In this document: in pieces, positions 1 to 64,000 of the stretch
Position numbering within the stretch: position 1 is the stretch's first letter
How the letters are laid out: each line of letters begins with the position of its first letter
DNA from: Streptomyces vietnamensis
Lineage (GTDB): Bacteria > Actinomycetota > Actinomycetes > Streptomycetales > Streptomycetaceae
Direction of reading: 5' to 3'
NCBI RefSeq assembly: GCF_000830005.1
Contig: NZ_CP010407.1
Coordinates: forward strand, 8,320,001 to 8,384,000
DNA: 64,000 nucleotides
Program-made: the position numbers and the translations under genes
The notes under the pieces: model-generated
Seen by the model: only the letters and a program-made list of their open reading frames with translations
What the model was told of the DNA's origin: nothing
Databases searched by the model: none

Positions 1-1488
1 TTCTACGACTGGAAGTACGAGTCCGAGCCCGAGCCCCACATGGGCGGCCGGCGCATCTACCACGCGCGCGGCAAGGTGCTCGGCGGCTCCAGCAGCATCA
101 ACGGCATGATCTTCCAGCGCGGCAACCCCATGGACTACGAGCGCTGGGCCGCCGACCCCGGCATGGAGACCTGGGACTACGCCCACTGCCTGCCGTACTT
201 CCGGCGGATGGAGAACTGTCTCGCCGCCGACCCGGACGACGAGTTCCGCGGCCACGACGGCCCCCTCGTCCTCGAACGCGGTCCCGCGACCAGCCCGCTC
301 TTCGACGCCTTCTTCAAGGCCACCCAGGAGGCGGGCTACGCCCCCACCGACGACGTCAACGGGTACCGGCAGGAAGGCTTCGCCAAGTTCGACCGCAACG
401 TCCACCGGGGCCGCCGCCTGTCGGCCTCCAAGGCGTACCTCAAGCCGGTCATGAAGCGGCCCAACCTCACCGTCAGGACCCGCTCGCTCGTGACCCGCGT
501 GCTCTTCGAGGGCAAGAAGGCCGTCGGCGTCGAGTACCAGCGCGGCAAGGGCGCCCTCCAGCAGGTCCGCGCCAAGGAGGTCATCCTGTGCGGCGGCGCG
601 ATCAACTCCCCGCAGCTGCTCCAGCTCTCCGGCGTCGGCAACGCTCAGGAGCTGAGCGCCCTCGGCATCGACGTCGTCCACGACCTGCCGGGCGTCGGCG
701 AGAACATGCAGGACCACCTCGAGGTCTACGTCCAGTACGCCTGCAAGCAGCCGGTCTCCATGCAGCCGTACATGGCGAAGTGGCGGGCCCCCTTCATCGG
801 CCTGCAGTGGCTGTTCCGCAAGGGCCCGGCCGCCACCAACCACTTCGAGGGCGGCGGCTTCGCCCGCAGCAACGAGGACGTGGACTACCCCAACCTGATG
901 TTCCACTTCCTGCCGGTCGCGGTCCGCTACGACGGCTCCTCGCCGGCCGGCGGCCACGGCTACCAGGTGCACGTGGGGCCCATGTACTCCGACGCCATCG
1001 GCTCGGTGAAGATCAGGAGCAAGGACCCGCGCGAGCACCCGGCGCTGCGCTTCAACTACCTCTCCACCGAGCAGGACCGCCGGGAGTGGGTCGAGGCCAT
1101 CCGCGTCTCCCGCAGGATCCTCGGCCAGCCCGCGATGTCCCCGTACAACGACGGGGAGATCTCGCCCGGCCCGGAGGTCGAGACGGACGAGGAGATCCTC
1201 GCCTGGGTCGCCAAGGAGGGCGAGACCGCCCTGCACCCGTCCTGCACCTGCAAGATGGGCACCGACGAGATGTCCGTCGTCGACCCCACCAGCATGCGCG
1301 TGCACGGCCTGGAAGGCATCCGCGTGGTCGACGCGTCGGTGATGCCGTACGTCACCAACGGCAACATCTACGCACCGGTGATGATGATCGCCGAGAAGGC
1401 CGCCGACCTGATCCTCGGCAAGGAGCCGCAGGCGCCGTCGAAGGCCGCGTACTACCGCCTCCGTGACGCCCGGAAGCAGGTCGGGTAG
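1..1488 (+). CDS. betA: Choline dehydrogenase (GMC oxidoreductase), 5' end outside the window
   Basis: FAD-dependent oxidation of choline to betaine aldehyde. The reading frame is open from base 1, so about 60 N-terminal residues, including the dinucleotide-binding fold, lie upstream of the window. Seen: the GMC signature [20 protein letters not shown], the second signature around [16 protein letters not shown], and the C-terminal active-site region [10 protein letters not shown] followed by [14 protein letters not shown], with the conserved His and Asn. The length and the [10 protein letters not shown] segment match BetA better than other GMC enzymes. It sits 3 nt before a methylene-THF reductase gene and near betB and a betaine importer, which supports choline as the substrate. 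The assignment is by motif and context only. Confidence 0.88.
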
Positions 1489-1491
1489 ACC

Positions 1492-2328
1492 TTGGCCACC
1501 GCCGGACTGAGGGCGCTCCTCGACAGTGTCCGCTACGAGGTGCTGCCCGCGAAGACGACCGAGGACAAGGTCCTCGCCCATGTCCCGCGCGACGTCGTCG
1601 TCACCGTGACGGCGTCGCCGGTCAAGGGCCTGGAACCGACCCTCGACCTCGCCGGGCGGCTCGCGGCGAACGGCTACCGCGTCGTCCCGCACGTGCCCGC
1701 GCGGCTGCTGCGGGACGAGGCGCACCTGAAGGACGTCGTCGACCGGCTGCGCGAGGCGGGCGTGGACGACGTCTTCGTCCCCGCGGGCGACGCCGATCCG
1801 CCGGCCGGGGCCTACGACGGGGCGCTGCCGGTGCTGCGCGGGCTGAGCGAGCTGGGCAGGCCCTTCGCCCGCGTCGGCGTCACCGGTTATCCCGAGAGCC
1901 ATCCGCTCATCCACGACGACGTCACCATCCAGGCCATGTGGGACAAGCGCGAGCACGCCACGTACATCGTGAGCAACCTCTGCTTCGACCCGCGGGTGCT
2001 GGGGGAGTGGATCGCCCGGATACGGCGCCGGGACGTCACCCTGCCCGTCCACCTGGGCGTCGCGGGGCCCGTGCAGCGGGCGAAGCTGCTGACGATGGCG
2101 ACGAAGATCGGCGTGGGCGAGTCGACGCGCTTCCTCACCAGGCACGCCTCGTGGTTCCTGCGGTTCGCGACGCCCGGCGGGTACTCGCCCGACAGACTCC
2201 TTGCGCGCGGCGAGAAGGCGCTCACCGCGCCGTCGGCGGGGGTGGCCGGGCTGCACCTGTTCACGTTCAACCAGATCGCGGAGACGGAACGGTGGCGCCG
2301 TGCCGCGATCGACCGGCTCGGAAGCTGA
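1492..2328 (+). CDS. Methylenetetrahydrofolate reductase family protein
   Basis: A 278-residue TIM-barrel protein of the MetF type, which interconverts 5,10-methylene-THF and 5-methyl-THF using flavin. Seen: the family-like core VGVTGYPESHPLI near residue 128, SNLCFDP near 162 and LHLFTFNQIAET near the C-terminus. The start is a TTG 3 nt after the betA stop, with AGGTCGGG about 9 nt upstream, so it is probably translated with betA. Dimethylglycine and sarcosine oxidation generate methylene-THF, so a dedicated reductase here is sensible (inference). It is probably an accessory copy rather than the housekeeping enzyme for methionine synthesis. Confidence 0.75.
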   Translation: MATAGLRALLDSVRYEVLPAKTTEDKVLAHVPRDVVVTVTASPVKGLEPTLDLAGRLAANGYRVVPHVPARLLRDEAHLKDVVDRLREAGVDDVFVPAGDADPPAGAYDGALPVLRGLSELGRPFARVGVTGYPESHPLIHDDVTIQAMWDKREHATYIVSNLCFDPRVLGEWIARIRRRDVTLPVHLGVAGPVQRAKLLTMATKIGVGESTRFLTRHASWFLRFATPGGYSPDRLLARGEKALTAPSAGVAGLHLFTFNQIAETERWRRAAIDRLGS

Positions 2329-2343
2329 ACGCGGGCGTCGTAC

Positions 2344-2387
2344 GCACGAGGGGGCGGGGCTGGAAGACCAGCCCCGCCCCCTCGTGC
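2344..2387. terminator. Bidirectional hairpin terminator
   Basis: A perfect 20-bp inverted repeat (2344-2363 and 2368-2387) closes on a 4-nt loop AAGA. It lies between the convergent ends of the methylene-THF reductase gene and purU, and the symmetrical GC-rich stem can serve both directions. Confidence 0.85.
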
Positions 2388-2395
2388 CGTACCGC

Positions 2396-3277
2396 TCAGC
2401 GGAAGACCACCGTGCGGTTGTCGTACACCATGACGCGGCTCTCGCTGTGCCACTTCACCGCGTGCGCGAGGACCTGCGCCTCCACGTCCCGTCCCACCGT
2501 GACCAGGTCCCCGGGGTCGAGCGAGTGGTCCACCCTGACCACGTCCTGCTCGATGATCTGTCCCTCGTCCAGGTCCGGTGTCACGTAGTGCGCCGTCGCG
2601 CCGACGAGCTTCACGCCGCGGGCGTAGGCCTGCTCGTACGGGCGTGCGCCCTTGAAACTGGGCAGGAAGGAGTGGTGGATGTTGATGGCGCGGCCTTCGA
2701 GCTGCTTGCACAGGTCGTCGGAGAGGATCTGCATGTAGCGGGCCAGCACGACCAGGTCGATGTCCAGCTCGCGTACCAGCTCCATCAGGCGCGCCTCGGC
2801 CTCGGCCTTGGTGTCCTTGGTGACCGGGATGTGGTGGAAGGGGATGCCGTAGGTCTCCGCCAGCCCCTCGAAGTCCCGGTGGTTGGAGACGATCGCGGGG
2901 ATCTCGATGTTGAGGGCACCGGTGCGCCGGCGAAAGAGCAGATCGTTGAGGCAGTGGCCGAACTTGGACACCATGATGAGCGTCCGGGTCGGGGTCGACG
3001 CCTCGCTCAGGGTCCAGTCGATGCGGTAGGCCTCGGCGACGGGACCGAATCGGTAACGCAGGGTTTTCGCATTCGTGTCCGGGTCGGAGACGTCGAAGTG
3101 GACCCTCATGAAGAAACGGCCCTGGAGTCGATCGTCGAACTGCTGGCTTTCCACGATGTTTCCCGAGTTCCTGACGAGGAAGCCGCTCACCGCGTGGACC
3201 AGTCCGGCGCTGTCGGGACACGAGAGGGTGAGGACGTATTCACGGCCGGGCCGCGGTCGAGGGTACTTGGGGGACAC
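2396..3277 (-). CDS. purU: Formyltetrahydrofolate deformylase
   Basis: Hydrolyses 10-formyl-THF to formate and THF, recycling folate when one-carbon units are in excess. Domains: an N-terminal ACT-type domain (YVLTLSCPDSAGLVHAVSGF) and a C-terminal formyltransferase fold with AINIHHSFLPSFKGARPY and GATAHYVTPDLDEGQIIEQD, containing the conserved Asn, His and Asp. A GTG at 3277 is chosen because GGAGGT lies 4 nt upstream; this gives 293 residues, the usual PurU length. An ATG at 3289 in the same frame would put the ribosome site inside the gene. It is divergent from betB across a shared promoter region and fits THF recycling during betaine demethylation. Confidence 0.9.
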   Translation of the reverse strand: MSPKYPRPRPGREYVLTLSCPDSAGLVHAVSGFLVRNSGNIVESQQFDDRLQGRFFMRVHFDVSDPDTNAKTLRYRFGPVAEAYRIDWTLSEASTPTRTLIMVSKFGHCLNDLLFRRRTGALNIEIPAIVSNHRDFEGLAETYGIPFHHIPVTKDTKAEAEARLMELVRELDIDLVVLARYMQILSDDLCKQLEGRAINIHHSFLPSFKGARPYEQAYARGVKLVGATAHYVTPDLDEGQIIEQDVVRVDHSLDPGDLVTVGRDVEAQVLAHAVKWHSESRVMVYDNRTVVFR

Positions 3278-3298
3278 AGCGACCTCCATTGGTGCGTC

Positions 3299-3473
3299 AT
3301 GCACAACATGGTGAGCGATACGCAACATGGTCGGCTCGACTCCCCTTGCGGTCAAGGGTGGTTGCGCAAGTGCCGGCCCGGCGAAATCGTCATGCGCCGA
3401 CCTCTTGACGCAGGTCCGCAGGTTCGCCAAGGTGTTCCACCACAAGCAATTGAATGCATGATGCGCAACGCAT
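3299..3473. promoter_or_regulatory. Divergent purU/betB promoter region with repeated TTGCGCAA-like elements
   Basis: Seen here: GCACAACATGGT (3301-3312), CGCAACATGGT (3321-3331), the palindrome TTGCGCAA (3362-3369) and ATGCGCAAC (3461-3469). The reverse complement of the second, ACCATGTTGCG, recurs exactly in the promoter of the dimethylglycine oxidase gene. A TTGACG box at 3405-3410 could be the -35 of betB. I infer an operator set for the IclR regulator encoded at 18215-19012. Confidence 0.5.
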
Positions 3474-3494
3474 TTCGGCTGAAGGGCTTGGCGC

Positions 3495-4964
3495 GTGGCA
3501 GATCTGTATGTGGCTGGGGAATGGCGGGACCCGGTGGCCGGCGGGTGCCGGGAGATCCGCTGTCCCGCCGACGGCTCGCTCACCGCGACCGTTTCGGAAG
3601 GGACGCGCCCCGACACCGAGGCGGCGATCGCCGCGGCCCGCCGGGCCTTCGACGAGGGCCCCTGGCCGCGCACCTCCGAGCGGGAGCGCGGCGCGCTGCT
3701 GCTGCGCACCGCCGACCTCATCGAGCGCGACGCCAAGGAGTTCGCCCGCGCCGAGTCGCTGGACACCGGCAAGCGGCTGGTGGAGAGCGAGTACGACATC
3801 GCCGACGTCGTCTCCTGCTTCCGCTACTACGGCGGGATCGGCGGCATCGACGCCGGGCGTGTGATCGACACCGGCCGCGACGACGCCGTGAGCCGTGTCG
3901 TCTACGAGCCGATCGGCGTGTGCGGCCTGATCACCCCGTGGAACTATCCGCTGCTGCAGGCGAGTTGGAAGGTCGCCCCGGCGCTCCTCGCCGGCAACAC
4001 GATCGTCCTCAAGCCCAGTGAGCTCACCCCCTCCACCTCGATCCTGCTGATGAAGGCGCTGGAGGAGGCCGGGCTCCCGGCCGGCGTCGCCAACCTCGTC
4101 CTGGGCGCCGGGCCCGAGGCGGGCGCCCCGCTCTCCGAGGACCCCGCCGTCGACATGGTCTCCTTCACGGGCGGCCTGGAGACCGGCAAGCGGATCATGG
4201 CCGCCGCCGCGGCGACCGTGAAGAAGGTGGCGCTGGAGCTCGGTGGCAAGAACCCCAACGTGGTCTTCGCCGACGCCGACTTCGAGACGGCCGTGGACTT
4301 CGCCCTCACGGCCGTCTTCCTGCATTCCGGGCAGGTCTGCTCGGCCGGCGCCCGGCTGATCGTCGAGGACTCGCTGCACGACCGGTTCGTCGACGAGGTC
4401 GTCCGCCGCGCCCGGCGGATCCGCCTCGGCGGGCCCTTCGACCCCGAGGCCGAGACCGGAGCGCTGATCTCCGCGCGGCACCGGGAGAAGGTCGAGGCGT
4501 ACGTCGCGGCAGGCCTCGCCGAGGGCGCCGTACTGCGCTGCGGTGGTGAACGGCCCGACGATCCGACCCTCGGAGACGGCTTCTACTACCCGCCGACCGT
4601 CCTCGACGAGTGCCGGCAGGACATGCGCGTCGTGCACGAGGAGTCCTTCGGGCCCGTGCTCACCGTCGAGCGCTTCACCGACGAGGACGACGCCGTACGC
4701 ATCGCCAACGACACCGAGTACGGACTCGCCGGAGCCGTGTGGACGCAGGACGCCGGCAAGGCCCAGCGGGTCGCCCGGCGGCTGCGCCACGGCACGGTGT
4801 GGATCAACGACTACCACCCCTACGTGCCGCAAGCGGAATGGGGTGGCTTCGGGCACTCGGGCGTGGGCCGGGAGCTGGGACCGACCGGTCTGAACGAGTA
4901 CCGAGAGCCCAAACACATCTGGCAGAACATCCAACCCCGGCCGCAACACTGGTTCCGCGGCTGA
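3495..4964 (+). CDS. betB: Betaine-aldehyde dehydrogenase
   Basis: NAD-dependent oxidation of betaine aldehyde to glycine betaine. It is a 489-residue aldehyde dehydrogenase with the general base Glu248 in VALELGGKN and the nucleophile Cys282 in GQVCSAGAR. The cofactor-binding segments [12 protein letters not shown] and [10 protein letters not shown] and the C-terminal [11 protein letters not shown] are also visible. The GTG start follows GAAGGG by 8 nt. It is first of four genes with the betaine importer. Aldehyde dehydrogenases are hard to separate by sequence, but the betA neighbour and the importer make this assignment likely. Confidence 0.87.
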
Positions 4965-4984
4965 ATGCCGAAGAGAGGTCGACC

Positions 4985-6073
4985 ATGACCCCAACGCAGA
5001 CCGAGGTGTCGCAGCGGCACGGCGCGCACCAGGATTCGTACGGCACTCCGGTCATATCCGTGCGCCGGCTGTGGAAGGTGTTCGGGCCGAAGGCCGACCA
5101 GGTACCGGACTCCGAGGAGCTGCGCGGCCTCACCCGCCGCGAGCTCATGGACCGCACCGGGTGCACCGCCGCCGTCCGCGACGTCGACTTCGACGTCCGC
5201 AAGGGGGAGGTGTTCGTCGTCATGGGCCTGTCCGGCTCGGGCAAGTCCACGCTGGTGCGATGTCTGACCCGGCTGATCGAACCCACCGCCGGTGAGCTCC
5301 TCTTCGAGGGCGAGGACATCCGCGAGGCGGACGGCAGGCGCCTGCGCGAGCTGCGGCGCCGCAAGTTCTCCATGGTCTTCCAGCACTTCGGGCTGCTGCC
5401 CCACCGCCGGGTGGTGGACAACGTGGCCTTCGGTCTGGAGATCCGCGGCATGAGCAGGGCCGAGCGCACCGCGCGGGCCCTGGAGGTCGTCGAACTGGTC
5501 GGCCTCGCAGGCTACGAGAACTCCTACCCCGACCAGCTCTCGGGCGGCATGCAGCAGCGCGTCGGCCTCGCCCGGGCGCTGGCCGGCGACCCCGACGTGC
5601 TCTTCTTCGACGAGCCCTTCTCGGCACTCGACCCGCTGATCCGCCGCGACATGCAGAACGAGGTCATCCGGCTGCACCGCGAGGTCGGCAAGACGATGGT
5701 CTTCATCACCCACGACCTCTCCGAGGCGCTCAAGCTGGGCGACCGCATCCTGATCATGCGCGACGGCAGGACGGTCCAGTGCGGCACCGGCGACGAGCTG
5801 GTGGGCGCCCCGGCCGACGACTACGTCCGCGAGTTCGTCAAGGACGTGCCGCGCGGCGACGTGCTCACCCTGCGGTGGATCATGCGCCCGGTGGGGCCCC
5901 ATGACGCCCTGGACGGTCCCGAGCTGGGCCCGGACGTCGTGGTGAAGGAGGCCACCCGGGCGGTACTGGCGGCCGACCGGCCGGTCAAGGTCGTGGAGGA
6001 CGGCAAGTTGCTCGGCATCGTCGGCGACGAGGAGATCCTCGCGGTGGTCGCCGGGCAGGAAGGCGGCGCGTGA
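4985..6073 (+). CDS. proV: Glycine betaine/proline ABC transporter, ATP-binding subunit
   Basis: The energising ATPase of an OpuA/ProU-type quaternary-amine importer on the cytoplasmic membrane face. In its 362 residues: Walker [10 protein letters not shown] (81-89), Q-loop FQHFGLLPH, signature [15 protein letters not shown], Walker [15 protein letters not shown] and the H-loop [11 protein letters not shown] single CBS-like segment closes the protein ([18 protein letters not shown]); CBS domains in OpuA respond to ionic strength. Start ATG at 4985 with GAGAGG 6 nt upstream. The stop overlaps the permease start (TGATG), so the two are translationally coupled. Confidence 0.92.
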
Positions 6074-8046
6074 TGGCCGTCGCCCTGGAGAAGTCCGCCC
6101 CCGTGGCCGGCGTACGCAGGGTCGGCCGGCGCACGGTGGTGGCCGCGATCCTGGCCGCCTGGCTGCTGCTCTTCGTGGTCCTCCGCGGAAAGCAGACCCT
6201 GACCCTGGCGGCGGCGGACCTCACCGACCTGCACCGGTGGTTCAACGACGTCAACGACTCGATCGGCGCGGACCGCAACTCCAACCCGCTCTTCCTCTAC
6301 TTCTTCAACGAGATCCGCCTGGTCATCGACAACCTGGTGACCTTCGTCCAGCACCTGATCTCACAGCCCCCCGCCGGCCGCCCCGTCCCGCAGATCGGAT
6401 GGCTCGGCGTCGTCGGCATCGCGGGCTACGTCTCCTGGGCCGTGGGCAACTGGCGGGTCGCCCTCCTGGCCGTGGCGGGCTTCACCTTCCTGGGGCTGCA
6501 GGGGCTGTGGCAGGAGAGCATGGACACCCTGTCGCTCACCCTCTCTGCGGTCCTCGTGGCGCTGCTGTTCGCGATTCCGCTGGGCGTGGGGGCGGGGCTG
6601 TCCGAGCGGTTCAACCGGATCGTGACGCCCTTCCTGGACTTCATGCAGACGATGCCGACCTTCGTCTACCTGGCCCCGCTGACCCTGTTCTTCCTCATCG
6701 GCGGGGCCTCCGCCACGATCGCCACCGTGATCTACGCGGCACCGCCCGCGATCCGCATCACCGCGCACGCCATCCGCTCCGTCCCCGAGACCACCGTCGA
6801 GGCCGCCGAATCGCTGGGCGCGACACGGCGTCAGGCGCTGCTGAAGGTCCTGCTGCCCATGTCGAAGCGGACCGTGGTGATGGGTGTCAACCAGTCGATC
6901 ATGGCCGCCCTGGCCATGGTGACCATCGCCGCCCTGATCGACGCGCCCGGTCTCGGCAAGACCGTCGTCCAGGCCCTTCAGTCGCTCGATGTGGGAACGG
7001 CCTTCAACGCGGGACTCGCCATCGTCGTCATGGCGATCGTCCTCGACCGGGTCACCACGGCGGCCGGCGCCCGCGAGGAGACGGCCCGGCGTTCGAAGAA
7101 CCGCCTCCTCACGTGGCGCAGGCCGCTGCTCGGCGTGGGCGCGGTGGTCACGGCGGTCCTCGTCTATCTGTCGCACACCTATGTATGGGCGGCGGAGTTC
7201 CCCGGCGAGGGCAGTATCGGTGGTTCCATCGCGAGTGCGGCGGACACCGTGACCGCCTGGGTGCAGGACAACCTCTCGGGCCTCACCAACGCCTTCCGCG
7301 ACGGCATCACCAACGGCCTGCTCAATCCGCTCCAGACGCTGCTCACCGACTCCCCGTGGTGGCTCGTCGGCGCGGTGCTGATCGCACTCGGCGCCGTGCT
7401 CGGCGGTTGGCGGGCCGGGGTCACCACGGCCGTGTGCGTGGGCCTGCTGGTCGGCACCGGCCTGTGGTCGGACGCCATGACGACGCTGGCGTCGACCCTC
7501 GTGGCGACGGTGCTGGTCATGCTGCTCGGCATCGTCCTCGGGGTGTGGATGGGGCGCAGCATGCTCGTGGACCGGCTGCTGCGGCCCTCCCTGGACGCGG
7601 CGCAGGTCATGCCGCCGTTCGTCTACCTCGTGCCGTTCCTGGCGCTGTTCGGCGCGACCCGCTTCACGGCCATCGTCGCGGCGGTCGTCTACGCGGTGCC
7701 GGTCGCCATCAAGATCATCGCGGACGGGGTGCGGGCCGTGCCAGGCACCACCGTCGAGGCGGCCGTGTCCGCCGGGTGCAACACCTGGCAGATCATCACC
7801 AAGGTCCAACTGCCGATGTCATGCGGCGCCCTGACGCTCGCCACCAACCAGGGCCTGATCTATGTGCTGTCGATGGTCGTCGTGGGCGGCCTGGTGGGGG
7901 CGGGCGCCCTCGGCTACGACGTCGTGGCCGGATTCTCGCAGGGCCAGCTGTACGGGAAGGGGCTCGCGGCGGGACTCGCCATCGTCCTTCTCGGAGTCAT
8001 GTTCGACCGGATCACCCAGGCAGCGGCGCGACGCGCGAGCGCGTAA
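6073..8046 (+). CDS. proW: Glycine betaine ABC transporter permease, duplicated (two permease units in one chain)
   Basis: Integral membrane permease. At 657 residues it is about twice the usual ProW length and carries two complete permease units, each with its own ATPase-contact (EAA) loop: TVEAAESLGATRRQALLKV near residue 250 and TVEAAVSAGCNTWQIITKV near 565. Each unit is preceded by an FVYL(A/V)P motif. One polypeptide can therefore form the whole membrane pore instead of a homodimer. The start is ATG at 6073; a GTG one codon earlier is possible, and AGGAAGG serves either. Confidence 0.9.
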   Translation: MAVALEKSAPVAGVRRVGRRTVVAAILAAWLLLFVVLRGKQTLTLAAADLTDLHRWFNDVNDSIGADRNSNPLFLYFFNEIRLVIDNLVTFVQHLISQPPAGRPVPQIGWLGVVGIAGYVSWAVGNWRVALLAVAGFTFLGLQGLWQESMDTLSLTLSAVLVALLFAIPLGVGAGLSERFNRIVTPFLDFMQTMPTFVYLAPLTLFFLIGGASATIATVIYAAPPAIRITAHAIRSVPETTVEAAESLGATRRQALLKVLLPMSKRTVVMGVNQSIMAALAMVTIAALIDAPGLGKTVVQALQSLDVGTAFNAGLAIVVMAIVLDRVTTAAGAREETARRSKNRLLTWRRPLLGVGAVVTAVLVYLSHTYVWAAEFPGEGSIGGSIASAADTVTAWVQDNLSGLTNAFRDGITNGLLNPLQTLLTDSPWWLVGAVLIALGAVLGGWRAGVTTAVCVGLLVGTGLWSDAMTTLASTLVATVLVMLLGIVLGVWMGRSMLVDRLLRPSLDAAQVMPPFVYLVPFLALFGATRFTAIVAAVVYAVPVAIKIIADGVRAVPGTTVEAAVSAGCNTWQIITKVQLPMSCGALTLATNQGLIYVLSMVVVGGLVGAGALGYDVVAGFSQGQLYGKGLAAGLAIVLLGVMFDRITQAAARRASA

Positions 8047-8057
8047 GGAGCACCAGC

Positions 8058-9035
8058 ATGGCAGCACAGGTACGACAGTGGAGAACCGGCACGGTCGGCG
8101 CAGCCGTCGTGACCGTCCTCGGGCTGACCCTCACCGCCTGCGGCGGCGCGAAGGTCGGTGACGACTCCGCGGGTTCGGGCAGCCCGGGCAAGTGCGGCAC
8201 CTTCAACCTCGCGGTCAACCCGTGGGTGGGCTACGAGGCGGACGCGGCGGTCGTCGCGTACGTCGCGCAGAAGGACCTCGGCTGTACGGTCAAGAAGAAG
8301 GACCTGAAGGAGGAGATCGCCTGGCAGGGCTTCGGGACGGGCGAGGTCGACACCGTCCTGGAGAACTGGGGCCACGACGATCTGAAGAAGAAGTACATCA
8401 CCCAGCAGAAGACCGCCGTGAGCGCCGGCTCGACCGGCAACAAGGGCATCATCGGCTGGTACGTGCCGCCGTGGCTGGCCAAGGCGCACCCGGACATCAC
8501 CGACTGGAAGAACCTGAACAAGTACGCGTCCGAGTTCAGGACCTCCGAGTCGGGCGGCAAGGGCCAGCTGCTTGACGGCGACCCCTCGTACGTCACCAAC
8601 GACGCGGCGCTGGTGACGAACCTGAAGCTGGACTTCAAGGTGGTGTACGCGGGCAGCGAGACCGCGCTCATCCAGTCCTTCCGGAAGGCCGAGAAGAACA
8701 GGGAATGGGTGATCGGCTACTTCTACGAGCCGCAGTGGTTCCTGTCCGAGGTGCCGTTGGTCAAGGTGAACCTGCCCGCGTACACGACGGGTTGTGACGC
8801 CGACGCGGCGAAGATCGCCTGCGACTATCCCGTGTACGACCTCGACAAGATCGTCAGCGTGAAGTTCGCGAAGTCCGGCAGCCCGGCCTACCGCCTGGTG
8901 AAGAACTTCACGTGGACGAACGACGACCAGAACACCGTGGCCAAGTACATCGCGGTGGACAAGATGTCGCCCGAGGCGGCGGCGAAGAAGTGGGTGGAGG
9001 CCAACCGCGACAAGGTCGACGCCTGGCTCAAGTAG
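8058..9035 (+). CDS. proX: Glycine betaine-binding lipoprotein of the ABC importer
   Basis: Extracellular solute-binding protein of the OpuAC family, 325 residues. The signal peptide ends in the lipobox LTAC, with Cys28 as the lipidation site. The mature part begins CGTFNLAVNPWVGYEAD, the usual OpuAC opening, and has scattered Trp and Tyr residues (WENWG-like VLENWGHDD, GYFYEPQWF) of the kind that form the aromatic cage for trimethylammonium groups. AAGGAG lies 7 nt before the ATG. It is the last gene of the betB-importer operon and is followed by a hairpin. Confidence 0.88.
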   Translation: MAAQVRQWRTGTVGAAVVTVLGLTLTACGGAKVGDDSAGSGSPGKCGTFNLAVNPWVGYEADAAVVAYVAQKDLGCTVKKKDLKEEIAWQGFGTGEVDTVLENWGHDDLKKKYITQQKTAVSAGSTGNKGIIGWYVPPWLAKAHPDITDWKNLNKYASEFRTSESGGKGQLLDGDPSYVTNDAALVTNLKLDFKVVYAGSETALIQSFRKAEKNREWVIGYFYEPQWFLSEVPLVKVNLPAYTTGCDADAAKIACDYPVYDLDKIVSVKFAKSGSPAYRLVKNFTWTNDDQNTVAKYIAVDKMSPEAAAKKWVEANRDKVDAWLK

Positions 9036-9059
9036 CCCACGTCGAGAAGGCGGTCCGAG

Positions 9060-9105
9060 ATGCCCGGCGGGCGGTGTGCACCTGTGTGCGCCGCCCTCCG
9101 GGCAT
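9060..9105 (+). terminator. Hairpin terminator of the importer operon
   Basis: An imperfect inverted repeat with ATGCCCGG at 9060-9067 pairing with CCGGGCAT at 9098-9105, and GGGCGG/CCGCCC inside. It lies 25 nt after the binding-protein stop codon. Confidence 0.65.
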
Positions 9106-9143
9106 TGCCGCGTTCCGGGCTGTTCGCCGGCGTCACCGACCCC

Positions 9144-11679
<2,536 letters not shown>

Positions 11680-11701
11680 CCACGAGGAAGGCGAACACCG
11701 T

Positions 11702-12985
11702 ATGAACGTGCTGAACACCTCCCTGGCCGAGCTGGACCCCGAGGTCCACGAGGCCCTCCGCGCAGAGCTGCACCGCCAGCAGTCCACCCTCGAGATGATC
11801 GCCTCCGAGAACTTCGCGCCGTCCGCCGTGATGGAGGCCCAAGGGTCGGTCGCGACCAACAAGTACGCCGAGGGCTACCCCGGCCGCCGCTACTACGGCG
11901 GCTGCGAACACGTGGACGTCACCGAGCGCCTGGCCATCGAGCGCGTCAAGTCCCTCTTCGGGGCGGGCTTCGCCAACGTCCAGCCGCACTCGGGCGCACA
12001 GGCGAACACCGCCGTCTTCTTCGCCCTCCTCCAGCCCGGCGACACCGTCCTCGGCCTCGACCTCGCGCACGGCGGCCACCTCACCCACGGCATGCGCATC
12101 AACTACAGCGGCAGGATGCTCGATGTCGTGCCGTACCACGTCTCCGAGACCGACCACCTCGTCGACATGGAGGAGGTCGAGCGGCTCGCCAAGGAACACC
12201 GGCCCAAGATGATCATCGCGGGCTGGTCGGCGTACCCCAGGAAGCTGGACTTCGCGGCCTTCCGGCGGATCGCCGACGAGGTCGGTGCCCTCCTCATGGT
12301 CGACATGGCGCACTTCGCGGGCCTGGTCGCCGCCGGACTGCACCCCAGCCCCGTCCCGCACGCGCACGTGGTCACCACCACGACGCACAAGACGCTCGGC
12401 GGTCCCCGCGGCGGAGTCATCCTCACCGACGACGCCGACCTCGCCAAGAAGATCAACTCGGCGGTGTTCCCCGGCATGCAGGGCGGCCCGCTGGAGCACG
12501 TCATCGCCGCGAAGGCGGTCTCCTTCAAGGTGGCGGCGTCGCCCGGGTTCGCCGAACGCCAGGCCCGTACGCTGGCCGGTGCCCGCCTCCTCGCCGAGCG
12601 CCTCACCCGGTCCGACGCGGCCGCGGCCGGAGTGAAGGTCCTGACGGGCGGCACGGACGTCCACCTCGTCCTCGTCGACCTGCGGGACTCCGAACTCGAC
12701 GGAAAGCGGGCCGAGGACCTGCTGCACGCCATCGGCATCACCGTCAACCGCAACGCCGTCCCCTTCGACCCGCGCCCGCCCATGGTCACCTCCGGCCTGC
12801 GCATCGGAACGCCGGCCCTGGCCACCCGGGGCTTCACGGAGGAGGACTTCGCCGAAGTCGCCGACGTGATCGCACTGGCCCTCAAGCCCGAGCCGGACGT
12901 GGCCGCCCTGCGCGCCCGCACCGAGGCGCTCGCGGCCAAGTACCCGCTCTACCCGCACCTTTCGGAAGACGGAGACGTCCGATGA
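11702..12985 (+). CDS. glyA: Serine hydroxymethyltransferase
   Basis: PLP enzyme that condenses glycine with 5,10-methylene-THF to give serine and THF. Here it would join the two products of sarcosine oxidation. 427 residues; the PLP lysine is Lys230 in [10 protein letters not shown], and the N-terminal [13 protein letters not shown] and [12 protein letters not shown] are family hallmarks. ATG at 11702 with GAGGAAGG upstream; an earlier in-frame GTG lies inside the end of the previous gene. The stop overlaps the soxB start (ATGA). It is probably the pathway-specific copy, with a housekeeping glyA elsewhere. Confidence 0.93.
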
Positions 12986-14214
12986 GCCCCAGCACCCCAG
13001 GCGCCGACCTCCCCGACCACCCCGACTGGCTCTGGCGCGATCCCGAGCCCAAGCGCTCGTACGACGTGGTGATCGTGGGCGGCGGCGGACACGGCCTGGC
13101 CACCGCCCACTACCTGGCGAAGAACCACGGCATCACCGACGTCGCGGTCCTGGAGAAGGGCTGGCTGGGCGGCGGCAACATGGCCCGCAACACCACGATC
13201 ATCCGCTCCAACTACCTGTGGGACGAGAGCGCCGGCATCTACGAGCACGCGCTCAAGCTGTGGGAAGGCCTCGAGGAGGAGCTGGACTACCCGATCCTCT
13301 TCTCCCAGCGCGGCGTGCTGAACCTCGCCCACAGCCTGCAGGACGTCCGCGACAGCGTGCGCCGGGTGGAGGCGAACCGGCTCAACGGCGTGGACGCCGA
13401 GTGGCTGGACGCGGAGCAGGTCAAGGAAGTCTGCCCGATCGTCAACACCTCCCCGGACGTGCGCTACCCGGTCCTCGGCGGCACCTACCAGCCGCGCGCC
13501 GGCATCGCCAAGCACGACTACGTGGCCTGGGGCCTCGCCCGGTCCGCGGACGCCGCCGGCATCGACATCATCCAGAACTGCGAGGTCACCGGCCTGGACG
13601 TGGTCGGCGGCCGGGTGGTCGGCGTCCAGACCACGCGCGGTCCCATCGGCGCGGGCAAGGTGGCCCTGTGCTCGGCCGGCCACACCTCGGTCCTCGCCGC
13701 CATGGCAGGCATCGAACTCCCGCTCCAGAGCCACCCGCTGCAGGCCCTGGTCTCCGAACTCCTGGAGCCGGTCCACCCCACGGTGGTCATGTCCAACGCC
13801 GTCCACGTGTACGTGAGCCAGGCACACAAGGGCGAGCTGGTGATGGGCGCCGGCATCGACGCGTACAACTCCTACACCCAGCGCGGTGCCTTCCACATCA
13901 TCGAAGAGCAGATGTCCGCCGCCCTGGAACTCTTCCCGGTCTTCGCCCGCGCCCACGTGCTGCGCACCTGGGGCGGCATCGTCGACGTCAGCCCGGACGC
14001 CTCGCCGATCGTCGGCCTCAGCCCGGTCGACAACCTCTACCTCAACTGCGGGTGGGGCACGGGCGGTTTTAAGGCCACCCCGGGCGTCGGCTGGGTCTAC
14101 GCCCACACCATCGCCCACGACACCCCCCACCCCCTGAACGCCCCCTTCTCGCTCGACCGTTTCACCACCGGCGCGCTCGTCGACGAGCACGGCGCGGCCG
14201 CGGTGGCCCACTAG
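12982..14214 (+). CDS. soxB: Sarcosine oxidase, beta subunit
   Basis: Catalytic flavin subunit of the heterotetrameric sarcosine oxidase (sarcosine to glycine, with methylene-THF when folate is present, and H2O2). 410 residues with an FAD-binding motif [18 protein letters not shown] near the N-terminus and the C-terminal [16 protein letters not shown]. His178 in GIAKHDYV lies where related beta subunits attach covalent FMN (inference from position). It overlaps glyA by 4 nt and is followed 11 nt later by the delta-alpha fusion gene. Confidence 0.93.
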
Positions 14215-14225
14215 GGAGCCGAACC

Positions 14226-17200
14226 ATGCTGCTCATCCCCTGCCCGTGGTGCGGGCCCCGCGACGAGGCCGAGTTCCACTACGGCGGCCAGGCGCACGTG
14301 CCCTATCCCGAGGATCCCGCCGCCCTCACCGACGAGGAGTGGGCGCGGTACCTGTTCTTCCGCGACAACCCCAAGGGCCCGTTCGCCGAGCGGTGGAGCC
14401 ATGCGGCGGGCTGCCGCAGGTGGTTCAACGCGGTGCGCGACACGGCGACGAACGAGATCCTGGCCGTCTACAAGGCGGGGGAGTCGCGCCCGGAGACGGT
14501 GGAACCGCGTCCGGTCACCTCACCGCCGCGTCCGGTCACCTCACAACCGCGTCCGGTCACCTCTCAGCCGCGCCCGGAATCGTCAGCCCGTCCGGCGACC
14601 GAGGACGAGGCCCGTTCAGGGCCGACGGGGATCCAGGGAGCGGAGCCCCCCGGCGGGGTCGAAGGGGCAGCGCCCCCGGAGGGCGGGACAGGGAGGGGCG
14701 GCAGGGACGACCATCCCTTCCGCACCCCCACCGGCGGCCGGATCGACCGCGGCACCCCCCTCACCTTCACCTTCGACGGCATCCGGTACGAAGGGTTCCG
14801 GGGCGACACCCTCGCCTCCGCCCTCCTCGCCAACGGCGTCGTCCAAGCCGCCACCAGCATCAAGCTGGGCCGCCCCCGCGGCATCTTCTCGGCCGGCGTG
14901 GAGGAACCCAACGCGATCGTCCAGATCGAGGCCCCCTTCCCCGAGCCCATGCTCCCCGCCACCACCATCGAGCTCTACGACGGTCTGGTCGCGAGCAGCC
15001 TCCCGGGCCAGGGACGCCTCGCCACCGAACCGGACCCCGCCCGCTACGACGCCGTACACGCCCACTGCGACCTGCTGGTCGTCGGCGCGGGCCCCGCCGG
15101 CCTCGCGGCCGCCGCGGCGGCCGCGAGGAGCGGCGCACGCGTCGTCCTCGCCGACGACCAGCCGGAACCCGGCGGCAGCCTGCTCGGCACCGGTGAACAC
15201 CTCGACTGGGTGGAGGCGACCCGCGCACGGCTCGAAGCCGCCCCGGAGGTACGCGTCCTGCGGCGCACCACCGTCTTCGGCCACTACGACGACAACCACC
15301 TCCTCGCCGTCGAGCACCGCACCAACCACCTCGGCGCCGAGGCCCCGGAGCACGTCTCCCGCGAGCGCGTCTGGCGGATCCGCGCCCGGCGCGTGGTCCT
15401 CGCGACCGGCGCCCACGAGCGCTCACTGGCGTTCGGAGACAACGACCGCCCCGGTGTGATGCTGGCCGCCTCGGCCCGGACGTACCTCCACCGGTACGCC
15501 GTTCTGCCCGGTCGGCACGCGGTCGTGTTCACCACCAACGACAGCGCCTACGCCGCCGCCCTCGACCTGTCGGCGGCGGGAGTGGACATCGCGGCGATCG
15601 TCGACACCCGGCCCGAACCGGGGGAGTGGGCCGAGCGTGCCCGGTCCGCCGGGATCGAGGTGCTGGCCGGACACGCGGTCACGGCCACGGAGGGCGGGGC
15701 CCACCTCACCGCCGTGACGGTCGCCCCGTACGGGGAGCCCGTGGGACGACGGGAGTTCGCCGTCGACCTGCTCCTGGTCTCCGGCGGCTGGAACCCGGTC
15801 GCGCATCTGTTCAGCCAGGCGGGCGGCAAGCTCCGCCACGACGACGTACTCGGCACGTTCGTGCCCGACAGCTGCCGTCAGGCGGTGGACGTCGCGGGCA
15901 GCGCGAACGGGGCCTTCGATCTCGCCACGACCCTCGCGCAGGGCGCGGCGGCCGGCGCCCGCGCGGTCGAGGCGGAGGGCTACGCCGCCGAGGCGCCGGC
16001 CCTCCCGGCCGTCGCCGCCCAGCCGCACACCCCGCCCATGCAGGTGTTCGCCGTCCCCACCGGCACCGGAGCCCCCCGGTTCGTCGACCTCCAGCGCGAT
16101 GTCACGGTCGACGACCTGGCGCGGGCGACCGGGGCGGGCCTGCGCTCGGTGGAGCACACCAAGCGCTACACCACGGCCGGCACCGCCAACGACCAGGGCA
16201 AGACGGGCGGGGTCCTGACGAGCGGGATCGTCGCCGAACTCCTCGGCGTGGACATCTCGGCGCTCGGCCTGCCCACGTTCCGGCCGCCGTACACCCCCGT
16301 CTCCTTCGCCACCCTCGCCGGCCGCGACCGCGGCGCGTTGTCCGACCCGATCCGCACGACCGCCGTCCACGCGTGGCACGTCGCGCACGGCGCCCTGTTC
16401 GAGAACGTCGGCCAGTGGAAGCGGCCCTGGTACTACCCGCAGGACGGCGAGGACATGGACGCGGCCGTGCTGCGCGAGTGCCGCGCCGCCCGCGAGGGCG
16501 TGGCCTTCATGGACGCCTCCACCCTCGGCAAGATCGACGTGCAGGGCCCGGACGCCGCGGTCTTCCTCGACCGGCTCTACACCAACATGATGAGCACCCT
16601 GAAGGTCGGCATGATCCGCTACGGCGTCATGAGCCGCCTGGACGGCATGATCTTCGACGACGGCACGGTCATCCGCGTCGCCCAGGACCGCTTCCTGGTC
16701 ACCACCACGACGGGCAACGCGGCCGCCGTACTGGACTGGATGGAGGAGTGGCTGCAGACCGAGTGGCCCGAACTCCGCGTCCACTGCACTTCCGTCACCG
16801 AGCAGTGGGCCACCGTCGCCCTGGTCGGCCCGCGTTCTCGCGAGGTGCTCGGCTCGCTCGCGCCCCGACTTGCGGTCGCCAACGACGACTTCCCGTTCAT
16901 GGCGTGGCGGGAGACGACGGTCGCGGGCATCGAGGCGAGGGTGTGCCGGATCAGCTTCTCCGGCGAACTCGCCTATGAGATCAACGTGTCACCGTGGGAG
17001 GCCCTCGCCCTGTGGGAGGCGCTGTACGAGGCGGGCGCCCCGCACGGCATCACTCCGTACGGGACGGAGACCATGCACGTCCTGCGCGCGGAGAAGGGGT
17101 ACCCGATCATCGGCCAGGACACCGACGGCACGGTCACCCCGCAGGACCTCGGCATGAGCTGGGCGGTGTCCAAGAAGAAGCCCGACTTCATCGGCAAGCG

Positions 17201-17525
17201 CTCCTACGCCCGCGCCGACACCGTCCGCCCCGACCGCAAGCACCTCGTCGGCCTCCTCCCCGAAGACCCGGCCGCCCTCCTCCCCGAGGGCACCCACCTG
17301 GTCGCCGACGGCGAACTGCCCGCCCCGCCCGTCCCGATGCTCGGGCACGTCACCTCCAGCTACCGCAGCGCGGCGCTCGGCCGGACCTTCGCGCTCGCCC
17401 TGGTCAAGGGCGGCCGGGACCGCATCGGCGAACGCCTCTACGCACCCGTCGGCGACCGGCTGCTGCCGGTGACCGTCGCAAGCCCCGTCCTCTACGACCC
17501 CGAGGGAGCCCGCCGCGATGGCTGA
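14226..17525 (+). CDS. soxA: Sarcosine oxidase delta-alpha fusion (SoxD-SoxA) joined by a proline-rich repeat linker
   Basis: One uninterrupted 1099-residue frame holds two subunits that are normally separate proteins. Residues 1-90 are SoxD, with the four zinc ligands Cys6, Cys9, His59 and Cys63. Residues about 91-160 are a low-complexity linker starting with RPVTSPP/RPVTSQP repeats. From about residue 162 (HPFRTPTGGRIDRGTPLTF) it is SoxA: a ferredoxin-like part, a nucleotide-binding motif (LLVVGAGPAGLAAAAAAA, near 280) and a C-terminal GcvT-like folate domain (FSGELAYEINV, RAEKGYPIIGQDTDGT). No stop or frameshift separates the halves. A GTG or ATG start inside the linker is not obvious. It overlaps soxG by 8 nt. 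Confidence 0.9.
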   Translation: MLLIPCPWCGPRDEAEFHYGGQAHVPYPEDPAALTDEEWARYLFFRDNPKGPFAERWSHAAGCRRWFNAVRDTATNEILAVYKAGESRPETVEPRPVTSPPRPVTSQPRPVTSQPRPESSARPATEDEARSGPTGIQGAEPPGGVEGAAPPEGGTGRGGRDDHPFRTPTGGRIDRGTPLTFTFDGIRYEGFRGDTLASALLANGVVQAATSIKLGRPRGIFSAGVEEPNAIVQIEAPFPEPMLPATTIELYDGLVASSLPGQGRLATEPDPARYDAVHAHCDLLVVGAGPAGLAAAAAAARSGARVVLADDQPEPGGSLLGTGEHLDWVEATRARLEAAPEVRVLRRTTVFGHYDDNHLLAVEHRTNHLGAEAPEHVSRERVWRIRARRVVLATGAHERSLAFGDNDRPGVMLAASARTYLHRYAVLPGRHAVVFTTNDSAYAAALDLSAAGVDIAAIVDTRPEPGEWAERARSAGIEVLAGHAVTATEGGAHLTAVTVAPYGEPVGRREFAVDLLLVSGGWNPVAHLFSQAGGKLRHDDVLGTFVPDSCRQAVDVAGSANGAFDLATTLAQGAAAGARAVEAEGYAAEAPALPAVAAQPHTPPMQVFAVPTGTGAPRFVDLQRDVTVDDLARATGAGLRSVEHTKRYTTAGTANDQGKTGGVLTSGIVAELLGVDISALGLPTFRPPYTPVSFATLAGRDRGALSDPIRTTAVHAWHVAHGALFENVGQWKRPWYYPQDGEDMDAAVLRECRAAREGVAFMDASTLGKIDVQGPDAAVFLDRLYTNMMSTLKVGMIRYGVMSRLDGMIFDDGTVIRVAQDRFLVTTTTGNAAAVLDWMEEWLQTEWPELRVHCTSVTEQWATVALVGPRSREVLGSLAPRLAVANDDFPFMAWRETTVAGIEARVCRISFSGELAYEINVSPWEALALWEALYEAGAPHGITPYGTETMHVLRAEKGYPIIGQDTDGTVTPQDLGMSWAVSKKKPDFIGKRSYARADTVRPDRKHLVGLLPEDPAALLPEGTHLVADGELPAPPVPMLGHVTSSYRSAALGRTFALALVKGGRDRIGERLYAPVGDRLLPVTVASPVLYDPEGARRDG
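14505..14567 (+). repeat. 21-bp tandem repeat encoding the SoxD-SoxA linker
   Basis: Three in-frame 21-bp units (14505-14525, 14526-14546, 14547-14567) plus a degenerate fourth, each beginning CCGCGTCCGGTCACCTC and encoding PRPVTSP/Q. Because each unit is seven codons, copy-number change would alter linker length without a frameshift. Confidence 0.9.
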
Positions 17526-18120
17526 CACCGCTCCGACCGCACGGCAGCGCAGCCCGCTGGCGCATGCCGCCGACCGCCTGGCCGCCGCGACGCGCTCCTC
17601 GGGCGGCGCGGTCCGCCTGGCCGAAGTCCCCTTCCTGGCCCAGCTGAACGTCCGCCTCGACGCCAAGAGCCCGGCGGCGGACGCCGTCGGACTCGCCCTG
17701 GGACTCCCACTGCCCCTGGAGCCCGACACCGTCGTACGCGTGGGGGAGCTGGGCGCGGTGTGGCTCGGCCCCGACGAATGGCTGGTGGTGGGCCCGCCCG
17801 GCACCCAGCGGGACCTGGAGAGCAGGATCCGCTCGGCGGCCGGGGACGAGCACGTCTCCGTCACCGACGTCTCCGCCCAGCGCACCACCCTCCTGGTCGG
17901 CGGACCGCGCGCCCGCGACCTGCTGTCCCACGGCTGCCGGTTGGACCTGCACCCGCGCGTCTTCGGCCCCGGCCGTTCGGCCCAGACGACGCTGGCCCGC
18001 ACCCAGGTCGTCCTGGTGGCCCGGGACGAGCCCAGGGCGGGGTTCTGGGTGCTCGTGCGCTCCTCCTTCGCCGGCTACCTGACGGACTGGCTCCTTGACG
18101 CGGCCGTGGAATACGGGTGA
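17518..18120 (+). CDS. soxG: Sarcosine oxidase, gamma subunit
   Basis: Small structural subunit of heterotetrameric sarcosine oxidase, 200 residues. It has the GcvT-like motifs of the family: [15 protein letters not shown] near residue 80, [26 protein letters not shown], and [20 protein letters not shown] at the end. It starts inside the last codons of soxA (8-nt overlap) and is followed immediately by a strong hairpin, so it closes the operon that began at 9241. Confidence 0.9.
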
Positions 18121-18165
18121 ACGGTCCGGTGCGGCGGCGCTCCGCGCCGCCGCACCGGGGACCGT
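18121..18165. terminator. Strong hairpin terminator after soxG
   Basis: A perfect 15-bp stem (18126-18140 with 18144-18158) and 3-nt loop TCC, extended by ACGGT/ACCGT outside a 2-nt bulge. It lies between the convergent soxG and iclR-type genes. Confidence 0.85.
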
Positions 18166-18214
18166 GCACGCCTCCCGGGGCGAGCGGCGCCCCTCCACGG
18201 GGGCCGGGAGAGAC

Positions 18215-19012
18215 TCAGCCCACGTAGCCCATCCGGTGGCTGATCTCCTCGGCGCCCTGGACCAGCAGGGGTGCGAGCTCGTGGACGCGCTCCTCGGTGA
18301 AGCGGTACGCGGGGCCGGAGGCGCTGAGGGCGGCGAGGGTCTCGCCCTGGTGGGAACGGATCGGGGCCGCGACGGCGTGCAGTCCGAGCTCGAACTCCTC
18401 CAGCGTCACCGCGTACCCGCGCTCCCGCGCCTCGGCGAGGTTCTTCTCCAGCTTGGTCCTGGCGGTCAGGGTGTGCGGCGTCAGCTTCTTCAACCCGGAT
18501 GCCGCGAGCACGCCGGCGCGCTCCTTCGCCGGCAGATGGGCGAGCAGGATCTTGCCGCTGGACGTCGCGTGCACCGGGGTGAGCTGCCCGACCCAGTTGT
18601 GCGTGCCGACCGCGCCCGGGCCGCGTACCTGGTAGAGGTTGACCGCGTAATGCTCCTGCAGGACGGCGATGTTGACGGTCTCGCCGATCTCCTCGCTGAG
18701 CCGCTCGCACACCGGCCGGCCCTGCTGTGTGATGTCGAGACGGCCCGTGACCGCCCCCGCCAGGCGCACGATCCCGAAGCCCAGCCGGTACTTGCCCCGT
18801 TCGGCCGCCTGCTCGACCAGACCGCGCGCCTCCAGCGCGCCGAGCAGGCGGAACGCGGTCGACTTGTGGACGTCGATCTCGGCGGCGACCTCGCTGACGC
18901 CCGCCTCACCGCGCTGGGCGAGGATCTCCAGGACGCTGACGGCACGGTCGACGGACTGCACCCCGTTCACTGCGGGAGCCTGTGTTTCGCCATGTGCCGA
19001 CTGGTTGCTCAT
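18215..19012 (-). CDS. IclR-family transcriptional regulator
   Basis: 265-residue regulator: an N-terminal winged helix-turn-helix ([41 protein letters not shown], residues about 20-70) and a C-terminal effector domain with [17 protein letters not shown] and [20 protein letters not shown]. It is divergent from sdaA and adjacent to the sarcosine oxidase operon. GTTGC-N7-GCAAC covers its own start codon, and related elements lie at the purU/betB and dimethylglycine oxidase promoters. I infer local control of the choline-to-pyruvate genes, probably as a repressor. The ligand cannot be read from sequence. Confidence 0.88.
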
Positions 19013-19020
19013 GGTGCAAC
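19004..19020. promoter_or_regulatory. Inverted repeat GTTGC-N7-GCAAC over the IclR-family start codon
   Basis: GTTGC (19004-19008) and GCAAC (19016-19020) flank the ATG of the regulator in the 51-bp divergent gap to sdaA. The arms resemble the halves of GTTGCGCAAC at 9175-9184, but the spacing differs, so a shared binding protein is only a possibility. Confidence 0.4.
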
Positions 19021-19063
19021 TATAAGCAAGGTCGGATCTCTAGCCCCCACAAGGAGTCCTCCC

Positions 19064-20434
<1,371 letters not shown>

Positions 20435-20467
20435 ACCGTTCACGCTGAATCGTTCATGCACACGAAC

Positions 20468-20490
20468 GGCCGGCCCCGGGATCCCCGGCC
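20468..20490. terminator. Hairpin between convergent sdaA and marR-type genes
   Basis: GGCCGG (20468-20473) pairs with CCGGCC (20485-20490) around a GC-rich loop that can pair further. It is the only hairpin noticed in the 80-bp convergent gap. Confidence 0.45.
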
Positions 20491-20514
20491 GCGCCAAGTG
20501 GCCGGGGCGTCAGG

Positions 20515-20964
20515 TCACGGGCCGGCGGGGGTGCGGAGCTCTTCCGCGGCGTCCGAGACCCGGCGGAGCAGGGACAGGAAGAGCGCTTGTTCCTCGGGGG
20601 TGAGCGGAGCCAGGAAGATCTGGTTCATCCGGGCCGTGCGCGTCGTCAGCCGACGGTGGGTGCGGACTCCGTCGTCCGTGAGCCGCAGCAGGAACCGGCG
20701 GCCGTCGTCCGGGTCGCGTTCCTTCTCCAGCAGTCCCCGTCGGGTGAGCCGGCTGATGACCTCCGCGATGGTGGAGCGGTCGAGCCCGACCCGCTCGCCG
20801 ACGGTCCGCTGGTCAAGGCCCGGTTCGGCCGTCAGCGCGTTGAGGACGCCGAACTGCGGGGAGGTGATCTCCTCCGAGACCATCGTCGTCCACAGCAGGT
20901 GGTGTGCCTGCTGGAGCCGCCGGGCCAGGTGCCCGGGGTGCGTGGTCAGGTCCACCGCGGCCAT
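20515..20964 (-). CDS. MarR-family transcriptional regulator
   Basis: 149-residue winged-helix protein: helix-turn-helix LDQRTVGERVGLDRSTIAEVISRL and the wing RDPDDGRRFLLRLTDDG. ATG at 20964 is chosen because AGGAGGCGAAGGA lies just upstream; a further in-frame ATG at 20991 precedes that ribosome site. It is divergent from the pca operon. TCAGTGCACTGA palindromes at the pcaI promoter and at 27987-28000, and a half-match beside its own start, point to local autoregulation and pca control (inference). MarR regulators of aromatic catabolism are usually repressors released by a pathway intermediate. Confidence 0.88.
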   Translation of the reverse strand: MAAVDLTTHPGHLARRLQQAHHLLWTTMVSEEITSPQFGVLNALTAEPGLDQRTVGERVGLDRSTIAEVISRLTRRGLLEKERDPDDGRRFLLRLTDDGVRTHRRLTTRTARMNQIFLAPLTPEEQALFLSLLRRVSDAAEELRTPAGP

Positions 20965-20992
20965 GATTCCTTCGCCTCCTGCTGGATCCATT

Positions 20993-21088
20993 GGTGCACT
21001 GAACGATACTCGCCCACTTCGGGTGGCTATTGACTCTGCTGGATCAGGCTGTCAGCATGACGCCATTCCCAGATGCTCAGTGCACTGA
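20993..21088. promoter_or_regulatory. marR/pcaI divergent promoter with TCAGTGCACTGA operator
   Basis: TCAGTGCACTGA (21077-21088) is a perfect 12-bp palindrome 20 bp upstream of the pcaI ATG. GGTGCACTGA (20993-21002) retains the core and right arm beside the regulator start. TTGACT (21030-21035) with CAGCAT about 17 nt later is a possible pca promoter, which would put the operator just downstream of +1. AAGGGG (21097-21102) is the pcaI ribosome site. Confidence 0.65.
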
Positions 21089-21108
21089 CTAAATCCTAAG
21101 GGGCTCCT

Positions 21109-21861
21109 ATGGACAAGGTGGTCGCCACCGCCGCCGAGGCGGTGGCCGACGTGCCCGACGGGGTGTCGCTCGCCGTGGGCGGCTTCGGGCTGAGCGGAGT
21201 GCCGAACGTCCTGATCAAGGCCCTGTACGAGCGCGGCGTCAGGGATCTCGCCGTGGTGTCGAACAACTGTGGGGCGATGGACTCCGGCCTCGCCGTCCTG
21301 CTCGCCGCGGGGCGCATCGCTCGCGTGACGGGGTCGTACATCGGCGCGAACAAGGAGTTCGCCCGGCAGTACCTCGCCGGCGAACTGGAGGTCGAGCTGA
21401 TCCCGCAGGGCACCCTCGCCGAGCGACTGCGCGCGGGGGGCTGCGGCATCCCCGCCTTCTTCACCCCCGCGGGCGTCGGCACCCAGGTCGCCGACGGCGG
21501 CCTGCCCTGGCGCTACGACGGCCGGGGCGGCGTCGCGCTCGCCTCACCGCCCAAGGAGGTACGGGAGTTCGACGGGGTCGCGTACGTCCTGGAGCACGCC
21601 ATCCGCACCGACTATGCCCTCGTCCGCGCCGCCAAGGGGGACCGGCACGGCAACCTCGTCTTCAACAAGTCGGCCCGGAACTTCAACCCCCTCGCGGCGA
21701 TGGCCGGCAAGGTCACGGTCGCCGAGGTCGAGGAACTGGTGGAGCCGGGCGAGATCGATCCCGACGAGGTCCATGTGCCCGGGATCTTCGTGCAGCGGGT
21801 CGTGGCCCTCACGCCCGCCCAGGCCGCCGACAAGGGCATAGAGAAGAGGACCACGCGATGA
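21109..21861 (+). CDS. pcaI: 3-oxoadipate CoA-transferase, subunit alpha
   Basis: Moves CoA from succinyl-CoA to 3-oxoadipate with PcaJ. 250 residues of CoA-transferase family [19 protein letters not shown] near the N-terminus, [15 protein letters not shown], and [18 protein letters not shown] near residue 180. It opens the protocatechuate operon, and its stop overlaps the pcaJ start (ATGA). A 3-oxoacid CoA-transferase is the nearest alternative; operon context decides. Confidence 0.92.
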
Positions 21862-22505
21862 GCTGGACCCGTGAGCAGATGGCAGCCCGCGCCGCCCGGG
21901 AGCTGAGGGACGGCCAGTACGTCAACCTCGGCATCGGCCTGCCGACGCTCATCCCCAACCACCTCCCGGACGGGGTCGAGGTGGTCCTGGAGTCCGAGAA
22001 CGGCATCCTCGGCACCGGCCCGTACCCCGCCGAGGACGAGGTCGACCCCGACCTCATCAACGCCGGCAAGGAGACCGTCACCGTCCTGCCCGGCGCCTCC
22101 TACTTCGACTCCGCGCTCTCCTTCGGCATGATCCGCGGCGGCCACATCGACGTCGCCGTCCTCGGCGCCATGCAGGTCTCCGCCCGCGGCGACCTCGCCA
22201 ACTGGGCCGTCCCCGGCAAGATGATCACCGGGATCGGCGGCGCCATGGACCTCGTCCACGGCGCCCGCACCGTCATCGTCGTCATGACCCACACCGCCAA
22301 GGACGGCACCCCCAAGATCGTCGCGGAGTGCGACCTGCCCCTCACCGGCCGGGCCTGCGTCGACCGGATCGTCACCGACCTCGGCGTCCTCGACGTCACG
22401 GACGACGGCCTGGTCCTCGTGGAGACCGCACCCGGCGTCACCGCCGAGGAGATCACGGCGAAGACCGCCGCCGAGGTCCGCATGCCGGAGGAGGCCGCGG
22501 CATGA
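21858..22505 (+). CDS. pcaJ: 3-oxoadipate CoA-transferase, subunit beta
   Basis: 215 residues. The catalytic glutamate of CoA-transferases is in [16 protein letters not shown] near residue 51, and [11 protein letters not shown] and [19 protein letters not shown] are family motifs. It is translationally coupled on both sides: a 4-nt overlap with pcaI and another with pcaF. Confidence 0.93.
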
Positions 22506-23707
22506 ACCCCCGCACCGTCTACATCGTGGACGCCGTCCGCACCCCGATCGGCAAGTACAACGGAGCGCTGGCCCCGGTCCGCCCCGACGACCTCGCCGCG
22601 CACGCGGTCCGTGAGCTCCTCGCCCGGACCCCCGGCCTGGACCCGGCGCGCATCGACGACGTATACCTCGGCAACGCCAACGGCGCGGGCGAGGAGAACC
22701 GCAACGTGGGCCGCATGGCAGCCCTGCTCGCGGGCCTGCCGACCTCCGTGCCCGGCGTCACCGTCAACCGCCTCTGCGCCTCCGGCCTCGAGGCGGTCGT
22801 CCAGGCCGCGCGGGCCATCGCACTCGGCGACGCCTCCATCGCCCTGGCCGGCGGCGTGGAGTCGATGACCCGCGCTCCCTACGTCCTGCCGAAGAGCGAC
22901 CGCCCCTTCCCGGCGGGCCACGCGGAGCTGTACTCCACCACGCTGGGCTGGCGCATGGTCAATCCCGCCATGGACCCGCAGTGGACCGTACCCCTCGGGG
23001 AGTCCGCCGAACTCATCGCCGAGAAGCACAAGATCAGCCGTGAGCAGCAGGACGAGTTCGCCCTCGCCTCGCACCGCAAGGCCGCCGCAGCCCGGTCGGC
23101 GGGACTCTTCGACGACGAGATCGTCCCGGTCACCCTCCCCCGGAGGCACGGCGACCCGCTCGTCCTCGACGCCGACGAATGCGTCCGGGCGGACGCCTCC
23201 CTGGCGGCCATGGCCAAGCTCAGGCCCTCCTTCCGTGAGAACGGAACGGTCACGCCGGGCAACGCCTCCCCGCTCAACGACGGGGCCGCCGCGCTCCTCC
23301 TCGTCGACGAGGCAGGGCTGAGGGCCACCGGCCGTGAGCCCCTCGCCCGGATCTCCGCAACCGGCGTCTCGGCCATCGACCCGCACTACTTCGGACTCGG
23401 TCCCGTCGAGGCGGTGAACCGGGCTCTCGCCAAGGCGGGCAGGACCTTCGCCGACCTGTCGGTCCTCGAACTCAACGAGGCGTTCGCCGCCCAGGTCCTC
23501 GGCTGCGTCACCGAGTGGCCCGAGTTCGATCCGGCGATCCTCAACCCGCTGGGCGGCGCGGTCGCCCTCGGTCACCCGCTGGGCGCTTCCGGGGCCCGGC
23601 TCGCCGGCACCGTGGCCCACCAGCTCGCCCGCGCAGGCTCCGGCACCGGAGTCGCCACCCTCTGCATCGGCGTGGGCCAAGGCCTCGCCCTCGTCCTCGA
23701 ACGCTGA
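22502..23707 (+). CDS. pcaF: Beta-ketoadipyl-CoA thiolase
   Basis: Cleaves 3-oxoadipyl-CoA to succinyl-CoA and acetyl-CoA, the final pathway step. 401 residues with the thiolase triad: acylated Cys92 in [11 protein letters not shown], the histidine in [11 protein letters not shown], and the C-terminal Cys in [10 protein letters not shown]. It begins in an ATGA overlap with pcaJ. It is followed by a 16-bp tandem repeat before pcaH. Confidence 0.94.
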
Positions 23708-23779
23708 GACCTTCCCGCGCCGAGACCTTCCCGCGCCGAGACCTTCCCGCGCCGAGACCTTCCCGCGCCGAGACCTTCC
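23706..23779 (+). repeat. 16-bp tandem repeat between pcaF and pcaH
   Basis: Four complete copies of GAGACCTTCCCGCGCC (23706-23769) and a 10-nt fifth begin inside the pcaF stop codon and end 20 nt before pcaH. The following A run (23780-23786) and CAGGAG lead into the pcaH start. The repeat breaks an otherwise tightly overlapping operon. Confidence 0.95.
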
Positions 23780-23799
23780 AAAAAAACGCAGGAGTCCCC

Positions 23800-24576
23800 A
23801 TGGCTCTCACCCAGTCCGACATCGACACCGAGATGGGCGACCTCCAGAACGCCTACGACAAGGCCGTGTCCGACGGCAGGCCGGTGCGGCACCACCCACC
23901 GCGCGACTACGCCCCGTACCGCAGCTCCCTCCTGCGTCACCCCCGGCAGCCGCTGGTGGCCGTGGGAGGCGGCGGCGACCCCGAGGCCGTCGAGCTGTCC
24001 GGGCCCGTCTTCGGCGTCACCGACGTCACCGAGACCGACAACGACCTCACCGTGGGCCACCCCGGCGAACCGCTCGGCGAGCGGATCACCGTCTCCGGTC
24101 GCCTCCTCGACCGGGCCGGCCGCCCGGTGCGCGGTCAGCTCATCGAGCTGTGGCAGGCCAATGCCTCCGGTCGGTACGCCCATCTGCGCGACCAGCACCC
24201 CGCCCCCCTCGACCCCAACTTCACGGGAGTGGGACGCACCCTGACGGATGATCAGGGCCGGTACAGCTTCACGACCATCAAGCCCGGTGCGTACCCCTGG
24301 CGCAACCACACCAACGCCTGGCGCCCCGCGCACATCCACTTCTCCGTCTTCGGCTCGGCGTTCGCCCAGCGGCTCGTGACGCAGATGTACTTCCCGAACG
24401 ACCCGCTGTTCCCGTACGACCCGATCCTGCGGTCCGTGACCGACCGGGCGGCGCGCGACCGGCTGGTCGCCGCCTACCGGCACGACCTCTCCCGGCCCGA
24501 GTTCTCGCTGGGATACGCGTGGGACATCGTGCTCGACGGCCCCGCCGCCACCTGGATCGAGGAAGGACGCGACTGA
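23800..24576 (+). CDS. pcaH: Protocatechuate 3,4-dioxygenase, beta subunit
   Basis: Fe(III) subunit of the intradiol dioxygenase that opens protocatechuate to 3-carboxy-cis,cis-muconate. 258 residues. The four expected iron ligands are visible as the Tyr in ASGRYAHL, the Tyr in KPGAYPW and the two His in [16 protein letters not shown]-type N-terminal helix and [18 protein letters not shown] are also typical. ATG at 23800 after CAGGAG. The stop overlaps pcaG (TGATG). Confidence 0.95.
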
Positions 24577-25148
24577 TGACCGCGCGTACGGAGAAACTGC
24601 TGCCCACCCCGTCCCACACGGTCGGCCCGTTCTACGGTTATGCCCTGCCGTTCCCCGGCGGCGAGGAGATCGCCCCCCTGGGCCACCCCGACCGGATCTC
24701 CCTGCACGGGTACATACTCGACGGCGACGGGAACCCCGTCCCCGACGCCCTTCTCGACTTCTGGCAGGCCGCCCCCGACGGCTCCCTCGCCGGCGCACCC
24801 GGTTCGATGCGCCGCGATCCCGTCACCGGTGGCTTCCTCGGCCGCAGCGGCACGGACTTCACCGGTTTCGGCCGCGTCGCCACCGATGCCGACGGCCACT
24901 ACGCCCTGCACACCCTGCCGCCCGGCAACCCCGGACTGCCCTACATCAGCGTCTGCGTCTTCGCCCGCGGCCTGCTCGACCACCTCTTCACCCGCGCCTA
25001 TCTCGCCGACGGGCCCGATCCGCTGCTCGACAAGTTGCCCGGCGAGCGGCGCGCCACCCTGATCGCGACCGAGGAGCCGAACCGTACGTACCGCTTCGAC
25101 ATCCGCCTCCAGGGCGAAGGCGAAACGGTCTTCCTGGAGTTCCGATGA
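24576..25148 (+). CDS. pcaG: Protocatechuate 3,4-dioxygenase, alpha subunit
   Basis: 190-residue partner of PcaH. It keeps the intradiol fold (TPSHTVGPFYGYALPF, DGDGNPVPDALLDFWQAA, FTGFGRVATDADGHYALHT) but lacks the full iron-ligand set, as expected for the alpha chain. It overlaps pcaH by 1 nt and pcaB by 4 nt. Confidence 0.94.
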   Translation: MTARTEKLLPTPSHTVGPFYGYALPFPGGEEIAPLGHPDRISLHGYILDGDGNPVPDALLDFWQAAPDGSLAGAPGSMRRDPVTGGFLGRSGTDFTGFGRVATDADGHYALHTLPPGNPGLPYISVCVFARGLLDHLFTRAYLADGPDPLLDKLPGERRATLIATEEPNRTYRFDIRLQGEGETVFLEFR

Positions 25149-26503
25149 CCCCCGAAGCGGCACCCGACGGTCGCCACCCGCTCGAAGCCGACGCGAGCCT
25201 GCTCGCCCCCGGGCGGGCCGGCTGCCCCGCCGAGTCCGCCACCGGCGACCGCGCCTTCCTCCAGGCCCTGCTCGACGCCGAAGCGGCACTCACCCGCGCT
25301 CAGGCTTCCCACGGCCTCGCCCCCGAGGCCGCCGCCCGGGCGGTCACGGCCGCCGCCGACCAGGCCCGCTTCGACCTCCAGGCACTCGCCCTGCGCGCGC
25401 GTGACGGGGGCAATCCCGTGATCCCGCTGGTCGCGGACCTGACGGCGGCGGTCGGGAGGGAATGGGGCCCGTACGTCCACCGGGGGGCGACCAGCCAGGA
25501 CATCATGGACACCGCCGTGATGCTGATGGCCGCCCGGACGCTGAGCCTGATCGACGCCGACCTGGGGCGTGCGGAACAGGCCCTGCGATCGCTCGCGGCG
25601 GCGCACCGCGACACGCCGATGCCGGGCCGCACGCTCACCCAGCACGCCGTACCCACCACGTTCGGTCTCAAGGCGGCCGGCTGGCGCTCGCTGGTGCTCG
25701 ACGCGCGCGACCGTCTGCGTACGGTACGGAGCTCCCTGCCCGCCCAACTCGGGGGAGCGGCAGGAACGTTGGCCGCCTTCATCGCCTTCGGTGCCGAGCG
25801 CGCGACGACGCTTCCGGCCACGTACGCCCGTGAGCTCGGCCTCGCCGCGCCCGAGATCCCCTGGCACACCCTGCGCACCCCCGTCGCCGACCTCGCGGGC
25901 GCCCTGGCGTTCACCGCCGGGGCCCTCGGCAAGACGGCCGTCGACGTCCTGACGCTCTCCCGCACCGAGATCGCCGAGGTGTCGGAGGGGGCGGGCGGAG
26001 GGTCCTCCGCGATGCCGCACAAGGCGAACCCCGTGCGCGCCACACTCATCGCGGCAGCGGCCCGCCGCGCTCCGGGGTTCGCGGGCACCCTGTACCTCTC
26101 CATGGCCGCCGAGGACGAACGGCCGGCCGGGGCCTGGCACGCGGAGTGGGAGCCGCTGCGCGATCTCCTCCGGCTGGTGGGCGGCGCGGCGCGCGACGCC
26201 GCCGAGCTGGCCGAAGGGCTGCGGGTGCACGCGGACGCCATGCGTGAACACCTCGATCTCACCCAGGGCCTGATCGTCTCCGAGCGGCTGTCGGCCGCAC
26301 TGGCCCCGATCCTCGGCCGCGCCCGGGCCAGGTCCCTGCTCACCGAACTCGCCGCCCGGGCCCACCGCGAGAGGCGCCCGCTCGCCGCGCTCCTGCGAGA
26401 GGCACCCGAGGCGGCCGGCATCGACGTGGACGACGTCACCGATCCCACCCGCTACACCGGCTCCGCCGGAGCCCTCACCGACCGTGCCCTGGAGCGATCA
26501 TGA
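25145..26503 (+). CDS. pcaB: 3-carboxy-cis,cis-muconate cycloisomerase
   Basis: Lactonises 3-carboxymuconate to 4-carboxymuconolactone. 452 residues of the fumarase/aspartase superfamily, with the signature GGGSSAMPHKANPVRA near residue 285 and GATSQDIMDTAVMLM near 115. ATGA overlaps link it to pcaG and pcaL. Confidence 0.93.
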   Translation: MTPEAAPDGRHPLEADASLLAPGRAGCPAESATGDRAFLQALLDAEAALTRAQASHGLAPEAAARAVTAAADQARFDLQALALRARDGGNPVIPLVADLTAAVGREWGPYVHRGATSQDIMDTAVMLMAARTLSLIDADLGRAEQALRSLAAAHRDTPMPGRTLTQHAVPTTFGLKAAGWRSLVLDARDRLRTVRSSLPAQLGGAAGTLAAFIAFGAERATTLPATYARELGLAAPEIPWHTLRTPVADLAGALAFTAGALGKTAVDVLTLSRTEIAEVSEGAGGGSSAMPHKANPVRATLIAAAARRAPGFAGTLYLSMAAEDERPAGAWHAEWEPLRDLLRLVGGAARDAAELAEGLRVHADAMREHLDLTQGLIVSERLSAALAPILGRARARSLLTELAARAHRERRPLAALLREAPEAAGIDVDDVTDPTRYTGSAGALTDRALERS

Positions 26504-27621
26504 CCGCCCTTCACCACCGGGCTGAAGGCCCGGCCACCGCGCCCGTCCTTCTCCTCGGGCCCTCGCTCGGCACCTCCACCGCCCTGTGGGACGCGGTGGC
26601 TCCCGAACTCTCGGCCACCCACCGGGTGATCCGCTGGGACCTTCCGGGGCACGGCCGCTCACCCTCCTCCCTCATCGGGCCGGGTGCCACCGTCGCCGAT
26701 CTCGCCCGCCTCGTCCTCGACCTCGCCGACTCGCTCGGCGTCGACCGCTTCTCGTACGCCGGGGTCTCCCTCGGCGGCGCCGTCGGGCTGCAGCTCGCCG
26801 CCCAGCACCCCGAACGGATCGACCGACTCGCCGTCCTGTGCTCCTCGGCCCACTTCGACGGCTCCGCGATGTGGCAGGACCGGGCGGAGACCGTGCGCCG
26901 CGAGGGTCTGGAGAAGCTGGCCGCGACCGCGAACGCCCGCTGGTTCACCCCGGGGTTCACCGTCCCGGAACTGGTGGAGGACCACCGGAGCGCCGACCCG
27001 GAGGCGTACGCGGCCTGTTGCGACGCGCTCGCCGCCTTCGACCTGCGCGACCGGCTCCGGGAGATCACCGCTCCCACCCTGGTCGTCGCCGGGCGCGAGG
27101 ACCCGGCGACCCCGCCCGCCCATCTGCGGGAGATCGCCGACGCGGTGCCCGGCGCGGCGCTCACCGAGATCCCCGGGGCCTCCCACCTGGCGCCGGCCGA
27201 ACAGCCGGAGGCCGTCCTCGCCGCCCTGCGCGCCCACCTCGCGGGTACGTCCGCCCGGAGCGGAATGAACGTGCGCCGCGAGGTTCTCGGCGACGCCCAC
27301 GTGGACCGGGCCCAGGGCCGGCAGACCCCTTTCACCGCCCGCTTCCAGGACTTCATCTCCCGCTACGCCTGGGGGGAGATCTGGACCGACCCCACCCTCT
27401 CCCGGCGTGAACGGAGCCTGATCACCCTCACCGCGCTCGTCGCCCACGGCCACCACGACGAACTCGCGATGCACGTCCGGGCGGCCCGCCGCAACGGGCT
27501 CACTCCCGACGAGATCGGCGCCGCCCTCCTCCAGACGGCGGTCTACTGCGGAGTGCCGGCGGCGAACACGGCGTTCGCCGTGGCTCAGCGGGTTCTGGAG
27601 GAGGACGCGCCGGGGAACTGA
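26500..27621 (+). CDS. pcaL: Fused 3-oxoadipate enol-lactonase / 4-carboxymuconolactone decarboxylase
   Basis: Bifunctional PcaD-PcaC protein, 373 residues. Residues 1-250 are an alpha/beta hydrolase with nucleophile Ser in YAGVSLGGAVG, and SHLAP near residue 230 supplies the His. Residues about 255-370 are the decarboxylase (VRREVLGDAHVDRAQ, FQDFISRYAWGEIW, LALHGHHDELAMHVRAA-like helix). This fusion is known in Streptomyces and Rhodococcus as PcaL. It closes the pca operon. Confidence 0.93.
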   Translation: MTALHHRAEGPATAPVLLLGPSLGTSTALWDAVAPELSATHRVIRWDLPGHGRSPSSLIGPGATVADLARLVLDLADSLGVDRFSYAGVSLGGAVGLQLAAQHPERIDRLAVLCSSAHFDGSAMWQDRAETVRREGLEKLAATANARWFTPGFTVPELVEDHRSADPEAYAACCDALAAFDLRDRLREITAPTLVVAGREDPATPPAHLREIADAVPGAALTEIPGASHLAPAEQPEAVLAALRAHLAGTSARSGMNVRREVLGDAHVDRAQGRQTPFTARFQDFISRYAWGEIWTDPTLSRRERSLITLTALVAHGHHDELAMHVRAARRNGLTPDEIGAALLQTAVYCGVPAANTAFAVAQRVLEEDAPGN

Positions 27622-27642
27622 ACGGCAGCGCGATCAGCGCGA

Positions 27643-27963
27643 TCAGTGCGGGAGGCGGCGCCGAGTCGCCTCCCGCGCTTCGGCGCGTCCGCGCTCGGTG
27701 ACGCGACGGGCCTCGTCCGTGGGGCCCAGGCCGAGCGCCGCGGCGATCTCGTGCCACGGGTGTCCGGAGCTCAGGAGGGCCTCGACGGCCGCGCCGACGC
27801 TGAGCTCGGCCGCGCGCTGTGCCTGGTGCAGGGCGCGCAGGGTGCCGAGCAGGTCGTCGGCGGTGGGGGACTCGCGCAGCGCGTCGGCGGCGGCGTCGCG
27901 TCCCCGGGCGGCCGTGACCCACAGGTCCGCGGCGGTGGGGGAGGGGTGTCCATCGTTCGTCAT
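27643..27963 (-). CDS. Small hypothetical protein convergent with the pca operon
   Basis: 106 residues, not assigned to a family. It is helical and charged, and the C-terminal HPWHEIAAALGLGPTDEARRVTERGRAEA could be a helix-turn-helix. AAAGGA lies 6 nt before the ATG. The palindrome CTCAGTGCACTGAG is 24 bp upstream of its start, so it probably belongs to the same MarR regulon as pca (inference). Related small DNA-binding-like proteins occur in Streptomyces, but no function is claimed. Confidence 0.65.
   Translation of the reverse strand: MTNDGHPSPTAADLWVTAARGRDAAADALRESPTADDLLGTLRALHQAQRAAELSVGAAVEALLSSGHPWHEIAAALGLGPTDEARRVTERGRAEAREATRRRLPH
27648..27676. terminator. Hairpin at the pcaL / hypothetical gene convergence
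   Basis: GCGGGAGGCG (27648-27657) pairs perfectly with CGCCTCCCGC (27667-27676) over a 9-nt loop. It is 26 nt after the pcaL stop and inside the 3' end of the opposing gene, so it may end the pca transcript. Confidence 0.5.
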
Positions 27964-27986
27964 GACGGTCCTTTCGGAGGAAGACG

Positions 27987-28000
27987 CTCAGTGCACTGAG
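27987..28000. promoter_or_regulatory. MarR-type operator palindrome CTCAGTGCACTGAG
   Basis: A perfect 14-bp palindrome that contains the same 12-mer (TCAGTGCACTGA) as the pcaI promoter 6.9 kb away. It is placed to control the leftward small gene at 27643-27963, and perhaps the rightward transporter. Confidence 0.6.
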
Positions 28001-28040
28001 TCACTGGGGGAAGCTGCGTGTTCTGTTACGCCTGGATGTA

Positions 28041-28103
28041 TTGACACCGCCCGGGGGGCGGGGGAGCATCACCACCAGGTTAATGAACTATCTAGTGCGT
28101 TAA
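28041..28103 (+). promoter_or_regulatory. Transporter promoter with AT-rich inverted repeat
   Basis: TTGACA (28041-28046) is a good -35; GAGCAT or AGCATC about 17-18 nt later is a weak -10. The inverted repeat TTAATGAACTA-TC-TAGTGCGTTAA (28080-28103, 9 of 11 arm positions pair) begins just downstream of the predicted start. Its AT content stands out in this DNA. The left arm recurs before aroQ at 29675. The TetR protein at 32977 is the likely binder (inference). Confidence 0.5.
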
Positions 28104-28228
28104 CAGCACGTGTCGGGCCCGCGTTCTCACGCGGAGCCTCAGCTCCGGCGCCTCTCTCGCGTCGGCCCCCTGCCACCCTCGCCGCCTCCCCGCTTCCGGG
28201 CTAGGCTGCATCTCCCCGAGGAGTTCAC

Positions 28229-29602
28229 GTGTCCGATCAGCCGCAGACGGCCCCGGTGTCCGCAGCGCCACCCCAGGGCAAGCCCCGCAAGGCCGCCCTC
28301 GCCGCATGGATCGGCAGCGCGCTGGAGTACTACGACTTCTTCATCTACGGCAGCGCCGCCGCCCTGGTCTTCCCCAAGGTCTTCTTCGACCCGGACGACC
28401 CGGCCACCGCCACGCTCATCTCGCTGGCCACCTTCGGCGTCGCGTACGCCGCACGCCCCCTCGGCGCCCTGCTCCTCGGGCACCTCGGCGACCGGCTCGG
28501 CCGCCGCAAGATCATGGTGTGGACCCTGGTCCTGATGGGCCTGTCCACCTTCCTCATCGGCTGTCTGCCCACGTACTCCCAGGTCGGCACCCTCGCTCCC
28601 GTACTCCTTGTCCTGATGCGCGTCTTCCAGGGACTGTCGGCCGCCGGCGAGCAGGCCAGCGCGAACGCCATGACGCTGGAACACGCACCGGAGCACCGGC
28701 GCGGCTACTACACGAGCTTCACGCTCAACGGCACGCAGGCCGGCCAGATCCTCGCGACCGTCGTCTTCATCCCGGTCGCCGCGCTGCCCGACGAGCAGCT
28801 CTACACCTGGGGCTGGCGCATCCCGTTCCTGCTGAGCGTGGTCGTCGCCGTCGCCGGCTACGTCATCCGCCGGACGCTGGAGGAGACCCCCGTCTTCCGG
28901 CAGGCCAGCGCCGAACGCGACGTGGCCCGGATGCCGCTCGCCGAGCTCCTGCGCGACCACTGGGCCGACGTCCTGCGCGTGGTCGCCGCGGCCACCATCG
29001 CCACCGTCTCCACGGTCTTCTCCGTCTGGGCCCTCGCGTACGCCACCAGTGACGCGGTCGGGTTCGACAAGGCCGACATCCTCTGGGTCAACGGCTGCGC
29101 CAACGGCGTCGCCCTGCTCGCCATCCCGCTCTGGGCGAAGCTGTCGGACCGCATCGGCCGCAAGCCCGTCTTCCTGACCGGCGCCCTCGGCAGCGGCGTG
29201 ATGGTCTTCGTCTACCTGTGGGCGATCTCCACCGGCAGCTACCCGCTCGTCTTCGTCGCCGGCCTCGCGTTCTTCGGCGTCGTCTACAGCGCCGCCAACG
29301 GCATCTGGCCGTCGTTCTACGGCGAGATGTTCCCCGCCCGCGTCCGGCTGTCCGGCATGGCCGTCGGCACCCAGATCGGTTTCGCGGTCGCCGGTTTCGC
29401 GGTCACGTTCGCCGCGCAGATCGCAGGCCCCGACGGGGACGACTGGCTCGGCGTCGCGATCTTCACCGCCGTGTTCTGTGCCGTCTGCGCCATCGCCGTC
29501 GCCACCGGGCGCGAAACGCATCGCGTGCCCACGGCCGACCTCGGCCTGCGCCCCCGGGAGCGGTCCGCGTCGATCGCCGCCCGTCAGTCCGCCACCATCT
29601 GA
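28229..29602 (+). CDS. MHS-family MFS transporter, probable shikimate/quinate-type importer
   Basis: 457-residue metabolite:H+ symporter with about 12 membrane segments. Family motifs: WIGSALEYYDFFIYGSAAAL (residues 27-46), the loop GDRLGRRKIM, and RVFQGLSAAGEQA. The MHS family includes ShiA (shikimate), KgtP and ProP. The neighbours, dehydroquinase, shikimate dehydrogenase and dehydroshikimate dehydratase, favour a hydroaromatic substrate. GTG start with GAGGAG 6 nt upstream. A hairpin follows the gene. Confidence 0.82.
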   Translation: MSDQPQTAPVSAAPPQGKPRKAALAAWIGSALEYYDFFIYGSAAALVFPKVFFDPDDPATATLISLATFGVAYAARPLGALLLGHLGDRLGRRKIMVWTLVLMGLSTFLIGCLPTYSQVGTLAPVLLVLMRVFQGLSAAGEQASANAMTLEHAPEHRRGYYTSFTLNGTQAGQILATVVFIPVAALPDEQLYTWGWRIPFLLSVVVAVAGYVIRRTLEETPVFRQASAERDVARMPLAELLRDHWADVLRVVAAATIATVSTVFSVWALAYATSDAVGFDKADILWVNGCANGVALLAIPLWAKLSDRIGRKPVFLTGALGSGVMVFVYLWAISTGSYPLVFVAGLAFFGVVYSAANGIWPSFYGEMFPARVRLSGMAVGTQIGFAVAGFAVTFAAQIAGPDGDDWLGVAIFTAVFCAVCAIAVATGRETHRVPTADLGLRPRERSASIAARQSATI

Positions 29603-29622
29603 CGCCTCTCCCCAGCAGTTCT

Positions 29623-29671
29623 CGCCGGAGCCCCCGAGTGGGCCTTCGCTTCCCCCGGGGGCCTTCCGGCG
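29623..29671 (+). terminator. Hairpin after the MHS transporter gene
   Basis: CGCCGGAGCCCCCG (29623-29636) pairs with CGGGGGCC-TTCCGGCG (29656-29671) apart from a 2-nt bulge. It separates the transporter gene from aroQ, which then needs its own promoter. Confidence 0.65.
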
Positions 29672-29674
29672 ATT

Positions 29675-29700
29675 TAATGAGCTAACCAGTTAGTACATTA
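29675..29700. promoter_or_regulatory. Inverted repeat upstream of aroQ
   Basis: TAATGAGCTAAC-CA-GTTAGTACATTA, with 10 of 12 arm positions pairing, directly precedes the aroQ ribosome site (AGAGGGAG). The TTAATGARCTA arm is shared with the repeat at 28080-28103. A TetR-type operator is the simplest reading. Confidence 0.5.
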
Positions 29701-29717
29701 GAGGGAGTGAAGCGATC

Positions 29718-30176
29718 GTGACGACTTCCGTACTCGTCCTCAACGGGCCCAACCTCAACCTCCTCGGTCTGCGGGAACCCGCGATCTACGGCAGCGACAC
29801 CCTCGGCGACGTCGAGAAGCTGTGCCGTGCCACCGCCGCACCGCTCGGACTCGACATCGACTTCCGGCAGAGCAACCACGAGGGCGTACTCGTCGACGCC
29901 GTCCAGGAAGCACGCACCGCGCACCGCGGCATCGTGATCAACCCGGCCGGCTACAGCCACACCTCCGTCGCCCTGCGCGACGCGCTCGCCGCCGTGGGCC
30001 TGCCCGTCGTCGAGGTCCACCTCTCGAACATCCACCGCCGAGAGCCGTTTCGGCACCACTCCTACGTCTCCGCCGTCGCCGACACCGTCATCTGCGGCGC
30101 CGGCGCCCACGGCTACGCCCTCGCGGTGACCCACCTCGCCCGCCTTCTCGACCACGCTCAGGAGAGCGCCCGATGA
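29718..30176 (+). CDS. aroQ: Type II 3-dehydroquinate dehydratase
   Basis: Interconverts 3-dehydroquinate and 3-dehydroshikimate. 152 residues with the type II signature [20 protein letters not shown] (the catalytic Tyr is near its end), [12 protein letters not shown] and [18 protein letters not shown]. In this operon it is likely the catabolic enzyme for quinate rather than the biosynthetic one. GTG start; the stop overlaps aroE (ATGA). Confidence 0.93.
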
Positions 30177-31036
30177 CCACCTCGTATCTCACCGGACTGA
30201 TCGGCTCCGGGATCGGCCCGTCCCTCAGCCCCGCCCTGCACGAACGCGAGGCCGACCGGCACGGCATCCGCCTCCTCTACCGCACGCTCGACATCCACAC
30301 GCTCGACGTCGAGCCCGAGGACGTCGGCGACATCATCCACGCCGCCCGCTTCCTCGGCTTCGACGGCGTCAACATCACCCACCCCTGCAAGCAGCTCGTC
30401 ATCGAGCACCTCGACGAACTCGCTCCCGAGGCCGCCGAACTCGGTGCCGTCAACACCGTCGTCTTCCAGGACGGCCGCGCCGTCGGGCACAACACCGACG
30501 TCACCGGCTTCGCCCAGTCCTTCGCCCGCGGCCTGCCCGACGCCCCCACCCGTGACGTCGTCCAGCTCGGCGCGGGCGGCGCCGGCGCCGCCGTCGCCCA
30601 CGCCCTGCTCACCCTCGGCGTCGACCGGCTCACCGTCCTCGACACCGACTCCGGCCGGGCCCGCACCCTCGCCGACGCGCTGACCAGGCGCTTCGGGCCC
30701 GGGCGGGCCGCCGCCGGATTCGCCGCCGAGGCAGCCGAACGGCTCGCCCGCGCCGACGGGCTCGTGCACGCCACTCCGACCGGCATGGCCGCCCACCCCG
30801 GTCTCCCCGTCCCCGCCGCCCTGCTGCGACCGGACCTCTGGGTCGCCGACGTCGTCTACCGCCCGCTGGAGACCGCCCTGCTCCGCGAGGCCCGCGCGAT
30901 CGGCTGCCGCACCCTCGACGGCGGCGGCATGGCCGTCTTCCAGGCCGCCGACGCCTTCCGGCTCTTCACCGGTCTCGAACCGCACACCGAGCGGATGCTC
31001 GCCGACCTCACCGACCTGACCGCCACCGCGGCCTGA
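30173..31036 (+). CDS. aroE: Shikimate/quinate dehydrogenase
   Basis: NAD(P)-dependent oxidation of shikimate (and probably quinate) to the 3-dehydro compounds. 287 residues: substrate-binding [14 protein letters not shown], catalytic Lys in NITHPCKQ and Asp in GHNTDVTGF, the Rossmann motif [14 protein letters not shown], and [13 protein letters not shown]. The second beta strand ends VLDTDSGRA; an Asp there favours NAD over NADP, as in catabolic enzymes (inference). It is coupled to aroQ. Confidence 0.9.
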
Positions 31037-31100
31037 GGGAGAGACCGTCATGCCCCACCCCCCGCGGCCTGAGGGAGAAACCGTCATGCCCCGCCCCCCG
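31029..31100 (+). repeat. 36-bp tandem duplication of a ribosome site plus start codon
   Basis: Two nearly identical 36-bp units, each with CCTGAGGGAGA, ACCGTCATGCCCC and CCCCCCGCG. The second creates a second ATG at 31086 in frame with the first at 31050, 12 codons apart and each with its own Shine-Dalgarno sequence. Confidence 0.9.
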
Positions 31101-32939
31101 CGCACCTCGATCGCCACCGTGTCCCTCAGCGGACCGCTGACCGAGAAACTCACCGCGATCGCCACCGCCGGGTTCGACGGAGTCGAGATCTTCGAGAACG
31201 ACCTGCTCGCCGGCCCGCACAGCCCCGAGGAGATCCGGCTGCGCTGCGCCGACCTCGGCCTGAGCATCGACCTCTACCAGCCCTTCCGCGACTTCGAGGC
31301 CGTCCCTGCCGACCTCCTCGCCCGCAATCTGAGGCGCGCGGAGCGCAAGTTCGCCGTCATGGAGCGCCTCGGCGCCGACCTGCTCCTCGTCTGCTCCAGC
31401 GTCTCGCCCGCCGCCGTCGACGACGACGCGCTCGCCGCGGAGCAGCTGCGTCTGCTCGCCGACCGTGCCGAGGCGCACGGAATCCGCATCGCGTACGAGG
31501 CGCTGGCCTGGGGGCGGCACGTCAGCACGTACGACCACGCCTGGCGCATCGTCGAACAGGCCGACCACCCCGCCCTCGGCACCTGCCTCGACAGCTTCCA
31601 CATCCTCTCGCGCGGCTCCGACCCCCAGGGGATCGAGTCCATCCCCGGCGAGAAGATCTTCTTCCTCCAACTGGCCGACGCCCCCCTGATGGCGATGGAC
31701 GTCCTCCAGTGGAGCCGCCACTACCGCTGCTTCCCCGGACAGGGCGGCTTCGACGTGGCGGGGCCCCTCCGCCACGCCGTACGAGCCGGATACACCGGGC
31801 CGCTTTCCCTGGAGGTCTTCAACGACGTCTTCCGGCAGTCCGAGGCCGCCTCCACCGCCGTCGACGCCCTGCGCTCCCTGCTCCTCCTCCAGGAGAAGGC
31901 CGGGCTCACCGCCCCGCCCGCACCGGCCGTCCCCACCGGCATCGCCTTCGCCGAACTCCACGCCGCCGACACCGACCCCCTGCGCGGGATGCTCGGCGCC
32001 CTCGGCTTCACCCGTACCGGCCGCCACACCTCCAAACCGGTCGAACTGTGGCAGCAGGGCGAGGCCCGCATCCTGCTCAACACCGCCGGGACGGCCGGTG
32101 ACCGCCGCGCCGGTCCCGCGCTGACCGCGATCGGCCTGGAGACTCCCGACCCCGACCGGGCGGTCGCGCGGGCCGAGGCCATGCTCGCCCCCGTCGTTCC
32201 CCGCCGCCGTGCTCCGAAGGACGCGCCCCTGGACGCGGTCGCCGCACCCGACGGCACCGAGGTGTTCTTCTGCCGTACGGACGCCCTCGACCGTCCCGGC
32301 TGGACGACGGACTTCACGGCTGTGCCGGGGCCCGGACCCGGCGTGGGACCCGTCGGGATCGAACCGGTCGGGATCGAGCGGATCGACCACATCGCCCTCA
32401 TCCAGCCCTGGCACCAGTTCGACGAGGCCGCTCTCTTCCACCAGGGAGTCCTCGGCCTCGACGCGGACGACAGCCTCGACCTCGCCGACCCGTACGGGCT
32501 GCGGCGCAGCAAGGCGCTCGCCACTGCCGACGGCGCGGTCCGGATCGCGCTCAACATCGCCCCTGCGCCGGACGCCGAAGGCCCGCGCGTCCAGCACATC
32601 GCCCTGGCCACGGGAGACGTCGTCGCGGCGGCCCGCCGTATCCGGGAACGAGGTGGGGCCCTCCTGCCGATCCCGGCGAACTACTACGACGACCTGGACG
32701 CCCGCCACGAACTCGACCCCGGAGTCCTGGCCGCCCTCGCGGAACTCGGCGTCCTCTACGACCGTGACGAGGCGGGGGAGTTCCTGCACTGTTACACCGT
32801 CACCGTCGGGCGGGTGTTCTTCGAGCTCGTCCAGCGGATCGGCGGGTACCAGGGGTACGGGGCGCTGAACGCAGGCGTCCGCCTCGCCGCCCAGCACACC
32901 CACCGGCACGGCGTCCCGGCGCACGGACCTCGCGGTTAG
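31086..32939 (+). CDS. Bipartite 3-dehydroshikimate dehydratase (sugar isomerase-like plus HPPD-like domain)
   Basis: Dehydrates 3-dehydroshikimate to protocatechuate, linking this operon to the pca genes. 617 residues from ATG 31086; an equally equipped ATG at 31050 adds 12. The N-terminal 270 residues form an AP-endonuclease-2-type TIM barrel with likely metal ligands in IAYEALAWG, CLDSFHILSRG, FLQLADAP and LSLEVFND. The C-terminal part (from about 290) resembles 4-hydroxyphenylpyruvate dioxygenase (GIERIDHIALIQPWHQFDE, FLHCYTVTVGRVFFELVQRI). This is the QsuB-type two-domain architecture. The family-like start RTSIATVSLSG favours the second ATG. Confidence 0.88.
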   Translation: MPRPPRTSIATVSLSGPLTEKLTAIATAGFDGVEIFENDLLAGPHSPEEIRLRCADLGLSIDLYQPFRDFEAVPADLLARNLRRAERKFAVMERLGADLLLVCSSVSPAAVDDDALAAEQLRLLADRAEAHGIRIAYEALAWGRHVSTYDHAWRIVEQADHPALGTCLDSFHILSRGSDPQGIESIPGEKIFFLQLADAPLMAMDVLQWSRHYRCFPGQGGFDVAGPLRHAVRAGYTGPLSLEVFNDVFRQSEAASTAVDALRSLLLLQEKAGLTAPPAPAVPTGIAFAELHAADTDPLRGMLGALGFTRTGRHTSKPVELWQQGEARILLNTAGTAGDRRAGPALTAIGLETPDPDRAVARAEAMLAPVVPRRRAPKDAPLDAVAAPDGTEVFFCRTDALDRPGWTTDFTAVPGPGPGVGPVGIEPVGIERIDHIALIQPWHQFDEAALFHQGVLGLDADDSLDLADPYGLRRSKALATADGAVRIALNIAPAPDAEGPRVQHIALATGDVVAAARRIRERGGALLPIPANYYDDLDARHELDPGVLAALAELGVLYDRDEAGEFLHCYTVTVGRVFFELVQRIGGYQGYGALNAGVRLAAQHTHRHGVPAHGPRG

Positions 32940-32976
32940 ACTGGCCGCCGCCGCACAGTCCGCCCCGAGGAGCCGC

Positions 32977-33639
32977 ATGGCAGCCGCCGTCCCCCCGTCG
33001 TCCCGGCCCGTCAAGCGCACCCGTGACGCGGCGAGGACCCGGGCGGAGATCCTCGACGTGGCCACGGAGGAGTTCGCCCGTCTCGGCTTCGCGGGCGCCC
33101 GGGTCGACGAGATCGCCGCCCGGATGCGGACCACCAAGCGGATGATCTACTACTACTTCGGGAGCAAGGAGCAGCTCTTCACCGAGGTCCTGGAGCGGGC
33201 CTACACGGTCATCCGCGACGAGGAACAGAAACTGGACGTCGAGCACCTCGACCCGGTCTCGGCCATCCGCCGCCTGGCGGAACTCACCTTCGACCACCAC
33301 GAAGCGCATCCGGACTTCATCCGGCTCGTCTCCATCGAGAACATCCACGAGGCCGAACACATCTCCGGATCGCCGAGCCTCGCCTCCCTGAGCTCTCCGG
33401 CGATCGACGTCATCGCCCGCATCCTGGAAGCCGGCCGGGCCGAAGGAGTCTTCACCGCGGATGTCGACGCCGTCGACCTGCACGCGGTGATCAGCTCCTT
33501 CTGCTTCTTCCGCATCTCCAACCGGCACACCTTCCGCGCCCTCTTCGGCCGCGACCTGACGGACGCCGCCCGCCGCGCGCATTACCGGACGATGCTGGGA
33601 GACCTGGTCATCTCCTACCTCACGGCCGAGACCCACTGA
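32977..33639 (+). CDS. TetR-family transcriptional regulator
   Basis: 220 residues: an N-terminal helix-turn-helix domain (TRAEILDVATEEFARLGFAG, VDEIAARMRTTKRMIYYYFG, residues about 20-68) and a helical effector-binding C-terminus. It is the last gene after the dehydroshikimate dehydratase, 37 nt downstream. The AT-rich inverted repeats at 28080 and 29675 are its most likely sites (inference), with a pathway compound as ligand. Confidence 0.85.
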   Translation: MAAAVPPSSRPVKRTRDAARTRAEILDVATEEFARLGFAGARVDEIAARMRTTKRMIYYYFGSKEQLFTEVLERAYTVIRDEEQKLDVEHLDPVSAIRRLAELTFDHHEAHPDFIRLVSIENIHEAEHISGSPSLASLSSPAIDVIARILEAGRAEGVFTADVDAVDLHAVISSFCFFRISNRHTFRALFGRDLTDAARRAHYRTMLGDLVISYLTAETH

Positions 33640-33647
33640 CGAACACG

Positions 33648-33815
33648 AGCCGGCCCCGTTGTGCCGTGCCGATGCCGTAGCGGAGACACGCGAGCGCGGG
33701 GATCGAGCGGGCATCGGTGTCGACGGCGAACTTCGCCCCGGGACTTCTGGCCCGCAGGATGTCCTCGCCGCCCAGGTCGAGGCGGTCGGGCCGGGCGTCG
33801 GTCTCCGGGGCAGTG
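33648..33815 (-). pseudogene. C-terminal remnant of a PHP-domain phosphoesterase
   Basis: A short reverse-strand stretch reads ARPDRLDLGGEDIL then GAKFAVDTDARSIPAL and LRYGIGTAQRG. This follows the end of PHP domains (PolX/histidinol-phosphatase type), where EINxxPxRLD and FxIDTDAH are conserved. The metal-binding His of DTDAH is Arg here, and nothing of the rest of the domain was found. It lies in the 553-bp gap between the tetR-type gene and the fucose operon, in which I see no intact gene. Confidence 0.4.
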
Positions 33816-33958
33816 CCGGTGCGGGCACCACCGCCGTCCACCTCGCCGCCCTGTAGTCCACCCCGATGGACGGTCTGCAGACCCCGTACGTCCGCCCGCA
33901 GGAGAACGGCGCCCCGGCTCCAGGCCAGGCCGAGCGAGTTCACCTTCGTCTCCTCGCC

Positions 33959-34004
33959 CGTCTGCGGAGACACCTCCCAAACGTCTGCGGAGACACCTCC
34001 CAAA
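33959..34004. repeat. 23-bp direct repeat
   Basis: CGTCTGCGGAGACACCTCCC plus three A residues occurs twice head to tail (33959-33981, 33982-34004), directly before the first CGTCGGATGA-type element. No function is apparent. Confidence 0.85.
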
Positions 34005-34005
34005 A

Positions 34006-34150
34006 CGTCGGATGAGTTGCCGGTAGGGGTGGGCGAGAGGGCGGAAATCGCGCATCCCTCCCCTTCCGGGGATGAGACATCGGATGTCTTCTTGCGGCGG
34101 GGCGGCTCTGCCTCGTATGGTCGAGCCATCCCGCCCGATTCATCGGATGT
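34006..34150 (+). promoter_or_regulatory. Fucose-operon control region with three CATCGGATGT elements
   Basis: CGTCGGATGA (34006-34015), CATCGGATGT inside the palindrome AGACATCGGATGTCT (34075-34089), and CATCGGATGT again (34141-34150). All lie upstream of the first gene of the operon, whose last gene is a GntR/FCD regulator. Repeated half-palindromic sites before an operon that ends in its own regulator suggest operators (inference). The first gene has AGGAGA 6 nt before its ATG. Confidence 0.55.
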
Positions 34151-34192
34151 ATCGACCTGGGGTGTGTCCCGCGCGATGACAGGAGACCGGAC

Positions 34193-35044
34193 ATGAAGCT
34201 GATCCGTATCGGAGATCCAGGGCGGGAGATTCCGGCGCTGCTCCTCGAAGACGGGGCCGCGCTGGATCTGCGGGCCCTCACCCGGGACATCGACGGGGAG
34301 TTCCTCGCCGGCGACGTCATCGGCCGGATCGAGGAGGCCCGCGCGGCCGGCGCCCTCCCCGTGCTCGACATCGCCGGAGCGCGGGTCGGCGCCCCGGTCG
34401 CCCGGCCCGGCAAGGTGGTCTGCGTCGGCCTCAACTACCGGGACCACGCGGAGGAGACGGGTGCGGCGGTTCCGGAGCGGCCCGTGGTCTTCATGAAGGA
34501 CCCGTCCACCGTCGTCGGTCCGTACGACGAGGTGCTGATCCCGCGCGGCTCGGTCAAGACCGACTGGGAGGTCGAGCTCGCGGTCGTCATCGGCCGCGAG
34601 GCCCGCTACCTCGCGAGCCCCGCCGACGCCCCCGGCCACATCGCCGGCTACGCCGTCAGCAACGACGTGTCCGAGCGGGAGTTCCAGCTTGAGTTCTCCG
34701 CCCAGTGGGACCTCGGCAAGTCCTGCGAGACCTTCAACCCGCTCGGTCCGTGGCTGGTCACCCCCGACGAGGTGGGTGACCCGCAGGCCCTCGGGCTCCG
34801 CCTGGCGGTCGACGGCGAGACGCGCCAGAACGGCCACACCAAGAACATGATCTTCGACGTCGCGTACCTGGTCTGGTACCTGAGCCAGTACATGGTGCTG
34901 CGCCCCGGCGACGTCATCAACACCGGAACCCCCGCCGGCGTGGCCCTCGGCCTGCCCGGCACCCCCTACCTGCGCGCGGGCGACACCGTCGAGCTCTCGA
35001 TCGACGGCCTCGGCACCCAGCGCCAGACGTTCAACAACGCGTGA
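34193..35044 (+). CDS. Fumarylacetoacetate hydrolase family protein, probable 2,4-diketo-3-deoxy-L-fuconate hydrolase
   Basis: Metal-dependent C-C hydrolase, 283 residues. The FAH metal site is seen in [13 protein letters not shown] and [15 protein letters not shown], and [12 protein letters not shown] is typical. The neighbours (fuconate dehydratase, SDR, fucose dehydrogenase, lactonase, mutarotase) match the Xanthomonas non-phosphorylative fucose pathway, in which an FAH enzyme splits 2,4-diketo-3-deoxyfuconate to pyruvate and L-lactate. Its stop overlaps the next gene (GTGA). Confidence 0.82.
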
Positions 35045-36399
35045 AAGGCATCGAGTTGCCCGACCCCACGGCACGGATCACCTCCATCGACACCTATGAC
35101 GTCCGCTTCCCCACCTCGCGGGAGCTCGACGGGTCCGACGCGATGAACCCGGACCCCGACTACTCCGCCGCCTACCTCGTCCTGCGCACCTCTGCGGCGG
35201 ACGGCCACGAGGGCCACGGGTTCACCTTCACCATCGGCCGCGGCAACGACGTCCAGGTCGCCGCGATCGACGCCCTGCGCGGGCACGTCGTCGGACGGTC
35301 CGTCGTCGAACTCTGCGCCGACCCCGGCGTCCTGTACCGCGACCTCGTCGGCGACAGCCAGCTGCGCTGGCTCGGGCCGGAGAAGGGCGTGATGCACATG
35401 GCGATCGGCGCCGTCGTCAACGCGGTCTGGGACCTCGCCGCCAAGCGCGAGGGCAAACCGCTGTGGCGGCTCCTCGCCGACGCCGCCCCCGCGTGGCTCG
35501 TCTCCCAGGTCGACTTCCGGTACCTCACCGACGCGTTGACCCCCGACGAGGCGCTGGAGCTGCTGACCAAGGGCAAGCAGGGCGCCGCCGAGCGCGCCGC
35601 CGACCTGCTGCGGCGCGGCTACCCCGCGTACACCACCTCTCCCGGCTGGCTCGGCTACTCCGACGAGAAGCTCACCCGCCTCGCCGAGGAGGCCGTCGCC
35701 GACGGTTTCACCCAGATCAAGCTGAAGGTCGGCGCCGATCTCGACGACGACATCCGCCGCTGCCGCACCGCGCGCGCCGCCGTCGGCCCGGACATCCGGA
35801 TGGCGATCGACGCCAACCAGCGCTGGGACGTGGCCGAGGCGGTCGAGTGGACGAACGCGCTCGCCGAGTTCGACCCGTACTGGATCGAGGAGCCCACCAG
35901 CCCCGACGACGTCCTCGGCCACGCCGCCGTCCGGCGCGGTGTCCACCCCGTCAAGGTCGCCACCGGCGAGCACGTGCAGAACCGGATCGTCTTCAAGCAG
36001 CTGCTCCAGGCCGAAGCCGTCGACTTCCTCCAGCTCGACGCCGCCCGTGTGGCCGGAGTCAACGAGAACCTCGCCATCCTGCTGCTCGCCGCCAAGTTCG
36101 GCGTCCCCGTCTGCCCGCACGCCGGCGGCGTCGGCCTGTGCGAGCTCGTCCAGCACCTGTCGATGTTCGACTACGTGGCCCTCTCCGGCACCACGGAGGA
36201 CCGGGTGGTGGAGTTCGTCGACCACCTCCACGAGCACTTCCTCGACCCGGTCATGATCGACCGCGGCCACTACCGGGCCCCCACCGAGCCCGGCTTCTCC
36301 GCCACCATGAGGCAGTCGAGCCTCGACGCCTACCGCTACCCCGACGGCGCCTTCTGGGCCGCCGACCTGGCAGCACCGACCCCGGAGGCACGCGCATGA
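35041..36399 (+). CDS. L-fuconate dehydratase (enolase superfamily)
   Basis: 452 residues of the mandelate-racemase subgroup. Catalytic lysines in QIKLKVG, metal ligands in [19 protein letters not shown] and [10 protein letters not shown], and the general-base His in [11 protein letters not shown]. The N-terminal capping domain with [20 protein letters not shown] closely follows characterised L-fuconate dehydratases. It converts L-fuconate to 2-keto-3-deoxy-L-fuconate. GTG start in a 4-nt overlap with the hydrolase gene. Confidence 0.9.
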
Positions 36400-37157
36400 C
36401 CACCGAACTCCACGGCCTCACCGCCCTCGTGACCGGCGGCGCCTCCGGCATCGGCCTGGCCACCGCCGCACTGCTCGCCGAGCGGGGCGCGGACGTCGCC
36501 GTCCTCGACCTCGACCCGAGCGGTGCCCCCGCCCCGCTGCACGGCTTCACCGCAGACGTCTCCGACGACGCATCCGTCCGCGCCGCCGTCGAGGCGGCCG
36601 CCGAGGCCCTCGGCGGCATCGACATCCTCGTCAACAACGCCGGGATCGGGGCCGCCGGCACCGTCGAGGACAACCCGGACGAGCAGTGGCACCGCGTCCT
36701 CGACGTCAACGTCCTCGGCATCGTCCGCACCACCCGCGCCGCCCTCCCGTTTCTGCGCGCCTCGGCCCACGCGGCGGTGGTCAACACCTGCTCCATCGCC
36801 GCCACCGCCGGGCTGCCGCAGCGCGCGCTGTACTCGGCCAGCAAGGGCGCGGTCCTCTCCCTCACCCTCGCCATGGCCGCCGACCACGTCCGCGAGGGCA
36901 TCCGCGTCAACTGCGTCAACCCCGGCACCGTCGACACCCCCTGGGTCGGCCGCCTCCTCGACGCCGCCCCCGACCCGGCCGCCGAACGCGCCGCACTGAA
37001 CGCCCGCCAGCCCACCGGCCGCCTGGTCACCGCCCAGGAGGTGGCCGCCGCCATCGCCTACCTGGCCTCCCCGGCCGCCGCCTCGGTGACCGGTACCGCC
37101 CTCGCCGTCGACGGCGGCATGGCCGGCCTGCGCCTGCGCCCGGAGCCCACGCCGTGA
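36396..37157 (+). CDS. SDR-family dehydrogenase, probable 2-keto-3-deoxy-L-fuconate dehydrogenase
   Basis: 253 residues: cofactor motif [13 protein letters not shown] (near residue 13), LVNNAGIG, active-site YSASKG and the C-terminal [12 protein letters not shown]. Asp at the end of the second strand (VLDLDPSG) indicates NAD preference. In the non-phosphorylative pathway this step gives 2,4-diketo-3-deoxyfuconate. It overlaps both neighbours by 4 nt. Confidence 0.82.
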
Positions 37158-38152
37158 CCCCGTACCGGAATACGCTCGGCCACAGCGCCGTCCAGGTCAC
37201 CGAGCTCGCCTTCGGAGCCGCCGGCATCGGCAATCTGTTCACGGCCGTGACGGACGCCGAGGCCGAACAGGCCGTGCACGCCGCCTGGAAGGCGGGCGTA
37301 CGGTACTTCGACACCGCCCCGCACTACGGCCTCGGCCTGTCCGAGCGGCGCCTGGGCGCCGCCCTGCGCTCCCGCCCCCGGAACGAGTACGTGGTCTCCA
37401 CGAAGGTCGGCCGGATCCTGGTCCCGACCCCGGAAGCCACCGGGGACGACCTCGCGAACGGCTTCGCCGTCCCCGCCACGCACCGCAGGCGCTGGGACTT
37501 CAGCGCCCACGGCGTGCGCCGGTCGATCGAGGACAGCCTGCAGCGGCTCGGCCTCGACCGCATCGACGTCGTCTACCTCCACGACCCCGACGACCACCTC
37601 GACCAGGCCCTCGAAACGGCGTACCCCGAGCTGGAACGGCTCCGCGCCGAAGGCGTGCTCGGCGCGATCGGCGTCGGCATGAACCAGGCCGCCCCGCTCG
37701 CCCGCTTCGTCCGCGACACCGACATCGACGCCGTCCTCCTGGCCGGCCGCTACACCCTCCTCGACCAGGGCGGCCTCGCCGAACTGCTGCCGCTCGCCGC
37801 CGAGCGTGGTGTCGGCGTCGTGATCGGCGGCGCGTTCAACTCCGGCCTGCTCGCCGACCCCCGCCCCGGTGCCACCTTCGACTATGCGGTGGCGCCCCTC
37901 GACCTGTTCTCCCGGGCCCTGGACCTCAAGGCCGTGTGCGAGCGGCACGGGGTACCGCTGCGAGCCGCCGCACTCCGCTTCCCGTTCGGGCACCCGGCCG
38001 TCGCGAGCGTCCTCGTCGGGCTCCGCAGTGCCGCCGAGGTCCGAGACGCCGCCGCCATGCTCGCCCACCACGTCCCGGACGCGCTGTGGGCGGAACTCGA
38101 GGAACGCGGACTGCTCCCGGCCGACGTCCCGACACCGGGGGAGGCCGGCTGA
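37154..38152 (+). CDS. Aldo/keto reductase, probable L-fucose (D-threo-aldose) 1-dehydrogenase
   Basis: 332-residue TIM-barrel oxidoreductase with the catalytic tetrad region YFDTAPHYGLGLSERRLG, STKVG and VVYLHDPDDHLD. D-threo-aldose 1-dehydrogenases of this group oxidise L-fucose to L-fuconolactone. The GTG start overlaps the SDR gene by 4 nt. A galactose or arabinose dehydrogenase role is possible by family, but the operon favours fucose. Confidence 0.8.
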   Translation: MTPYRNTLGHSAVQVTELAFGAAGIGNLFTAVTDAEAEQAVHAAWKAGVRYFDTAPHYGLGLSERRLGAALRSRPRNEYVVSTKVGRILVPTPEATGDDLANGFAVPATHRRRWDFSAHGVRRSIEDSLQRLGLDRIDVVYLHDPDDHLDQALETAYPELERLRAEGVLGAIGVGMNQAAPLARFVRDTDIDAVLLAGRYTLLDQGGLAELLPLAAERGVGVVIGGAFNSGLLADPRPGATFDYAVAPLDLFSRALDLKAVCERHGVPLRAAALRFPFGHPAVASVLVGLRSAAEVRDAAAMLAHHVPDALWAELEERGLLPADVPTPGEAG

Positions 38153-38892
38153 TGCGCGTCGCCCTCTTCCTCACCTGCTTCAACGACACCCTCTTCCCCG
38201 ACACCGGCCGGGCCGTGGTCACCGTCCTCGAACGCCTCGGCCACACCGTGGACTTCCCGCAGGAGCAGACCTGCTGCGGGCAGATGCACTTCAACACCGG
38301 ATACCGCCCGGAGGCCGTCCCCCTGGTGGAGCGCTTCGCGCGGACCTTCGCCGCCTACGACGCCGTGGTCACCCCCTCGGCCTCCTGCGCCGGCATGATC
38401 CGTGACAGCCACCCCGTCCTCGCCCGGGAGCACGGATCCGCCGCGCTCCAACGGCACGTCGCGGAAGTGGCGCCCCGCGTCCACGAGTTCACCGAGTTCC
38501 TCACCGACGTCCTCGGCGTGACCGACGTCGGCGCACGCTTCCCGCACCGGGTCGCGTACCACCCCGCCTGTCACTCCCTGCGCGGGCTCAGGCTGGGCGA
38601 CCGGCCGCACCGGCTCCTGAGCGGGGTGAAGGACATCGAACTCGTCGACCTGCCCGCCGCCGACTCCTGCTGCGGCTTCGGCGGCACCTTCGCCGTCAAG
38701 AACGCGGAGACCTCGAGCGCCATGCTCGCCGACAAGACCGGGGGAGTCCTCGACAGCGGCGCCGACGTGCTGTGCGCCGTCGACAACTCCTGCCTGATGC
38801 ACATCGGAGGAGGCCTGTCCCGCCAGGGCAGCGCCGTACGCACCCTGCACCTGGCCGAGATCCTCGCGCACACGGAAGGAGCCACCCCATGA
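38152..38892 (+). CDS. lutA: L-lactate utilisation protein LutA (CCG-domain iron-sulfur protein)
   Basis: 246 residues with two cysteine-rich (CCG) domains: FLTCFND, QTCCGQMHFNTGY and PSASCAGM, then YHPACHSLRG, ADSCCGFGGTFA and DNSCLMHIGGG. With LutB and LutC it oxidises L-lactate to pyruvate. It overlaps the aldo/keto reductase gene by 1 nt, so it is part of the fucose operon, where L-lactate is an end product. Confidence 0.92.
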   Translation: MRVALFLTCFNDTLFPDTGRAVVTVLERLGHTVDFPQEQTCCGQMHFNTGYRPEAVPLVERFARTFAAYDAVVTPSASCAGMIRDSHPVLAREHGSAALQRHVAEVAPRVHEFTEFLTDVLGVTDVGARFPHRVAYHPACHSLRGLRLGDRPHRLLSGVKDIELVDLPAADSCCGFGGTFAVKNAETSSAMLADKTGGVLDSGADVLCAVDNSCLMHIGGGLSRQGSAVRTLHLAEILAHTEGATP

Positions 38893-40364
38893 GCGATCCC
38901 GCAGGCCGAGGTGTCGTCTGGCTCGGTTCCCCGGCCTTCCCCGACGCCGCCCGCGACGCGTTGAAGGACACACAGCTCCGTGCCAACCTGAAGCGGGCCA
39001 CCTCCACCATCCGCGACAAACGCCTCGCGGTCGCCTCCGAGCTGGATGACTGGGAGGAGCTGCGCACCTCGGCCGCCGCGATCAAGAAGCGCACCGCCCG
39101 CCATCTCGACCACTACCTGGTCCAGTTGGAGGAGTCGGTCACCGCGGCGGGCGGCACCGTCCACTGGGCCTCGGACGCCGCCGAGGCCAACCGCATCGTC
39201 ACCGAGCTCGTACGGGCGACCGGCGAGCGCGAGGTCGTGAAGATCAAGTCGATGGCGACCCAGGAGATCGGACTCAACGAGCACCTCGCGGACGAGGGGA
39301 TCACGGCCTACGAGACCGACCTCGCCGAACTCATCGTCCAGCTCGGCGAGGACCGCCCCTCCCACATCCTCGTCCCCGCCATCCACAAGAACCGCACCGA
39401 GATCCGCGACCTCTTCGCCGCCGAGATGGGCCACTGGGGGCGCCCGGCGCCCGACGGCCTCACCGACGACCCGGCCGAACTCGCCGACGCCGCTCGCCGC
39501 CACCTCCGCGAGAAGTTCCTCACCGCCAAGGTCGCCGTCTCCGGCGCCAACTTCGCCGTCGCCGACACCGGCACCGTCGTCGTGGTCGAGTCCGAGGGCA
39601 ACGGCCGGATGTGCCTCACCCTCCCACCCACCCTGATCACGGTCATGGGCATCGAGAAGGTCGTCCCCACCTGGACCGACCTGGAGGTCTTCCTGCAGCT
39701 GCTGCCCCGCTCGTCGACCGGCGAGCGGATGAACCCGTACACCTCCACCTGGACCGGCACCACCGACGGCGACGGACCGGCCGCGTTCCACCTCGTCCTC
39801 CTCGACAACGGCCGCACCGACACCCTCGCCGACACCGTCGGCCGCCAGGCCCTCGCCTGCATCCGCTGCTCGGCCTGCCTCAACGTGTGCCCGGTCTTCG
39901 AGCGCACCGGCGGCCACGCATACGGATCGGTCTACCCCGGCCCGATCGGCGCCGTCCTCACCCCGCAGCTCGTCGGTGTGGAGAACGCGGCCTCGCTGCC
40001 CTTCGCCTCCACGCTGTGCGGCGCCTGCTACGACGCCTGCCCGGTGAAGATCGACATCCCGGAGGTACTGGCCCACCTGCGGGCCCGGGTCGTCGAGCAG
40101 GCGCGCGCCGAAAGGCGTACCCCCACCGCCGAGGCGCTGGCCATGAAGGCCGCCGCCACCGTCCTCGGCTCACCGGCACTGCTCGGCGTCGCCCAGAGGA
40201 CGGCGGCGATCGGCGGCAGGGCCCTCGCCCGGCGCGGCCGCATCGGCCGCCTGCCGGGTCCGCTGCGCGGGTGGTCGGACTCCCGCGACACCCCCGCACC
40301 GCCGGCGGAGTCGTTCCGTACCTGGTGGCGCAAGAACCGCTCGCAGAAGGAAGGGGAACGATGA
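38889..40364 (+). CDS. lutB: L-lactate utilisation protein LutB (two [4Fe-4S] clusters)
   Basis: 491 residues. The N-terminal LUD domain includes KIKSMATQEIGLNEHL and VSGANFAVADTGTVVVVESE. Two ferredoxin-type cysteine sets follow at about residue 325 (ACIRCSACLNVCP) and 380 (LCGACYDACPVKIDIPEV). A hydrophobic, basic C-terminal tail may associate with the membrane (inference). 4-nt overlaps join it to lutA and lutC. Confidence 0.94.
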   Translation: MSDPAGRGVVWLGSPAFPDAARDALKDTQLRANLKRATSTIRDKRLAVASELDDWEELRTSAAAIKKRTARHLDHYLVQLEESVTAAGGTVHWASDAAEANRIVTELVRATGEREVVKIKSMATQEIGLNEHLADEGITAYETDLAELIVQLGEDRPSHILVPAIHKNRTEIRDLFAAEMGHWGRPAPDGLTDDPAELADAARRHLREKFLTAKVAVSGANFAVADTGTVVVVESEGNGRMCLTLPPTLITVMGIEKVVPTWTDLEVFLQLLPRSSTGERMNPYTSTWTGTTDGDGPAAFHLVLLDNGRTDTLADTVGRQALACIRCSACLNVCPVFERTGGHAYGSVYPGPIGAVLTPQLVGVENAASLPFASTLCGACYDACPVKIDIPEVLAHLRARVVEQARAERRTPTAEALAMKAAATVLGSPALLGVAQRTAAIGGRALARRGRIGRLPGPLRGWSDSRDTPAPPAESFRTWWRKNRSQKEGER

Positions 40365-41011
40365 GCAGCCGCGAGGCGATCCTCGGCCGCGTCCGCGCCG
40401 CACTCGCGGACGTACCCGTCGACGAAATCCCGGAGGACGTTCCCGTACCGAGGAACTACCGGCGCGCCCACACCGCACCGGGCGACGACCTCGTCACCCT
40501 GTTCGCCGAACGGGTCGCCGACTACCGCGCCACCGTCCACCGCACCGACGAGACCGGACTGACCGACGCGATCGCCGCCGCGCTCACCGCCCGTGGTGTC
40601 CGCCGGCTGGCCCTGCCCCGCGACTTCCCCTCCGCGCTGCTGCCCTCCGGCCCCTGGACGTGGCACAGGGAACCGCTGGAGGTGCCCGACCTGGACGCCC
40701 TGGACGGCACCGTCACCCTCGCCGCCGCGGGCATCGCCGTCACCGGGACCGTCGTCCTCGACACCGGCGCCGGGCAGGGCCGTCGCGCCCTCACCCTCGT
40801 CCCCGACCACCACCTGTGCATCGTGTACGCCGAGCAGATCGCCGCCGACGTCCCCGACGCGCTCGGCCTCCTCGACCCGACCCGGCCGCTCACTTTCGTG
40901 TCCGGCCCCTCCGCGACCAGCGACATCGAACTCGACCGCGTCGAAGGCGTCCACGGCCCCCGCACCCTCGACGTCATCGTCGTCGACCCCACCCACCCGG
41001 AGCACCCATGA
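40361..41011 (+). CDS. lutC: L-lactate utilisation protein LutC (LUD domain)
   Basis: 216 residues of the LUD family: MSSREAILGRVRAAL at the N-terminus, AAGIAVTGTVVLDTG, LVPDHHLCIVYAEQI and FVSGPSATSDIELDRVEGVHGP near the end. It is the third subunit of the lactate oxidising complex and is coupled to lutB and the mutarotase gene. Confidence 0.92.
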   Translation: MSSREAILGRVRAALADVPVDEIPEDVPVPRNYRRAHTAPGDDLVTLFAERVADYRATVHRTDETGLTDAIAAALTARGVRRLALPRDFPSALLPSGPWTWHREPLEVPDLDALDGTVTLAAAGIAVTGTVVLDTGAGQGRRALTLVPDHHLCIVYAEQIAADVPDALGLLDPTRPLTFVSGPSATSDIELDRVEGVHGPRTLDVIVVDPTHPEHP

Positions 41012-41319
41012 GGATCGCCCTGCACACCCGCGTCCGCGCGGACCGGATCGAGGAGTACGAGACGGCGCACCGAGAGGTACCCGAGGAGCTCACCACCGCC
41101 ATCCGGGCCGCCGGTGTCACCTCCTGGACGATCTGGCGCAGTGGCCGCGAACTCTTCCACCTCCTCGAATGCGAGGACTACGCCCGCCTGCTCGCCGAAC
41201 TGGAACACCTCCCGGTCAACATCGCCTGGCAGGCACGGATGGCCGACCTCCTCGACGTGACGCACGACTACTCCCGCGCCGGCGCCGAGGCGGGGCTCCC
41301 GGTGGTGTGGCAGCTGTGA
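41008..41319 (+). CDS. L-rhamnose mutarotase family protein (probable L-fucose mutarotase)
   Basis: 103-residue ferredoxin-like protein: MRIALHTRVRADRIEEYETAHR, VTSWTIWRSGRELFHLLECEDY and NIAWQARMADLLDV are RhaM-family features. It would interconvert the anomers so that the 1-dehydrogenase sees its preferred form. ATGA and GTGA overlaps link it to lutC and the lactonase gene. Confidence 0.83.
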   Translation: MRIALHTRVRADRIEEYETAHREVPEELTTAIRAAGVTSWTIWRSGRELFHLLECEDYARLLAELEHLPVNIAWQARMADLLDVTHDYSRAGAEAGLPVVWQL

Positions 41320-42185
41320 CCGACCGTCCGATCGTCGACGCCCACCACCACGTGTGGGACCTGGCCGTACGCCCCCAGCCCTGGATCACCGGCGAGGCCC
41401 TCGCCCCGCTGGCCCGCTCCTTCTCCGCCGCCGATCTGGCCCCCGAGGCGCGAGCCGCCGGCGTGACCGCCACCGTCGTCGTCCAGACCGTCTGCGTCCC
41501 CGACGAGACCCCCGAACTCCTGGCCCTCGCCGCTGAAGACGACCTGATCGCCGGGGTCGTCGGCTGGACCGACCTGACCGCCCCCGACATCGCCGACGCA
41601 CTTGCCGCACTGCGCGAGGGACCGGGAGGGGACCGCCTGGTCGGGATCCGCCACCAGGTCCAGGAGGAGCCCGACCCCGGCTGGCTGCTCCGTCCGGCCG
41701 TACGGCGCGGCCTGACCGCGGTCGCCGAGGCCGGGCTCGCCTACGACCTCGTCGTGACCCCGCCCCAACTGGCCGCCGCGACCGCCGCCGCGGCCTGGGT
41801 ACCCGGCCTGACCTTCGTCCTGGACCACCTCGGCAAACCGCCGATCGCCAGCGGCGCATTGGAACCCTGGGCCGCCGACGTACGCCGTCTCGCCGCCCTG
41901 CCCAACACCGTGTGCAAGCTCTCCGGCATGGTCACCGAGGCCACCCCCGGCGCATGGACCACCGCCACCCTCGCCCCCTACGCCGACACCGTCCTGGACG
42001 CCTTCAGCCCCCGGCGGTTGCTCTTCGGCTCCGACTGGCCGGTCTCCACCCTCCAGGCCGGCTACGGCGAGATCATCCGCATCGCCGACGCCCTCACCGA
42101 CGGCCTGAGTCCCGCCGAGAAGAACGCGGTCTTCCACGACAACGCGGCCGGGGTCTACGGCCTGCGGCCGCCCGCACGGCCGTGA
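41316..42185 (+). CDS. Amidohydrolase, probable L-fuconolactonase
   Basis: 289 residues of the amidohydrolase-2 family: HxH motif VDAHHHVWDL at the N-terminus, FVLDHLGKPPI, CKLSGMVTEA and LLFGSDWPVSTLQ with the metal or catalytic Asp. In Xanthomonas a homologous enzyme hydrolyses L-fucono-1,5-lactone to L-fuconate. GTG start in a 4-nt overlap with the mutarotase gene. Confidence 0.85.
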   Translation: MTDRPIVDAHHHVWDLAVRPQPWITGEALAPLARSFSAADLAPEARAAGVTATVVVQTVCVPDETPELLALAAEDDLIAGVVGWTDLTAPDIADALAALREGPGGDRLVGIRHQVQEEPDPGWLLRPAVRRGLTAVAEAGLAYDLVVTPPQLAAATAAAAWVPGLTFVLDHLGKPPIASGALEPWAADVRRLAALPNTVCKLSGMVTEATPGAWTTATLAPYADTVLDAFSPRRLLFGSDWPVSTLQAGYGEIIRIADALTDGLSPAEKNAVFHDNAAGVYGLRPPARP

Positions 42186-42223
42186 CCTATCCTGCACGGA
42201 CCACCCCAGAGAGAGGCGAGAGA

Positions 42224-42919
42224 GTGCCAGTCACCGACGAGGCGATCGACAAGATCAAAGCCATGATCGTCAGCGGTGAGCTCCGCCCCGGCTCCCGACT
42301 CCCGCGCGAAGCCGATCTCGCGGAACGGCTCGGCCTCTCCCGCAACTCGCTGCGCGAGGCGGTCAAGGCCCTCTCGCTCATGCGGGTCCTCGACGTCCGC
42401 CAGGGCGACGGCACCTACGTCACGAGCCTGGAACCCGACCTGCTCCTCGACGCCCTGACGTTCGTCGCCGACCTCCAGCAGGACGACACCGTCCTGCAGT
42501 TCCTGGAGGTCCGGCGCATCCTCGAACCGGCCGCCGCCGCGATGGCCGCCCGGGTGATGCCGGACGAGGAGATCGCCGCGCTCGGCGAGGTCCTCGACCG
42601 GCTCGACGACGATCCGACCCTGGAGGGACTGATCGACCACGACCTGGAGTTCCACCGCAGGCTCGCGGCTGGATCGGGCAACGCCGTGCTCTGCTCGCTC
42701 CTCGACGGCATGTCCGGTCCCACGGCCCGCGCCCGCCTGTGGCGCGGCCGGATCGAGGAGGGCGCGGTGGCGCGGGCCTGGCAGCAGCACCGCGCCATCT
42801 ACGAGGCGGTCGCCGCCCGGCAGCCCGAAGTCGCCCAGGCGTGGGCGACGGTACACGTGGCCGAGGTCGAGCAGTGGCTGCGGGGGACGCTCGACGCGGT
42901 GGAGCCCGAACGCGCCTGA
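42224..42919 (+). CDS. GntR-family regulator with FCD domain (FadR subfamily)
   Basis: 231 residues: winged helix IVSGELRPGSRLPREADLAERLGLSRNSLREAVKALSLMRVLDVRQGDGTYV (given in part as the standard FadR pattern), then an all-helical FCD effector domain with likely metal ligands in DHDLEFHRRL and QQHRAIYEAVA. It is the last gene of the operon, 38 nt after the lactonase gene, with GAGAGGCGAG before the GTG. It is the natural candidate for the CATCGGATGT elements at 34006-34150 (inference). Confidence 0.87.
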   Translation: MPVTDEAIDKIKAMIVSGELRPGSRLPREADLAERLGLSRNSLREAVKALSLMRVLDVRQGDGTYVTSLEPDLLLDALTFVADLQQDDTVLQFLEVRRILEPAAAAMAARVMPDEEIAALGEVLDRLDDDPTLEGLIDHDLEFHRRLAAGSGNAVLCSLLDGMSGPTARARLWRGRIEEGAVARAWQQHRAIYEAVAARQPEVAQAWATVHVAEVEQWLRGTLDAVEPERA

Positions 42920-42948
42920 CGGGCCGGATCCCCGGGCATCCGGCCCGT
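42919..42948 (+). terminator. Hairpin terminator of the fucose-lactate operon
   Basis: A perfect 11-bp stem ACGGGCCGGAT / ATCCGGCCCGT (42919-42929, 42938-42948) with an 8-nt loop, starting at the regulator stop codon. Confidence 0.8.
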
Positions 42949-43521
42949 CAGCGGCGACTTCTCCGCGGAGTGTCCTCGGCCTCAGTAGACCGACCTCCGC
43001 TGGTGGCCGAGCCGATGTCCGGCCGCTGCGTCACGAGCGTCCGCCGGCTGTGGGGGAGGGGAGGACGACGCGATCGCGAACTGGAGATGAGCGTCGGCTT
43101 CGACGACGACCCGGCCGGGGAATCGACCCGCTTCGCCAATCGACTCCATGGCTTGCCGACGCAGATCCATCCTTCGCTGGAGCGAGTGCCGGGGTCGCGG
43201 TCGCAGCACCCGGCCACCCTCACCCTGCTGGAACGGTTCCGATTCTGTCCTGGTGGGGGCTGGTGGCGCCCGCCCTGGTGGTCTGTGTCTCCTCTCCGGG
43301 GCCATCGACCTCTCGTACGCATACGCACTGCACACCGCACGGACCAGCGTGGAGAGCGGCGCGGCGACGCTCTGCGCCGGGACGCACCGGACCACGCACC
43401 GGGCAGGCCGGCGACCCCCGACTTATGCTGACGCAAGGGGACCGAGAAAGATCCGGTCGGTCCGGTCCGGCAGCGGCACCGGCTCGCCGGGACTTGAGGT
43501 TGGCATCCCCTGAGTACCGAG
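42949..43521. other. Gene-poor interval before the PAS-PP2C gene
   Basis: No reading frame here shows a recognisable domain or a good start. It marks the change from compact operons to decayed accessory DNA. GGTCCGGTCCGG at about 43458-43471 is simple sequence. Confidence 0.5.
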
Positions 43522-45573
43522 GTGGACCATGGCTGCCAGCGGTGCCTCACCGCAGAGCCCGCACGCCGACCCGCATCCGCAGGGCGACGCCTTCGCAGTC
43601 GTGGACGCGGTCGGCTGCTGGATGCGGACGCCTTCGAGGAGCGGCAGCGCGCTGTTCCCGGCACCGTCGAGCCGCTGCTGCGGGTCCAGGCGCAAGGCAC
43701 CGCATCAGCGCCCAGTCGCCGCCACGTGGTCTCGTCAGAGATGCTCTTCCCCTTGCGCGGCGCCGGCGAGCCAGTCGGCCAGGCGCACATCCTGGTCGAC
43801 AACGCCCGCGAGGAACTCGCCCGAGAACGGCTGCGGCCGGTGAACGAGGTGGGCCTGTGGCTCGGCGGCGGCCGGTTCGACGTCCGCGAGACCGCGCAGC
43901 GCCTGGCCGAGTTCGTCGTCCCGCGGCTGTGCGACTACGCCCACGTCGACCTCTTCGAGTTCGTCGTCGGAACCGGCGAGCCCGATCCCGACGCCGTCGC
44001 CTCGGGACTCCCGCTGCTGCGGGCGGCGACCGCCACCGCCGGTCGGCCGCCGATCCGGACGGTCTCGGACGTGGGGGAGGCCGACGCGTTCGCGTCCCTC
44101 CCGGGCGGGCCGGTCCTGCGAGCCCTCGCGAGTCGGCGGCCGGTGCTTCTGACCGGCGAGGAACTGGCCTCGGCAGCCGCCGACAGCGGCAACACGCGGG
44201 TGGCGGCAGTGGCGCGCGGCCATGTGCGCTCCTGGCTCGCCGTGCCGATGCACGTAGGGGAGCTGCCGCTCGGCGTCGTGGTCCTCGTCCGGTTCGAGGA
44301 CTCGCTCGAACAACCGCTCACCGACCCGCTCAAGGCCGCGCAGCGCTTCGACAGCGACGACGTGGCCACCGCCGCGGAGATCGTCCAGCAGGCCGGCATC
44401 GCCATCGATCACGCCCGGCTCCACGCGAGGGACCAGGCCCGAGCCCTGGACCTCCAGCGCCTGATGCTGCCCGGCCTGCTTCCCAGCCTGCTGCCTGGCG
44501 CATCGACCGTCGACGTGGCCTACCGCCATCTGCCGGCACGTGGCCCCGGCGGGCTCGGCGGCGCCTGGTACGACGTCATCCGGCTCTCCGGCTCTCGGAC
44601 CGTCCTGGTGGTCGGCGACGCGCCGGGGGAGGGGCTGCAGGCCGCCGTCTACGTGCCCCGCATGCGCACGGCCACCCGAGCCCTCGCGTACGAGGACCTG
44701 AGCCCGGAGGAGGTGCTCACGCGGCTGGACGCGATGGTGAAGCGCTTCGTGGCGGAGTTCGCGCACACCGGGAGCGGCCCGATCGGGTCCACCTGTCTGT
44801 TCGCGACCTTCGACCCGATCAAGCAGGAACTCTCGCTGGCCAGTGCGGGCCACCCGGTGCCCGTGATCCGCGCCGCCGGCCAGGGCGTACGGGCCGTCGA
44901 CATGCCGGTCGGTCACCCGTTCGGGGTCCCCGGCACGCCCTACGAGAGCACCGTCATGCCCTGGACCGACGGCGACGTGCTGGTCCTGAGCACCAAGGGT
45001 CTCGGCAGCACCGACGCCGACGGCCGCCCGGAGGCCCTGCTGGCCGCGCTGAGCTCACTGGTCCCACCGGCCGGGCCGGACGCGGCGCAGACCGATCCGA
45101 CCGGGATGTGCGACCAGCTGATCAATCTGCTCGGCCCGAGCGGCCGGCTCTGCGACGCCGTGCTCATGGCCGCGCGGCTGCGCAGCCTCGGGCCGGAGTT
45201 CCACGCCGGCTGGGACCTGGCGAGCGATTCCAGGGAGGTCGGCCGCGCCCGCACGCTGGTGACCGAGCAGCTGCACGCCTGGGACCTGGCGGACCTGGAG
45301 TTCGGCACCCAGCTGATCGTCAGCGAGCTGGTCACCAACGCACTGCGCTACGGCAAGCCGCCCATCCAGCTGCGGCTGATCCGAGACGAGGGCTTGACCT
45401 GCGAGGTGACCGACGGCAGCAGTACCTCCCCCCATGTGCGGCACGCGGCCGAAACCGACGAAGGCGGACGCGGGCTCTACATGATCGCCCAGCTCGCCGA
45501 CCTGTGGGGGACTCGCTACCACGACCGCGGCAAGACCATCTGGGCGCGGCAACCGCTGCCGCACGGAGCCTAG
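43522..45573 (+). CDS. GAF-PP2C(SpoIIE-like)-HATPase protein with degenerate phosphatase and out-of-frame N-terminus
   Basis: 683-residue frame: a PAS-like remnant, a GAF domain (about residues 110-300), a SpoIIE-type PP2C domain (about 310-520) and a C-terminal HATPase_c anti-sigma kinase-like domain (ELVTNALRYG, CEVTDGSS, DEGGRGLYMIAQLADLWG). The PP2C metal residues are altered: the usual GGDWYD is GGAWYD, GDVxGHG is GDAPGEG and YTDGL is STKGL, so phosphatase activity is unlikely. The good ribosome site (GAGGTGG) serves an ATG at 43529 in another frame, which begins like a PAS domain (DAFAVVDAVGCW) and then stops, so the true N-terminus is frameshifted or deleted. The frame's own GTG at 43522 has no good site. 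Confidence 0.72.
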   Translation: MDHGCQRCLTAEPARRPASAGRRLRSRGRGRLLDADAFEERQRAVPGTVEPLLRVQAQGTASAPSRRHVVSSEMLFPLRGAGEPVGQAHILVDNAREELARERLRPVNEVGLWLGGGRFDVRETAQRLAEFVVPRLCDYAHVDLFEFVVGTGEPDPDAVASGLPLLRAATATAGRPPIRTVSDVGEADAFASLPGGPVLRALASRRPVLLTGEELASAAADSGNTRVAAVARGHVRSWLAVPMHVGELPLGVVVLVRFEDSLEQPLTDPLKAAQRFDSDDVATAAEIVQQAGIAIDHARLHARDQARALDLQRLMLPGLLPSLLPGASTVDVAYRHLPARGPGGLGGAWYDVIRLSGSRTVLVVGDAPGEGLQAAVYVPRMRTATRALAYEDLSPEEVLTRLDAMVKRFVAEFAHTGSGPIGSTCLFATFDPIKQELSLASAGHPVPVIRAAGQGVRAVDMPVGHPFGVPGTPYESTVMPWTDGDVLVLSTKGLGSTDADGRPEALLAALSSLVPPAGPDAAQTDPTGMCDQLINLLGPSGRLCDAVLMAARLRSLGPEFHAGWDLASDSREVGRARTLVTEQLHAWDLADLEFGTQLIVSELVTNALRYGKPPIQLRLIRDEGLTCEVTDGSSTSPHVRHAAETDEGGRGLYMIAQLADLWGTRYHDRGKTIWARQPLPHGA

Positions 45574-45958
45574 ACAGGTGCGACGGACGGCGATTGGCTC
45601 GACCACTGGCTGTCGCAGGCCCGGGACCTCCCGACGGAGACGCCGGCGCGGATCGCGGGCGTCGCCGAGCGGCACGGCAAAAAGCCTCCGGCGTTTGCGG
45701 GTGGTCGAGTTCTGCGAGTGCGTGAGCGTCGGCCGGTCATTTCTCTTGGTCGTTCGAGTCGGTGTGCGGTGGCGGGAAGGGAACTTCAGCAGACTGACGC
45801 TGAATCCGTGGGTGATCGCGACTGCTCCCTGTGCGGCTTAATCACCTGGACACATCTGCTTGGATGACAGTACGACGTGGCGCACGAGGACCAGGCCCAC
45901 CGCCTCGGCAGGCCTGGTCCAGGAATCGAACCGGGTATGGTCCGTTCCCGTGCGGGGG
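45574..45958. other. Interval with a short coding-like scrap and a 14-bp element
   Basis: Bases 45574-45690 continue in frame after the PP2C stop as TGATDGDWLDHWLSQARD and so on, a plausible N-terminal fragment of an unknown gene that soon loses coding character. CCGGGTATGGTCCG (45931-45944) also occurs in the repeat at 48041-48142. No intact gene seen. Confidence 0.4.
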
Positions 45959-47290
45959 TCAACTGGTCCGCTGCAGCGCCGGCGGGGTCCAGCTGCCGGT
46001 GAGGGCGGGCTGCTGGGGCCAGTAGAGGCGCAGGAAGACGTTGAAGCTGCCCACGGGGGCGGGGAGCCAGTTGGTCTCGCGGTCGGGTCCGGGGTTGTCG
46101 TGCTGGACGTAGATGTCCAGGGAGCCGTCGGGGTTGGTCCGCATGCTGCTGCGGTCGCCGATCGCGTAGCGGTTCAGCGGGTTGTCGGTGAAGAGTTGGC
46201 GCTCGTTCATCATGGTGAGGGACCAGAAGCCGTCGACGGGCGGGGTATCCCCGGCGTCGAAGTGCAGCACGTAGGTGTGGGCGCCGTCGAGGGGCCGACC
46301 CTCGGAGTCGGTGGTGGCGTGCGGGTACAGGGCGTCGGCGTCGAGGTTGGCTCCGTACCCGAACCGGGTGATCACCGCGCGCTTGGCGTAGTCGGTTCCG
46401 TAATCCCCCAGGCCTCGGTGCACGGTCCACCCACCGGAGCCCGCGGATTCCGCACCGGCGAGCAGATCACGCAGGACCTCCGGGCCGCGTCGCGCACCCG
46501 CGTCCAGGGTGGCGAGCTCCTCGGGGGACAGGTCGTCCAGGGTCGCGCCCGGTACGATGCCGAGCTTCGCGAGGGTGCCCAGGAACGGGGCATCGGCAGG
46601 GTCCGGAGGGTTGTCGACCATCATCCGGTTGAGGAGAGTGAAGTACTCGCGGCCGCTGAGTGCGTGGACCTTGTCGACGGGCGCCGTCGTGGCGTCGGCG
46701 CCGGCGGGGACGGGGACGCTGGTGGGAGGGGAGTAGCTCTCGGGATCGCCGGTCCATTCCGACAGCGGAATCAGCCGCGTGCCGTCCTGGAGCCGGTTGA
46801 CGGACGGGAAGTCCGACGGGCCGCTGGTCGCGTACCGGGCGATGATCCAGTTCACGGCGGTGGGCGACTTCAACAGGGTCAGGCCGGCGGGGACCGCTCC
46901 CGACCAGGTTGGCCCAGCGATCAGAAACGGGCCAGCGGACCGACCGTTCTTGCGTTGGCCGACGACAGCGCAGACATTCGACCAGGCGTCCAGGATCGGG
47001 ACCATCCAGAACCGGTCACCGAACTCGGGAACGGTCAGCACCAGAGGCTGCTCGGACAGATCGAGCCAGGCGCTGGAGTACAGGGTGTCGGCGTTCGGTG
47101 AGACGACTTCGGTGAAGGAGGCGTCCGGGGTGGCTCGCATGTAACAGAACTGATTGACCGGGGCCTTCCGGCGCGCGTCGTCCCGGGCCGGGACCGCGGT
47201 CATGTTGCTTTTCGTCACGGCTGCCGTGACCAGCGGGTACCCGTAGAGCCATGCCTCCGTGGCCAGCTTCTCCATCGACTCATCCGTCAT
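45959..47290 (-). CDS. DUF1254/DUF1214 domain protein
   Basis: 443 residues. The N-terminal DUF1254 part has EAWLYGYPLV and SPNADTLYSSAWLDLSEQPL, and the C-terminal DUF1214 part has TYVLHFDAGDTPPVDGFWSL, NPLNRYAIGDRS and DIYVQHDNPG. Such proteins are widespread and mostly uncharacterised. No signal peptide is visible from this start. ATG at 47290 with GGGAGA 7 nt upstream. Both flanks are decayed DNA, so its neighbours say nothing about its role. Confidence 0.85.
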   Translation of the reverse strand: MTDESMEKLATEAWLYGYPLVTAAVTKSNMTAVPARDDARRKAPVNQFCYMRATPDASFTEVVSPNADTLYSSAWLDLSEQPLVLTVPEFGDRFWMVPILDAWSNVCAVVGQRKNGRSAGPFLIAGPTWSGAVPAGLTLLKSPTAVNWIIARYATSGPSDFPSVNRLQDGTRLIPLSEWTGDPESYSPPTSVPVPAGADATTAPVDKVHALSGREYFTLLNRMMVDNPPDPADAPFLGTLAKLGIVPGATLDDLSPEELATLDAGARRGPEVLRDLLAGAESAGSGGWTVHRGLGDYGTDYAKRAVITRFGYGANLDADALYPHATTDSEGRPLDGAHTYVLHFDAGDTPPVDGFWSLTMMNERQLFTDNPLNRYAIGDRSSMRTNPDGSLDIYVQHDNPGPDRETNWLPAPVGSFNVFLRLYWPQQPALTGSWTPPALQRTS

Positions 47291-47757
47291 CGGCTTCTCC
47301 CGGGTGCTACGGCGAACGCTGTCCGCCCCGACGCTACGAGCGTCGCCTGCCTCCGGCGCGGCGAGTCCGCCGAACGGGTGAGCTGGGCGGAAGTGTCGGA
47401 GCCGGCCGGCAAGGGGCTGCTCGCCGCCGTACGAAGAGCGCCTGGACAGTTGCCGGCCGCGGTCGGCGATCGAAATGGATGGGTGGGTCTGCGGGACGGC
47501 GTAGTGCTCCGCGAGTGGTCCGGGCCTTGGGCGAGGCGTGGCCCGACGGGCCATGACCCACGAACGGCCCAAGGAGAGCCGCCCCGGGGACGAGCCGGTC
47601 TGGCTGAGGAAGTTGCGCAACACCTCCGGATGGTCGGCTGCCGGAACGGCCGTCCTGCTCCGGCCGTGGGGCCACGTCGCGGCGGGGGCCGAGACCGCCG
47701 CGTCATCGGTGCGAGAACGTGTGAGCCGCGCTGCCGGCGGCGGCCCTGCGCCGCGCC
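47291..47757. other. Gene-poor interval
   Basis: No recognisable gene on either strand. The open frames here lack family resemblance and ribosome sites. Confidence 0.45.
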
Positions 47758-47947
47758 GCGGGTGTGAAGCGTGGCCCAGGAGCCGTTTCGCTCGGGGACA
47801 TGCCGCCATGTGACCTCAGCGCGGAACTTCTACGCCATCCCGTTCAGGACCGTCCGATCGTCCAGCCGAGGCCGACCAAGCACAGGGCGGGGCTGCAACG
47901 GCCGGACGAGATCCCACTCCGCATCAGTCAGTTCATGGCGGCGTATC
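47758..47947 (-). pseudogene. IS5-family transposase remnant (N-terminal part, amber stop)
   Basis: On the reverse strand the frame reads RHELTDAEWDLVRPLQPR, then LGRPRLDDRTVLNGMA, a TAG stop where the family has Trp, then KFRAEVTWRHVPER and GSWATLHTR. This is the opening of IS5-type transposases of actinomycetes. The rest, including the catalytic DDE region, is missing. No terminal inverted repeats were recognised. Confidence 0.75.
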
Positions 47948-48040
47948 ACCACATCATGATCTACAGATGGAGATCATTTCGGCAACAAGTCCCAGAAGAA
48001 CCCGAGCTTCTTCGGCGAGGAGCCGACCAGCAGGTTCTTC

Positions 48041-48142
48041 GTCTGCTGGTGGTACACGAGCAGCAACTGTGCTGACCATGGGAAACGGTGGTCTTCTGGG
48101 ATCAGGTCAGTGGCTTGGACCGGGTATGGTCCGCATCTTGGT
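48041..48142. repeat. Copy A of a ~100-bp diverged repeat (pair with 60729-60830)
   Basis: Aligns without gaps to 60729-60830, with about 65 of 102 bases identical by eye. Conserved blocks at identical spacing are TGCTGGTGGTACACG, GCTGACCA, GGAAACGG and CGxGTATGG. It contains GGACC-GGGTAT-GGTCC (48117-48132). It lies about 100 bp beyond the 5' end of the IS5-type remnant. Confidence 0.6.
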
Positions 48143-48912
48143 CAACCGACAGGTGTCACCGGCGCGCCGGGGAGTCGGACCGCCTGGTCGGTGAACGACT
48201 CCACGGTCCTTGATCTGCTGGTCTTGACGGCAGGTGACGGACGGTCGGGGAACCGGCTACGCGGCCCGGCCCGAAGACGGCGCACCGCGACACAGGGAAC
48301 CTCGCCACGAGCAGCGCCGAGGCGGCCGGCCCTGGCATGACCAGCCCCCGGACGACCGGCCTTCTGGCCACCCTCCTCGGCCGGCGTCGTTGGGCTTCCC
48401 GACGGGCCGCTGCCACCGACGAGCAGGCGACCGTCCTCGGCAAGAGGAATCGCATCCCGGCTTGTTTCGCTCTGGTGCCCTCCGAAGCCGGTGACCGTGT
48501 CATCCTGCTGTGCTTCGGCCCCGGCGTTCCCCTCGGCGAAGCAGGGAGGCCATGCCCCCTGTAGGCGGCCGCCGCGCCCGCCCCGCACGCCTTCGCCGGC
48601 GCCGAGCCGGCCGACTCGACGGGCCAGGGTCGTACTCGTCGACTGCTCCGGCTCCGTCGTGCACACCCGGTCCCTGCCGAGCGATCCCGTGCTCGTCCCG
48701 CGTAGCCACGATGATCGACGCGCACATCTCGGTCCACCGGCTGACCGAGACCTACGCACACGTCCGGAACCAGTACGGCACCAGAGCTCCGGCCCTCGAC
48801 GACGTCCACCCGAAGCAGGTTCGTCAGACCGGGCCCGTTGCCCCTGCCGAGGACGCAAGGACTCAGGTGGTAGTGCTCGATCGACCACCCCGTAGCTCGG
48901 ACGCGATACGTC
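48143..48912. other. Gene-poor interval
   Basis: Contains a 75-residue frame at 48337-48564 (+) with no recognised family and no clear ribosome site, and reverse-strand frames of lower GC3. I see no gene that I can support. Confidence 0.4.
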
Positions 48913-49473
48913 TCATCGGTGAGCGGGAGGCCCTTGACGAGTCCCGGGCTGCTGCAGCCGGGCCGCGAGCTCCCCGGGCAGGACGTCCCGGTTCGCCGCA
49001 GTGAGGTGGACGACCTCGATGTCGGCACGCCGCCTGAGGGTGTCGGTGAACGGATCGCGGTGCGTGTGGACTGTGGCGACGATGTCGGCCTCTGCGGCGA
49101 AGAGAGCGTCGACCGCGTCCCGGAACGCAGTACACGCCAGTTCCATCCGCCCCAGCTCGTCGATGAGAACCAGCCGCCGTGCCGACTCCGCCGTTGTTGT
49201 CGGTCGCAGTGTCGGCAGCGCCAGTCGCTCCATGACGCCCAGGTCGACGCCGTATTTCCCTACCCGCGGCGGACCGGGCAGGTCGACATGGGCGAGCACC
49301 TCACGTCGGCCTGCCAGGGTCTCCAGGACGAAACCGACCCGGACGCCGGATTGCCAGATCTCCTCGGTGGTGAAGCCGGTGGCCGGGCGGGTGGGCAGCA
49401 GCGCGGCCAGCCGACGGAGGGCGGTTGTCTTGCCCGCGCCAGGGCGGCCCTCGATCAGGATCCTTGTCGGCAC
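48913..49473 (-). CDS. THEP1-type nucleoside-triphosphatase
   Basis: 186-residue P-loop NTPase. Walker A is ILIEGRPGAGKTTALRRL right at the N-terminus, Walker B is RRLVLIDELGRMEL near residue 102, and GFTTEEIWQSGVRVGFVLET is the family's third motif. THEP1 enzymes hydrolyse NTPs in vitro; their cellular job is unclear. A GTG at 49473 gives the usual length, but its ribosome site is weak. A GTG at 49563 would add 30 residues without homology. Confidence 0.82.
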   Translation of the reverse strand: MPTRILIEGRPGAGKTTALRRLAALLPTRPATGFTTEEIWQSGVRVGFVLETLAGRREVLAHVDLPGPPRVGKYGVDLGVMERLALPTLRPTTTAESARRLVLIDELGRMELACTAFRDAVDALFAAEADIVATVHTHRDPFTDTLRRRADIEVVHLTAANRDVLPGELAARLQQPGTRQGPPAHR

Positions 49474-49583
49474 ACCGCCGTTTTCGCCCAGCCTCCCGCG
49501 GTGGGCCGGGTGGGCTGGGTCGAACGAGGGGTTTCGGGTGCGGACCGGTGCCGACGCCGCCACCCGCGGGTATGGCGGGGCGC

Positions 49584-50036
49584 ATGAGCGGAATTGAACT
49601 CAGCAGCACCGCGTTCGACGACAGAACGGTGATCCCCCGTCGCCACAGCGGGGAAGGAGAGAACATTTCACCGCCCCTGACCTGGTCGGGGGTGCCCCGG
49701 GAGGCCACGGAGCTGGTGCTCCTGTGCGAGGACCCGGATGCGCCGGGGACGACGTTCCTGCACTGGCTGGTGACCGGCATCGATCCGGGGACCGCCGGCG
49801 TGACGGAGGGCCAGAAACCCCAGGGCGGACTGCCGTGGCCCAACGGATTCGGGCGCGTCGGCTGGGGAGGGCCGATGCCCCCGCCGGGGCACGGGCAGCA
49901 CCGCTACTTCTTCCGTCTGTATGCCCTGTCCGAGCCGCTGCCGCTGCACGGTCACCCAGGCGCCGAGGACGTGCACCGTGCCTTGAAGGGCAGGGAGCTG
50001 GCTTCGGGCACCCTGGTCGGGACCTATCAGCGCTGA
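49584..50036 (+). CDS. YbhB/YbcL-type PEBP (Raf kinase inhibitor-like) protein
   Basis: 150 residues: PPLTWSGVPREATELVLLCEDPDAPG with the ligand-site Asp and Pro, FLHWLVTGI and GQHRYFFRLYALSEPL. Bacterial PEBPs bind anions in a small pocket and have no settled function. It is divergent from the THEP1 gene. ATG 49584 follows GGGG; ATG 49572 is also in frame. Confidence 0.88.
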   Translation: MSGIELSSTAFDDRTVIPRRHSGEGENISPPLTWSGVPREATELVLLCEDPDAPGTTFLHWLVTGIDPGTAGVTEGQKPQGGLPWPNGFGRVGWGGPMPPPGHGQHRYFFRLYALSEPLPLHGHPGAEDVHRALKGRELASGTLVGTYQR

Positions 50037-50333
50037 ACGTGGCATCGCCGATCGGCCGGATGAGCCGGTCACCGGCGCGGAGCTGTTCCCGGGGCCTGCG
50101 GGAACGAGGCGCGGCCGTAAGCGGCACGGCGTGACATCCGAGGATCCTGTTGCCGAGTACGCCCTCGGTCTTGCCGACGTCCTGTCCGGCCGGCCGTGGG
50201 CGGGCCCCGTCGAGCAGGTCGTGCAGAAGCTCGACGCCGACGACGCGCATGGCCGAGCGCCGAGACCATCATCGCGATCAGAAAGGGCTGGGTGCTCATC
50301 TGCCGGGGGAGTGGAACGGGCAGCGTGCCGGTG
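50037..50333. other. Interval between PEBP and Vms1-like genes
   Basis: A GTG at 50131 opens a frame beginning TSEDPVAEYALGLADVL that looks coding for about 40 residues and then runs antisense into the Vms1-like gene. It may be a truncated gene, but nothing can be named. Confidence 0.3.
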
Positions 50334-51431
50334 TCAGGAGGGGGTCCCAAGGTCGGTGTACCGCAGCAGGGCGCCCACGCCCTCGTACAGTCCCAGCTCG
50401 CTCTCCGGTACGACCACCAGTTCGGCACCAGTGCCGACGACGGCCCTGACAAGGGCCTCGTCGGCGCGCTCCTCACGCGGGGCCCGCACGCCGAAGGACA
50501 TCAGCTCCGCCTCGCTCAGGGCGAGCTGAGTGGGCTGCGAGCCTGCCCAGAGCAGCAGCGACGACGCGGGTGGGCGGTTCAGCAACAGTGCCGCCACCTG
50601 GCCGCGCTGGAGAGCGGCCACAGTGGCGGCCAGCCCTTCCGCCATGGGTCCGTCCAGGGCACGCCGGCCGATGAAGACGTCCACGAGTTCCCGGTCGTGC
50701 GCGGCCATGCGCCCGCGGAAGACGCCGTCGAGCTGGGGCTCAAGGAGGGCGCGTCGGGTGTCGGTGGGAGTCCGGCCGCCCACGCGTACGACCTTGTCCC
50801 GAAGGGTGTGCGGCAGGCGGCGGATCAGTACGTTGCACGCCCACTCGTCGCCGCCGACGACGACGGCGTCGGCATGGGCGCGCCGCGCCCGTTCGTCCAG
50901 CCGATGGCCGAGCCGGAGGGCGGTGCGGTGCCAGGTCGCCACCGAGACCCTGCGGTGCAGCCGCTCACCCGGGGCGACGGTGGACGTGGGCCAGGTGCCG
51001 GTCTCCGCCTCCAGCGTCACCCACCCGCGGGCTTCGGCGGTCGGCAGGCCGCCGTAGTGGACGACCACGGCCATGTAGGGGATCTCCGGAACGTGCTGGG
51101 TGACGAGGGGCATCGCGTCCGGCAGGGTGCTGTAGCGCGCGGAGTCGTGCTCGGGCGGCCAGGGCAGCTCCCCGTTCAGCACGAGCGTGCCGTGTGCGGC
51201 GAAGAGGGTCTGCCCGTGCACCCCGGGCACCTCGGTGTCGGTGCCGACCACCTTCTCCAGCACGTTCAGCAGCCCCTGATCCGCGCCCTGACGGGACAGG
51301 CTCTCGCGCAGCTGCCGCCAGCGAAGCGCGATCGCCCGCTCGGGATCCTCTGTGTTCCGGGAGGTATCCAGGTACACGGAGGCGTACGGACCCGGCTCCG
51401 CGTAGAGGGGCTCAAGGAACGACAACCTCAT
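50334..51431 (-). CDS. Vms1/Ankzf1-type (bacterial eRF1-like) protein
   Basis: 365 residues resembling the mycobacterial Rv2629 group: LYAEPGPYASVYLDTSRNTED at the N-terminus, VVVHYGGLPTAEARGWVTLE, VVVGGDEWACNVLIRRLP, and an eRF1 domain-3-like end with ADEALVRAVVGTGAELVVVPESE. These bacterial eRF1-related proteins are proposed to act on ribosome-bound nascent chains, mostly without direct evidence. ATG 51431 with GAGGAG 6 nt upstream is preferred to an ATG at 51482. Confidence 0.78.
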   Translation of the reverse strand: MRLSFLEPLYAEPGPYASVYLDTSRNTEDPERAIALRWRQLRESLSRQGADQGLLNVLEKVVGTDTEVPGVHGQTLFAAHGTLVLNGELPWPPEHDSARYSTLPDAMPLVTQHVPEIPYMAVVVHYGGLPTAEARGWVTLEAETGTWPTSTVAPGERLHRRVSVATWHRTALRLGHRLDERARRAHADAVVVGGDEWACNVLIRRLPHTLRDKVVRVGGRTPTDTRRALLEPQLDGVFRGRMAAHDRELVDVFIGRRALDGPMAEGLAATVAALQRGQVAALLLNRPPASSLLLWAGSQPTQLALSEAELMSFGVRAPREERADEALVRAVVGTGAELVVVPESELGLYEGVGALLRYTDLGTPS

Positions 51432-51639
51432 CGCCACTCCTCGTCGATGGTGCCGATGGTCTCCCCACATTCGATGATGCATGCCCCCGAGGGTGACGGA
51501 GCCCGACGAGCGCAGAAGAGCGGTGGCGGCACAGCGGCCGACGATCTCCTCTTCCCGGCCCTTGGCACGTGCGGGAGCGGGTGGCGCCCGGCGTCAGGGG
51601 GGCCGGGGCGTGCAGAACTCGGCCGAGACGACCTTCTTG

Positions 51640-52065
51640 CCGCCGCCCCCGCCTACTGCGGCTCCTTCGCCTCTCTCAACCTCTTCGGAGGACGCGAGAG
51701 GACGCGCCACGGCTCACCGGCGCCATCGGGGAAGGCGCCGGCCCCCTGATGGTTCGGCCAGTCCTCCCTCGCCGCGTACGCGCTCGTCCCGGCCCGCAAC
51801 GCCGTCCGGGGCGGCCCCGCTCATCAACAACGCGCTCCAAACACTGTGCCCCACCGGAACCCCCGGCTTCGTGGCACGCCTGCGCACCCCGCTGCCGCTC
51901 GGACCGGGCACGCTCGACCGGGGCCGCAGCCTCCGCCACATCTGAGAAGGCGACGCGGTACCCGGACCGCTGGTACCCCGGCTGACCGGCCTGTGGCGGG
52001 CCGGACGGTTCCCCTTCGACCGGCTGATCCGCGCCTACCCGCCGGCCGACCGTAACCGTGCTGGG
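51640..52065 (+). pseudogene. Zinc-dependent alcohol dehydrogenase pseudogene with internal deletion
   Basis: Scraps in more than one frame match aryl-alcohol-type dehydrogenases in order: APAYCGSFASLNLFGGRE, then FGQSSLAAYALVPARNAV, then directly LINNALQTLCPTGTPGFVA and RGRSLRHI, a TGA, then EGDAVPGPLVPRLTGLWRAG and RFPFDRLIRAYPP. The whole Rossmann core (about 100 residues) between RNAV and the substrate-domain return is missing, with frameshifts and a stop. Confidence 0.65.
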
Positions 52066-52144
52066 GAGAGCCGTGACGGTGAGGCGGTCGCCGTCAGCCG
52101 GAAGGAGTGGGTTCGCAGACAATCGGTCCGGTGCCTCCTCGCGG

Positions 52145-53983
52145 TCACCCCTGACCGTGCCGTGCGATCACGACGGGTTCCTCGATGAGCCGTACGGTCG
52201 GCGCCGGCTCGGGTACCGGCCGCTTCCACACGCCCTCTGCGTCCGCGACCTCGTCGATCTTCCAGTTCCGGCAGGTCCCGTCGAGTGCCAGCGGGTAGAG
52301 GGTGAGCGTGCCGTCCTGTGCGAGGTGCATCCGGAGGAAGCCCTTGTGGTCGTCGATGGACTGCCCGGACATCTGCCAGTCGGCGACCAGGCCCCGGTTC
52401 GTCCACAGCACCCACAGGGCGAAGAGCTGGGAGCCGAGGGAAGCGCCCATCACCGCGGCGACGACCAGCAGGATCGCCAGGAACGCGAAGCCGTTCCAGG
52501 AGGACGGGACCGAGCGGGCGATGGCGACGGTGACGGTCAGCGACGCGGCGGCGACCGCCGCCTGGAACAGCACGGCCACGACCGGACCGGACGGCGCCCT
52601 GGGGCGCCGTTCGCGCAGCAGCCCACTCCACCAGCCGATCACGAAGGGCAGGACGAAGAGGACGGCACTCGTGCAGAGCAGGCCGAGCACATCGTCGACG
52701 CCGGCGCTCCGCAAGGCCCCGACGGGATTGTGCCGGCCTTCGGCCAGCGCGAACGCGCCGCTCATGATCAGGACGAGCACCATCTGTACCGCCCCGGCCA
52801 GGACGGCGAATCCGGGGTTGCGCCGAGGGAGCCAGTACCGCGACCACGGCTCGGCGATGGCGCGGGCGAGCGAGCGGGACTCCGCCGCGTCCGGGTACGT
52901 GTGCTGGGCGAGGGCGAGCGCAGTCGGCGGCTGGTCCTTCTTCTGCATGCGCGAGGCGGCCGGCGGCAGGAGCAGGGCCTTCGGGAGCCTGTGGGTGGAC
53001 GAGAGGTACGCCCCGCCGAGGCCGCACGTCACCATCTGGCGCCGCCGGGGGTCCGGGGGCAGGGCGTCGCCGGCCCCGGCCCGGTCGTCGGGCAGCCGCT
53101 CCGCGTAGCGGGCGTAGTGGTGCTTGTCGCCGGTCAGCCACAACCGGATCGAGGCGCCCGTCTCCTCGCGCTTCCGGGTCGTCCGGTCGAAGCGGGACCG
53201 CACGATGTTGCGGTCGAACCAGTGCAGGGAGTTGAAGGCGTCGGGCCTCTCGTCGCTCCTCACCCAGGTGGGCTCGGCCGAGCAGACGATCACGCTGTCA
53301 CCCGGACGCAGCCGCGGCGAGAGGTGGGTCTCGAAGTAGCGCCGCTGCGGATCGTCGAAGTAGGTGCCGAGCTGGCTGTCCAGACCGACGAGCCACCAGT
53401 GCTGCGGCAGTTCCACGGCGAAGTAACTCCGGGTCTGCCGGGTCTGCCAGCCGCCGATCGCGCTTTCCTGGGCGAACATCCGTAGGAACGCGGTGAGTCC
53501 GTCGTACCAGTCGTGGTTGCCCGGCAGCGCGACCATGAGCGGCTCGTCCGGCGCCGACGGGAGCGCCGCGCGGTAGGGCCCTTTCATCCGGTCCTCGTAC
53601 CCGGTCGCCGACGCCACCGGGTACACCTGGTCCCCGCCGAGGACGAGCAGCGCGCCACGGGGGAGTGGGTCGGCCCCGTCGACGGCGAGTCGGTCCGCCC
53701 CCAGGACGGATGCCACCGAGGCCGTCGCCTCGAATCCGTCGCCGAGGTCCGCGACGAAATCGATCCAGATCTCCTCGGCGCCGGGATCCGCCAACGGCGC
53801 CCGCAGGAGACCGGCCTTCAGGGCGCCCTGGATCTCTCGCTTGTCCGAGTAGTCGGCGAAGACGGCGGCCAGCAGGACCTTGACCGCCGTACGCGCCAGC
53901 TCCTTCGGCGCGAGCCAGCGGACCTGCTCCTGAGGAGTGAATCGGAGCGCCTCCGCGTGTCTGCGCAGTTCATGGAAGTCCAT
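52145..53983 (-). CDS. Membrane-anchored metallophosphoesterase
   Basis: 612 residues. The N-terminal two-thirds has the calcineurin-like metal motifs: DFVADLGDGF, LVLGGDQVYP, ALPGNHDWYDG and WLTGDKHHYARY. Four hydrophobic segments follow (about residues 390-515), then a hydrophilic C-terminal domain (WQMSGQSIDDHKGFLRMHL). GAGGAGG lies 7 nt before the ATG. It is the last gene of a cluster with a patatin-like lipase and a GMC oxidoreductase; 16 bp separate it from the lipase gene. The substrate is unknown. Confidence 0.87.
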   Translation of the reverse strand: MDFHELRRHAEALRFTPQEQVRWLAPKELARTAVKVLLAAVFADYSDKREIQGALKAGLLRAPLADPGAEEIWIDFVADLGDGFEATASVASVLGADRLAVDGADPLPRGALLVLGGDQVYPVASATGYEDRMKGPYRAALPSAPDEPLMVALPGNHDWYDGLTAFLRMFAQESAIGGWQTRQTRSYFAVELPQHWWLVGLDSQLGTYFDDPQRRYFETHLSPRLRPGDSVIVCSAEPTWVRSDERPDAFNSLHWFDRNIVRSRFDRTTRKREETGASIRLWLTGDKHHYARYAERLPDDRAGAGDALPPDPRRRQMVTCGLGGAYLSSTHRLPKALLLPPAASRMQKKDQPPTALALAQHTYPDAAESRSLARAIAEPWSRYWLPRRNPGFAVLAGAVQMVLVLIMSGAFALAEGRHNPVGALRSAGVDDVLGLLCTSAVLFVLPFVIGWWSGLLRERRPRAPSGPVVAVLFQAAVAAASLTVTVAIARSVPSSWNGFAFLAILLVVAAVMGASLGSQLFALWVLWTNRGLVADWQMSGQSIDDHKGFLRMHLAQDGTLTLYPLALDGTCRNWKIDEVADAEGVWKRPVPEPAPTVRLIEEPVVIARHGQG

Positions 53984-53999
53984 GTCGACTCCTCCTCGG

Positions 54000-55547
54000 T
54001 CACAGCGGGGACCAGGGCAGGACGTTCTGCGCGTACACGTCCCACAGCTTGCCGAGGAAGAACTGACCGAACCGTCCCAGGGCGGTCACCCTGCCGGGCA
54101 GCGTCGGCGCTTCGACCCGGAAGGTGGTGAGTTGCTTCAGGAAGTCGGTGGGGCGGATGTGAACGGTTCCCGAGGCCACCGACTCGGCTCCGGACTCCTC
54201 GCCGGCAGCGACGTGACCACGGAGGATGTGCGTGTACAGGACGGACGTGTCCTTCCAGATCCCCCGACGGGAGTCCTCGCTGACCTCCTTGTACCCGCTG
54301 AGGGTGAGCCGGTGACCGGCCCGGTCGGTGAAGAACAGGCGGTAGCGCATCCGCAGGTGCTCCGGGTCGGAGTGCTCCACGAACAGCTGGAAGGTTCCGC
54401 GTTCGACCGGCAGGCGCCCGCCCAGCTCTTGGCAGAGGATCTCTCCGCGCAGCTCGGCCTCGTGCTCCGGGTCGGCGAGGAAGCGGTCCATTCCCCGGAT
54501 GTCCACGGTCACGTGCAAGGTGATGTCAGCGGCGGCTCCGCCCGCCGACGAGGCCGCCTTCCGGGGGTCGTCCTCCCCGAAGACGACACGGCCGACCATG
54601 CGCTCGGTGAAGCGCAGGCGGGTCGGGTCGTCGGGGCGGTCCGGAGGCTCGCCGGGCTTGCAGGGGATCCCGTGGTCCGTGCACCAGCGGCGCGCGTGCT
54701 GGACTCCGAGTTCCACGGCCTGGGCGAATCGGTCCCGGCTGAAGTTGATGAGGTAGTTCAGGGGGACCTCGCCGTCCAGCAGCCGGACTTCGATCGGGCG
54801 CCCGAACTCTCCCTCCTCCCCGTCGCGGATGGCGGCGTTGCTGGCCTCGATCCGGCGCAGCCATTCCTGGAGCCGGCCGTTGGCCGTCGTCTCGATGATG
54901 TGGAAGTAGTTGGCCACGAAGCCGTTGCGCCAGCGGTGCCTTCGGCTGACCGTCCAGATGATCCACAGTTCGTCGCAGCCCCGCCGGATCGCCTCCTCGA
55001 CGTTCGCGTCGGTCAGATAGACCGGGTCGATGTACGTCTGCCCGTCGATGACGACCGGAGGGAACCACATGGGAAGCGCCACCCCGGCACAGAGCCGGTC
55101 CTCGTCCATGCGGTCGGCGGTCACCGGCTCCAGTTCGTTGGCACTGAAGTTGTAGAGGTTGAAGGTGGCTTCACGGTCGGTGGCCCGGATCCGCTCCCAG
55201 TCGAGACCCCAGTCCGGGAAGACGTGACGCCGGTAGCCGTCCAGGGTGAAGAGGGAACGGGCGTAGGGCCCCTTCGGCAGTTCGCGCCAGTTCGGGCTGA
55301 CGCCTTTCAGCGGAGAGAGCGTGCGCCAGTTGTCGGCGATCTCGCGCCCGGACATCCCCTGGCAGTACATCGCGAGGTTGAACACGCCTCCGCTGGCGCC
55401 GTCGGAGTGGTCGAACGTCAGCTCGGCCTCGTCGAGCAGGACCTGGAGGACGCCGGCCTGGTAGGCCACCTTCAGCCCGCCGCCGGCGAGGAGGAGGGAT
55501 CTGCGCGGGGATCCGCCGTGGGGCGTGGTGCCCGGTCCGGTCGTCAT
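54000..55547 (-). CDS. Patatin-like phospholipase
   Basis: 515 residues: the glycine-rich oxyanion motif LLLAGGGLKVAYQAGVLQ (16-33) and the nucleophile Ser in SDGASGGVFNLAMY. The expected DG(G/A) catalytic Asp motif reads YIDPVYLTDANVEEA, so the Asp is kept in an altered setting. A roughly 200-residue C-terminal extension is unlike plain patatins. The ATG overlaps the stop of the GMC gene (ATGA), so the two are coupled. Lipid acyl hydrolysis is the family role; the substrate is unknown. Confidence 0.87.
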   Translation of the reverse strand: MTTGPGTTPHGGSPRRSLLLAGGGLKVAYQAGVLQVLLDEAELTFDHSDGASGGVFNLAMYCQGMSGREIADNWRTLSPLKGVSPNWRELPKGPYARSLFTLDGYRRHVFPDWGLDWERIRATDREATFNLYNFSANELEPVTADRMDEDRLCAGVALPMWFPPVVIDGQTYIDPVYLTDANVEEAIRRGCDELWIIWTVSRRHRWRNGFVANYFHIIETTANGRLQEWLRRIEASNAAIRDGEEGEFGRPIEVRLLDGEVPLNYLINFSRDRFAQAVELGVQHARRWCTDHGIPCKPGEPPDRPDDPTRLRFTERMVGRVVFGEDDPRKAASSAGGAAADITLHVTVDIRGMDRFLADPEHEAELRGEILCQELGGRLPVERGTFQLFVEHSDPEHLRMRYRLFFTDRAGHRLTLSGYKEVSEDSRRGIWKDTSVLYTHILRGHVAAGEESGAESVASGTVHIRPTDFLKQLTTFRVEAPTLPGRVTALGRFGQFFLGKLWDVYAQNVLPWSPL

Positions 55548-57232
55548 GAGGGGTCCTCGGAGTTCTGCCGGTGGTCCTCGATGATGCGGGTGGCCGACCG
55601 GTCGGCGAGCGCTGCGATGGTGAGCGACGGGTTCGGGCCGACGGGGCCGGGCAGCACCGAGCCGTCGGCGATCGACAGTCCCGGGTAGCCGTACACGCGG
55701 CCGAAGGGGTCCACGACGCCTTCCCGTGCGCTGCTCCCCATCGGAGCGCCGCCCACGGGATGCACGGTGATGAGGCGGTTGAGCAGCCACAGGGGATTCG
55801 CCGCGTAGCGTCCGCCGAGACTGCGGGACACTCGCTCCATGGTCTCGTTCATCTGCTCGAAGTACCGATCGGACGCGGCCGGTTTCCAGTCGAGGTCCAG
55901 ATTCCCGTCCCGGAGGAACATCCGGCCGTCGGGCACGTCCCTTCCCATGCCGAGCAGCGGCAGGGACGTCGCGGTGAACAGCCCCTTGCCCAGGGCGTCA
56001 CCGAGCTGTCGTCCCACACGGCTTCGTGCGGTCCCGGTCAGCCGCGACCACCCTCGGCGCAGCAGGAACCTCGCGACCCTGTCGGACATCGTGAGGACAT
56101 TGTCCTCGACGAGCCAGTTGAGGAATTCCGGGTACCCGGCGTCCTCGATGTAGAACCCCCGGTCCCTCTCGCCGCTCCCCTTGCGGTCCACCCGCATCGC
56201 ACTCGTGATGACCGGCCCGAAACTCGGCTCCATCAGGCGCGGCACGGTCTCCCCGGGCCGGTCCCGACGCCGCTCCTTGGCCTTGAACACCAGCCCGAGG
56301 AAGTCCCCGTTCCCGGAGAAACGCGTTCCAAGGGCCGGGCTGAGCGTGGGGAAGGCGCTGCGGTTCCGCAACAGCAGATAGGTCGTGCCGAGCGTGCCGG
56401 CGGAGAGGATCAGCCGCCTGGCCCTGACGGTTCGCCGTACGGGAGGGGCCGACGGATCCTCGTCCCCGGCGGCGCGGTGCTCGATGTACGAGACCTGGAA
56501 GCCCTCTCGGACCGGTTCGAACGAGCGGACCTCGCAGAGGGTCCGGATGTCCGCCCCGAGCCGGTGCGCTGCGCTGAGGTAGGTGAAGTCCAGACTGTTC
56601 TTGCTGCCGAGGTTGCAGCCCAGGTCGCATTCGCCGACGAGCCTGCACGCATAGCGCGGGCTGTGGTGCAGATTGTCCTCGCCGCCGGCGAGGGGGGCGC
56701 CGGGCACCGGAGGGTCTCCGAAGGAGACGGCCAGCAGCGGAAGTTCCCACGGAAGCCCCAGCCGCTCGGCAGCCTGGCGCATGGCGAGGGTCTTGGGCGT
56801 GCTCCGATAGGGCTCCACGTCGAAGGGGTATCTCCGCGCGCCCAGCATGGTCTCGACCGACTGGTAGTGCGGATCGAGGTCCTCACGGGTGACGGGCCAG
56901 TTCTCGTAGCCGCCATCGAAGGACTCGTGCACGAACCAGCTTTCCGGCTTGCGGATCAGCACGTTCGCGTAGATCAACGACCCCCCGCCCAGCCCGCTGG
57001 ACACGAGCGCGTCCATCCCTGAGAAGCTCCACATGTCGTACATCCCGTACAACCGGGAATCCGGGTCCCAGAAGTTCTTGGCCGTCTCGTGGGGGCTGCG
57101 GGGGAAGGACCCGGGCGGGAACGGCTTCCCTCTTTCGAGGACGCATACACGGAGGTCGGCGTCGGCCAGGCGATACGCCGTCACGGACCCGCCGAAACCC
57201 GACCCGACGACGACGGCATCGAAAACGTCCAC
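55544..57232 (-). CDS. GMC oxidoreductase, cholesterol-oxidase-like
   Basis: 562 residues: FAD motif DAVVVGSGFGGSVTAYRLA at the N-terminus, VLERGKPFPPGSFPRSPHE, SSGLGGGSLIYANVL, cysteines in SPRYACRLVGECDLGCNLGS, and the active-site end VHPVGGAPMGSS followed by IADGSVLPGPVGPNPSLTIA. It resembles the ChoD group of Mycobacterium and Streptomyces. A GTG at 57232 with AGAGGTGG 5 nt upstream is chosen; an ATG at 57322 is in frame. It is the first gene of the three-gene leftward cluster. A sterol substrate is not proven. Confidence 0.86.
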   Translation of the reverse strand: MDVFDAVVVGSGFGGSVTAYRLADADLRVCVLERGKPFPPGSFPRSPHETAKNFWDPDSRLYGMYDMWSFSGMDALVSSGLGGGSLIYANVLIRKPESWFVHESFDGGYENWPVTREDLDPHYQSVETMLGARRYPFDVEPYRSTPKTLAMRQAAERLGLPWELPLLAVSFGDPPVPGAPLAGGEDNLHHSPRYACRLVGECDLGCNLGSKNSLDFTYLSAAHRLGADIRTLCEVRSFEPVREGFQVSYIEHRAAGDEDPSAPPVRRTVRARRLILSAGTLGTTYLLLRNRSAFPTLSPALGTRFSGNGDFLGLVFKAKERRRDRPGETVPRLMEPSFGPVITSAMRVDRKGSGERDRGFYIEDAGYPEFLNWLVEDNVLTMSDRVARFLLRRGWSRLTGTARSRVGRQLGDALGKGLFTATSLPLLGMGRDVPDGRMFLRDGNLDLDWKPAASDRYFEQMNETMERVSRSLGGRYAANPLWLLNRLITVHPVGGAPMGSSAREGVVDPFGRVYGYPGLSIADGSVLPGPVGPNPSLTIAALADRSATRIIEDHRQNSEDPS

Positions 57233-57515
57233 GCTCGCCACCTCTGGAAGCCGGAGCCGGAACAGCTGCCTTGACTCCCCCGTCTGCGGCTGCCGCACGC
57301 ACGACCTCTCTCCATGGTTCACCCGCGTGCGGTGAATCGCATGTCGAAGTCGGGCGGAGGCCAGGTGTACGTCGTGGACTCAGCCCTGGCACAGGGCGTC
57401 GAGGCCGAAGGCGTCGACGTGCTCCCCGAGCCGGACGGTCCGAAGAGGGCGGCCTGGTGTATTGATCACGAGCGTTGTCAACGCTGACTGGTCTTGATCA
57501 TGGCGAAGACCTCCG
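57233..57515. other. Interval between the GMC gene and an IS481 remnant
   Basis: Presumably holds the promoter of the leftward cluster. No gene is recognised; short frames here lack family resemblance. Confidence 0.4.
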
Positions 57516-57812
57516 GTGCGGTGGAGGTGTCTGGGCTCCACACCGCACACGGAGGTCTTCGTCTCCCACCGTGATGCCCGGCTGACCGTTCACGGCAGGC
57601 GGATCCTGGTCGAACGCGTCCTGTCCGACAACGGCTCCTGCTACAGGTCCAAGCTCTTCACCCAGAGCCTCACCGCGGCCGGCATCGCGCACCACGAGCG
57701 GACAGCTGCTCTGTCGGATTTCCTCCACACCTACCACCACCGCTGCCACACCGCACTCGGCGGGCACCCGCCCATCAACTGCGTCAACAACGCTGCGGGT
57801 CAATACACCTAG
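57516..57812 (+). pseudogene. IS481-family transposase remnant with two internal deletions
   Basis: A 98-residue frame that is a collage of an IS481 transposase. VSHRDARLTVHGRRILVERV is the family N-terminus; it joins directly to LSDNGSCYRSKLFTQSLTAA from the DDE core, then GIAHHERTAALSD, then FLHTYHHRCHTALGGHPP and NNAAGQYT, the family C-terminus. The helix-turn-helix, first catalytic Asp, and the segment with the catalytic Glu are missing, yet the frame stays open. Its stop shares CTAG with the stop of the facing serine hydrolase remnant. Confidence 0.8.
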
Positions 57813-58248
57813 CCGCGGAGGTGCGTGCCGATCTTCAGGAACGCCTGGACCAGGGGGACCTGGGGGACGACCGGGGAGACGATCTGGGAGGCGTAGTGGA
57901 CGATCACCAGGTCGAGCGCGGGGGAGACGAAGAGGCGCTGGCCGTGGATGCCGCTGGCCATGAAGGAGCCGTAGGGATCGTTGGGGATCCACCGGGGGTC
58001 GTGGTACGAGAGCGTGGCGGGCGCCTCGGGGGGGGCGGGGAAGCGGACGCGGCGGGGGTATCCGTCAGGAACACCGGAGACGACGGTTTCCGGGACGATC
58101 TGGCAGTCGCCGGTTGCGCCGCCGCAGCGGATCATCTCGCCGAGCCGGGCCAGGTCGCGGGCGGTGGCGCTGAATCCGCCGCAAGCGGCCTCGGTGCCTT
58201 CCGCGTCCAGGAGGTAGTACGCGTCCTCCTCCGCGCCGATGCGGAGTC
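57809..58248 (-). pseudogene. C-terminal remnant of a beta-lactamase-fold serine hydrolase
   Basis: The reverse frame reads RIGAEEDAYYLLDAEGTEAA, CGGFSATARDLARLGEM, then WIPNDPYGSFMASGIHGQ, and ends FLKIGTHLRG. These match the last third of class-C-like serine hydrolases (EstB/6-aminohexanoate-dimer hydrolase type), including the HG motif region. The catalytic SxxK and YxN regions are missing, since homology stops near 58248. Confidence 0.7.
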
Positions 58249-58374
58249 TGGCTCAACTTCCGTGATTGGTGACATTCCGTCACAGCTGCCGGGCGGATAA
58301 GAAGCGTGGAGCTTGGCAGTGGTGGGTGTCATATCGGCTGTAGCTGGCTGGAAAGTGCAGAGATGGGAGGGCGG

Positions 58375-58992
58375 ATGGAGAGGTTCACAGTCGAGCCACT
58401 TCGGGTGGTCGACTTCGTGAAGCACGTGCGGCGCCGCCCACAGATGTACTTTCTGGTTGAGCAGGGCAGCCCTGAGCTTCCCACCGAGGTCCTTCGGGCG
58501 GTGGCCTGGGATGCTCTGCATCGTCGCGACGGCAGGCATGGACGGATCAGCGTCGAGATCGGATCTGATTTCACCTTCACCGTGGAGAGCGATCAGCGCC
58601 CCAGCATCGATGAACGGGAGAGGCTTCTTCCAGGGTTCTTCGGTTCTCTGCTCGACATGTTCGACATGCAGCGCTGGGCTCCCTCTGCCGCTGCCGCACT
58701 CAGCGTCTGCACGGTCATCGAGGTGTGGCTGAACGGTCACGGCTATCGCCAGCAGCTGGTCGGGATGGATCCGACCGGCCCTCGGGAAGAGTTCTCAGCG
58801 CCGAAACCGTTCGGGACCCGGACCACGTTCCACCTCGATCCTTCATTCTGTGGTCCGGGCGAGGCCATCGCTTGGGCGCTGAGCCCCGAAGAACTGCACC
58901 GAGAAGGAGGAACGTGCAAAGAACATCCCTCACCCGCGATGTTCCCGATTCACGACCTCCGCGTGGAGACTGAGGGGTCACTCGGCGAGTAG
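58375..58992 (+). CDS. Hypothetical protein with GyrB/HSP90-like ATPase-fold resemblance
   Basis: 205 residues. FVKHVRRRPQMYFLVE near residue 14 resembles the GyrB/ParE opening (VRKRPGMYIG). After it come a helix where GyrB has its ATP-binding Glu/Asn helix, but reading RAVAWDALH, then ISVEIGSDFTFTVESDQRPS in the place of the ADP-contact strand. GTRTTFHLDPSFCG later resembles the GTTVxFxPD strand. The key Asn is lost, so ATP binding is doubtful. GGGAGG lies 4 nt before the ATG at 58375; in-frame ATGs at 58306 and 58363 are less well placed. Its last 15 nt overlap the end of the facing ISL3 transposase gene, so its C-terminus may be IS-derived. Confidence 0.6.
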   Translation: MERFTVEPLRVVDFVKHVRRRPQMYFLVEQGSPELPTEVLRAVAWDALHRRDGRHGRISVEIGSDFTFTVESDQRPSIDERERLLPGFFGSLLDMFDMQRWAPSAAAALSVCTVIEVWLNGHGYRQQLVGMDPTGPREEFSAPKPFGTRTTFHLDPSFCGPGEAIAWALSPEELHREGGTCKEHPSPAMFPIHDLRVETEGSLGE

Positions 58993-60606
58993 GACTCGTT
59001 TTCGTAGGAGGTCGAAGCCGGCGCGTCCGAACATTTGTCGTTTGAGCATCTTGATGCGGTTGACGGCGCCTTCGACATGGCCGGAGTTCCACTGGGTGGT
59101 CAGCCCGGCTCCGACTGCGTCGTAGTCGCTGTTCAGTCCGGTGGCGAAGGTGCTGATCCCGCGTAGTCCGGACGTCCTCGCCTGGGTGATCCACTCGGGC
59201 AGCCGGTTGCCTTCCAGGCTGGTGAGCATCTCGGCGAAGGACCGGACCAGGTCGGCGGTCGTCTCCAGTTCGGGGCAGTGGGCCAGGAGAGTCTTGCGCT
59301 GTAGTTCCTCGTCGAGGGTGAGGCCGGCGGGGTGGCGGGTGAGCCAGCCGACCGCTGCCCGGACGGTGGGCGGTGCGGGAGGCGGAGCAGGCGGGTCGGG
59401 TCCCTGCTGGCCTTGCTTCCACACGGACAGCACGGTGTGGCCGCCCCGGTAGCCGCGTTCGCGGATCTCTGCCAGGAGCGCGAGACCGGTGATCTTCCCA
59501 CCCGTCTCTGCCCAGCGTCGCTCCAGGTAGGGCTTGTACGGGTCGAGGATGCTCGCGCGCGGCTGGGGCCGCCCCTTCATCATGTCCTGCCACCGCGCGG
59601 CGCGGGCGTAGCGGCGGACGGTGTTACGGCTCCAGCTCAGGTGGCGGGCGACCGCCCGCTCGCTCAGGCCCTGGTCGAGGAGGTCGTGGACCAGAGCGTG
59701 GTGGAGACGTCGGCGCTCGGCCATCTTGCCGGCCGGCTCCGTCGGCCCGGTTGCCGGCTCACCGGCGGAATCGTCGTGTGGTGGAGTTTCCCATTGCGGG
59801 TCGGGCTCCGGAGCGATGGTGGGCAGCGAGTGCAGGCAGCGGCGGTGGTCGACCACGGTCTTCTCGACCGCGCTGACAAGATTCGCCCACAGGTGATACC
59901 GGTCAGCAACCTGCCTGGCCTGCGGCGCGGCGGTCGTAGCGGCGTCCGCGTAGGCGCTGGCCCGGTCGCGGCACAGAATCTCGATCTGCGGATGTCCGGC
60001 CAGCCAGGGGACGAGCGTCGCCGCGTCGCGGTCCGGGAGCATGTCCAGCACCCGGTGCGTGGCCGCGTCCGTGATCACGGTGCCGTACACATGGCCGCGG
60101 CGCAGTGCGAAGTCATCGACGCCGACCGCGACCGGGGCGCCGACGGCCGGGTCGGGCAGGTCCATCACCCGTCGGAGCAGGGTGCTGCGGCTCGCCCGGA
60201 TGCCAAGCAGCGCGGCTATCCGCGCGCCGGCCCGCCCCGCCAGGGCCAGGCCGAGACACGCGACCGACGCACGCTGTCGCTCGGTGACCTGACCGTTCCG
60301 GCGGGTCAGCCCCTGTGCCTGCTCGACGAAGGTCCGCCGCGGACACGACGCCTGCCCGCAGATGAACCGGCGCACTCTCAACGACACCACCACCGGCCGC
60401 CCGCAGCTGGGTAGATCGGACGGATAGCGCAGGTAGGAGCCGTGCACTCGCTCCGACCACGCTCCGCAGGACGGGCAAGCAGCACCCAGCGTGGTGAGCC
60501 GGGCCTCGACCCGCACCACCGGACCCGACGCCTTGAAGTGGACGATCTCCACCTGCGGCAGCGACGGAAACAGCAACTTGCCGAGCCACGACCATGATTG
60601 CGACAC
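58978..60606 (-). CDS. ISL3-family transposase, apparently intact
   Basis: 542-residue DDE transposase. The N-terminal zinc-binding region has CPSCGAWSERVHGSYLR and RRFICGQASCPRRTF; the catalytic region has VAVGVDDFALRRGHVYGTV and EILCRDRASAYADAA with DRYHLWANL; the Glu region is TTQWNSGHVEGAVNRIKMLK. An insertion containing helix-turn-helix-like LSERAVARHLSWSRNTVRRY separates the catalytic parts, as in long ISL3 enzymes. No stop or frameshift was seen. I could not identify terminal inverted repeats or a target-site duplication, so the element's ends are undefined. Confidence 0.9.
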   Translation of the reverse strand: MSQSWSWLGKLLFPSLPQVEIVHFKASGPVVRVEARLTTLGAACPSCGAWSERVHGSYLRYPSDLPSCGRPVVVSLRVRRFICGQASCPRRTFVEQAQGLTRRNGQVTERQRASVACLGLALAGRAGARIAALLGIRASRSTLLRRVMDLPDPAVGAPVAVGVDDFALRRGHVYGTVITDAATHRVLDMLPDRDAATLVPWLAGHPQIEILCRDRASAYADAATTAAPQARQVADRYHLWANLVSAVEKTVVDHRRCLHSLPTIAPEPDPQWETPPHDDSAGEPATGPTEPAGKMAERRRLHHALVHDLLDQGLSERAVARHLSWSRNTVRRYARAARWQDMMKGRPQPRASILDPYKPYLERRWAETGGKITGLALLAEIRERGYRGGHTVLSVWKQGQQGPDPPAPPPAPPTVRAAVGWLTRHPAGLTLDEELQRKTLLAHCPELETTADLVRSFAEMLTSLEGNRLPEWITQARTSGLRGISTFATGLNSDYDAVGAGLTTQWNSGHVEGAVNRIKMLKRQMFGRAGFDLLRKRVLLAE

Positions 60607-60728
60607 AGTCGCCGACAGTCAGCTATCCGAGGCGCCTCGCCGACGAGATCCGGACGATCTCCCAGCCCCACCGACCTCGAGAATCCGTCACTCAGCGTCA
60701 CCGACCACAGAACCTGGGCCAGACCCTC

Positions 60729-60830
60729 GTGTGCTGGTGGTACACGCGTCGTGTGGCCGCTGACCAGCGGAAACGGCCACGATCCGGCCAAGCTGCAGGC
60801 GGCTGGTCCGCGTATGGACCGGATCTGGGT
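60729..60830. repeat. Copy B of the ~100-bp diverged repeat (pair with 48041-48142)
   Basis: Gapless partner of 48041-48142 (see that entry). It carries GGTCC-GCGTAT-GGACC (60805-60820), the same stem as copy A with its central A/T pair swapped. It lies 123 bp beyond the 5' end of the ISL3 transposase gene. Confidence 0.6.
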
Positions 60831-62241
60831 CGGTCTCGTCCCTAGCCCTGAAGGGCGACCGCCATGCAGAAGCAGGTCGAACCGAAGGACGACGGCCGAT
60901 CAGCCCTGCCTCCTTATGGCCATGATGAACCGGGAGTTGTGATCCTTACGTCCCCGCTCAGGCGGAGGGGGCCCGAGATCCGGAAGGCCCGCGAGGACCA
61001 GATGGCGACCGACCGCTTCGGCGGGGTGAAGGGCATACGACGGCGACCGCCTGGACGCCCCGGAGGTCCGGCGACGCAGCTGAAGGCGCGGGGGCGGGTG
61101 TGCTGACCTGGATATTCCTCTTCTGTGCTGATCCCCGAGGTCCAGGGAGGCTCGGCTCCGCAGTTCCTGGGCGTGGTCCCCCAGGTGTGGGCGGTGGCTG
61201 GTGGTCAGTGCGACGCGGCAGAGCGTGGCGGCCTGACCGGAGAGGGCATCACGTCCCGCATCGTGCCGAGGTCGCGCAGGACGTGGACGCCGTCTTCTGT
61301 TTCCCGAAGGCGCCTGTCGAGCGGAGGACAGCGTGTCCGCGGGAGTGCTTCTCGCCCCCCGGGGGAGGCGACCAGGCCCTCCTCGGCGCTGATGGAGAGG
61401 GTGATCCCGGCGTCCGGCCGTGCCTGCGGCAGTGCAGTGCCGGCCATCACGCTGCACGGCGGCGACGAAGGCGTCGGGCAGGGGGTGGCCGTAGGCGTGG
61501 GCGGCGAGCTCCAACCGTCGTACTGCTCGCCCTGTGTCATCTGCCCTTCGGGCTTGCGATACCCGTGGACGGGCAGGGACAGCGGGACGCCGGGGGGCAT
61601 GTCGGTGACGCTGACAGCGGCCATGTACGGCCAGATGGTGAACCCCACGGCCAGCGGCCTGCCCGCCGGCGGCACCGCCGCGTTCAGCCTCGCCCCCGTG
61701 ACGGCCGGAGAGCCCTCGGCTCTCACTCCCGAGACCACCGCGGCCACGGTCTGCGGCACGTACCGGATCGCGGTCGACGGGGCGAGCGCCTCGGCCGGCC
61801 ACATGGCGATCCTCTCCCCGACCGTCACCGGCGGCGCCACCCGGTGCACGGCGGCCCGGTGGGTCTCGTCCAGCGTCTGCACCGGCGGCCGGCAGGTCTC
61901 GCACAGGGCCACACCTTGAAGGCCAGGTGGTGAACAACGGCGAGGAGCCGGGCGCCATGGGCGGCGGGGCGTCCGGCAGGACCTCGGCGCCTGCCGACAC
62001 CCGCGACGACCGCACGGCGCACCACCGTATGCGGGTCGCCGACGGACGGGCCCCACACGGTGGTCCACGCTCCGACGCCACCCTGTGCGCCCACACCGAC
62101 GACGGCACCCTCGGCAACGCGCGCGAGCTCCACGCCGAGCAGCAGGCGCGGCGGAGCGCCTGACACCTCGCCGCCGCCCCCGAACGCCCCGTCCTTCCGT
62201 CCTCCCGTCCGGCGAAGCCCCCGCTTCTGGGAGCAGCCGGA
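60831..62241. other. Decayed interval without a clear gene
   Basis: Both strands have long open frames because of the high GC content, but none shows a consistent family match. The best candidate for a former gene is at 61205-61540 (reverse). A forward frame at 61600-61919 starting MSVTLTAAMYGQMV is low-complexity and lies antisense to a longer reverse frame, so neither is called. Confidence 0.4.
61205..61540 (-). pseudogene. Possible frameshifted small gene
   Basis: GAAGGGCAG precedes an ATG at 61540 (MTQGEQYDG). A one-base shift then gives RRLELAAHAYGHPLPDAFVA, while the original frame resumes coding character at GITLSISAEEGLVASPGG and RETEDGVHVLRDLGT before stopping at 61205. Alternating frames suggest a damaged gene of unknown function; this is a weak call. 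Confidence 0.25.
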
Positions 62242-63336
62242 CTACGTCATCCTGCTCTCCGCTTCCCCCGCCGCTCTCCGCACCACCGACGACGGCACGT
62301 GCGCCCGCAGCCGGTCCGGCGGATAGAACTGCCGGGCCCAGTGGCGGAACGGGCCGATCGGGCCGTCGCCGCGGGCCAGCCGGGGCGGGGACACGTACCG
62401 CTTCGTCGACCAGACCGGGAAGTCCTGGGACACGAAAGCGCAGTTGCCCCGGAACATCACACCCGCCAGCAGCCAGTGTGCCGAGCCGCTCAACCAGCGG
62501 GCCAGTGGGGCCGGGAGGGAGGCCGGCTCGGCCACCTCGAAGCGGCTCGTCTGGCGCAGCTGGAAAGCCGCGGGCGCGATCATTGTGGTCGTGTATACGG
62601 CACAGGTGCGCACCCCGAACCGGGGGAGCGCCGTGCACACGTGCACCCGGCTGATCCCGTTGCCCTCCAGCGTCACCTCCAGCGGACTCGCGCCCAGCAG
62701 CGGCACCCGTTCCTCGGAGCGCACCGAGATCCGGAAGGACCGCCCCTCGAAGACCGCCGGCTCGGCCACTTCCGACGCACCCCAGCCGTGCAGCGGCGTG
62801 AAGTGCCCGATGTCCACCGTGTTCTCGACCACGTCCTGGCTGTGCCCCGCCATCTCCCACGCAGCCAGCCGCGGCGCCCGAGTCCCGAGCGTGTGCCAGG
62901 GCGTGAGCTCCCAGTCCGGCGCCCGCCCGTCGTGGTGCCGCCACACGAAGACGGCGCCGTCGACCTCGCGCACCGGCAGCAGGGTCAGGTCCGAGGACGG
63001 CGGCGGGGGCGTGCCGTACCCCGTCCGCGTGCAGGCGCCGTCCGGGCCGAAGGCGAAGCGGTGGAAGGGGCACAGCAGCTCGTCGCCCTCCAGCGCGCCG
63101 AGCCCGAGGTGCGCCCCCAGGTGCGGGCAGTACGGGCGGACCGCCCGCACCTCGCCGTCGCGGAGCCGGTAGAGCACCACGTCCTCGCCCTGGAGCGGCC
63201 GGGTCAGCAGCGCGCCCCGCACCACCTCCGAGGAGAACGCCACCGAGAACCAGCCGTCGGGGTACGGCAGGGCCGGCTCGTGCGCGTCGGCCGGGCTCGG
63301 GCCCTCCGTGAGCGCCCGGGTGTGGCCGCGCCTCAC
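62242..63336 (-). CDS. Rieske [2Fe-2S] oxygenase, cholesterol 7-desaturase/KshA-like
   Basis: 364 residues. The Rieske motif is complete: YCPHLGAHLG and CPFHRFAFG (two Cys, two His, near residues 74-98). The helix AGHSQDVVENTVDIGHFTPLHGW provides the Asp and His for a mononuclear iron site (given here as its key elements Glu-Asn-x-x-Asp-x-x-His). The order and spacing resemble Neverland/DAF-36 and KshA-type sterol oxygenases. The GTG start overlaps the stop of the oxidoreductase gene (GTGA), so both are probably co-translated. Sterol or another polycyclic substrate is an inference. Confidence 0.83.
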   Translation of the reverse strand: MRRGHTRALTEGPSPADAHEPALPYPDGWFSVAFSSEVVRGALLTRPLQGEDVVLYRLRDGEVRAVRPYCPHLGAHLGLGALEGDELLCPFHRFAFGPDGACTRTGYGTPPPPSSDLTLLPVREVDGAVFVWRHHDGRAPDWELTPWHTLGTRAPRLAAWEMAGHSQDVVENTVDIGHFTPLHGWGASEVAEPAVFEGRSFRISVRSEERVPLLGASPLEVTLEGNGISRVHVCTALPRFGVRTCAVYTTTMIAPAAFQLRQTSRFEVAEPASLPAPLARWLSGSAHWLLAGVMFRGNCAFVSQDFPVWSTKRYVSPPRLARGDGPIGPFRHWARQFYPPDRLRAHVPSSVVRRAAGEAESRMT

Positions 63337-64000
63337 AGCTCGACCAGCACCTTGCCGAAGGACGCAGCGCGGTCGGTGTACAGGCTGCGGTAGGCGGCGG
63401 GGATGGAGTCGAAGCCGCGGTGCACGGTCTGCTGGTAGCGGATCTCGCCGGCGCGCACCAGCGGCCCCAGCTCGGCATGCAGCGCCGCCCAGTTGTCCTC
63501 GGTGAACCACTCCAGCGCGAAGATCCCGCGGATCGTCGTGCGCGGGAACATGATGTACGGCAGCAGCCGGGGTCCGGTCCACTCGCCGCCGACCTGGCTC
63601 GACCACTGCCAGCACACCGCGACCCGGCTGTCCACGGTGAGCATCGTGAAGACGGTGTCGGTCATGACCCCGCCGAGGTTGTCGAAGTACCGGTCCACGC
63701 CGCCGGGAGCCGCCTTCGCCAGGTCCTCGCGGAGCTGCGCCGGGTCCCCGCCGTGCCGGAAGACGACGACGGCGTCGAAGCCGAGCGCCGTCAGCCGGGC
63801 CGCCTTCTCCGGCGAACCGGTCGTGCCCACCACCCGCGCGCCCGCCCGCTTCGCCAGCTGCCCGACCAGCGTGCCGATCGCGCCGGACGCGCCGCTGATC
63901 AGGACCGTGTCGCCTGGCCGTACGGCCAGGAAGGTGGTGAGGGTGCCCCACGCGGTCATCCCGGCGCCGCCGAGGATGCCGAGCGCAGTGCTCAGCGGCA
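63333..64000 (-). CDS. Medium-chain (zinc-independent) NADP-dependent oxidoreductase, N-terminus outside the window
   Basis: The frame is open to the right edge, so the first part of the protein is missing. Seen: LGGAGMTAWGTL, the Rossmann motif VLISGASGAIGTLVGQLAKRAGARVVGTTGS, DRYFDNLGGVMTDTV and FGKVLVEL at the end. This is the quinone oxidoreductase/prostaglandin-reductase-like group that reduces enones. It is coupled to the Rieske oxygenase gene downstream; a role as electron donor is unlikely for this family, so it more likely acts on the same substrate class. Confidence 0.87.
   Translation of the reverse strand, partial: PLSTALGILGGAGMTAWGTLTTFLAVRPGDTVLISGASGAIGTLVGQLAKRAGARVVGTTGSPEKAARLTALGFDAVVVFRHGGDPAQLREDLAKAAPGGVDRYFDNLGGVMTDTVFTMLTVDSRVAVCWQWSSQVGGEWTGPRLLPYIMFPRTTIRGIFALEWFTEDNWAALHAELGPLVRAGEIRYQQTVHRGFDSIPAAYRSLYTDRAASFGKVLVEL

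Follow-up and report, generated by a model that had tools for sequence, protein, structure and literature searches.

A linker resembling a translated intergenic repeat may weld two sarcosine oxidase subunits together in Streptomyces

Introduction

Heterotetrameric sarcosine oxidase oxidises sarcosine with FAD, FMN, NAD and zinc. In a window of 64,000 nucleotides from the Streptomyces vietnamensis chromosome, the delta and alpha subunits were predicted to share one reading frame. This raises the questions whether the fusion is genuine, what kind of DNA joins the two parts and what protein would result.

Results

The soxB-soxDA-soxG locus

Features are given by their positions in the window.

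12982..14214, + strand: soxB, sarcosine oxidase beta subunit (TIGR01373, 647.3 bits, cut-off 529.45)
14226..17525, + strand: soxDA, delta-linker-alpha fusion of 1099 codons, a single open frame with the SoxD and SoxA models above cut-off
14226..14477, + strand: SoxD domain, residues 1-84, with C6, C9, H59 and C63 (PF04267 at residues 3-84; gap-free against 1vrq_D)
14484..14717, + strand: linker, residues 87-164, the interval separating the SoxD and SoxA matches
14505..14577, + strand: 21-bp tandem array, 3.5 copies, unit PRPVTSQ (TRF score 118, 90% matches; one unit shorter in P0004)
14583..14710, + strand: diverged, near-full-length copy of a dispersed Streptomyces repeat, coding for linker in frame (nhmmer E 2.4e-17 over model positions 2-138 of 142; one dispersed copy is 80% identical)
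14718..17525, + strand: SoxA part, from residue 165 to the stop (1070.9 bits to 1vrq_A; TIGR01372)
17518..18120, + strand: soxG, gamma subunit, its first 8 nt shared with the end of soxDA (PF04268, 84.9 bits, cut-off 21; TIGR01375, 112 bits, below the cut-off of 143.95)

The frame check of soxDA (1099 aa) returned no internal stop, and the gene is preceded by soxB and followed by soxG. The soxB product scored above its curated cut-off, the soxG product above the Pfam but below the NCBIfam cut-off. Within soxDA, the SoxD part was matched by PF04267 (E 1.5e-37) and TIGR01374 (127.1 bits, cut-off 116.5) and the SoxA part by TIGR01372 (1268.4 bits, cut-off 1164). With both subunit models above cut-off in a single frame, the predicted SoxD-linker-SoxA fusion in the order B-DA-G was confirmed. 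The locus does not encode delta and alpha in separate frames, and soxDA was the only SoxD match detected in the S. vietnamensis genome.

Residues 1-91 were aligned to PDB 1vrq_D without gaps. C6, C9, H59 and C63, which we take to be the zinc ligands of SoxD, matched in position and were invariant in all 19 fused proteins aligned, so that the four ligand positions of delta are intact, as had been expected. Structure prediction of the fused protein was uninformative (mean pLDDT 37.8, pTM 0.26).

Distribution of the fusion

Of 573 confirmed stretches, the best 80 were kept as related loci. A SoxA tree was constructed using FastTree (43 of 138 inner branches weakly supported) from 141 of 156 loci, after removal of identical SoxA sequences, SoxA parts of at most 850 aa and sequences of at most 57% identity. 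One clade of 70 rows, from Streptomyces and close genera (SH-like 100), comprised 69 fused rows and L061, the sole row scored unfused, which carries a run of N in soxD. Fused and unfused labels changed 4 times on this tree; shuffled labels gave 47 changes on average. As read from the assemblies, the soxD-to-soxA frame was thereby shown to be unbroken in 69 of 70 rows, and the search for single SoxD-SoxA frames in relatives, proposed together with the original prediction, extended the fusion from one local case to a clade. On the same counts, sequencing error or a frameshift was rejected as the cause of the fusion.

Among 60 other loci of the genus, 28 were in frame, 30 were unfused and 2 were undecidable: L061 and L037, which meets a contig end and lies outside the tree. 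No SoxD was seen in 4 of the 80 related loci. Three of these (L121, L130, L131) start at contig ends; the fourth, L120, has other sequence upstream, with SoxD absent from 4 kb. Because its SoxA is 88% identical to that of S. vietnamensis, L120 probably belongs to the fused clade. L119 and L122 are fusions outside the main clade and, together with L061, were omitted from the 69-row linker counts given below. A fused frame with an Arg-rich linker was also seen in L229, from another class of Actinomycetota.

Among the best 120 of 8000 database matches, fused proteins are already entered under single-subunit names (delta, alpha or ferredoxin), an annotation that hides one subunit. No description of a SoxDA fusion was recognised among the literature matches listed.

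Length and tandem array of the linker

The S. vietnamensis linker comprises about 78 residues; Pro accounts for 17 of the 79 residues at 87-165. It is thus Pro-rich, as predicted, and slightly longer than the 'about 70' residues proposed. The 69 clade linkers showed 37 lengths, from 33 to 136 residues. Coding by 21-bp units, predicted for part of the linker, holds for its 5' third (14505-14577); most of the rest consists of the dispersed repeat described below. The expected in-frame change in length by this unit was found in P0004 (1092 aa), which is one 7-residue unit shorter than its ~97%-identical relatives. Much of the length difference among relatives is due to sequence other than the 21-bp unit.

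A dispersed repeat of ~140 bp in the linker

Twenty dispersed copies from another genome, whose sox copy was left out, served to build a repeat HMM of 142 positions. The S. vietnamensis linker was matched at positions 2-138 (E 2.4e-17); by this comparison, about half of the linker (14583-14710) was shown to be a near-full-length copy of the ~140-bp repeat. The linker was matched in 54 of 81 fused loci, S. vietnamensis included, and in none of 75 unfused loci. Among unique clade linkers the HMM matched 54/69, versus 0/69 in each control (two SoxA segments and shuffled linkers). At the level of nucleotide similarity, a detectable part of these 54 linkers was thus shown to fall within a Streptomyces repeat family that is dispersed and mostly intergenic. 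Unlike the HMM, blastn with the repeat also matched the SoxA control segments (12/69 and 3/69). Fifteen of the 69 linkers gave no HMM match, and 8 gave neither an HMM nor a blastn match.

An exact 22-mer of the repeat was present in 70 of 198 genomes of the genus, in up to 110 copies, and in 17 of the 69 linkers; its reversed control was absent from all 198 genomes. Some 22-mer-rich genomes have no SoxD match (e.g. G051, 57 copies, and G109, 60 copies), and the family therefore exists outside soxDA. When the linker of L063 was compared with its own genome, G049, 62 pieces were recovered, itself included; 18 of the others were near full length, at 84-89%. Flanks of the dispersed copies were mostly unrelated, and 28 of the 29 best copies (sox copy excluded) lay outside genes predicted by a crude gene caller. 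The forward frame used by the linker was open in 12 of the 18 near-full-length copies and a second forward frame in 9. Several dispersed copies translate straight into the linker module, e.g. SARPAFEDEARSGPKRGSGGGSPQKATGVEGAEPLEDGTGRGGGGE.

In relatives the family thus has numerous copies that are dispersed and mostly intergenic, as in MITE-, REP- or RPE-like elements. In S. vietnamensis the linker was the only near-full-length copy detected, with 4 further partial pieces (40 of 56 candidates scored); soxDA holds the best detected copy of the family in this genome. An end-to-end CCCGTCC/GGACGGG stem with inner hairpins was predicted in L063, L256 and L258, at z scores of only -1.5 to -1.8 versus shuffles, and the S. 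vietnamensis copy folded no more stably than shuffles (z +0.44).

The repeat gave no match in the plasmid database PLSDB. An Rfam match to mir-550 was taken as chance, being far below the gathering score and outside the repeat. Literature searches with repeat sequence strings found none, and nothing matching the ~140-bp repeat was recognised among the listed matches on Streptomyces repeats. In G049, the repeat is translated within a TPR protein (L278); using its residues 48-92 as query against 305 candidates of similar length, only the L278 protein was recovered at E <= 0.001.

Linker remodelling and a second repeat

Linker content often differs between close relatives. Six loci that are 94-96% identical over the delta and alpha parts have linkers of 69-90% identity, and when linkers were sorted into seven types, which are crude patterns, 29 changes were needed on the SoxA tree. 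The linker of L074 is the only one with the exact 21-base core of a second dispersed repeat, present in 29 of 61 genomes in up to 641 copies. L111 and L138 have at best 7 mismatches to this core and share with L074 a pattern in translation, AGSG and then AAPEGAR. Linkers such as those of L070 and L077 are candidates for a further repeat type.

Discussion

A proposed sarcosine oxidase from three genes

The linker's resemblance to a translated intergenic repeat suggests that 'junk' DNA may weld enzyme subunits together. Very probably, the locus encodes a three-gene sarcosine oxidase (soxB, soxDA, soxG) in which a domesticated repeat tethers delta to alpha; since delta and alpha occupy one gene, three genes would suffice for the complex. 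In unfused relatives, the soxD/soxA junction is an overlapping stop and start, ATGA. Insertion of the repeat at this junction would have eliminated both the stop of soxD and the start of soxA, and the frames would have been joined via the forward frame that is open in 12/18 near-full-length dispersed copies. As a flexible tether, the linker may need only its frame and a length of at least ~33 residues, and could therefore be freely remodelled when the 21-bp unit slips, when hairpin pieces are gained or lost, and when repeats insert anew or ectopic gene conversion takes place. From the open frame we infer translation as a single chain, of ~115 kDa, which would fold like separate delta and alpha and would keep delta in 1:1 supply next to alpha.

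The order of these events might also be the reverse, with fusion coming first, as the soxD stop was lost and the frame drifted at the ATGA overlap, and repeats invading a tolerant linker later; we give this somewhat less than an even chance. The fused loci L226 and L227, which are the first branches, and L231 have no HMM match. By blastn, L227 likewise gave no match and L226 only a marginal one; possibly, therefore, the linker existed before the repeat entered it. Compared with their own genomes, the L119 and L122 linkers matched only themselves and short pieces (40 candidates scored in each, of 107 and 301 respectively); repeats as the cause of these two fusions are unsupported in that sample, and thus seem unnecessary for fusion. 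The unit PRPVTSQ resembles PRPVTS, the C-terminus of unfused SoxD in L137 and L144, which would fit duplication of an old tail. Against this order, blastn does pair the early branches L222 and L224 with repeat copies (E 9.4e-18 and 2.8e-16), although their HMM matches are weak (0.26 and 0.041).

That the tether is missing from the mature enzyme, owing to an internal alpha start or to linker cleavage that restores the usual four subunits, is improbable. Flexible linkers are often protease-sensitive, and an in-frame ATG, GTG or TTG lies in the stretch from residue 87 to the alpha core in 42 of the 69 linkers, 9 of them with a Shine-Dalgarno-like motif. These motifs occur at differing places, however; 27 linkers contain no such start codon and 63 no ATG, and the one in-frame GTG in S. 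vietnamensis (codon 92) has no Shine-Dalgarno-like motif. Moreover, separate translation would not require the frame to be kept over 37 lengths in the clade. Far less credible still is convergence of GC-rich, low-complexity DNA as the source of the repeat likeness. The sequence is indeed very GC-rich and blastn also reached the SoxA controls, but the HMM matched none of its three control sets, its S. vietnamensis match spans nearly the whole model, and the exact 22-mer, found in 17 linkers, occurs tens of times in some genomes while its reversed control occurs in none.

Beyond repeat domestication at this locus, a tentative extension, at rather less than even odds, is that the soxD-soxA joint recurrently takes in dispersed repeats of more than one family, always in frame, by ectopic gene conversion or reinsertion, with the tether evolving from the repeat pool of the genome. 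Repeat insertion at ATGA overlaps could then be a general route to fusion of adjacent subunit genes in Streptomyces, and the L278 TPR protein a second repeat-to-protein case. If the main reading is true, non-coding repeats have welded two subunits of a conserved metabolic enzyme and so entered the protein, a history traceable over dozens of species. The clade linkers would offer a natural series for testing what is demanded of a tether that connects alpha with the zinc subunit.

Comparison with known systems

Compared with solved heterotetrameric sarcosine oxidases (1vrq/1x31, 2gag/2gah), the soxDA locus has the same domains in the order B-D-A-G, with delta gap-free over 91 residues and alpha at 1071 bits. 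In the solved enzymes delta and alpha are separate chains, whereas soxDA is one frame and the clade fusions join them by linkers of 33-136 residues. Rickettsia palindromic elements (RPE), in the account given in PMC10969869, are dispersed ~150-bp repeats found within protein-coding genes. They are likened here by analogy: a genomic repeat of similar size is read in frame inside a metabolic gene. By contrast, the soxDA repeat joins what are two genes in relatives, its host is Streptomyces, and the content of one site varies between close species. ERIC/RU elements are small intergenic repeats with ORFs that form in-frame fusions to enterobacterial ORFs (PMC2759123), and share this mode of gene fusion with soxDA. 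In the cases described there, RU lies at one end of, or is added to, single proteins, whereas the soxDA repeat is an internal linker between two subunits across a large clade.

Structure of soxDA and its neighbourhood

The SoxD-SoxA fusion of the original prediction was found as one open frame, soxDA, located between soxB and soxG.

Features around soxDA (nucleotide positions in the window unless stated otherwise)
9244-12985: segment containing the FAD/GcvT-type protein gene and glyA
12982-14214: soxB, upstream of soxDA
14226-17525: soxDA, one open frame of 1099 codons
Residues 87-164 of soxDA: linker
14505-14577: 21-bp tandem units, 3.5 copies, close to the linker start
17518-18120: soxG, overlapping the end of soxDA
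18215-20434: segment containing the IclR-type regulator gene (other strand) and the L-serine ammonia-lyase gene

SoxD occupied residues 3-84 (PF04267, 1.5e-37; TIGR01374, 127.1 bits, above cut-off) and the alpha part extended up to the stop (TIGR01372, 1268 bits, above cut-off). By sequence, the closest solved chains were 1vrq_D/2gag_D for delta and 1vrq_A/2gag_A for alpha; the delta alignment was gap-free over 91 residues, with C6, C9, H59 and C63 at matching places. The single SoxD match in the window's genome was soxDA itself; a stand-alone delta gene was therefore not found.

Gene order was FAD/GcvT-type protein, glyA, soxB, soxDA, soxG, followed by the IclR-type regulator and L-serine ammonia-lyase. 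The soxG product scored above the Pfam cut-off and, with 112 bits, below the NCBIfam soxG cut-off of 143.95. The FAD/GcvT-type protein, which we read as dimethylglycine-oxidase-like, matched no NCBIfam model above its cut-off, and the best model for the IclR-type regulator, BhcR, was under cut-off. From annotation alone, a route from methylglycine via serine to pyruvate is plausible.

A dispersed repeat in the linker

Linkers of many fused loci shared a module resembling ARPAFEDEA..SGPTG..GAEPPGGVEGAEPLQDGTGRGGGGE, the DNA of which is a dispersed repeat. An exact 22-mer of this repeat, CCGTCCGGCGTTTGAGGACGAG, was present in 17 of 69 clade linkers and in 70 of 198 Streptomyces genomes (at most 110 copies, in G079), while its sequence read backwards did not occur in these 198 genomes. 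Using the 125-nt linker of L063 as a query against its own genome, G049, 62 matching pieces were obtained, itself counted (40 of 140 candidates scored); 18 others were near full length at 84-89% identity. Following alignment of 30 repeat places, the core was common and the flanks were mostly unrelated, with approximately 30 nt 5′ of the core also common to many copies. Of the 29 best copies, 28 lay outside any gene called by a crude codon-usage method, and three of the 28 ran 5-18 nt into a gene end. The remaining copy was inside a TPR protein gene of Streptomyces cyaneochromogenes (G049; L278:1323-2960), translated at approximately residues 49-88; among 305 candidates of comparable length, only this protein itself carried the translated repeat at E ≤ 0.001.

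A repeat HMM was built from 20 dispersed copies, leaving out the sox copy. Of 81 fused loci, 54 had a linker match at E < 1e-3, and 60 did when the limit was relaxed to E < 1; the 75 loci scored as unfused, L061 included, gave no match. Five fused loci had an extra match outside the linker (L087, L089, L110, L119 and L228). For unique clade loci, 54/69 linkers were matched, compared with 0/69 for each of two SoxA segments and 0/69 for shuffled linkers. By blastn, 61/69 linkers and 0/69 shuffled linkers were matched; since SoxA segments were also hit (12/69 and 3/69), the HMM was relied upon. Genomes without a SoxD match carried many 22-mer copies (G051, 57; G109, 60), so the repeats need not derive from soxDA.

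In the window, the HMM matched 14583-14710 (E 2.4e-17, positions 2-138 of 142). The exact 22-mer was absent from the window's genome. There, a full repeat query retrieved the linker at 80% identity and, with 40 of 56 candidates scored, otherwise just four partial pieces; soxDA thus contains the best copy detected in this genome. Predicted folds of the L063, L256 and L258 copies comprised an end-joining stem (CCCGTCC/GGACGGG) and inner hairpins, with modest z-scores of -1.5 to -1.8. The window copy was not more stable than its own shuffles (z +0.44), its frame being open nonetheless, which would fit a decayed fold and a retained frame. Among the 18 near-full-length dispersed copies, 12 were open in the soxDA frame and nine in the next forward frame; none was open in the third.

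Distribution and phylogeny

SoxD was detected in 55 of 199 sampled Streptomyces genomes, at 61 places. Besides the window, soxD and soxA were fused in frame at 28 places and unfused, each in a frame of its own, at 30; the remaining two were undecidable (L037 stops at a contig end; L061 contains a run of N). Six genomes (G001, G033, G063, G104, G108 and G125) each carried one fused and one unfused sox operon. The 80 named loci, the best of 573 confirmed stretches and a set overlapping the genus sample, included 40 fused, 36 unfused and four without SoxD. Three of the latter were at contig ends; in the fourth, L120 of Streptomyces mexicanus Marseille-Q0842, SoxA was 88% identical to that of the window, the 4 kb upstream lacked SoxD, and a different gene seems to have been joined by rearrangement or assembly. 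Among the best 120 public database matches, fused proteins were already present under the names delta, alpha or ferredoxin. A distant actinobacterial SoxD-SoxA frame, L229 (46%/35% identity), passes through an Arg-rich repetitive linker, which could reflect either a further fusion or mere chance in a GC-rich sequence.

A FastTree phylogeny was built from 141 SoxA sequences; on it, the fused label could be explained by four changes (shuffle mean 47). Of the 70 rows in one clade (support 100), 69 were fused loci and the other was L061. Two fusions were placed differently.

L122:4001-7273: SoxD-SoxA fusion of Streptantibioticus rubrisoli, outside the main clade
L119:4001-7246: SoxD-SoxA fusion of Actinacidiphila oryziradicis, without clear placement

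L122 is fused, yet branched with two unfused relatives (99). No dispersed repeat was found for the L119 and L122 linkers, which matched only themselves and short pieces in their own genomes (40/107 and 40/301 candidates scored). An unrelated linker and unfused relatives suggest that L122 fused independently; one older fusion followed by re-splitting is formally compatible with the change count.

Linker length in the 69 fused clade loci ranged between 33 and 136 residues, with 37 different values. In 27 of these linkers, the stretch from residue 87 to the alpha core had no in-frame ATG, GTG or TTG, and 63 had no in-frame ATG. A start with a Shine-Dalgarno-like motif was present in nine, at differing positions; the window linker had one GTG, at codon 92, and this lacked the motif. 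A frame kept over 37 lengths, the sole unfused clade row containing a run of N, is what a translated tether would predict, short of proving one chain in the cell.

Origin and remodelling of the linker

In nearby unfused relatives (L123, L126, L127, L174 and L190), the soxD end and soxA start form an ATGA overlap. Several fused loci lack the soxD stop and soxA start, and 3′ of the repeat several continue with codons resembling the ones that follow the start of soxA (e.g. ACC CAG CCG TTC). Because of these features, judged by inspection, the preferred origin is that the repeat would have replaced the overlap, thereby joining soxD and soxA. Alternatively, fusion may have come earlier and the repeat entered later, a view favoured by the early branches L226 and L227, without HMM match (L226 having one marginal blastn match, E 2.5e-5); however, blastn matched L222 and L224, which also branch early, to repeat copies. 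The 21-bp unit may be a duplicated old SoxD tail, since its translation, PRPVTSQ, is similar to the PRPVTS with which unfused SoxD ends in L137 and L144.

For six loci, identity was 94-96% over SoxD and SoxA and 69-90% in the linkers, which had large in-frame insertions. The L095 linker shared 98% identity with a dispersed copy from another species (L275) across 100 nt, compared with 79-82% to the linkers of the three loci nearest to it by SoxA over a different length, 149-176 nt. A second repeat, with core GGGGCGCGGGGAACTGCGCGA, was dispersed in 29 of 61 genomes (at most 641 exact copies, in G059; two in the window's genome), and its exact core was inside the L074 linker. L111 and L138 shared the translated surroundings, the core matching with at least seven mismatches; the pattern of these three loci required three changes on the tree. 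Seven crude linker types required 29 changes across 69 rows. At strain level, the fused protein P0004 had exactly one 21-bp unit fewer than its relatives P0001-P0003.

Comparison with known in-gene repeats

Small in-frame repeats within bacterial genes, such as RPEs and ERIC/RU, are known (PMC10969869, PMC2759123). In the literature searched, no description was found of a repeat that is the joint of two enzyme subunits, retained in a large clade and often remodelled.
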